A stretch of 29,338 bases of DNA from a virus, in the IMG/VR virus record IMGVR_UViG_3300042350_001482, positions 1-29,338 of that record; one strand, 5' to 3'. Both the position numbers and the translations under genes were made by a program. This document shows positions 1 to 29,338 of this stretch, piece by piece; position 1 is the first letter of the stretch; every line of letters begins with the position of its first letter. Under the pieces are notes generated by a model, which searched no databases, was not told the origin of the DNA, and saw nothing but the letters and a program-made list of their open reading frames with translations.

Positions 1-127
1 GTAAAGTCCCAATAATAACGGACTTGTAATTCTGTGCCCTGTTAAGATTCTCGTTGTGATTCGAGTTTCTAAGGTAGTATAGTATGTATCGTTAGTACTT
101 GTAATCGGAGTTACTTCGGGCGCATGT
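1..127. repeat. Terminal direct repeat, left copy (contig overlap)
   Basis: Bases 1-127 are identical to 29212-29338. The repeat lies inside the portal gene, and joining the ends restores one uninterrupted reading frame. The length 127 matches a common maximum assembler k-mer, so I read this as a circular-closure overlap and not a packaged terminal repeat. That reading is an inference. Confidence 0.9.
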
Positions 128-918
128 TCTTTATCTTGACTAAATGCAACAAATGCTTTGCCAGCGTTTTCAGTTCCACGATAAGCCATCGTTAATTCAT
201 CGTATATTTCTTTGCGTTCCTCGGGCGCTGGGATTCCATTGTTTAAGCTAATAAACAAAGATGGATTCAAACTATTTGCTAAATTTGAGATGTGAAATTT
301 ACTAACCTCAATATCGATTTGGATATCGTTAATCGACCCAGCGTATGTCGGCAAAGGATAGTAAATATTGCCAGGTTCATAATCAAACGCATACAATATT
401 TGCGAAGGACATTCCAATGATAAAGTAGGGTTATAAGTTGCATATTGTGTTGGCTTATATTTATTTGAGTTTTCCCAATTTGTGCTATAAAAATATTCTT
501 TCGGAGCGTCATCACCAGGTTCAATCTTACCACTTCTTACTTTTGTGAAATCAAGATGATAAATTTCGCTTATTGTCTTACCATCGTTTGACCAAATTAT
601 ATTCATTGCATAACCACCGAAAGTAATATAATCTTGTGCGCATTTTTCAAACACATCGTTCCAACTATCAATCGGATTGGCACGCACTAAAACGTAATTC
701 AAAGCCTCATCCGTGGTCTTTAATCCATTACCAATGGTTGCGTCTATCTTTGATTGAATTGCCGTTCTATTGATGGCAGAACGCAAAAATAAGCTCGCTA
801 TAAATTGAGGATATAAATTGTCCTCTCCGTAGCTTATCCATTTTTTTGAACCACGCTCCGAGAACGTAGGCAAATTTATTTGAATTTGTGAAATTGAATT
901 AAATGCAAAACTGTTCAT
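1..918 (-). CDS. Portal protein, N-terminal 306 residues (continues at 29211-29017)
   Basis: This is the start of a 370-residue protein that crosses the contig ends. The ATG is at 918-916; 306 codons run to base 1, then 64 codons plus stop continue at 29211-29017 in the same frame. Early residues include SERGSKKWISYGEDNLYPQF, and the middle contains a stretch reading FGGYAMNI, both resembling portal proteins of Bacteroidetes phages. A portal forms the dodecameric DNA channel at one capsid vertex, docks the terminase, and later joins the tail. At 370 residues it is short for the family. The small membrane protein gene ends 6 bp upstream. The portal call is by resemblance of the sequence and by the connector gene directly downstream; no structure-level check was possible. 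Confidence 0.75.
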   Translation of the reverse strand, partial: MNSFAFNSISQIQINLPTFSERGSKKWISYGEDNLYPQFIASLFLRSAINRTAIQSKIDATIGNGLKTTDEALNYVLVRANPIDSWNDVFEKCAQDYITFGGYAMNIIWSNDGKTISEIYHLDFTKVRSGKIEPGDDAPKEYFYSTNWENSNKYKPTQYATYNPTLSLECPSQILYAFDYEPGNIYYPLPTYAGSINDIQIDIEVSKFHISNLANSLNPSLFISLNNGIPAPEERKEIYDELTMAYRGTENAGKAFVAFSQDKEHAPEVTPITSTNDTYYTTLETRITTRILTGHRITSPLLLGLY

Positions 919-924
919 ATACTA

Positions 925-1122
925 TTAAATATCTTTTTTTGCGTTTTTTCGCAATGAAATAATTTCGTAAAAATACTTAACAGATACCAATATTGATGCA
1001 ATAATTGATACAATGTAGAAAACTATTTTTAAATCTTCTGGCAATGTCGTCAAACTTACTCCGAAAGTCGTTGCGTTTAGTACGTTTACGGGCTCTTTTA
1101 ATGTGTCTATTAATGTTTTCAT
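925..1122 (-). CDS. Small single-span membrane protein
   Basis: A 65-residue protein with a polar N-terminal half, one hydrophobic segment at about residues 32-55 (IVFYIVSIIASILVSVKYF) and a basic tail ending in KNAKKD. The positive-inside rule would put the C terminus in the cytoplasm. It shares one base with the stop of the upstream gene (TAATG-type junction) and lies 6 bp before the portal gene. Size and topology allow a holin or a virion or infection-related membrane protein. The better holin candidate lies beside the endolysin at 27601-27822, so I leave the function open. Confidence 0.6.
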   Translation of the reverse strand: MKTLIDTLKEPVNVLNATTFGVSLTTLPEDLKIVFYIVSIIASILVSVKYFYEIISLRKNAKKDI

Positions 1123-1478
1123 TAGCTTACATAAATAACGCTTTCGCTTTTTTCATTATCAGATATATATTCAATTTTTTGTACTTCTGTATCGCCAGCT
1201 AGAAACGCTTGACCACGTGTGTAAATTACATATTCTGCTTGTATGTTAAAATCATAATTACCAAATGGTAAATCATTTAAATGGTAATCGGCTTTTATTC
1301 CATCGTTAATGTAAATGGTAAATTCTGCAAATCTTGTACTACTTGTTTTATTTTCTAATTTACATATATGCTCAATCTTATCAAAGCCATTGAATAAATG
1401 TATTTTATAGTTATTCATGTTTTGAGTGAAGTCTCCGTAAATTATAAACTCGTTTAATCCTGTCACTAAATTTATCAT
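1122..1478 (-). CDS. Hypothetical late protein between tail tube and portal genes
   Basis: I place the start at the ATG at 1478-1476, giving 118 residues that begin MINLVTGLNEF. A longer frame from a GTG at 1511 would begin inside the terminator hairpin at 1492-1515 and is unlikely. The protein looks beta-rich, with alternating hydrophobic residues (for example FAEFTIYIN), no signal peptide, no membrane segment and no recognised motif. It is read in the late operon after the tail tube protein, so a minor structural or assembly role in head or tail is a reasonable guess, but I do not recognise the family. Confidence 0.55.
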   Translation of the reverse strand: MINLVTGLNEFIIYGDFTQNMNNYKIHLFNGFDKIEHICKLENKTSSTRFAEFTIYINDGIKADYHLNDLPFGNYDFNIQAEYVIYTRGQAFLAGDTEVQKIEYISDNEKSESVIYVS

Positions 1479-1484
1479 AAGAAT

Positions 1485-1525
1485 AAAAAAAGGCGATGCG
1501 ATTGACCGCACCGCCCTATTTTTTT
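1485..1525 (-). terminator. Intrinsic terminator after the tail tube gene
   Basis: On the minus strand a 9-bp stem (GGCGGTGCG / CGCATCGCC, one G-T pair, loop GTCAAT) at 1515-1492 is followed by seven T at 1491-1485. It begins 22 bp after the tail tube stop codon. A run of T also follows the stem on the plus strand (1519-1525), so it could work both ways, but no plus-strand gene is seen. Confidence 0.85.
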
Positions 1526-1536
1526 AAAGGTTAATA

Positions 1537-2103
1537 TTAGTTAGCTGAAGTATTGAAATCAAATCCACCAACTGCTGCTGTTGAATTCGGTGCGATTGCT
1601 GCTATTGCAGTTCTACTAGCTGAACTCAATGCTGGCATAGGATCCGCTTCCATTGATTGGAACGTGAATGTGTATCCGTTCATGTCTCCGATTGCTTGAC
1701 CGCCTTCACCTACCATTGTAGATAAAACTGCACCACGTGTGTTAGCTAACAACCAGTATTGACCCATGTTATCTACTGCGATAACTCTAATCTCACGATT
1801 CTTTGCTAACAATAAGAATTCGTTTCTTTTTGCAACGTCTCTTTTTGAGATGTTTACGCTTAATTCAGTTGTATAGAAAACTGTTCCGTTTGCGTTTGAG
1901 ATAGTTGCTGTTTCTGTTAATTTTGCAGTATCTTTTGCAAATTTGTATTGAAAGAAATCTCCACTACCACCAGCCAAAGTAACTTCGCCTGCTGTAACTG
2001 TTTGGATTTCAAAATTGTCGCCCGCAAAAACGTAGATAGTATTCACACCACCAAGTGCGCTCATACAATCCAAGTTCATCGTGCTTAATATGCTACATGC
2101 CAT
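1537..2103 (-). CDS. Putative major tail tube protein
   Basis: A 188-residue protein starting MACSILSTMNLDCMSALGG. It resembles a tail protein family that I know from Bacteroidetes phages: an N-terminal Cys-rich start, then a segment with TETATISNANGTVFYTTEL (about residues 62-80), a basic stretch KRDVAKRNEFLLLAKNREI, and a DMNGYTFTFQ stretch near residue 140. Tail tube subunits polymerise around the tape measure to make the DNA conduit. The gene lies directly after the major capsid gene and is bounded by intrinsic terminators at 2125-2152 and 1485-1525, which fits a highly expressed structural gene. An alternative is a head decoration protein; the tube call rests on resemblance and position only. 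Confidence 0.6.
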   Translation of the reverse strand: MACSILSTMNLDCMSALGGVNTIYVFAGDNFEIQTVTAGEVTLAGGSGDFFQYKFAKDTAKLTETATISNANGTVFYTTELSVNISKRDVAKRNEFLLLAKNREIRVIAVDNMGQYWLLANTRGAVLSTMVGEGGQAIGDMNGYTFTFQSMEADPMPALSSASRTAIAAIAPNSTAAVGGFDFNTSAN

Positions 2104-2124
2104 TTTTTAAATATTTTTTAAAGT

Positions 2125-2152
2125 TAAAAATAAGGGAGTTATTAGCTCCCTT
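2125..2152 (-). terminator. Intrinsic terminator after the major capsid gene
   Basis: On the minus strand AAGGGAG (2152-2146), a 7-base loop, CTCCCTT (2138-2132), then ATTTTT. The stem begins 9 bp after the major capsid stop codon and ends about 29 bp before the tail tube start. No promoter is visible between them, so it probably attenuates transcription and does not fully stop it. Confidence 0.8.
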
Positions 2153-2160
2153 TTTTATGA

Positions 2161-3087
2161 TTAAAGATTTGATACTACTTGAGAAGCATAAACCGCTGTT
2201 CCAAGTCTGAATTTAGCATTGAAATTCATGATATCATCCGCTTCGTTATAGTAGAATTTGAATGTATCCATTTCATCTAATAAACCAGTTCCGAAGAAGA
2301 TGTATTTTTTTGGTGCTAAGATTACACGAGCTGCGTCATTGATACCAGGCGCTGCAAACACTGTGATGTTTGTGCCAGGGAAAACGAATGAACTTGGAGC
2401 GTTAACACCACTTGCATTGCTAACTTGTGCGAAAGTACCGATAACTGAAGCACCTGTATTAATCAATGCACCAACTAACGCTTGATAGTTAGCATAAGAA
2501 GTGTAAAGAATTAAATCGTCTTCTGTTTGTAATTCAGGAGTTAATGAACCAACGTTCAACCAAAATTCTGCAATTGCAGTTGATGTTGTCCATTGTGTGT
2601 AAGCACCTGCTGAATTGATTGAACCATTAGCGTTAGTTGTTTGAGCTAATAAACCTGTTAATGTAGCTCCGTCTCCTTGCCAAATTGTATTTTCTACATA
2701 CTTAGCGATGTTAGCCATTTTGTTGTTTGCAATTAATTCAGCGAAAGGAACTGTCTCTTGATTTGCACCCGCACCCAATTGAGATGAAGTCCATTTGCTT
2801 CTTAAATCTTCAGGGCATAATTGCTCTTTTAACATTTTGCTTCCTACTACTAAAGGAATTTGAGAGAATACTGTTGCGTTTGAACCTACTTGGCCCGCTG
2901 CAAATCCACAAGTCGCATCTTTGATGTCAACTGTTGAGTTCATAACGTTAATTGCAGATGTTCCTGCTGTTTTCCCCGCTTCGATTGTTACGAACTCGGT
3001 AGTAAATGACTTCAATAACGCCGCACTGATTAGGTCGGTAGATAATTGGTCTGTATATGCTGGTAAAGATCCTAAGTTAAATGACAT
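2161..3087 (-). CDS. Major capsid protein (HK97-type, putative)
   Basis: A 308-residue protein beginning MSFNLGSLPAYTDQLSTDL. It has the look of Bacteroidetes phage capsid subunits: Ala/Gly/Thr-rich body, few charges, an N-terminal region suited to an N-arm and E-loop, then a P-domain-like stretch (PFAELIANNKMANIAKYVEN, about 116-135, IWQGDGATLTGLLAQ following) and a C-terminal part with FKFYYNEADDIMNF. It should form the icosahedral shell. Scaffold-like and protease genes lie directly upstream, the classical protease-scaffold-capsid order, and a strong terminator follows. The start is fixed by ATG at 3087 with an A/T-rich leader. I infer the HK97 fold from context; it was not modelled. Confidence 0.8.
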   Translation of the reverse strand: MSFNLGSLPAYTDQLSTDLISAALLKSFTTEFVTIEAGKTAGTSAINVMNSTVDIKDATCGFAAGQVGSNATVFSQIPLVVGSKMLKEQLCPEDLRSKWTSSQLGAGANQETVPFAELIANNKMANIAKYVENTIWQGDGATLTGLLAQTTNANGSINSAGAYTQWTTSTAIAEFWLNVGSLTPELQTEDDLILYTSYANYQALVGALINTGASVIGTFAQVSNASGVNAPSSFVFPGTNITVFAAPGINDAARVILAPKKYIFFGTGLLDEMDTFKFYYNEADDIMNFNAKFRLGTAVYASQVVSNL

Positions 3088-3090
3088 ATT

Positions 3091-3585
3091 TTATTTTTTT
3101 AATTGGTTTTTAATTGATTTTAATTTTTCTAATCTTGAGAATGTTGTTTCGATAACTTCGTTATCAGTTTTTTTGATTGGTGCAACCGCTGGCGCTTTTG
3201 AGAATGTGCTAACTTTTTCTTTTAATTTAGCAATTTCATTATTTAACTCCATTATAGTTTCGTAAACTAACACCATTGGATCAACTGCAACTTCTTCAAC
3301 TTCAGCTGCTTCGATTGATACTTCAACTGGTGCCTCTACTTCTGGCATTTCTTCTTCTACTCTGATAACTTCGGTAATAACACCAAGTTCATCTGTCATG
3401 AAGATTGTGCCGTCAACTAATGTGTGTTCACCAGCTCCAACTGGGTTATTTTCAGCGTCAAAAACTGGGAAACCTACTTCTAATTTTTCGGTTGATAATT
3501 CAGTTCCATCAGCTAAAATTAATTTCTCTAAAGACACTTCTACGCCTAGTAGTGCTCTAATTTGGTTTAATTTAATCTTGTACAT
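3091..3585 (-). CDS. Putative capsid scaffolding protein
   Basis: A 164-residue acidic protein. Residues about 1-75 form a small beta-rich domain (LADGTELSTEKLEVG, then FDAENNPVGAGEHTL). Residues about 76-100 are an unusually acidic, Glu/Val-rich linker. Residues about 105-130 (YETIMELNNEIAKLKEKVST) have heptad spacing typical of a coiled coil, and the C terminus is basic (LEKLKSIKNQLKK). An acidic linker, coiled coil and basic capsid-binding tail are typical of scaffolds that guide prohead assembly and are then degraded. It sits between the protease gene and the major capsid gene, 3 bp before the latter's start. The function is inferred from these features and from position. Confidence 0.65.
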   Translation of the reverse strand: MYKIKLNQIRALLGVEVSLEKLILADGTELSTEKLEVGFPVFDAENNPVGAGEHTLVDGTIFMTDELGVITEVIRVEEEMPEVEAPVEVSIEAAEVEEVAVDPMVLVYETIMELNNEIAKLKEKVSTFSKAPAVAPIKKTDNEVIETTFSRLEKLKSIKNQLKK

Positions 3586-3631
3586 ATTGGTATATATTTA
3601 ATTTAAAGTTTTTAACAATTTTTGTGAATAA

Positions 3632-4618
3632 CTATTTTTTATTACTTGGTAAAAAACCATGATTTGGTTGGTCATATGGAGCTGTTCCAGCAAGTCCTGG
3701 CGCTTTACCTTTGTTGATTACTTTCTCTTTAGCATTGATGTAATATTTACGCCAAAAATGTTTGCAGTTTGCACCGCCACTATATTTCCAAATGTCGTAA
3801 ATATCCGTTCCTCGTGGACCGAAGCCAGGGTTAACGGGAGCTTGTGCAATGGCTTTGATTTCCTCAAATGTGAAATAAGTTTCTAAAGATAACATAGTTC
3901 TACAAAAGATTCTTTCTGCTGGCGGTCCATCGTACTTGTAAACTGTCAATCCTTCTTTATATCCTTGCGGTCGGATGAAATTTTCGTCTACTTCTACAAA
4001 ATCAAATTCTTCCATATCACTTGCTTTGATTCCTAAAGTCTTTGCAAGTTCCAAGGCTTTGTCTTCGTCAAATTCCACGATTCCTTTTATCTTGTTGAAT
4101 AATTCTTCGTTCTCATATTCCTCGAACATACCTTCAACACTAAAGCCTTTTAACTCTCCGTTTTTAACTCTTTGCCATGTTTCTTTGTCTTCTACTTGCA
4201 TTGATACCATCCACGTTCCTACTGGCACATCGTAGCCATATTTCTGAATAGCCTTATCGTTCTCATCTTCAACAATCCAAGATTCATAAACATACGTTCC
4301 CGTTTTCTTTTTGTTTTCGTGGTCTTGATTCACATCGTTTGTGCGAGCTTCCTTCATGAATTTTTTAGCAATTTTCAAAATAGTTTCTTTGCTAAATACT
4401 ACATCGTAATAATTGCCATTGTCATCAACTCGAATTATTTTCAAGTCGGGGATCATTGCCGGCCCAATAACAATTTGCAAATCATTATCAAAACGATACT
4501 TTTCAGTTTCTTTTTTAAAGTACATGAAATCCACCTCAATGGCTGGCTCTTCAACTAGTGAAATTTTATCCACTCCACCTTCGTCACTAATTACTAATTC
4601 TATTAATTTTCTCTTCAT
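3632..4618 (-). CDS. Prohead serine protease (XkdF-like) with C-terminal Cys/His domain
   Basis: A 328-residue protein. Residues 1-170 match the XkdF-type prohead protease family (Peptidase_S78_2): a catalytic His in NQDH (H100) and a Ser in GFSVEG (S160), with KETWQRVKNGELKGFS between them. Such enzymes cleave scaffold and capsid N-arms during prohead maturation. Residues about 235-328 form a second domain with IFCRTMLSLETYFTFEEI and GGANCKHFWR (281-290), a Cys/His pattern like the tail of MuF-type minor head proteins. The gene shares one base with the tape measure stop/start junction at 4618. It ends 46 bp before the scaffold-like gene. The protease call is secure; the role of the C-terminal domain is unknown. 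Confidence 0.8.
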   Translation of the reverse strand: MKRKLIELVISDEGGVDKISLVEEPAIEVDFMYFKKETEKYRFDNDLQIVIGPAMIPDLKIIRVDDNGNYYDVVFSKETILKIAKKFMKEARTNDVNQDHENKKKTGTYVYESWIVEDENDKAIQKYGYDVPVGTWMVSMQVEDKETWQRVKNGELKGFSVEGMFEEYENEELFNKIKGIVEFDEDKALELAKTLGIKASDMEEFDFVEVDENFIRPQGYKEGLTVYKYDGPPAERIFCRTMLSLETYFTFEEIKAIAQAPVNPGFGPRGTDIYDIWKYSGGANCKHFWRKYYINAKEKVINKGKAPGLAGTAPYDQPNHGFLPSNKK

Positions 4619-7032
4619 TATAAACGTGCTATTTGTTTTAATTTTAAATTAGCTTCAATTTGACTTGTCATTTCAGAAGCTACTACATATGTTTTAAATA
4701 TCGGATTTGCGTTATTTTGATTCCCAAACGCTACACCGCCACCCGCTTGATTGATATTAGATAATAAATTACCAAACATGGCAGTAGATTTCGCATTGAT
4801 AACCGATTCACCATTTGACAATCTAGCCATGATACTATCACTTGTAGATGTACCCATCCCAGTAACCATCCCACCCGTTGCGAATTTGGATGTAGGTTTG
4901 CCACCACTTGAATTTGCGTTATCCGTTGCATTGTCAATTTCAGCGATGGCTTTATTTTTTTGGTTTAAAATATTAGCAATGGCAATCGTACTTGATGCGA
5001 TACTTGCTGCAATCGGTGCTGCTGCTGCAATTCCTAAAGTTGACACCGATGCGGGATTTGCTAAAAAGCCAGCATTGGCTGCTGCTGTTTGCCCTATAAC
5101 GCCCGCAATCGAACTTGCTGCACCTACTCTAACTGCTGTTTTTTGTCTTTCTTTATCCTTAACATTGTCTCCTTTCAATCTATCTGCAATGAAGCTCCCA
5201 ATATTTGCAGCCGTTTGTGCAATCGAACCTAGTGCATTGATATTGCTTTCTCTATCTGCTAATTTTTTCTCATCAATTTCTTTTTGAGTTTTTGCAAGTT
5301 CTTGTTCTGTTTCAATAGTTTTTTCCTTAAATGTTTTTTGAAGTACTAAAAGTTTTTCATTATATTCTTTTTTCTTTTCTAAATCATTGTCAAGATTTGC
5401 ATATTGATTATTTAATGATTCTAATTGTTTCTCATATTCTTTTTTGTTTATATCTTCTTTAGTCTTATCAATTTGGATTGTAGTTTCAACTGTATTCTTA
5501 CCATACTTTTGTTGTATTGCTAATAACGCTTCATAATGAGCTAGTTGCTTTTGCAAATCTTCTTCAAAACCAGCATCTTTTTCATTTTGTAATTTTACTT
5601 CATTTTGATAAGCCGCTTCTTGGTCTTTTTCCCTAGCTTCTTTTAATCTTGTTTCGTGGTTTTCTTCTTCAACTTTTAAAGCCTTTACTCTTTCGCTTGT
5701 ATCCTTTATTTGTTTGATTCTTTTTTGATCTGCTAGATGTCTTATTTCTTCTTTCTTTTCTTCTGTATCGGCTGCAAGATTTTCAGCTTCTGCATTTAAT
5801 CCTTTTAAAAATTGTGCATCGTCTTGTTTATTTTTTTCTTGTTCTTGCTTAATCTTTTCTTGCTTTGCTTTTCTTTGTTCTGCTAACTTATTATTTTGCT
5901 CTTTCTCTTTATCTACTGCAGCTTTGTTTGCATCTGTTTGTTGTTGCGCTTTTAATATTACTAATTCTTGTTGTGTTTTTAAAGTCTTTGCTTGCGCATC
6001 GTTAACATCTTTAACTGATGAATTGTAAGCAATTATAGCACCATTTAGATTTTCTTTAGCATTTTTTAATCTTACTTCATTTTCTTTTTTATCTTGTAAA
6101 TAGATAGCTCTTTGAGAGGTAAACGCTCCCTCTAATGCAAGTTTTCTATCTAATTCAGCTTGCGTTGCGTCATGCGTTGCGATGGTATTTTTATACATCT
6201 CCAACGTATTCTTTTTCAAGTGGTAATTCTTCCACGCTTCGGCTTCATTTTCTTTTGCAATAACGATGGCACGTTTTGCAATGGCTTCGCTTGACTTACC
6301 TTGCGCCTTCATTAAACGCAATTCATAATCTTGTAATTCTTCTTTTTTCTTTCTACTTTCTTCTAATTTTTTCGTTTGTTCTTCAACTGCTTTTGTATTT
6401 TTTTCAGTGGCTTCTTTTGATACTTCCAAAGTTTGATTTGAACTTTGAAACATTTTTACTAATAAATAACCAGCCGTTATCAATGCCGTAATAGCTACCA
6501 CAACCGCACCGATAGGATTCGCACTCATTGCCGCATTCCATAACCATTGAGCCGCCGTTGCTACTCTTTGAAATATAGTTGTACTTCTAATAACCGCAGC
6601 TAATTGCTTGAAGCTATCAATACTTTCACCTAAGGCTTGAACACCACTAGCCAAAGCCATAGCTTGATTCACTTTTGCAATTGCTTGTTCTACGTCTTTA
6701 CTTTTACCGCCTAGAATACCCATCGCACCAGTGACCGCACTAAATCCACCAGCCACACCAGTAAGTGAACCCATTAAGGATTTGAATTTAGCATCGGGAT
6801 TGAACGCATCTGTTAAGGATTTCGCATCACCAATTTTATCTTTCAAAACTGCCGCACTTTTAGCCGCATCAATAGCTTGTTGTGATGTCGCTCCAAACTT
6901 TTCAGACAATGCTGCTACGTTTGCTTGCGCTTCTTTAAGTTGGGTTTTTAGACTCTTTACACTTTCGTCTACTTGATTCAAACCACTCAGGTCGGATGTG
7001 GTATTTATTCCTATATTTATTTCGTTTGCCAT
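4618..7032 (-). CDS. Tail tape measure protein
   Basis: An 804-residue protein. Residues about 15-110 are helical with Ala/Lys/Gln heptads, residues about 165-200 hold a hydrophobic segment (NPIGAVVVAITALITAGYLL), and residues about 200-600 are a long, highly charged coiled coil rich in Lys, Glu and Gln. A Gly/Ala-rich hydrophobic region follows (about 640-700), then a Gly-rich stretch (ATGGMVTGMG) and a small C-terminal domain. This is typical of a tape measure, which sets tail length and forms the channel for DNA at infection. With about 1.5 Angstrom per residue the tail would be near 120 nm, a rule-of-thumb estimate. The start is ATG at 7032, 12 bp after the upstream gene. Confidence 0.9.
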   Translation of the reverse strand: MANEINIGINTTSDLSGLNQVDESVKSLKTQLKEAQANVAALSEKFGATSQQAIDAAKSAAVLKDKIGDAKSLTDAFNPDAKFKSLMGSLTGVAGGFSAVTGAMGILGGKSKDVEQAIAKVNQAMALASGVQALGESIDSFKQLAAVIRSTTIFQRVATAAQWLWNAAMSANPIGAVVVAITALITAGYLLVKMFQSSNQTLEVSKEATEKNTKAVEEQTKKLEESRKKKEELQDYELRLMKAQGKSSEAIAKRAIVIAKENEAEAWKNYHLKKNTLEMYKNTIATHDATQAELDRKLALEGAFTSQRAIYLQDKKENEVRLKNAKENLNGAIIAYNSSVKDVNDAQAKTLKTQQELVILKAQQQTDANKAAVDKEKEQNNKLAEQRKAKQEKIKQEQEKNKQDDAQFLKGLNAEAENLAADTEEKKEEIRHLADQKRIKQIKDTSERVKALKVEEENHETRLKEAREKDQEAAYQNEVKLQNEKDAGFEEDLQKQLAHYEALLAIQQKYGKNTVETTIQIDKTKEDINKKEYEKQLESLNNQYANLDNDLEKKKEYNEKLLVLQKTFKEKTIETEQELAKTQKEIDEKKLADRESNINALGSIAQTAANIGSFIADRLKGDNVKDKERQKTAVRVGAASSIAGVIGQTAAANAGFLANPASVSTLGIAAAAPIAASIASSTIAIANILNQKNKAIAEIDNATDNANSSGGKPTSKFATGGMVTGMGTSTSDSIMARLSNGESVINAKSTAMFGNLLSNINQAGGGVAFGNQNNANPIFKTYVVASEMTSQIEANLKLKQIARL

Positions 7033-7044
7033 AGTTTTTTTTTT

Positions 7045-9702
7045 TTAAGGTATGCAAGTAATTCTTGCTGCTACTTGTACTTTAATTCCGTTAATAAATT
7101 GTGCCACAAATGATTCGCCAGGGTTAGCGTACCATCCATCTGCAACGGGTATTGTTAATGCTGCATCACTCCACGCTTGAGTTGCTTGATAAACAGTATT
7201 TGAATAAGCGTAAAATGGTTGTAAAGGGAATTGACAACATCCAGCTTCATAAACGCTATTGCCACGACATGGGTCATATTTTCGTATTACGTTTGGAACG
7301 CATACACAACCACTTGTATTATGATACGTTGTAATGATTCCGTTTATTACACTAAAAGTATTTGAAGCCCCGTAAGAATAAACACCACTTTGAGCTGGAA
7401 AATTTCCGTTCGGATCTAAAAATAATTGCCCATTACTTTCGTAATACATGACATTTGCCCCCCCATTTTGAAAGCAACAATAAACGTCACAAATTGTTGC
7501 GGTTTTTGATATGTAACACATCAATTGACCTGTTAATAATTGTCTTGGAACTATCGAAATAGATTCACCTACTCTAATCAATTCTACTTTGCAAGAGGTC
7601 GGTTTTCCTACTTCATAATCGGTTATCTTATTAACCATATACCACGCATCCTTAATGAAGATTTTATCATTGAATTTTAAGTCCCATACTTTTTTATAAT
7701 CCAAAACAATGTCCATTTCAACAATGCGCCCATATTTATCGTAGGTAAATTCGTACCATTTGCTCCAAAAGTTATTCCATAGGTCAGTAGGCGTTCTCAT
7801 TGCAGGATTTGTAACACTTGAAGTAATGTCGTACAATGGAGCTGCGTTACGCCATGCTAAATCATTGAAATTTGTACTATTAAAAATACTATATTGACTT
7901 ACTAAAGGATATTCATTCCAATGTATTGTAGTATTTGCATCGTTTTTAACATGCCATTCTAAAGGTGCATTTATCATGCCGTTGTAATATACCAATCTCA
8001 ATTTTGGAGTTATTGGCGTGCGCTCCGTGGTTGTATCTTTAGCGATATGCGGTATTAAGAATTTAGCTGCTAACTTTTGGTTTGGCGTGGCGCTTGTTTC
8101 TGCGCTTGAATTTCCAATTGGTAACAATGGCGTTGGTGCAAATAATGACTGCGTCACTTCGTTTCCTGTAATAACTTCAATGCCACTATCCAAATCTAAT
8201 TGGCCGTATGTTGTTTTTGTAGCCGTTTGAAAATTGTAATTTACATAGTCACTATCTTCATCGTCACGCCATGTGTTTGAACGTGGTTGTGATGTGAATA
8301 ACGGACTAGAAACGATGTCAACATTGCCGTCAACATAATCAGTCCAATCTCTTTGCGCTCCTTGTTCTACCCAATCCACCCACGGAGTTATAATAAAATG
8401 TTTTTCTTTAGTTTTTGATGGTTCTAAAACAAGATTATATCTCTCAATAATAGCCTTTAAGAAATCAATATTTTTAACGTTGTTTGGTAAGAAATTCCTA
8501 AGATTAGTTATATCCCCAACCGATGTTGTTTGTCTTAATATAGCTGTTGAAATGTTATTCCGTGCAGCACTAAGTGGCACTGTTGAGTTAATTCTAAATA
8601 CTAATTCATGTCCTAATCCCGCTAGTGAATTAGGTATGTTAAATGTGTGAAAGAAATAATAAGGTACAAACGGTGTAGCTATATAAGTAGTCGTTGCAAT
8701 TACTGTATTTGTTGTTATGTTAAAGATTTCAATATCAAAAAAATCAAGTACAAAATTATAATTTAATGTAACCCAACCGCCAATATCAAATATGTAATAA
8801 TCAGTTGGACTAGCAAATTGAATAGGTACTTTGAATACTGAATTAGTATTATCAAATGAATTACTCGGGTCGTAAACTTCATACGGGAATTGAATATTTT
8901 CAGTAAAAGCTCCTAATACTTGTTGCCATAATCCATTCGCTTCTAATTTTGAAATAGTTGTATCTGTTGCCCTATCTTGTTGTTCTGTAATTACATATTG
9001 ATTCATGAAGTCTGAACCGCTTAAATAATCACTTTCGTAAGTATATCCACTCTCATTAAAGATAGCATCAAGTAAAACTTTTGCACGAATAACGGGCTTA
9101 AATTGTGCGATTGATAATGGATGTTGATTGCTTGTAAATCCATTCTTTGAATGTGTGCCATCACGATAAGACAAAGTATTTTGTACTGGTTCTCCGTTTA
9201 AATAATCATAGCCCCATTCGATTAAAGGATATATCACATCGCCACCAAACAAATTTAGATTCCAACTATTTACAATGTTAACATAACTTTTCTCATGGTT
9301 GTAATAAGATAAGTTTAAACTATTCATAAAGCCACCGCCTATTTTAGCAGCGAAATCAGAAACTTCACCGAAAAAAGTAACCTCGTATTCTACGTTTTTA
9401 TCTTTATTATTTGTAAAGATATTAGTCAATCGGATATTACCTACTGAAATAGTCACGTTGCTATCTTCAATATACGCATCGATTTTTTTAGTCGCATCAA
9501 AAGTTTGTGCATTGATATTGAACGCACTTTTAAAAAACAAATTATTATTAGCCGTGTTTGGTACTCTAAATGTTTGCGAATATGTCGATGGGCTTTTGGT
9601 CGGATCCATTATGTCAGCGACCGCCATTGTCAACTTAATCGGATTGTTTTCCATTAAGTCAAGCAATATATACCCCGTTGTACTATTTACATATAATTTC
9701 AT
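7045..9702 (-). CDS. Large tail-tip protein with Cys-rich C-terminal repeats
   Basis: An 885-residue protein. The N-terminal part (MKLYVNSTTGYILLDLMEN) is followed by DPTKSPSTYSQTFRVPNT, a pattern I associate with Bacteroidetes phage baseplate or tail proteins. Residues 728-885 are distinct: ten Cys, and two related units of about 50 residues, one from about 752 to 799 (MYYESNGQLFLDPNGNFPAQ, then GVYSYGASNTFSVINGI) and one from about 830 to 883 (AYSNTVYQATQAWSDAALT, then DGWYANPGESFVAQFINGIK), each ending near a Cys. Similar short domains occur at the ends of Bacteroidetes adhesins and tail fibres, so this end may bind the host surface. A G7 run (7458-7464) lies at the start of the first unit. 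It follows the other tail gene with a one-base overlap and precedes the tape measure. Confidence 0.65.
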   Translation of the reverse strand: MKLYVNSTTGYILLDLMENNPIKLTMAVADIMDPTKSPSTYSQTFRVPNTANNNLFFKSAFNINAQTFDATKKIDAYIEDSNVTISVGNIRLTNIFTNNKDKNVEYEVTFFGEVSDFAAKIGGGFMNSLNLSYYNHEKSYVNIVNSWNLNLFGGDVIYPLIEWGYDYLNGEPVQNTLSYRDGTHSKNGFTSNQHPLSIAQFKPVIRAKVLLDAIFNESGYTYESDYLSGSDFMNQYVITEQQDRATDTTISKLEANGLWQQVLGAFTENIQFPYEVYDPSNSFDNTNSVFKVPIQFASPTDYYIFDIGGWVTLNYNFVLDFFDIEIFNITTNTVIATTTYIATPFVPYYFFHTFNIPNSLAGLGHELVFRINSTVPLSAARNNISTAILRQTTSVGDITNLRNFLPNNVKNIDFLKAIIERYNLVLEPSKTKEKHFIITPWVDWVEQGAQRDWTDYVDGNVDIVSSPLFTSQPRSNTWRDDEDSDYVNYNFQTATKTTYGQLDLDSGIEVITGNEVTQSLFAPTPLLPIGNSSAETSATPNQKLAAKFLIPHIAKDTTTERTPITPKLRLVYYNGMINAPLEWHVKNDANTTIHWNEYPLVSQYSIFNSTNFNDLAWRNAAPLYDITSSVTNPAMRTPTDLWNNFWSKWYEFTYDKYGRIVEMDIVLDYKKVWDLKFNDKIFIKDAWYMVNKITDYEVGKPTSCKVELIRVGESISIVPRQLLTGQLMCYISKTATICDVYCCFQNGGANVMYYESNGQLFLDPNGNFPAQSGVYSYGASNTFSVINGIITTYHNTSGCVCVPNVIRKYDPCRGNSVYEAGCCQFPLQPFYAYSNTVYQATQAWSDAALTIPVADGWYANPGESFVAQFINGIKVQVAARITCIP

Positions 9703-11168
9703 TAATTAATCTTTTGCGTTTGGTTTAAGAATATCTCAAATTCACCTTGTACTAATTTCACTTGTTTAATATTCTTTGTCTTGTAACTTGTTTGGCCTAT
9801 TCTCACACTATAAGGCACTAACACATTATATGGATTATCATTGAAATAAGCAATAACATTCGAGCTCTTTTGTAAGCCTTCTAATAAGTTAACTTCATCC
9901 TGTGTTAACCAATCCGTGTTCAATGTCCACGATGTCATGGCTTGCTTATTGTAGATAACTTCACCGCCTTTCGTTTGTAGGTTAAAGTTTGGATTCGTCA
10001 CGTTTTCAGTAACTGGCTTTAACGCACTCCAATTCATTGCTTCTTGATAGTAGTTGTCATTCGTAGTCGTTGTGTCCTTTTCAAAAAATGCAGTAAAGTT
10101 CATGTAATCTCGACCGCCCAAATCATTTAACCAACTTAATCTTACACGAGTATATAATGTATCACAATCTTCTAGCATGGTAAATCTACTAACTTGTGTT
10201 ACGGGCACATTTGGTGTACATCCATTACCACTTACATGATTATACATTTGAACTTCAATGTATTGACCTTCGCTCATAGTATATGTAGGTCCAGCGTTAT
10301 TAATCATTTCAATCAATGAAGCTAATCTACATTGAACATGCAGTATATCAAATCTAGGGTTTAATTGTGCTACAACTACATTATTACATTGATTTTTTTG
10401 ACTAAAGCCAGTTGCATTACTTACTTCAATTGGTAAGTTAGTTACTATCGGATTCCCAAATTTATCGTAATAACTTAACATACAAAATGCAATGTAACTA
10501 TTATCTAATACGTTTGGATATTGTGTCCAATTTATAAATGATAAAACGTTCAAATCATTGTAATAAACTTTTTGGTTTAATGTGTTATAACTTAACGGAT
10601 ATGCCAATGTATTGTTATTAATTGCTTGGCCCCAATCGTAGGTAATTGTTTGCGATGGCAATAAACCATAGCCACCGCTGTATAAATATCCATTACTCAT
10701 TCCATCCTGTTGCAGTCTAAATTCTAAACTACTATTCCAAACGTGAACGGGTATATCGAAATTATTTTGAATTGTGCGAGCCCACAAATTATAAGCTGGC
10801 GCTCCTAGTTGACCCGTAGTAACCCCATTGAATAAGAAACCACCATACTCTTCACCAACTTTTAAAAATAGATGTAAACTTGAATTAGTATTATCTGCAA
10901 ATAAATCTTGAAAAGTAGTCGTGTTAATAACTGTTTCGGGTATTCTATCATTTTTTAAATACGCTTGGCAAATCTGACTAATGTCAACCATACCAACACC
11001 AGCGGGATTCGGTTTAACTTTTAATCTAATTTCAAATGTGCCGTTAATATATACATCAAATACATAGGAAAAATTTAATTGAGTAATTTGGTTACTTGTT
11101 ACACTCCAAATAATCGGATTGTAAGTTCCTTGTAAGTAAGATGGTGCGTAGTTAATTGTTGTTATCAT
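9702..11168 (-). CDS. Tail structural protein, probably baseplate or distal tail
   Basis: A 488-residue, beta-rich protein beginning MITTINYAPSYLQGTYNP. It has many aromatic residues and Asn, no membrane segment and no signal peptide, typical of a tail-tip or baseplate subunit. The C terminus (about 430-488) is a small domain with VPYSVRIGQTSYKTKNIKQV. It lies between the tail chaperone and the large tail-tip protein, and its stop overlaps the next start by one base. Its start codon lies inside the -1 frame extension of the upstream chaperone gene (that frame ends at 11152), which links the two translationally. Structural role is inferred from position and composition. Confidence 0.6.
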   Translation of the reverse strand: MITTINYAPSYLQGTYNPIIWSVTSNQITQLNFSYVFDVYINGTFEIRLKVKPNPAGVGMVDISQICQAYLKNDRIPETVINTTTFQDLFADNTNSSLHLFLKVGEEYGGFLFNGVTTGQLGAPAYNLWARTIQNNFDIPVHVWNSSLEFRLQQDGMSNGYLYSGGYGLLPSQTITYDWGQAINNNTLAYPLSYNTLNQKVYYNDLNVLSFINWTQYPNVLDNSYIAFCMLSYYDKFGNPIVTNLPIEVSNATGFSQKNQCNNVVVAQLNPRFDILHVQCRLASLIEMINNAGPTYTMSEGQYIEVQMYNHVSGNGCTPNVPVTQVSRFTMLEDCDTLYTRVRLSWLNDLGGRDYMNFTAFFEKDTTTTNDNYYQEAMNWSALKPVTENVTNPNFNLQTKGGEVIYNKQAMTSWTLNTDWLTQDEVNLLEGLQKSSNVIAYFNDNPYNVLVPYSVRIGQTSYKTKNIKQVKLVQGEFEIFLNQTQKIN

Positions 11169-11873
11169 TTTTATTCTTTTGGTGCGCTAAAAAATTATAG
11201 GCCGTTATCAATTCTATTTTTGTGACTTCTTCGATTTTGAGGATGTCGTCTTTAGCAAGGAAGTAAACAAACGCATTCCAACCTCGAGCGCAACGGATGT
11301 CAGCACGCTCAAGATTTTCTTTTTCTTCTCCGCCTTCGGCTTCGCCAAAAAGTCCTTTGTAACTTCTTTCAAGTTGCCCAATATATTTAAAAAAAAAACA
11401 GCCGTGTTTAATGCCACTTTAACGGGCATTTTTTCTGCAAATAATTCAGCACGAGCTTCAAACGTATCGGGATTAAATGGTTCTACTACGAAAGGCAATT
11501 TGCTTTTCAATGGTCTATAAAGTATAGCCATAATCTTATGAAGATTGAAATTTAATTTAGGATGGTTTTTTAGAATGTCGATGTCTGCCATCTCTCCAAC
11601 GCTCAATTTCTTAACGTCTATTAAACCATACGAAATACCATCAATCGTAACGATGTTATCAATTGAACCATCACCCAAATCAAAACAATTCTTTACAAAG
11701 TCATTCCATATTCCATCAAGCACATTGGCTGGTATTATTCTAATCTCTTCCATGTCGCATTCGCTAACAATACGGATCACTTCCATGCGGTCGTGAATAC
11801 TTGCATCGTCTTTGATTAAATCTGAAATCTCAATAAATTTCTTGATTGATATGCTGTTAATTTTTTTTATCAT
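11152..11873 (-). CDS. Tail assembly chaperone, frameshift fusion product (240 aa)
   Basis: If ribosomes slip back one base at U UUU UUA (11394-11388), the first 161 residues of the 11214-11873 gene are joined to 79 residues read in the -1 frame to a TAA at 11154-11152. The extension has protein-like content: two acidic stretches, then ARGWNAFVYFLAKDDILKI and EEVTKIELITAYNFL, which resembles the second part of chaperones I know from Bacteroidetes phages. The -1 frame is open from 11418 and has no ATG or GTG, so it can only be reached by recoding. This matches the lambda G/GT arrangement, with both products needed for loading the tape measure. Slippage during transcription on the T10 run would give the same protein. 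Confidence 0.75.
11214..11873 (-). CDS. Tail assembly chaperone, zero-frame product (219 aa)
   Basis: A 219-residue protein (MIKKINSISIKKFIEISDLI start) lying between the HK97 gp10-like gene and the tail genes, the usual place for tail assembly chaperones. Residues 1-158 are a mixed alpha/beta domain, the T10 run encodes residues 159-162 (VFFL), and the zero-frame tail is basic and helical (KPKAEKKKKILSVL, then KSKKSQK at the end). It overlaps the stop of the gp10-like gene by four bases (ATGA). In lambda-like phages the short product is the abundant chaperone form, and a few percent carries the frameshifted extension. The chaperone call rests on position, length and the recoding signal; I do not recognise the N-terminal domain as a named family. 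Confidence 0.7.
   Translation of the reverse strand: MIKKINSISIKKFIEISDLIKDDASIHDRMEVIRIVSECDMEEIRIIPANVLDGIWNDFVKNCFDLGDGSIDNIVTIDGISYGLIDVKKLSVGEMADIDILKNHPKLNFNLHKIMAILYRPLKSKLPFVVEPFNPDTFEARAELFAEKMPVKVALNTAVFFLNILGNLKEVTKDFLAKPKAEKKKKILSVLTSVALEVGMRLFTSLLKTTSSKSKKSQK
11388..11394 (-). promoter_or_regulatory. Slippery heptamer T TTT TTA in a T10 run
   Basis: In the zero frame the codons are GTT TTT TTT TTA AAT; the last TTT TTA pair with the preceding T gives the X XXY YYZ site U UUU UUA, the same heptamer used in HIV-1 gag-pol. The whole T10 run is 11398-11389. Re-reading one base moves the ribosome from the 219-residue frame to the 79-residue -1 extension. No stimulatory hairpin was confirmed by eye. 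Confidence 0.75.
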
Positions 11874-12310
11874 GATGTTGCTCTACTTGTTTTAGTTGTT
11901 ACGCCTGTTAATAATTCTACTATATCAGCTCCGACTGTCTTTTGCAATTTGCTAGCGAAGTACTCGATTAACTCCGTTGCATCTGCGCTTAATGATGTCC
12001 AATATCTTGGCAATATACCTTTGCCCGTGTGCCCTGGCTTCGGATTCCATCTAGGCATAATAAATTGACTCATTCCATAGCTTGCTTTGTCTGCATTGCT
12101 ATACGTTCCTAAATCCACATACACGCCATAATAGATATAGTAAAACGACAACGCTGGATTGCCATTCTTAGTTACTACCTTATAACGTATCGAACGCTTT
12201 AGCTTACCAGTCTTAACGGGTGCTTGAGCCTTCATTATATTAAGGATTTCTTGGCCCAATGATTCGAGGGCTTTAGTAACTTGTCGTATATATAGCTTTT
12301 GCGGATCCAT
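11870..12310 (-). CDS. HK97 gp10-like head-tail joining protein
   Basis: A 146-residue protein. The early segment IMKAQAPVKTGKLKRSIRYK (about 24-43) is the signature of the HK97 gp10 family, which is made of neck proteins joining portal/adaptor to tail. An Ile/Tyr-rich stretch (YYIYYGVYVDLGTYS) follows, then MPRWNPKPGHTGKGILPRYW and a helical C terminus. The start is the ATG at 12310-12308, overlapping the stop of the upstream gene by one base. The stop overlaps the chaperone start by four bases. Family and position agree. Confidence 0.85.
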   Translation of the reverse strand: MDPQKLYIRQVTKALESLGQEILNIMKAQAPVKTGKLKRSIRYKVVTKNGNPALSFYYIYYGVYVDLGTYSNADKASYGMSQFIMPRWNPKPGHTGKGILPRYWTSLSADATELIEYFASKLQKTVGADIVELLTGVTTKTSRATS

Positions 12311-12780
12311 TAATTAAAAGGATTTTCGCATAAAGTGAACGGACTAATAACTTCGATTATGATTCGTGTTGTATAACCAGCCACGCTATTCACAAACGAT
12401 TCATCAAATATCATTGATGTCGTTGGTAGTTGAATATTATATCTAAAACCTTCCCAGTCGGTAAGATTAAATTTGCTTATTATATCTCGTGTGATTTCAA
12501 GACATTGAGATTGTGTTATTACTTGTAATTCCAAGTCATCTTTACAAAGGTCGAACACAACCATATCAAACTCGAATTTAGTAGATTGTCCATTCATTAC
12601 TGCCGTGGATGGTACTAAGTGAACTGCAATGTACTCATATGAATTTGTATTCGGCCCATCGTTTCCTGTTGGTTGCTCAATGGCACTTATATCACCTACT
12701 CTGAAAGACTTAACCGCCTTATGAGATAAGCACAATGTTTTTAAATCCTTTATTAAAATTTCGTAAATACTACCTTGCAT
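12310..12780 (-). CDS. Putative tail terminator or neck protein
   Basis: A 156-residue protein with a typical compact alpha/beta sequence: N-terminal helix (SIYEILIKDLKTL), then YEYIAVHLVPS, a central STKFEFDMVVFDL strand and a helix (QSQCLEITRDIISKF). Such a layout is common in tail terminator proteins that cap the tube, and I recall similar proteins between terminase and gp10-like genes in Bacteroidetes phages. It follows terL by 27 bp and overlaps the gp10-like gene. No motif proves the function; a connector protein is an alternative. Confidence 0.55.
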   Translation of the reverse strand: MQGSIYEILIKDLKTLCLSHKAVKSFRVGDISAIEQPTGNDGPNTNSYEYIAVHLVPSTAVMNGQSTKFEFDMVVFDLCKDDLELQVITQSQCLEITRDIISKFNLTDWEGFRYNIQLPTTSMIFDESFVNSVAGYTTRIIIEVISPFTLCENPFN

Positions 12781-12807
12781 GGTTATAAATATAATTTATC
12801 TGTAAAA

Positions 12808-14022
12808 TTACATACCTTTTTTGTAAAAACCATAAGTGCCACGGCTCGGGTTATCAAGGTTGTATATCACATTGTATCGAATAGCGTCTATGATATGATT
12901 CCAATTATCCACATATAGTTTTGAACCTTTGTTCAAATAACAATAATTGTTTAACTCTTTAGCTATGTTAGTACTATTCGGCTCAACTATTATCTTGAAA
13001 TCTTGCATTCTTACAATCCCGCTTTCAATCGTTCCTTTCTTAACCGCTTGTATGTTTATCTTTTGAAATCTTAAATCATCAATCAATCGAGGTTCTGCAC
13101 TATCTGCTATAATTAAACCGCCTTTAGTCTTTTCGAGTAACATCTTGCTTAACTCATGCGTCTTCAATCCACGTTGGTAAATGTGTTCTTTGACATATAG
13201 CAATTTGTTTTTCACATCAATTGCAACTTCAGCTAATGCGTCAGGATCAATCGAGAAACCAAAGTCCATCCCAAAAGATGTTTGAAGATAGTTCGGATTG
13301 AATGCACCGAACTCCCAATTTGTAAACACCACGCCTTCTGCCTTTTCTAGCCAACCGCCCAAAATAACATGATTGTATTTGTCAGGATTGTGTATCTTAA
13401 TTTTCTCAACTTCCTGTAAGAAAGAAACGCCCAAATTCTTGATGTTATCCTCGTAGGTAGTATGTATGTATGTCGTATTGCCTTTAGTCCCGTTAAAGCC
13501 TTCTTTGATACCTTCCTGTTCAAAAAACTTTCTATATATCCAGTGCTCTTTCGTGGCTGGGTTTAAAATTAATATAATCCTGTTTTGCTTATCGTTTGAA
13601 CGAATTGAAAGGTTAATCTTATCAAATGTCGATTCGTCTGTTAGCTCTTCAGATTCATCTAGTACCCAGGTTGTAACGCCTTGCAATGATTTCAAGTTAG
13701 CCGTTTGGTCTCCGCTCGAAGTTTTTAAGCCTTTAAAGAATATTTCGCTTTGAGATTGTTTATTCTTAATTTCACTTTTAGAGATACTAAACATATCTTC
13801 TAATTTTAATAGCTCTATTTTTTCTTTAAATTCAGGGATAATAGACAAGTGCGCACTGGTCATCGTTTGCCTTGTGAATAGTATCTTATGACCTTGCTCA
13901 AATGAAAGTAAGGTTATGAACCTACCAACCTCAAATGACTTACCACTACCACGGCCACCCGTGACTACAAAATATCTACTTTTTGAACCAAGTAAATCCC
14001 ATGCCTTACTGTGCTTCTCCAT
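12808..14022 (-). CDS. terL: Terminase large subunit
   Basis: I choose ATG at 14022 (404 residues, MEKHSKAWDLL); the longer frame starts with TTG at 14043. The ATPase has Walker A GGRGSGKS (residues 22-29), a Walker B with catalytic acid in WVLDESEE (119-126) and a coupling motif region with LNPATKEHWI. The C-terminal nuclease has FGMDFGFSIDPDALAE, LIIADSAEP and HIIDAIRY, the acidic residues of an RNase H-like fold. It belongs to the PBSX-type terminase group. It packages DNA into proheads through the portal. It overlaps terS by 17 bp. The family also makes headful packaging plausible, in line with circular permutation. Confidence 0.95.
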   Translation of the reverse strand: MEKHSKAWDLLGSKSRYFVVTGGRGSGKSFEVGRFITLLSFEQGHKILFTRQTMTSAHLSIIPEFKEKIELLKLEDMFSISKSEIKNKQSQSEIFFKGLKTSSGDQTANLKSLQGVTTWVLDESEELTDESTFDKINLSIRSNDKQNRIILILNPATKEHWIYRKFFEQEGIKEGFNGTKGNTTYIHTTYEDNIKNLGVSFLQEVEKIKIHNPDKYNHVILGGWLEKAEGVVFTNWEFGAFNPNYLQTSFGMDFGFSIDPDALAEVAIDVKNKLLYVKEHIYQRGLKTHELSKMLLEKTKGGLIIADSAEPRLIDDLRFQKINIQAVKKGTIESGIVRMQDFKIIVEPNSTNIAKELNNYCYLNKGSKLYVDNWNHIIDAIRYNVIYNLDNPSRGTYGFYKKGM

Positions 14023-14296
14023 TATAGAGTTTAGAGATATCAAATTCCTTTATGGTAATGTCATTATCAATCTGTTGAACTGGTGCTCCGTAGGCACTAT
14101 CTAATACGGCTTTATAAGCATTCGTATCTTTAAGCTCGATTGCCTTCTCAATTTGTGCTTGGTGCATTCTTAATTCTTGGTCGTTCATATCTAACAACTC
14201 TTTCAAGATTGTACTGCGATTACGCTTACCTTTTGGGCGCCCGTTTGGGTTACCACTCTGACCAGCCTTAAATGGTATTAAATCTTCTTTGCTCAT
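14006..14296 (-). CDS. terS: Terminase small subunit-like protein (DUF5681)
   Basis: A 96-residue protein with FKAGQSGNPNGRPKGKRNRS near the N terminus, the Gly/Arg-rich signature of the DUF5681 family, which is often found as the small terminase partner in phages of this kind. The rest is helical (KELLDMNDQELRMHQAQI). The small subunit recognises the packaging site and regulates the large subunit. It overlaps terL by 17 bp and follows the CGSC-containing gene by 19 bp. Position directly before terL supports the call. Confidence 0.75.
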   Translation of the reverse strand: MSKEDLIPFKAGQSGNPNGRPKGKRNRSTILKELLDMNDQELRMHQAQIEKAIELKDTNAYKAVLDSAYGAPVQQIDNDITIKEFDISKLYNGEAQ

Positions 14297-14315
14297 TCTG
14301 TTTTTATTGTGTTTT

Positions 14316-14531
14316 TTACAATACTTTTGACAATGCTTTTTGTAGTGATATCATTACTGAACGGATACACGAACCGCACCCATTTGGTATCTTATTAGTC
14401 TTATATATTCGATTGTGTACGTCATATAATACCTTTAATTCGTCCATCTTATATCCGTGCGTTATATCAAGAATAATCTTCCTATTCTCTAATAATATAT
14501 CCTTATCTTCTTGCGTTATTACCATTGTCAT
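14316..14531 (-). CDS. Small conserved-looking protein with CGSC motif
   Basis: A 71-residue protein, mainly helical, ending with NGCGSCIRSVMISLQKALS. A Cys-x-x-Cys pair next to an Arg and a helix is a recurring pattern in small Bacteroidetes phage proteins near the terminase genes, but I know no function. The start is ATG at 14531, overlapping the stop of the upstream metallopeptidase-like gene (ATGA); an ATG at 14525 is possible. The pair could bind metal or form a disulfide. It lies 19 bp before terS, so it is in the same transcript. Confidence 0.6.
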   Translation of the reverse strand: MTMVITQEDKDILLENRKIILDITHGYKMDELKVLYDVHNRIYKTNKIPNGCGSCIRSVMISLQKALSKVL

Positions 14532-14875
14532 TTAATTTCTACTTTGTTTGTTTCTAAAAATTTATATATCTCTTGCGTTAGCTTACCACATAACCAGGCT
14601 TGCGCTTCTTCATCTGTTATGTCTCTCGGTTCGGTTACTTTGATTACTAAATGATAAATCTCATGTGCTAATGTATTATGGGTTAAATAGTCATCATTAA
14701 TCAATATGAAATATTCACTTAAATTGAAATAGAATACTATTCCTTCAACTTCACTATCTAATATAAAAGGTTGTTTATTCTTTGTGGATATCCTCTTAAT
14801 GTCTTTATTGATATCTAATGAAAGTATAAAATTTACCTTACAATCGTATATATTCAGTTTAATAGTCTTTCTCAT
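14528..14875 (-). CDS. Small HExxH metallopeptidase-like protein
   Basis: A 115-residue protein with the zinc motif HEIYH (71-75) followed by DITDEEAQAWLCGKLT (85-100), where E89 or E90 could be the third ligand. This is the core of a minimal gluzincin like the ImmA/IrrE family. The N-terminal part (residues 1-65) is beta-rich. Phages carry such proteins in places linked to regulation or host takeover; I cannot assign a substrate. It overlaps the gene before it (membrane protein) and the one after it by ATGA, so the three are probably translationally coupled. Confidence 0.65.
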   Translation of the reverse strand: MRKTIKLNIYDCKVNFILSLDINKDIKRISTKNKQPFILDSEVEGIVFYFNLSEYFILINDDYLTHNTLAHEIYHLVIKVTEPRDITDEEAQAWLCGKLTQEIYKFLETNKVEIK

Positions 14876-15141
14876 GAGGTAAGTCTTTTAAAAAAATACT
14901 CCCCAAGGTAGCTAGCGCAAAAACTAAAAAGAATACAATATAATATTGAAGTTCCATTACTCAATAATACTATCATCGTTATCCAAAACGGTAGGCACGT
15001 CGGACACTTTAGTGGCTTTCCTTCTAGGTTTATGTTTGTCAGTATTGACAATATCTTCACTACTTTCGCATATATCGGATTCAGTATGAGTGCTATCGTT
15101 CCCATCGATATTAGCGCCGTCAATAATAATAATTCTATCAT
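14872..15141 (-). CDS. Membrane protein with CPTCLPFW motif
   Basis: An 89-residue protein with two or three hydrophobic segments (about 1-22, 52-68, 70-82) and a polar middle containing KPLKCPTCLPFWITM. The CxxC-x-PFW start of a membrane helix resembles small membrane proteins of Bacteroidetes phages related to DUF1360. A holin-like role is possible; metal or disulfide chemistry at the CxxC cannot be excluded. Its start lies inside the 14957-15238 gene in another frame (185-bp overlap), and its stop overlaps the metallopeptidase start by ATGA, which supports real translation. Confidence 0.6.
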   Translation of the reverse strand: MIELLLLTALISMGTIALILNPIYAKVVKILSILTNINLEGKPLKCPTCLPFWITMIVLLSNGTSILYCILFSFCASYLGEYFFKRLTS

Positions 15142-15238
15142 CTGTTTTTAGTTTATTTCGTGAATAATTACTTGTGCGTTCAAAGTCATCTTCATGACAA
15201 GTGAATATAACGTCTATGTTTTCAAATTTCCATTTCAT
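14957..15238 (-). CDS. Acidic hypothetical protein overlapping a membrane protein gene
   Basis: A 93-residue protein starting MKWKFENIDVIFTCHEDDFE, 20 bp after the metallophosphatase stop. The unique part is residues 1-33; the rest is read from DNA that also encodes the membrane protein in another frame. That shared part is polar and disordered in appearance (SDICESSEDIVNT, KHKPRRKATKVSD). The start codon and spacing fit the operon, but much of the tail may be a by-product of overprinting. I do not recognise the protein. Confidence 0.45.
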   Translation of the reverse strand: MKWKFENIDVIFTCHEDDFERTSNYSRNKLKTDDRIIIIDGANIDGNDSTHTESDICESSEDIVNTDKHKPRRKATKVSDVPTVLDNDDSIIE

Positions 15239-15258
15239 ATTAGTAAATATATATTTTA

Positions 15259-15888
15259 TTACATTTTAATTATAATCGGTAATTTTCCATCAATAACAAC
15301 ACCGCAGGCTATCTGAGGCGGTGCATAGTTTTTAGCGTATGCCATAGCGTAAGCCTTCGCATCCACTCCGCAACCGACTTGCATTCCGAACACATTGTTA
15401 ATATATTCGATATAACATTTCGTGTGTGTATGGCCGGCAACCACGGATCTAAATTGATTCTTTGCTTTCATGAATGCCGTTGCTCCTTCTCCATGAACGT
15501 AGTAAACTCCATCAATTATTTTATCAGTAGTAAAATTCCACGTTGGCACTTCAAGTACGTCTTTAAATTCTTTTATCCACTTTGCGCTTATTCCGTTGGC
15601 TAATGCCTTGCGTGCCACTATCCTATCATGGTTTCCGATTATAACTGTTCCATTTGGGAACGCCTTGTGCCATTTGCGAAGTTTCTTAATCGAAGAATTG
15701 AGCTCATCTATTGCGCTCAAACCATCGGGATCGGTGCTATGAAATGAGCTATAATGTGAATCGATTATGTCTCCTATAAAAACTACCTTATCACATTTGA
15801 AATCTTTATATTGTTTTTTGCAATGTTCAAGATACCCATCTAAACAAAAGGGCTCATGTATGTCTCCGATTACTAAAACTTTACTCAT
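15259..15888 (-). CDS. Calcineurin-like metallophosphoesterase
   Basis: A 209-residue protein with the full set of metallophosphoesterase motifs: GDIHEP (D9, H11), GD at 39-40, GNHD (85-88), a His in VHGEG (H132) and GHTHT (152-156). The two-metal site hydrolyses phosphoesters; the substrate could be RNA or DNA ends, a cyclic nucleotide or a phosphoprotein. The first 42 residues are duplicated upstream at 15929-16054, followed there by a piece of the regulator's C terminus. It shares 8 bases with the chimeric mini-ORF (ATGAGTAA). It belongs to the segment between the late regulator and terminase. Confidence 0.9.
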   Translation of the reverse strand: MSKVLVIGDIHEPFCLDGYLEHCKKQYKDFKCDKVVFIGDIIDSHYSSFHSTDPDGLSAIDELNSSIKKLRKWHKAFPNGTVIIGNHDRIVARKALANGISAKWIKEFKDVLEVPTWNFTTDKIIDGVYYVHGEGATAFMKAKNQFRSVVAGHTHTKCYIEYINNVFGMQVGCGVDAKAYAMAYAKNYAPPQIACGVVIDGKLPIIIKM

Positions 15889-15925
15889 GTTTCTTTAAAA
15901 TTTTGCGTACTTTTTTTATTGTAAT
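15763..15925 (-). repeat. Tandem segmental duplication, copy B
   Basis: This 163-bp copy holds a regulator-tail-like stretch (ITIKKVRKILKK) and the first 42 codons of the metallophosphatase. It aligns to 15929-16092 with one single-base indel and scattered, mostly synonymous changes. Only 3 bp separate the two copies. Confidence 0.85.
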
Positions 15926-16054
15926 ATTAATTATATCACCGATAAACACTACATTATCACATTTGAAATCCTTATATTGTTTTTTACAATGTTCTAAATA
16001 CCCATCTAAACAAAAGGGCTCATGTATATCTTTAATTACTAATACTCTGCTCAT
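15881..16054 (-). CDS. Chimeric mini-ORF from tandem duplication
   Basis: A 57-residue frame, begun by an ATG overlapping the regulator stop (ATGA). Residues 1-42 (MSRVLVIKDIHEPFC...) copy the N terminus of the downstream metallophosphatase with differences at residues 3, 8 and 34; residues 43-57 (NITIKKVRKILKKHE) copy the regulator's C terminus. Of the differences in the shared 42 codons, about twelve are synonymous and three change the residue. G8 of the GDIHEP motif is K, and the rest of the metal site is absent, so no enzyme activity is expected. It could be translated as a linker in a coupled operon; whether the peptide does anything is unknown. Confidence 0.5.
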   Translation of the reverse strand: MSRVLVIKDIHEPFCLDGYLEHCKKQYKDFKCDNVVFIGDIINITIKKVRKILKKHE

Positions 16055-16092
16055 AGTTTGCGTAATATTTTGCGTACTTTTTTAATGGTAAT
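15929..16092 (-). repeat. Tandem segmental duplication, copy A
   Basis: This 164-bp copy includes the true C terminus of the sigma-like regulator (ITIKKVRKILRKL and stop) and a truncated metallophosphatase start. It is the upstream partner of 15763-15925; the unit shift is 166-167 bp. The direct neighbours of the copies are unrelated, so the duplicated unit is defined by these borders. Confidence 0.85.
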
Positions 16093-16509
16093 GTCAACAC
16101 TTGACCTGGGTATTCCTGTTTCACGAGATAGGCTTGATATCGTATGTTGTTTATCTGAAAATATCTTGAATAGTTCTTTATCATACCAAGCCAGGTCTTC
16201 TAATGCTTTGATATATTCGAGCTCGTTATGGTCGTATTCTTTATAGTCAATAATGTCATCAGTTATTTCATTTGACTTTTGATTAAAAAACATTTTATAG
16301 AATGGGCCTGTATTAGACCGCCATTGAGTAAGCATAATTCTGACTACATAAAACCTTACCCCACCACTATTAATAATTTCTTCATAGTTTTTCTTACTAT
16401 ATAGCTCCTCTAAAGCATAGTGTAACAAGTCCATATGTAATTCATGGTTGTTAGTAATCTTCTTACTAGCTTCAATTAAGATAGGATATTCTTGAACTAT
16501 ATCAGTCAA
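16051..16509 (-). CDS. Sigma/RinA-like transcription regulator, probable late gene activator
   Basis: A 152-residue protein. The N-terminal two thirds are helical with HMDLLHYALEELYSKK (25-40) and FYVVRIMLTQWRSN (53-66), as in small phage sigma-like or RinA/ArpU-type regulators. Residues about 120-150 form a helix-turn-helix resembling sigma region 4 (ISSLSRETGIPRSSVDITIKK). It lies between early and late genes and directly before the late block, the place for an activator of the late operon. A possible -7 box (TAACTTTG at 16536-16529) precedes it without a clear -33 element. Its last codons are copied in the tandem duplication. The regulator call is good; the late role is inferred. Confidence 0.7.
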   Translation of the reverse strand: MTDIVQEYPILIEASKKITNNHELHMDLLHYALEELYSKKNYEEIINSGGVRFYVVRIMLTQWRSNTGPFYKMFFNQKSNEITDDIIDYKEYDHNELEYIKALEDLAWYDKELFKIFSDKQHTISSLSRETGIPRSSVDITIKKVRKILRKL

Positions 16510-16544
16510 TTATGATTCATTTGGAAAACAAAGTTAGTATATTA

Positions 16545-16751
16545 TTAATTGATTAAAATTATATTATGTTCATTCTTTAACTCAAATAACTTTTCTTTAA
16601 CATCTTCGATGTCAACTAGTCCATCTGTATTTTTCCATTGTCTAAAAAAATTATGGAATAAATCGAATAAAAAAGCATCTCTGTTTTGCGCTTGAAAGTA
16701 TGGCATCAGCTCGTTTTGGTCTTCACCTGTAATCTTAAATTCTATTTGCAT
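16545..16751 (-). CDS. Small hypothetical protein
   Basis: A 68-residue, acidic, mainly helical protein with FLFDLFHNFFRQWKN in the middle and no motif that I recognise. It lies 35 bp upstream of the regulator and 56 bp downstream of the nuclease, so it is probably on the same transcript. It has no Cys, no membrane segment and no signal peptide. Confidence 0.5.
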   Translation of the reverse strand: MQIEFKITGEDQNELMPYFQAQNRDAFLFDLFHNFFRQWKNTDGLVDIEDVKEKLFELKNEHNIILIN

Positions 16752-16807
16752 AATGTGTTATATAATTTACTTGTTAATGATTATGATGTGTAGTATAAGT
16801 CACGTTA

Positions 16808-17308
16808 TTAAAATGTGCTATCATACCATTCAATAAAGTCATCAATATTCCTAGCAATGACATAAATACCCCCCGCTTCATTGATTGAATGTTCATATTT
16901 CTTTTGATCCTCGCTTTGTCTGTCTTTGCCATATTTAACCTCTATTTTCACACTTACTCCTACTTTCATGTTATTGACTACCATTGGGATGGTTGCGCTT
17001 ATATCAGCGCTTCCTTTCGTTCCTGTACCTTTTTGCCAACTAACCGAACCAACTACCCTTGTAAAGCCTAAAACGTCCTTAACTGTCTTTGTATTGTCAA
17101 TTCTGCGCCCCATTGTGTTTATCCTTTCAGCTTGACCGCCATTAAATGTAATCCAGTCAATAATGCATCGAGTTAAGCCATTAGCTCCATTATCAGTTTT
17201 GGTATAATGACTGAATGATTTGATGTCATCTTCTGTCCACGTTGGGTATTTTCTAATCAGATGTTCACGCTTTGCTTGTAGGAATCTTTTTTTGGTTTCT
17301 CTATTCAT
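16808..17308 (-). CDS. VRR-NUC-like PD-(D/E)XK nuclease
   Basis: A 166-residue protein. The motifs GSADI (99-103), EVK (123-125) in VSVKIEVKYG and a conserved-looking Gln in QSEDQ (131-135) are the active-site layout of VRR-NUC/Holliday-junction-resolvase-like nucleases, where the Asp and the E-x-K hold the metal. The N-terminal part is basic (KKRFLQAKREHLIRKY). It follows the primase-helicase by 2 bp, so it is likely in replication or in cleaving branched DNA before packaging. The exact substrate is unknown. Confidence 0.8.
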   Translation of the reverse strand: MNRETKKRFLQAKREHLIRKYPTWTEDDIKSFSHYTKTDNGANGLTRCIIDWITFNGGQAERINTMGRRIDNTKTVKDVLGFTRVVGSVSWQKGTGTKGSADISATIPMVVNNMKVGVSVKIEVKYGKDRQSEDQKKYEHSINEAGGIYVIARNIDDFIEWYDSTF

Positions 17309-17310
17309 GT

Positions 17311-19704
17311 TTAAAATGTTAATCCGTCTTCAATAGGTAAATTATTAATCTCGTTTTTAGGCTTGTTGATTTTGTCAATTATCTCAAAATATACGCCCAT
17401 ATTATCTTTGCTGTGAATAATGTTAAGTCCTTTAAATGTTACATACGTATCAATCCATTGTTTGAACTTCTTTCTAGTAAGCCACTTTCTGAAATCTTGA
17501 TAATCTGTTAAGAACTCCTCAAATATAACTTGATTATAAATTCTCGTATTCGTTTTAAAATGTTCCCCTTCAATAGAAAATTCGTAGAATTCGCTTGATG
17601 TCTTGTTAATAAATTTACGTACTTCAAGATTCTTAAACTCATGCTGAACCAATCCGTTCGCTAAATAATACTGCACACAATCAATCATGAAGTTATCAAA
17701 TTTAGTCCATTCAATGTCCGACCATTCATCAAATAATAAATGATTGAATACTTGTAAAGGTGTATTATTAGCATTAAAAAAACTACTAAACTCAACTTCA
17801 AATTTTCTGCGCTCGAATGATCCACCAACGCCACCAACTGTGTAATTCGTTGTAATTAATATTTTCGGGCTTTTCTTTACTGGGAGCTTGATTGCTAGTT
17901 GACCTTTGCGCTCTAAAGTAATACCTTCTGTTATAAGACTAAATAAACTCTCAAAGTCAAAGTTCTTTTTAACGTCATCAAATACCAATATTTGACAATC
18001 TGCTGAAATAGTTTGATACTTAAACTGGTCTCCAAAACTAAAGGACTTACCATCTAAACTATTTAATTTTTTCATTTGGCTTAATGCATTCCAAAATAAG
18101 CCCTTACCACTCCCCCCATTTGGAGTATCTGAAATAGTCTCATCATTTAAAATTATAGCTTTGTTATTTGCGCTTGTTTTGAATGAATGAAGTAAATACC
18201 CAATAACTGAACGTAGTGAGTTATATCGTTGTGTCTCCTCATTTGCTATGTAAAATAAAAATTTAGAAAATACGCAATTATCCACTTTTATGTAGGTAAA
18301 TTCTCTATCTATTATTTGATTTTTCCATACGTACCCTTCACTATCAATATAATCAATTTGCTTAACTTCATTTTTTGAAATAGATATTATCTTGTTTTTA
18401 AAGTATAGATAACAATTATCAATGTCATCTTCTAAAAGTTTGACTTCTTTAGTCTCTAAAAATGATAAGAAATCGAATGAGAAATATTTAGTCTTTTCAG
18501 CCATGTAGTTAAACGGCTTCATTCCTATATCTTCTTTGAACTCTAAATAGTTAAGGGTATAATCCTTTATCATATCCTTATTTGTCTCCTCTAATAAGTT
18601 TTCAAATATCTTAATGAAGATAAATCCATTCGTTCCACTAGGGTAAAATTTAAAGAAATTACGTTCCTGTAAGAAGTACTTAAACTTATGCTGTAAAATT
18701 TGAATATTGCCTTTGCTAGAATATTCCCAAAAGTCAGTTATACTAATATTTTCCTTTACATTCTCGATGGCATTCTCAATTTCATTTTCCTGCAAGTCTG
18801 GGAATTGTTTTTTTATTCCTTTGATGTCTTTGCCACTTCTTATTTGCTTTTCAATTTTATCCTTTGTAAAAGTATCTTCAAAAAATTTAGTTCCAAAACT
18901 ACCAGTTCGTTGGTATGCGCTTTTAATTATAGTCTGAATTTCACGTAAAGGAAAGTCATCTCTTACATATTCCATGCATACATTCTCACATACGTTTTTT
19001 GGAACTCCAAAGTCATTGAAAGCAATGGCTAACTTGAATAGGTTATTATTCCTTTCTCCTTTACCCATTGGGAATTTAGTAAACCATTTTCGTAAATTAT
19101 CTACTATTCTATTTTCTGACCTTATCGGTATGTTTACGTTTATCGTTTCAACTTCGTATATGTCAGGCTCATTTTTTTCCATCCATGTCAAACTATCTTC
19201 GTTTATGTGAATTTCAGGATCGTAACTCTCAAAACAAATTCTGCTAATATTTGAACATGAAATGTCGAAGTATTTTGAATTATACTTATCCTTTAGGCTC
19301 TCAAAGTATAGTTTATGATTTTCTATTTCATTTGGTATTTTAACCAGGCATTTTAGACCATTACCACTTGGCGAAGTAAACACACTAAACGTATATGCAT
19401 CTTCTATTAATTGCGCTCTAAATTCGTTTAATAGCTCATTATTCTCAAACTTATCAAAGTCAAGACAAATTAAACCGCTGTGTTCGATAATAGAGGCGTC
19501 ATTTCGCTGTCTAAACGTTCCGCTGAATAGAATGGCTGGTAATTTCTTTTTAAGCAAATTTTGAGCTTCTACGCTCGAATTTCGTATTTGTTCAACTAAT
19601 TGTTTTGAACTTCCTTTTTTTATCCTATCGAGAATAAAAAATATATCTCTGTTATATCCAGCGGAAACGTCTCCGAATGATTTGTATATTGTTATTTGTG
19701 GCAT
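17311..19704 (-). CDS. VirE_N-type primase fused to SF3-like helicase
   Basis: I choose ATG at 19704 (797 residues, MPQITIYKSFGD). Upstream candidates are ATG at 19719 and GTG at 19728. Residues 1-165 resemble the VirE N-terminal (BT4734-like) primase-like domain, with LICLDFD (78-84) and SPSGNGLKCLV (111-121). The C-terminal part is a P-loop helicase: NGGSGKG (529-535), an acidic Walker B in ILVFDDV (572-578) and ILITTNY (615-621), then FERRKFEVEF. This order (primase then helicase) is the usual replicative enzyme of small phages; it would open the origin and prime synthesis by the host polymerase. No DNA polymerase is present. Its leader carries a candidate promoter and complementary segments that cover both ATGs. 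Confidence 0.85.
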   Translation of the reverse strand: MPQITIYKSFGDVSAGYNRDIFFILDRIKKGSSKQLVEQIRNSSVEAQNLLKKKLPAILFSGTFRQRNDASIIEHSGLICLDFDKFENNELLNEFRAQLIEDAYTFSVFTSPSGNGLKCLVKIPNEIENHKLYFESLKDKYNSKYFDISCSNISRICFESYDPEIHINEDSLTWMEKNEPDIYEVETINVNIPIRSENRIVDNLRKWFTKFPMGKGERNNNLFKLAIAFNDFGVPKNVCENVCMEYVRDDFPLREIQTIIKSAYQRTGSFGTKFFEDTFTKDKIEKQIRSGKDIKGIKKQFPDLQENEIENAIENVKENISITDFWEYSSKGNIQILQHKFKYFLQERNFFKFYPSGTNGFIFIKIFENLLEETNKDMIKDYTLNYLEFKEDIGMKPFNYMAEKTKYFSFDFLSFLETKEVKLLEDDIDNCYLYFKNKIISISKNEVKQIDYIDSEGYVWKNQIIDREFTYIKVDNCVFSKFLFYIANEETQRYNSLRSVIGYLLHSFKTSANNKAIILNDETISDTPNGGSGKGLFWNALSQMKKLNSLDGKSFSFGDQFKYQTISADCQILVFDDVKKNFDFESLFSLITEGITLERKGQLAIKLPVKKSPKILITTNYTVGGVGGSFERRKFEVEFSSFFNANNTPLQVFNHLLFDEWSDIEWTKFDNFMIDCVQYYLANGLVQHEFKNLEVRKFINKTSSEFYEFSIEGEHFKTNTRIYNQVIFEEFLTDYQDFRKWLTRKKFKQWIDTYVTFKGLNIIHSKDNMGVYFEIIDKINKPKNEINNLPIEDGLTF

Positions 19705-19715
19705 TGTAAAAAAAA

Positions 19716-19820
19716 CCATTGTAAGCACTGCTTGTGGAAGTTATGAAAAGTATTTCTACTAATCAATTTTAAGCAATACCTACAATGGCATTTAAAAATT
19801 TATAAATATCGGCTTCCACA
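19716..19820 (-). promoter_or_regulatory. Interleaved complementary segments in the primase leader
   Basis: In the minus-strand RNA, TGTGGAAG (19820-19813), CCATTGTA (19788-19781), CTTCCACA (19740-19733) and TACAATGG (19723-19716) occur in the order b-a-b'-a', as in a pseudoknot. TACAATG occurs again at 19708-19702. Both possible start codons (19719 and 19704) lie in TACAATG, so pairing could hide them. Confidence 0.4.
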
Positions 19821-19845
19821 CCTATTTTTAATTAAAGAATTGAAT

Positions 19846-19879
19846 ACAAAAATATATATTATTTTTTAACTTAAACAAA
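19846..19879 (-). promoter_or_regulatory. Candidate Bacteroidetes-type promoter for the primase operon
   Basis: A -7 box TATTTTTG (19853-19846) follows a TTTG -33 element (19879-19876) after 22 bp, slightly longer than the usual 19. It is the best match to TTTG-N-TAnnTTTG in the non-coding region and would give a leader of about 130 nt before the primase start. Confidence 0.4.
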
Positions 19880-20110
19880 ACTAAATTTAATAAACATATA
19901 TTTATATTCTACATGTGTTTTATTTATATATGAAGGAAACCATTATAAACATTGACTTTTTTTCTTTTCATGCAGGATTGCATGATTGATTTGCCATTTT
20001 GAAAAAAAAATTTTTTCTTGTTTAAACTACTCCTATAAGAGAGACTTCGCATACTTTTTTATACATGTGGAATATAAATATATATAAATCATTGATTTTC
20101 AATATTTTTA

Positions 20111-20455
20111 TTAAAACGGCAAGTCATCAGATCCAGCCTGTAAAACTCTGACATCTTCAACTTTTCCACCTTGATACTTTACTTCGCTAGTCGGGATTGG
20201 CTGGTCTTTAGTTCCTACATTTATTTTGCCATCCGTCCAAAATACCTTGCCATTTCCGAAATAATACTTGTTAACTTTTGCATCTCGTTGTTCTTTCGTT
20301 TGTTCTGCAAAGAAGGATACATTTTGACCATATTGGTTTGACTGGTCTGAAATAGAGGCTGTAAATTTAAAGCCTGTTTCATTTTTGCTTTCGCATACTT
20401 TTACTATCTCTTTCATTTTTTCTAGGGTAATGTAACCGCTAATCATTGTACTCAT
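20111..20455 (-). CDS. SSB-like protein with DDLPF tail
   Basis: A 114-residue protein beginning MSTMISGYITLEKMKEIV. The middle part is beta-rich and basic (FKFTASISDQSNQ, KVNKYYFGNGKVFWTD), and the C terminus is GSDDLPF, the acidic tip by which single-stranded DNA-binding proteins recruit partners (host SSB ends DDDIPF). It is shorter than typical SSB (about 160). The start overlaps the IbrA stop by ATGA. Placement before the primase-helicase fits a replication role. The OB fold is inferred, not seen. Confidence 0.6.
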   Translation of the reverse strand: MSTMISGYITLEKMKEIVKVCESKNETGFKFTASISDQSNQYGQNVSFFAEQTKEQRDAKVNKYYFGNGKVFWTDGKINVGTKDQPIPTSEVKYQGGKVEDVRVLQAGSDDLPF

Positions 20456-21669
20456 ATATTTGTTTTTAATTGTTTAATTGATTTTAATTTTTTTATTTCT
20501 TTAAATTTACCATAAGCATCAGAAAATGGTTGAGTTTGTCCTAAACTTTTACACCAATAATCATTTCTTAACATAACTTTACACATTCTTCTCCAAGAAG
20601 GAACCCAGCATTTTGATTCTAAATCTTCAGGAGCTTCATCAGGAATAATTAAATATCCTCTATCTTGCCAACCTTTTATAAATTTAACAAATCTTTCCCT
20701 ATAATGCATTCTAGTTTTTTGTGGCATAGTTGATAAAAGTAAATTACAAAATGATTGCCAAGTATGTCCTTCAGGTTTTGTAATTTTATTATAACCAGAT
20801 ATATTACCGTTTTCTTGAATATATAAAGCTCCACTATTAACTCCATTTACTCTAACAATTAATTTATACCATGTATCAGGTTCTAAAATATGATATAACC
20901 ATAAACCTTTTCTTTGATCATCACCATATGGTTGACACAATCTTTGTTGACTAATTTTAACCCCTGCCATCATCATTTTATCATAAATTTTATTATGTAT
21001 TAAATTTTTATATTTTCCATGAAATACCCATATGTCTTCTGTTCTCCAATCATAAATTGGGTATATATTAAATAAATTTTTTGAAACTTTTGTAGACCAT
21101 TTCCAATTATTGAACATTAAACCATCTTTTCTAGATGTTATTGCTCTATAACGATGTAATGATTCATCAGAACGTATTCCTATAAAAGCACAAGTATTTT
21201 TACCTTCCGAAAACCATTCTCCAAAAAGAACCATAAATTCTTCAAATTCCATTTTAGGTTGATAAAAATCATATTGTGTTAAATTACTTGCCAATAATGG
21301 TTTTTCTCTAACCCATATATTTTTTTTATTTTCATCCCAACAAATCCATCTTGGTTCATAATTACTTACTGCATTTCTTAATAAAAGTTCTGCACAAATC
21401 CAATGTAATTCAATATACTCATTATACATTTCAATCATTTTTTCAATATGATGAATAGTATCATTATATTGTGCTTCTAAATCAATTATTAATAATCCTA
21501 CTTTTCTATTTCTTTTTTTAGCTTCTGCTAAAACTAGATGAGTCATTACACTACTATCTTTACCTCCTGAAAATGAAATATAAATTTTTTCAAAATTATC
21601 AAAAGTTAAAGAAATACGCTCTTTACTTGCCTCTAAAACTGTTTTATTATTGTATACTTTTGTTGCCAT
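20452..21669 (-). CDS. ibrA: PAPS-reductase-like protein, IbrA family (DUF3440)
   Basis: A 405-residue protein. The N-terminal part has the ATP-pyrophosphatase loop SGGKDS (34-39), then LLIIDLEAQYNDTI, as in PAPS reductase family enzymes. A later segment IGIRSDESLHRYRA and the C-terminal SWRRMCKVMLRNDYWC and DAYGKFKEIKK fit the DUF3440/IbrA family. It forms a pair with the ParB-like gene upstream, as in IbrA/IbrB. Related enzymes take part in sulfur transfer (including DndC in DNA phosphorothioation); the reaction of IbrA is not established to my knowledge. The gene appears more AT-rich than neighbours. The SSB-like gene overlaps its stop. Confidence 0.85.
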   Translation of the reverse strand: MATKVYNNKTVLEASKERISLTFDNFEKIYISFSGGKDSSVMTHLVLAEAKKRNRKVGLLIIDLEAQYNDTIHHIEKMIEMYNEYIELHWICAELLLRNAVSNYEPRWICWDENKKNIWVREKPLLASNLTQYDFYQPKMEFEEFMVLFGEWFSEGKNTCAFIGIRSDESLHRYRAITSRKDGLMFNNWKWSTKVSKNLFNIYPIYDWRTEDIWVFHGKYKNLIHNKIYDKMMMAGVKISQQRLCQPYGDDQRKGLWLYHILEPDTWYKLIVRVNGVNSGALYIQENGNISGYNKITKPEGHTWQSFCNLLLSTMPQKTRMHYRERFVKFIKGWQDRGYLIIPDEAPEDLESKCWVPSWRRMCKVMLRNDYWCKSLGQTQPFSDAYGKFKEIKKLKSIKQLKTNI

Positions 21670-21670
21670 T

Positions 21671-22810
21671 TTAATATATATTTACTTGTCTACCAATTGA
21701 TAATGCTTCATCCATATCTACTTCATTTCTATTATATTTTTTCATCCAAATATTTAAAAATTCCAAGGCAATTTCATTTGCTTTGTTTTGTTGTTCATTA
21801 TTTAATAAATTCCATCCTGAACAAAATTTAGATGGTATTCCTTTCAAATAACAAACTGAAGCTTGTCCTAACCATGCTATTCTATTCATAGCTTTATTTG
21901 TTAAATAATGTTCGCATGAATTAATCCAATTATCTAAAACTCCATGTAATGCAAGTCTAAATAATTTTTCATTTGATAATATTTTATAATATTGTATTTC
22001 ACATTCATGTGAAGTCATACCATCTTTTTTAGATGAATAAAACCCAGCTTTATGACATTCCCATTTTTCAAAAGTATGAAATATTCTTTCAGGATCATTT
22101 GTATTACTTGTTCTATATTTTTCAGTTTGTTCATTACTTAATTCATCTGTTAATATTTCATAATCAGCAATTGAATCTGAAGATTCCCATGATTTACTAA
22201 AATCATCATCTTTAAAAATATCTTGTAATCCTGTTATTTGACAAAGTCTTAATATTTCTTCTTCATCCATACCAAGTTCTCTTGCTATTCTTTCATTTTT
22301 CCAATTTCTATTTTTTAATTCTAAAATAATTTCACTCATTGCATCAACTTGATGTTTTCCTCTTGCTCTATTATGTCTTATTGTAGATGCAATCCTATCA
22401 TTTTTATTGCTTTGTTCACTTCTAATAATTACAGTAGGAGTATATCCTAAAACTCTTTCTCTAACTACACTTGATTCTTTACTTACTCTAGTTCTGTGAA
22501 AACCATCGACTACTTCAATTTTATCACCATTAGGATATGTTACAACTGGTTGAGTATATCCATCATTCATTATGGATATTTCTAATAAAGCCATTTCAGG
22601 AGGAGCTACTTTATTTGGGTTATAATCATTAGCTTGTACATTTTCACATTTTACCCATTTTACAAAATCTACTGGTTCTTTTTTAAATGGTGAATTATTG
22701 TGTATAGATTCTCTTAAACTATTTATTGTTTCAATTTTTTCATCTATTTGCATATTTACTAATATATGCTCAATTTCTTTTTTAATTTTTTCTAATTTCT
22801 CGTTTGTCAT
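21671..22810 (-). CDS. ibrB: ParB/Srx-fold protein, IbrB family
   Basis: A 379-residue protein. Residues about 45-165 form a ParB-like nuclease/Srx domain: YNPN (63-66), DGFHRTR (102-108), the ParB active-site style loop, and HNRARG (146-151). Residues about 165-195 look like a helix-turn-helix (ERIARELGMDEEEILRL). The C-terminal half (about 200-379) is helical with several Cys and Trp and is not a domain I can name; it makes the protein longer than usual IbrB. It ends two bases before the IbrA start, so the pair is one unit. ParB-fold domains can bind NTP or act on phosphate; the joint role with IbrA is unknown. Confidence 0.8.
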   Translation of the reverse strand: MTNEKLEKIKKEIEHILVNMQIDEKIETINSLRESIHNNSPFKKEPVDFVKWVKCENVQANDYNPNKVAPPEMALLEISIMNDGYTQPVVTYPNGDKIEVVDGFHRTRVSKESSVVRERVLGYTPTVIIRSEQSNKNDRIASTIRHNRARGKHQVDAMSEIILELKNRNWKNERIARELGMDEEEILRLCQITGLQDIFKDDDFSKSWESSDSIADYEILTDELSNEQTEKYRTSNTNDPERIFHTFEKWECHKAGFYSSKKDGMTSHECEIQYYKILSNEKLFRLALHGVLDNWINSCEHYLTNKAMNRIAWLGQASVCYLKGIPSKFCSGWNLLNNEQQNKANEIALEFLNIWMKKYNRNEVDMDEALSIGRQVNIY

Positions 22811-22829
22811 AATATTTGTTTTTAATTGT

Positions 22830-22973
22830 TTACTTTTTAATTAATTTAATTGTTTTTTTATCGATTCTGATTGCTTTCATTTTAGCGACATCAATTTCTT
22901 TTGTATCAAATGTTTTTCCTTTGTCGCTTTTTGTTTTACCTAGGTATTCAAACCCTTTTAAATTTTTATTCAT
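22830..22973 (-). CDS. Small basic protein upstream of ibrB
   Basis: A 47-residue frame, MNKNLKGFEYLGKTKSDKGK at the start and TIKLIKK at the end, with an ATG at 22973 overlapping the upstream stop by 8 bases (ATGAATAA). It is Lys-rich, with no Cys and no membrane segment. Good coupling, codon content like the neighbours and filling of an otherwise empty gap support translation. No function is suggested; it could bind nucleic acid. Confidence 0.5.
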   Translation of the reverse strand: MNKNLKGFEYLGKTKSDKGKTFDTKEIDVAKMKAIRIDKKTIKLIKK

Positions 22974-23325
22974 TGTTTCTATTTATTTTTAATGTGTTGT
23001 TTAAAATTTCAGTTAAGATTTCATCTGCTAAATTACGTTGCTGGTCCGACATTTGACCAATTGTGAACATGATATTATCAAATGCACCTGTATCGTAATT
23101 GTTCGTAGTCCTTTCATGTATCTCTTTTCGCATTTCGTAATTGGTAATGCTGGCAATTATCTTGTGGATTCTGTTAGCTGATTGCATTGCATCTGTGAAA
23201 TCTTTTTTAAGATTCTTTGTTAACTGCATATCCAAGATGACATTTTCACACAAACGACTTATTTGCGTTGCGTATGTTAATATTAGAGTGATGTCGGTAT
23301 TGCTTTTTAAATATTTAGCATCCAT
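22966..23325 (-). CDS. Hypothetical helical early protein
   Basis: A 119-residue protein, almost wholly helical (ILTYATQISRLCENVILDMQ, later RNLADEILTEILNN), with one Cys, no membrane segment and no motif. It starts one base after the stop of the HTH protein and ends overlapping the 47-residue frame. It belongs to the early block with recombination genes. I do not recognise it. Confidence 0.6.
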   Translation of the reverse strand: MDAKYLKSNTDITLILTYATQISRLCENVILDMQLTKNLKKDFTDAMQSANRIHKIIASITNYEMRKEIHERTTNNYDTGAFDNIMFTIGQMSDQQRNLADEILTEILNNTLKINRNNE

Positions 23326-23326
23326 A

Positions 23327-23842
23327 TTAGTACATAATTTTAGTATATTTATCTAAATCAAAATAGCCATTGCCGTTGTCGAAATCGTAGCCGTAAAAGT
23401 TAACTTTGCTTTTCTCATTATATAGCTTCATCTCAATCATTCGTGAACGTAGGATGTTTTTAGTTACTCCAACTAATTTTGCGAGCTTATCAATGCTAAT
23501 CTTATCATAATTTGCTTTGACTATCTTTTTTTGTTCATCATTCAATTCTACTTTTCTATTCATTCTTTTTTCTTTATTGTTCTTAAATCTTACACATGCA
23601 ACTAATCTTTGACAGCATTTTAATTCGTTAGCAATTTCAATATTTCGTTTGTGTAGCATTGATGCAATCTTCTTACAAAGTTCGCCAGTTTCGTGCTTAA
23701 TTCCAAGCGATTTTCTACGTTTGCTTATCGCACTCACACTCACTCCGTAAAGCCTCGATATGTGCTCTAATTTCATTTGAGGGTTTTCTTTTATATAATC
23801 ATTTAATTTCTGCATTTGATAATTCTTTTTGTTTGTCTTCAA
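23327..23842 (-). CDS. DNA-binding protein with two HTH motifs
   Basis: A 171-residue, strongly basic protein. One helix-turn-helix lies near residues 22-48 (LEHISRLYGVSVSAISKRRK) and a second near residues 115-137 (ISIDKLAKLVGVTKNILRSR). A middle segment RRKSLGIKHETGELCKK and a Tyr/Gly-rich C terminus follow. ATG at 23842 or 23815 are both possible; the latter trims the overlap with the upstream gene to 17 bp. It may regulate the early promoters or bind phage DNA. It is the most obvious phage regulator besides the sigma-like protein. Confidence 0.65.
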   Translation of the reverse strand: MKTNKKNYQMQKLNDYIKENPQMKLEHISRLYGVSVSAISKRRKSLGIKHETGELCKKIASMLHKRNIEIANELKCCQRLVACVRFKNNKEKRMNRKVELNDEQKKIVKANYDKISIDKLAKLVGVTKNILRSRMIEMKLYNEKSKVNFYGYDFDNGNGYFDLDKYTKIMY

Positions 23843-24167
23843 ATACTTTCATCTTATTTTTAACCATAATAACTAGATTTCTAAATTCAAGTTCCAAGTC
23901 ATAATGAGCTTTTGCCTTTTCAAAATGGTACATGATAGTTGTATGGTCTTTTGGGATTAAACTAATAATCTCTCCGATGTGTTGATGTGTATAACCTTTT
24001 TGTTTCAAGATAAAACTGGTTGCTTTCCTTGCGTCTACAAATCTTTTTTTTCTTTTTTGACCTATTAAGTCATCAATCTGAATGTTTGCATATTGGCAAA
24101 TTGTGCTGAATAAAGTATTTTCATATTCATTCAATCTTGTGATGTGTTTTTCTATTTCGTTTTTCAT
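23799..24167 (-). CDS. Stand-alone DnaA domain IV-like protein
   Basis: A 122-residue protein. Residues about 40-90 (KRFVDARKATSFILKQKGYT, then IGEIISLIPKDHTTIMYHFE) match the helix pattern of DnaA domain IV, including the DHTT motif at 74-77 (DHST in DnaA). A full DnaA has more than 400 residues; the ATPase and domain I are missing here. The domain would recognise DnaA boxes in the host or phage origin. Flanking helices may be dimerisation parts. It lies after the exonuclease gene by 2 bp and overlaps the HTH gene. Confidence 0.75.
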   Translation of the reverse strand: MKNEIEKHITRLNEYENTLFSTICQYANIQIDDLIGQKRKKRFVDARKATSFILKQKGYTHQHIGEIISLIPKDHTTIMYHFEKAKAHYDLELEFRNLVIMVKNKMKVFEDKQKELSNAEIK

Positions 24168-24169
24168 AA

Positions 24170-24862
24170 TTATAATTTTAATGTGTTGTAATATTCACGA
24201 GCTTTCTCGATTTTAGTTTTTAGAGTTTCAATGAATGCAGGATCGTAATCAAATGCAAATACCTTAACTCTTTTTTCAATAGGTAAATCCTTAATTAAAT
24301 CGTTATTACGTTGGATTTGTTGCGTTTGTGCGATGTAGTCTTCATTATCGTAATTTTTGCCATACTTCCATGCTAGTTTCTCGCATTCATTCAAAACCAT
24401 GTGCTGTGGTGTTGGCACTAAAGCATAGATTAAACGATACTTTTCTTTGCCTGTTAGCCACATATAACATTGGGCCTGTGCGTAGTACATCTTGCTTAAT
24501 TCAGCATTAAAAAATGTCTTAAGATTCCACGAAGTCTTAATGTCTTCAACACAATCAGTTAACACGATGTCGGGAGTTCCTATAACATAATCGTTTTGTA
24601 GCTTTGTATTGTATCGTGAACGGAAGCCACCTGGCACAACTTGACTAACTAAATCCATGCTATCCTGTTCACATTCGTTTCCTTTATCCATGTAGTCATT
24701 TTTGAGTAGTTCGGCAAAACCGAACTCATCGAATAGCCACTTATCTTCAACGAAAGTCTTTGCGGTTTCTGAAAGATTGCCAGCTTCTTTGTCGGCTTTT
24801 AATTTAGGCTCATTCATTAATGAACCTACACCACTGCATCTAAATAATATTTTATTTTCCAT
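24170..24862 (-). CDS. PD-(D/E)XK exonuclease, recombination type
   Basis: A 230-residue protein with the core of YqaJ/lambda-exonuclease-like nucleases: an early Glu pair in NECEQD (62-67), GTPDIV (95-100), DIKTSW (107-112, D-x-K form of the usual E-x-K) and YYAQAQCYMWL (126-136). Such enzymes resect one strand of double-stranded ends to feed the annealing protein. It shares 11 bp with the Rad52-like gene upstream, which forms the classical exonuclease-annealase pair. Confidence 0.8.
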   Translation of the reverse strand: MENKILFRCSGVGSLMNEPKLKADKEAGNLSETAKTFVEDKWLFDEFGFAELLKNDYMDKGNECEQDSMDLVSQVVPGGFRSRYNTKLQNDYVIGTPDIVLTDCVEDIKTSWNLKTFFNAELSKMYYAQAQCYMWLTGKEKYRLIYALVPTPQHMVLNECEKLAWKYGKNYDNEDYIAQTQQIQRNNDLIKDLPIEKRVKVFAFDYDPAFIETLKTKIEKAREYYNTLKL

Positions 24863-25541
24863 TTATTAAAGTGTGCATTTTATCGTTATAAATAATTTCT
24901 AATTCGTATTTGTTTACCAATGATTCAACTTGCATCAAAGTTTCTACGTTATTCGCATTTAGGATGTGCTTTTCAACACGTTCTTTCTCTTTGCTATTGT
25001 GTATACCTTCAGCGCTTAATAGCTCCGTATCGCCTGTAAATTGCACAATATCTTTGCGGTTCAAGTTAGCTCCAAATAAATCCCCAAAGTGGTCGCATGC
25101 ATCCTTGATGGCAATTGATTTCGCAATTGGTAAAGCCATCATAACTGCTCCTTTATTTACGTTACTCATGTCCATATTGAGATTGCCACTTCCTTTTGTA
25201 GTTTGCAATTCCTGTGCTCCTACGCCATCGTGATACATCATCTCATTTGTTGCTGGGTTAAGGTAATGAACTCTAACTGTTACCTCAATTGCATTGAATA
25301 ATTGGGCCGTCTTAATAACCTCGATTTGATATTTCTTAAAGCATCTGCGAAGTAAGTATTCTACTTTGTCAATCGGTAGGTAATTGTAACCTTTAATGAA
25401 TGGATGTTGTTTTACCCAGGTTGCTGGCGGTGGTGTTGACAAGATAACATTTAGTTGCTCTAATGGTACTACGTCTAAATCTAATTGTTTGAATAGGCTT
25501 GTTATAGTTGCCTTTGTTTGTTTTGCTAGTTCTTTATTCAT
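24852..25541 (-). CDS. Rad52-like single-strand annealing protein
   Basis: A 229-residue protein. The part at 55-70 (LPIDKVEYLLRRCFKKYQIE), the ACDHFGDLFGANLN stretch (148-161) and a Gly-rich HDGVGAQELQTTKGSG region match Rad52-family annealases of phages (Sak-like). The protein would form rings on single strands and promote annealing together with the exonuclease downstream. The start is ATG at 25541, and a G-rich hairpin lies 19 bp upstream of it. Rad52 superfamily is the best fit; an Erf- or RecT-type annealase is the alternative. Confidence 0.75.
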   Translation of the reverse strand: MNKELAKQTKATITSLFKQLDLDVVPLEQLNVILSTPPPATWVKQHPFIKGYNYLPIDKVEYLLRRCFKKYQIEVIKTAQLFNAIEVTVRVHYLNPATNEMMYHDGVGAQELQTTKGSGNLNMDMSNVNKGAVMMALPIAKSIAIKDACDHFGDLFGANLNRKDIVQFTGDTELLSAEGIHNSKEKERVEKHILNANNVETLMQVESLVNKYELEIIYNDKMHTLINGK

Positions 25542-25559
25542 AATTATTTTGTTTTTAGT

Positions 25560-25576
25560 GGGGGAGTTACCCCCCC
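25560..25576 (-). promoter_or_regulatory. G-rich hairpin between genes
   Basis: On the minus strand seven G (25576-25570), loop TAACT, then five C (25564-25560) form a strong stem in an AT-rich gap. No T run follows, so it is not an intrinsic terminator. It may process, stabilise or attenuate the transcript before the Rad52-like gene. Confidence 0.45.
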
Positions 25577-25583
25577 GTTAATA

Positions 25584-25994
25584 TTAATAGTCTTCGTCTT
25601 CAAATTGTGATAAATACTCTTCTCTTTCTGCTCTATCTTGATCCTGGTATTCAACTAAATCTTCACGCTCCTTATCCATTAAATCAATGTGATGTATTGT
25701 TTCTAATGTATCTTGGATTCTTTCAACGGTATCGTCAAGTTGTTTTTTTACTCTTAATAAAGCGGTGTTAAACTCACTCTCTTCAATAAATTCAAATCCA
25801 TCTTGGAACGCTGAATATACATCAAATCCAGTATCAATTATGCCATTAATAGTATTGTAATCTAATACCTTGAAAATAGTATTTTCGTCAATAACTGCGT
25901 AATACTTTTTTTCAAAAACGCCTGCAACCTTTGTGAATGTTGGGAAGGCAATGCTAACTTCTTGTGTTGTTTTTTGTGTTGTTGTAATTTTCAT
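25584..25994 (-). CDS. Hypothetical acidic early protein
   Basis: A 136-residue protein. The first residues MKITTTQKTTQE resemble the N terminus of the gene under the other copy of the promoter (26490-26702). The body is unrelated: a beta-rich part with KYYAVIDENTIFKVLDYNTI, then a helical, strongly charged part with VKKQLDDTVERIQDTLET and an acidic end FEDEDY. A coiled coil is likely at about 80-125. I do not recognise a function. It has its own promoter at 26024-26054. Confidence 0.6.
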   Translation of the reverse strand: MKITTTQKTTQEVSIAFPTFTKVAGVFEKKYYAVIDENTIFKVLDYNTINGIIDTGFDVYSAFQDGFEFIEESEFNTALLRVKKQLDDTVERIQDTLETIHHIDLMDKEREDLVEYQDQDRAEREEYLSQFEDEDY

Positions 25995-26023
25995 AATTTT
26001 TATTTTTAATGTTTAATAGAATG

Positions 26024-26054
26024 CAAAGATAGTTCTTTATTTCGTACTACCAAA
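26024..26054 (-). promoter_or_regulatory. Early promoter, copy 2 (TTTG-N19-TAnnTTTG)
   Basis: The -33 element TTTG (26054-26051), a 19-bp spacer and -7 box TATCTTTG (26031-26024) match the Bacteroidetes consensus exactly. The 25-bp block 26038-26062 is identical to 26745-26769. The leader before the start at 25994 is short and A-rich. Confidence 0.85.
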
Positions 26055-26055
26055 T
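26041..26055 (-). promoter_or_regulatory. Dyad over the -33 box, copy 2 (operator candidate)
   Basis: TTTCGTACTACCAAA reads as its own reverse complement at 12 of 15 positions (pattern TTTsGTAsTACsAAA), overlapping the TTTG element. Same element at 26748-26762. A dimeric regulator could bind here and control both promoters. Confidence 0.6.
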
Positions 26056-26067
26056 TTATTTTAAGAA

Positions 26068-26274
26068 TTATATAAATAATAATTCGTTGAGAGTTTCGCT
26101 AATGTCTTGACGTTGTTTATCAGTTAGCTTTTGAGGATTGATCCTGTGTTTGTTTTGAATCAATTTATTTACGATGTCAAGTAGCTTGTGATTATTACTT
26201 CTATACGTCTTTAAGGTGTTGTTTTTAGGGTTTATATATATACTTTTTCTACCTAGTTTTTTATTTTTTTCCAT
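26068..26274 (-). CDS. Small hypothetical basic protein
   Basis: A 68-residue basic protein (MEKNKKLGRKSIYINPKNNT start), with helical KLLDIVNKLIQNKH and LTDKQRQDISETLNELLF later. Its N-terminal half could bind nucleic acid and the last helix pair could mediate dimerisation. It lies 7 bp after the gene upstream, in the first early transcript, just before promoter copy 2. I do not recognise it. Confidence 0.5.
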   Translation of the reverse strand: MEKNKKLGRKSIYINPKNNTLKTYRSNNHKLLDIVNKLIQNKHRINPQKLTDKQRQDISETLNELLFI

Positions 26275-26281
26275 GTTTTTT

Positions 26282-26488
26282 TTATTGACAATTATCTATA
26301 CAATCCGAATGAGGAAATCTATCCACAATGAAATCGGGCGCTATTTCTTTTGATGGTTCGCTAACTATTATTCTGCTATCTTCAAAAGTCAAATTAATTT
26401 GACCTTCAATATTATGTATAATACAATGTTGAATGAGCTCTTTAATTTCTGCTACCGATGTTACAATGGTTGTGTTTACTATCTGCAT
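26282..26488 (-). CDS. Small hypothetical early protein
   Basis: A 68-residue acidic protein with MQIVNTTIVTSVAEIKELI at the start and a C-terminal part with FIVDRFPHSDCIDNC. It has Cys residues at the end and no membrane segment. Only 1 bp separates it from the stop of the first early gene, so it is in the same transcript. Function unknown. Confidence 0.5.
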   Translation of the reverse strand: MQIVNTTIVTSVAEIKELIQHCIIHNIEGQINLTFEDSRIIVSEPSKEIAPDFIVDRFPHSDCIDNCQ

Positions 26489-26489
26489 A

Positions 26490-26702
26490 TTAATTTAATT
26501 TTAAGTAGTTTTTTAATCTAAAAATATCAGTTTTTAAGAAGGCAATCTTATCCCAATTCTTAACTGGCTGTTGCATCTCAATTTCAAGTCTCTCTAATTG
26601 ACATGCTAAATGTACTTTCTTAACTTCATTCATTGTAACCATGTCATAATGGTGTTGAGTTAATGTGTTTTGCTCGCTTGTTTTTTGTGTTAGTGTAATC
26701 AT
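26490..26702 (-). CDS. First early gene product, small hypothetical protein
   Basis: I choose the ATG at 26702 (70 residues, MITLTQKTSEQN start). The longer frame to 26744 would begin within the promoter's -33/-7 region and is rejected. The rest is helical (NEVKKVHLACQLERLEIEMQ, then LKTDIFRLKNYLKLN). The leader and first ten codons resemble those of the 25584-25994 gene, as if the promoter and start had been duplicated as a cassette. As the first early gene it may counter host functions; no family is recognised. Confidence 0.6.
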   Translation of the reverse strand: MITLTQKTSEQNTLTQHHYDMVTMNEVKKVHLACQLERLEIEMQQPVKNWDKIAFLKTDIFRLKNYLKLN

Positions 26703-26730
26703 AATTTTATTTTTATTTGTTTTATGAATG

Positions 26731-26761
26731 CAAATATACACCACTATTTCGTACTACCAAA
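26731..26761 (-). promoter_or_regulatory. Early promoter, copy 1 (TTTG-N19-TAnnTTTG)
   Basis: TTTG (26761-26758), a 19-bp spacer and TATATTTG (26738-26731), an exact consensus match. It begins just below the late terminator and drives the early block. The leader TAAAAATAAAATT before the ATG is A-rich, typical of Bacteroidetes translation starts. Confidence 0.85.
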
Positions 26762-26762
26762 T
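26748..26762 (-). promoter_or_regulatory. Dyad over the -33 box, copy 1 (operator candidate)
   Basis: The same 15-bp imperfect palindrome (TTTCGTACTACCAAA) as at 26041-26055, at the same position relative to the -33 element. Confidence 0.6.
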
Positions 26763-26824
26763 TTATTTTCAAATTATTTTTGTTAATTCGCTGAAAGGCG
26801 CATGAATAAAGGCTATAAATTTTT

Positions 26825-26855
26825 AAAAAAAAAGCTCAATGTAGAAACATTGAGC
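26825..26855 (-). terminator. Strong intrinsic terminator of the late operon
   Basis: On the minus strand GCTCAATG (26855-26848), loop TTTCTA, CATTGAGC (26841-26834) form an 8-bp perfect stem followed by nine T (26833-26825). It lies 36 bp after the endolysin stop and separates late from early transcription. Confidence 0.95.
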
Positions 26856-26891
26856 CTAAAACACTAAATTTTAATTATGAAAAAAACGAGT

Positions 26892-27368
26892 TTATATAGG
26901 TAATCCGTATTGAAAGTGCATCCAGTCTTTATCTTTTAATCTACCCAATGAAGCAAAGCCATGTTTTTCAAAGATGTCAATCATAGCTTTGTAGTCTGGT
27001 CGTGCAAATCGTGCTGTCTTATGATTTTCTTTTAATGTGTTTCTGTTAGGATCCAAATCTATTGCCGTACCCCATGAATGTGCGCTTAATTTAGTTCTTG
27101 AACCACGCATTAATCTATAATTAAAACACCCACCAAAATCATTAATCCCCAATTCATTTATCTTTCTTTCTCCGTAACTACTCAATAATTCATTGAATAC
27201 ATTTTTAAATGCCTGTGCTACTTTTTTGTGGCACCTCATACGCTTAACTGGTTGTCTATCGTAAAACATTTGATATGGCAAATCAATCATGGTTAAATAA
27301 GTACCTTGTGGATTTGGTTTGCCAAAGTACTTTTCCTGTTCTGCTTGACTAAATATTTTTACCTTCAT
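26892..27368 (-). CDS. Endolysin, M15-family D-Ala-D-Ala-type peptidase
   Basis: A 158-residue protein with the zinc motifs of the M15 (VanY-like, M15_4) family: SAHSWGTAIDLD (H97, D104) and DWMHFQY (H151), plus an Arg in NYRLMRG. These residues hold Zn and cut peptide bonds of peptidoglycan. No signal peptide is seen, so export would need a holin. It is the last late gene, directly before the terminator. The holin candidate is at 27601-27822, with one small gene between. Confidence 0.9.
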   Translation of the reverse strand: MKVKIFSQAEQEKYFGKPNPQGTYLTMIDLPYQMFYDRQPVKRMRCHKKVAQAFKNVFNELLSSYGERKINELGINDFGGCFNYRLMRGSRTKLSAHSWGTAIDLDPNRNTLKENHKTARFARPDYKAMIDIFEKHGFASLGRLKDKDWMHFQYGLPI

Positions 27369-27386
27369 TCGTTACAAAAATATATA

Positions 27387-27608
27387 TTAAAATTTGACTT
27401 CGAATTTAATTTTTGCGCTTGTTGACTTGTCGTTTATCTCGCACCCAATAGAAGCCGTTATATTCTTTATTTTAGCCTCAATTTCAGCCTTTAAAGTTAT
27501 GTCTGAATGATTTACCTTAATCGTATTGTTATCGAGCGTAAACTCGCTATTTTTAGGCAAATTCAAACGCATTAAATCAAACTTTGCAGTTACGATTGAA
27601 TTAGGCAT
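27387..27608 (-). CDS. Hypothetical beta-rich protein in the lysis region
   Basis: A 73-residue protein with alternating pattern (MPNSIVTAKFDLMRLNLP, FTLDNNTIKVNHSDITL). It has no signal peptide, lipobox or membrane segment, so a spanin is not supported. It overlaps the holin candidate by 8 bp and ends 18 bp before the endolysin. Function unknown; the location suggests lysis control or a virion protein. Confidence 0.5.
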   Translation of the reverse strand: MPNSIVTAKFDLMRLNLPKNSEFTLDNNTIKVNHSDITLKAEIEAKIKNITASIGCEINDKSTSAKIKFEVKF

Positions 27609-27822
27609 TTCGCTTTATTTTATCAGTAGATATGAAACGTAAACCGATGTTAATTACATTAGTTATAAATCCTACTAATACAGTCAATCTTAACGTTAAA
27701 TTTTCATCTAATTTTAAGTCCAAAAACAATGGTGGCAATAATGCCATTACCATTGTGATTGATACCATAATGTTCATAACGATTGTCTTTGATTCGTACC
27801 AATGTTTAATTTTCGGCTTCAT
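27601..27822 (-). CDS. Candidate holin
   Basis: A 73-residue protein starting MKPKIKHWYESKTIVMNIMV. Two hydrophobic segments lie at about 14-33 and 46-62, separated by a charged loop (DLKLDENLTLR), and the C terminus is basic (STDKIKRNA). The W-x-SKT-x-N start pattern is common in small phage holins. Two spans with charged ends and proximity to the M15 endolysin support a holin that opens the inner membrane for lysis. It overlaps the gene upstream by 17 bp. Function not proved. Confidence 0.65.
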   Translation of the reverse strand: MKPKIKHWYESKTIVMNIMVSITMVMALLPPLFLDLKLDENLTLRLTVLVGFITNVINIGLRFISTDKIKRNA

Positions 27823-28108
27823 TGTTTTCTTTTAATGGGTTAAAATTGTTTTCAGTAAGGATTGCAGCGCTCTCAACTCTTTCGTAAACATTACCATTGT
27901 TATCAGTTAATGTTTCACTAGTGTTTATAACTGCAATGATTACGCTATCTACGATAAATCTTTGAACGTTCACACCAATTGATGTATCTTCTTTGTATAT
28001 CGCTGTTGGCATTGGTAAATCTTCGCTAACAACTAAAGAAAAGTATTGATTATCGTTGTAATTGATTACATCAATTAATTGGCCCGCTTGTAATATTATT
28101 TTAGTCAT
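27806..28108 (-). CDS. Hypothetical late protein
   Basis: A 100-residue protein beginning MTKIILQAGQLIDVINYNDN. It is beta-rich in the first 80 residues (DSVIIAVINTSETLTDNNG) with a polar C terminus (NNEAEN). It has no membrane segment and no Cys. It lies between the connector gene and the holin candidate, so a minor virion protein is possible. It overlaps the holin candidate by 17 bp. Confidence 0.5.
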   Translation of the reverse strand: MTKIILQAGQLIDVINYNDNQYFSLVVSEDLPMPTAIYKEDTSIGVNVQRFIVDSVIIAVINTSETLTDNNGNVYERVESAAILTENNFNPLKENNEAEN

Positions 28109-28111
28109 GGT

Positions 28112-28399
28112 TTATCCTGTTATATCTGTTAACAAAGCTTGTAATTTAGCCAATGGAGTTGTGAAATTAGTGCAATTATTTTCTGAAAATTCCCCGTAAA
28201 ATGCTGGTCCTATAATTACCAAAGATGTATCTGTTGTATAGAAATTTAAGTTGTCATATTTACCAAAGTAAATTAATCCAACGTTTTGCTCCTCTATTTT
28301 AAAAATAGATGGGTTACCAACTAAATCATTCATTATTCTTAAATCGAATAAATCGGTTACTACTTCATTTGTAATAATAAATTTTGAATTGTCTATCAT
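28112..28399 (-). CDS. Hypothetical late protein downstream of the connector
   Basis: A 95-residue acidic protein starting MIDNSKFIITNEVVTDLFDL, with aromatic stretches (IYFGKYDNLNFYTTD) and one Cys. It lies 30 bp after the connector gene stop and 3 bp before the next gene. No motif. It may be a further head-completion or decoration protein. Confidence 0.5.
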   Translation of the reverse strand: MIDNSKFIITNEVVTDLFDLRIMNDLVGNPSIFKIEEQNVGLIYFGKYDNLNFYTTDTSLVIIGPAFYGEFSENNCTNFTTPLAKLQALLTDITG

Positions 28400-28429
28400 G
28401 TTTTAATATTTGTTTTTTAGTTAAATTTT

Positions 28430-29017
28430 TTAATATTCATAGCCGTTGCAATCAGTACAATCGCCACGTCTGTTTACTCTACGTCTTGATAAATTGAAGC
28501 TCGAATTGGTTTGCAATCCACTAAAGTATGGCGTTCCTTTGTCGGGAGTAATACCATCCAAGAAATCAAAACTTTGATATGCTGGGTAATCGCTTAAATT
28601 ATTACGCAAGTAAGTCGTCATCATTTTGGTATAGTTTTCAGCTACACTACGCACCTCATTTTGTAAGAATTTCAACGCTTCCAAATCAATCGATTGACCG
28701 CTTTCGCTATCATTATTCATGATTGACTTATTGAATACTTTGTACTTCAAAAAAGGGAGTGCATGGTATAAAGCATAATTACAAAGCATTGCACCTATAA
28801 AGTCATCAAGTATCTTTTTGTTTGGTATCGTTAATGTGTTATTGGTTATTTGAGTTTGTAATTCTTGATAAAATGTAGCTCCTAGATAATTTTGCAAGTA
28901 AATATCTTGAGCCTGTAATATAAACGGCTGTAAATCATCAGGGCTTACTGATTGATGGATTGATGTGTATGATTTTAATTTCGTTTCGGATACGAATAGT
29001 ACGTTAGTAACTGCCAT
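28430..29017 (-). CDS. Head-tail connector-like protein (DUF6712-type)
   Basis: A 195-residue, largely helical protein. Its start MAVTNVLFVSETKLKSYTSI, then QAQDIYLQNYLGATFYQELQ, DDFIGAMLCNYALYHALPFL and NEVRSVAENYTKMMTTYL match a Bacteroidetes phage family (DUF6712) whose place after the portal points to an adaptor that binds the portal ring. C-terminal residues NRRGDCTDCNGYEY contain a Cys pair. The start overlaps the portal stop by one base. The family assignment is from memory of the pattern. Confidence 0.65.
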   Translation of the reverse strand: MAVTNVLFVSETKLKSYTSIHQSVSPDDLQPFILQAQDIYLQNYLGATFYQELQTQITNNTLTIPNKKILDDFIGAMLCNYALYHALPFLKYKVFNKSIMNNDSESGQSIDLEALKFLQNEVRSVAENYTKMMTTYLRNNLSDYPAYQSFDFLDGITPDKGTPYFSGLQTNSSFNLSRRRVNRRGDCTDCNGYEY

Positions 29018-29338
29018 TATTCTGCTATTATTGTTGGTTCTATAATCGTTGTAGGTGTAATTAATAATTCAGTTTCATAACCTCTATTTAGGATCAAGTT
29101 GTTGAATACTCGTAACATGCTTTTTTGGATTGGTCGAATACACGTTCCTATAAAGTGACCATAAGCCACCGCTAATTCATCTGCATTCGAGCTAAAGCCA
29201 GCGCCACCATTGTAAAGTCCCAATAATAACGGACTTGTAATTCTGTGCCCTGTTAAGATTCTCGTTGTGATTCGAGTTTCTAAGGTAGTATAGTATGTAT
29301 CGTTAGTACTTGTAATCGGAGTTACTTCGGGCGCATGT
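29017..29338 (-). CDS. Portal protein, C-terminal part (continues from base 1)
   Basis: This is the 3' end of the portal gene. Reading the minus strand from 29211, which joins base 1, gives 64 codons and a stop at 29019-29017, with IGTCIRPIQKSMLRVFNNLI in the middle and a C terminus ending PTTIIEPTIIAE. Bases 29212-29338 repeat the left end, so the frame from 29338 is a second copy of residues already encoded at 1-127. A local ATG at 29223 is internal, not a start. The stop overlaps the connector start by one base. Confidence 0.75.
   Translation of the reverse strand, partial: HAPEVTPITSTNDTYYTTLETRITTRILTGHRITSPLLLGLYNGGAGFSSNADELAVAYGHFIGTCIRPIQKSMLRVFNNLILNRGYETELLITPTTIIEPTIIAE
29212..29338. 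repeat. Terminal direct repeat, right copy (contig overlap)
   Basis: Identical to bases 1-127. See the left copy; removing one gives a 29,211-bp circle. Confidence 0.9.

Follow-up and report, generated by a model that had tools for sequence, protein, structure and literature searches.

A candidate replication origin and a putative kissing-loop leader RNA between the SSB-like and primase-helicase genes of a phage

Gene Content of the Locus

The window analyzed here (29,338 nucleotides; positions 1–29,338 of IMG/VR record IMGVR_UViG_3300042350_001482) is a phage record in which the main genes all lie on the minus strand. With the genes all on one strand, GC skew drops almost throughout and is uninformative as to an origin. 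The terminase is nearest to those of Nonlabens phages P12024S/L (64.6%); Phage_integrase has no match in the window, and deposited phages yielded no DNA similar to window positions 16000–25000. The window ends carry a 127-bp direct terminal repeat, indicative of a closed or circularly permuted genome.

The preliminary description of this DNA had singled out a non-coding stretch at 19705–20110 (minus strand), and this stretch is real: at 406 bp (21.9% G+C) it is the largest gap in the window, the next longest between minus-strand genes being 192 and 155 bp. It is preceded, in the direction of transcription, by an SSB-like gene (20111–20455, minus strand) that encodes an acidic LPF tail. The LPF end is invariant (9/9); the gene matches neither Pfam nor PHROG entries, and no SSB-like relatives were confirmed in genome_contigs. 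The gap is followed by the gene for a type A primase-helicase of 797 aa (17311–19704, minus strand) with BT4734-like_N and PriCT_1 domains. A structure model of this protein built from 48 sequences (mean pLDDT 72; residues 508–659 low) has a confident winged-helix-like end, predicted as a C-terminal winged-helix domain at residues 721–777 (17374–17544, minus strand); a first model from five sequences was discarded (pLDDT 38). The best Foldseek matches of the model were AsfvPrimPol, MPOX E5, and the SaPI5 primase-helicase (E 2.5e-6), with low whole-chain TM-scores (0.2–0.4), and neither sequence nor profile searches against solved structures returned anything meaningful. The C-terminus that holds the predicted winged helix is a variable part of the protein.

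The window also encodes a DnaA domain IV-like protein (23799–24167, minus strand), as previously proposed: it matches Bac_DnaA_C (E 1.6e-10). Among relatives this gene falls into two allele groups (~97–100% and 50–60% identical to that of the window), which swap independently of primase type. Other observations concern the surrounding genes. A PAPS-reductase/DUF3440 gene adjoins a ParB-like gene that has no Pfam match (20452–22810), a pair that we take to be IbrA/IbrB-like; among the relatives checked, both genes occur at the same place only in L025. A short ORF (15881–16054) repeats the start of the adjoining metallophosphatase gene (15259–15888) almost exactly and ends like the gene at 16051, pointing to a partial duplication. 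Two stretches of ~120 bp (25967–26093 and 26678–26797) are 79% identical, and in both a small gene is preceded by a promoter-like TTGGTAGTACGAAATA...TAnnTTTG site.

Upstream Half of the Gap: Candidate Origin

The gap consists of two elements, rather than one: a candidate origin (Element 1, about 19850–20110), specific to the type A primase-helicase, and a promoter plus leader RNA that together span 19708–19878. Relatives were collected via the primase (9 loci) and via the SSB-like protein (33 loci; 62 with alignment). In close relatives the gene order is exonuclease, DnaA-like gene, two small genes, SSB-like gene, a cassette, and a resolvase-like gene, and the cassette takes two main forms. 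Type A cassettes comprise Element 1, the leader, and the type A primase, in that order; type B cassettes comprise a leader, a Prim-Pol/DUF3987 protein of ~764 aa, and then about 250–300 bp of non-coding DNA. All close type A contigs (8/8) contain Element 1; the type B gaps between SSB-like gene and primase lack it and start directly at promoter-proximal sequence. Its core 16-mer was found in nine viral_contigs, namely seven known type A contigs (the window apart) and two contextless matches that are unrelated and were taken as chance.

Within Element 1, the most prominent feature is a 21-nt inverted repeat, with a proximal arm at 19896–19916 and a distal arm at 20063–20083, each a candidate initiator site. 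None of 200 shuffles reached 21 nt, the largest repeat being 17 nt. The arms are nearly invariant in an alignment of the eight type A contigs, and because they are invariant covariation says nothing about them as sites. In the window, Element 1 has these two inverted arms and no 8-mer in three copies.

Next to the distal arm lies TTGANNATCAANNNNTTA (20085–20102, minus strand), a candidate IHF-type site that fits the Escherichia coli IHF consensus, given as WATCAAnnnnTTR in PMC10380432. It has a single match in the window (0.01 expected), inside Element 1. AT-rich DNA (the 21.9% G+C of the gap) occurs together with this unique putative IHF-type site, which was recognized by sequence match. The sequence is present in seven of the eight type A contigs, with a single mismatch in the remaining one (L038). 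Across loci L014–L046 there are 32 matches, 29 of them in non-coding DNA that adjoins the primase gene; the others are at the primase gene end (one, L043) or elsewhere (two, L043 and L044). It also occurs in the gap after the primase gene of P12024S (L186).

The motifs on which an origin had previously been proposed are all present but differ in conservation. The dyads TCATGCA/TGCATGA (19968–19985) and AAATCA/TGATTT both exist, but the TCATGCA arm is found in only one of the eight type A contigs, that of the window, and what is conserved at this position is the ATCCTGCAT core. The A9T6 run (20002–20016) is likewise present, but type A relatives keep only the long T (minus-strand) tract and not the A9 half, and we therefore rejected it as a bend-type element.

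Cassette Types and Iterons in Relatives

Type B loci have iterons just after the primase gene, as repeated GTGTAAC or TTTAAACC units in the non-coding DNA. The C-terminal helix-turn-helix of the type B primase switches with iteron type: among 12 proteins, identity in the last 19 columns of the alignment is 0.89 within iteron groups and 0.41 between them, compared with 0.89–0.90 vs. 0.79 in columns 700–750 and no split by iteron group in the first 700 columns. Leader variant and iteron type combine freely.

For more distant type A homologues, 80 of about 600 reported loci were fetched and 78 were analyzed, the remaining two being truncated at the protein start; among the 78, L187 duplicates the contig of L008. 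Iterons, defined as an 8-mer with at least three G/C in at least three copies, were found upstream of the primase gene in 49 of the 73 loci with enough upstream DNA (24 had none by this test) and downstream in 5/76, although these counts are not independent, many of the loci being closely related to each other; 3/405 mono-shuffled upstream regions were positive. The copies are commonly near −310, −215, and −160 from the start codon and are found in both orientations. The outer iteron groups lie ~230 and 70–82 bp above the promoter element (−87 in L236), and the arms of the window lie 216–236 and 49–69 bp above the window promoter element; from this agreement in distance we infer that the window arms stand where homologues have their iteron groups.

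The proposal of an origin beside the primase-helicase gene is thus well supported for the upstream half of the gap, even though the motif reading behind it was mostly wrong. The block travels with primase type, distant homologues carry iterons at the same place, and the TTGANNATCAANNNNTTA site is common to the iteron-bearing regions of phages with the other primase. These comparative data indicate that Element 1 is probably a replication origin. A gap devoted purely to transcriptional or RNA regulation, with replication starting elsewhere and Element 1 acting as a regulator site or another structured RNA, would account for the folding of Element 1 as RNA (better than shuffles, z −4.21), for its position in the transcribed direction, and for its having only two repeat copies. 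However, its stems are almost without covariation, with one of 41 pairs changed on both sides, and homologues bear DNA-type iterons there in both orientations; in addition, Element 1 has its unique site in common with the type B iteron regions and tracks primase type, not leader type. We therefore regard an RNA-only gap as unlikely.

Leader RNA: Anatomy

The downstream half of the gap begins with an element at 19847–19878 (minus strand; TTG, 21 nt, TATTTTTG), which we take to be a promoter of the Bacteroidota type; the leaders of relatives are preceded by TAnnTTTG elements. The predicted transcript is a leader RNA of ~130 nt (19708–19840, minus strand; start placed from the promoter) that folds better than any of 200 shuffles (z −4.48). 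It ends in a predicted terminator hairpin (19716–19788, minus strand) followed by a run of eight U residues (19708–19715), immediately ahead of the start codon at 19704. Near the 5′ end, the loop L, TGTGGAAG (19813–19820, minus strand), is complementary to L′, CTTCCACA (19733–19740, minus strand), which is located inside the terminator loop. The 5′ hairpin of the window is weak, and RNAfold favors another pairing there.

Sequence features thus provide a promoter, a structured leader, and an intrinsic terminator ahead of the start codon, as expected of an attenuator. No Rfam match reached the gathering score in the window or in 12 relative loci, and a survey of open-licence papers, preprints excluded, found nothing describing such a leader; it looks like an undescribed attenuator family.

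Upstream of the primase in L220 and L233–L251 the leader is of another type, marked by a conserved GGTTGTCGGAGGCATCC-like segment and a U-run; GGGG may pair with CCCC, and a repeat further on is complementary to the middle of the leader. This type had no Rfam match in the three loci tested. Small cysteine-rich, zinc-finger-like ORFs lie between the SSB-like gene, leader, and primase gene in L018, L019, L033, L074, L076, and L077, and come and go among relatives.

Loop Pairing and Hypervariability of the Leader

The layout of the leader recurs in relatives with different L sequences: CTGGTAC, ATGGTAC, CTAGTCC, CTTGTCC, GTCGCAT, GTGAGAA, GTGAGAG, GTTGCGG, GTTGCAG, GTGCGAG, and TTAAGGG. Type A homologues add further loop pairs (GTGGTAG, CTGGAAG, CTCTCTGA, CTCACTAC, ATGCAAG, ATGGAAG, and others). 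Covariation is visible in single steps, as between ATGGTAC/GTACCAT and CTGGTAC/GTACCAG, or between ATGCAAG/CTTGCAT and ATGGAAG/CTTCCAT. In several relatives (e.g., L014, L031, and L078) RNAfold, unaided, places L and L′ in 7-nt apical loops; in leader variant 3, L′ lies outside any apical loop.

Loop complementarity was assessed with a split test in which L was not preselected, the requirement being a 7-mer with at least three G/C in the first 50 nt and its complement in the remainder. Leaders were complementary to themselves in 13/13 cases, compared with 11/156 cross pairs (two of the 11 being L021/L032, which share a loop) and 2.8% of shuffled sequences; the 13 comprise a selected representative of each variant among 23 distinct leaders, one variant being represented a second time by L032. 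An earlier form of the test was dropped (22/23 distinct leaders vs. 41% of shuffles), being non-discriminating because AT-rich matches and terminator arms were counted. The MAFFT alignment of leaders misaligns the loops, and no pair counts were drawn from it.

With a promoter-plus-U-run search, a complementary pair was present in 56/80 such windows upstream of type A primases (some of these pairs being terminator arms) and in 20/211 elsewhere in type A loci; 22 of the 78 type A loci have no kissing leader by this test. A scan for hairpin-enclosed pairs was positive in 31/33 SSB-linked loci and 47/78 type A loci, again with some terminator arms included, and missed L034 and L037, for which the variant 2 leader was found otherwise. 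No leader was evident by eye in MW202828, a homologue with 44% identity. Searches elsewhere with a variant 3 16-mer (55 stretches) and a variant 2 15-mer (23) gave, among the matches listed outside known loci, only unrelated sequence with no leader, and these were therefore dismissed as chance.

The leader is hypervariable, with 0.43 identity between neighbors that are ~0.90 identical. When 13 type B loci are compared pairwise, those that differ in leader variant (n = 54 pairs) have identities of 0.897 for the SSB gene, 0.430 for the leader interval (which for variant 2 includes a small ORF), and 0.916 for the primase start; the corresponding values for pairs with the same variant (n = 24) are 0.905, 0.975, and 0.922.

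The loop data bear on the reading of the whole gap as a DnaA-dependent origin, in which TTCCACA sites would be bound by DnaA of the host or by the DnaA domain IV-like protein of the phage. The motif is present as described previously and exceeds chance: its three copies in the window are all in the gap (19733 and 20066, both as TGTGGAA, and 19814), against 0.052 expected, with 0/1000 shuffles reaching three, and a genuine Bac_DnaA_C protein is encoded. But we rejected DnaA boxes as the meaning of these copies. Two copies are the L and L′ loops themselves, which change together and are not conserved as TTCCACA (L016 and L019 have GTGAGAA/TTCTCAC in their place), and the third is in an inverted-repeat arm whose partner arm reads TTCTACA. 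Further, TTATCCACA is absent from the gap, its sole copy in the window being in a coding region at 12905, and the DnaA-like gene lies beside both primase types and so cannot explain a primase-specific block. Taken together, these data make a DnaA-dependent origin highly improbable.

Proposed Function of the Gap

Our favored reading, which we consider fairly likely, is that the gap is a compact replication-control region combining an origin with a promoter and attenuator leader for the primase-helicase. Element 1 would be the origin used by the adjoining primase-helicase, the C-terminal winged helix of which would bind the two 21-nt inverted-repeat arms; an IHF/HU-type protein may bend the DNA at 20085–20102, and the AT-rich DNA between the arms would open. 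The leader transcribed from the primase promoter would end in the intrinsic terminator that touches the start codon, with L in the 5′ hairpin loop pairing with L′ inside the terminator hairpin. If this kissing interaction holds the terminator fold, most transcripts would stop early, and synthesis of the initiator would stay low until read-through or relief.

The most likely role of the leader is thus to attenuate primase-helicase synthesis, the kissing interaction helping to maintain the terminator fold, although kissing may act in either direction, a ligand or protein partner may take part, and the leader may also act in trans. It is doubtful that the leader is instead a free small RNA gene that acts on other targets, with read-through into the primase gene incidental. 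Such a gene would fit a leader with its own promoter and terminator that is exchanged independently of the next gene, but the U-run ends a few nucleotides before the start codon in nearly every listed case, a placement for which a free small RNA has no need and which therefore counts against it. Also, the leader fronts several small genes as well as primases of at least two unrelated families.

For the many uncultured phages related to Flavobacteriaceae phages, the arrangement that we favor provides a candidate origin with predicted binding sites and a predicted binding domain, and the relatives supply a natural series of matched initiator-domain/iteron pairs. In the leader, RNA architecture is kept while sequence is replaced, ahead of unrelated replication primases, and sequence-based RNA searches would overlook it. 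A more speculative and rather improbable extension is that the hypervariable kissing-loop leader constitutes an RNA self/non-self code for phage replication. If so, terminated leader RNAs of one phage would bind any nascent leader carrying an identical loop pair and silence its initiator, and a co-infecting phage would escape only with a different loop pair. Such a code would explain the wholesale replacement of leaders between near-identical phages, and the shuffling of leader, primase, and iterons as modules, like plasmid incompatibility determinants; the leader may be a phage counterpart of a plasmid copy-number or incompatibility RNA.

Comparison With Known Systems

The kind of origin proposed here is already known, and it is the order origin, promoter, leader, initiator that is unusual. 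The Rep helicases of SaPIs recognize, through a C-terminal domain, iterons beside their own gene, as described in PMC7581432. The window is similar in its initiator helicase with a predicted C-terminal DNA-recognition domain, and relatives of the window, like SaPIs (PMC7581432), have short iterons beside the initiator gene. The arrangement differs from that of SaPIs in that the type A origin precedes the gene, with the promoter and leader RNA in between, and in that the window has two inverted arms in place of an iteron array. Iteron plasmid origins with IHF sites, as described in PMC10380432, likewise combine repeats, an AT-rich stretch, and an IHF-type site, although the repeats here are few and the IHF site in Bacteroidota phages is putative.

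For the leader, one parallel is the satellite phage P4, in which, according to PMC4825925, transcription of the replication genes is terminated prematurely through the action of an RNA. The P4 CI RNA and the proposed leader have in common that termination ahead of such genes depends on RNA complementarity, but the processed P4 RNA pairs with two sites in trans (PMC4825925), whereas in the window both partners are in one short leader. The window also differs from P4 in that no integrase was found in it. A second parallel is ColE1 RNA I/RNA II, which have fully complementary 7-nt hairpin loops with sequences that vary between relatives. The leader resembles this pair in its complementary 7-nt loops and in their variability between relatives, but, unlike in ColE1, a single RNA carries both loops, and one of them forms part of the terminator.
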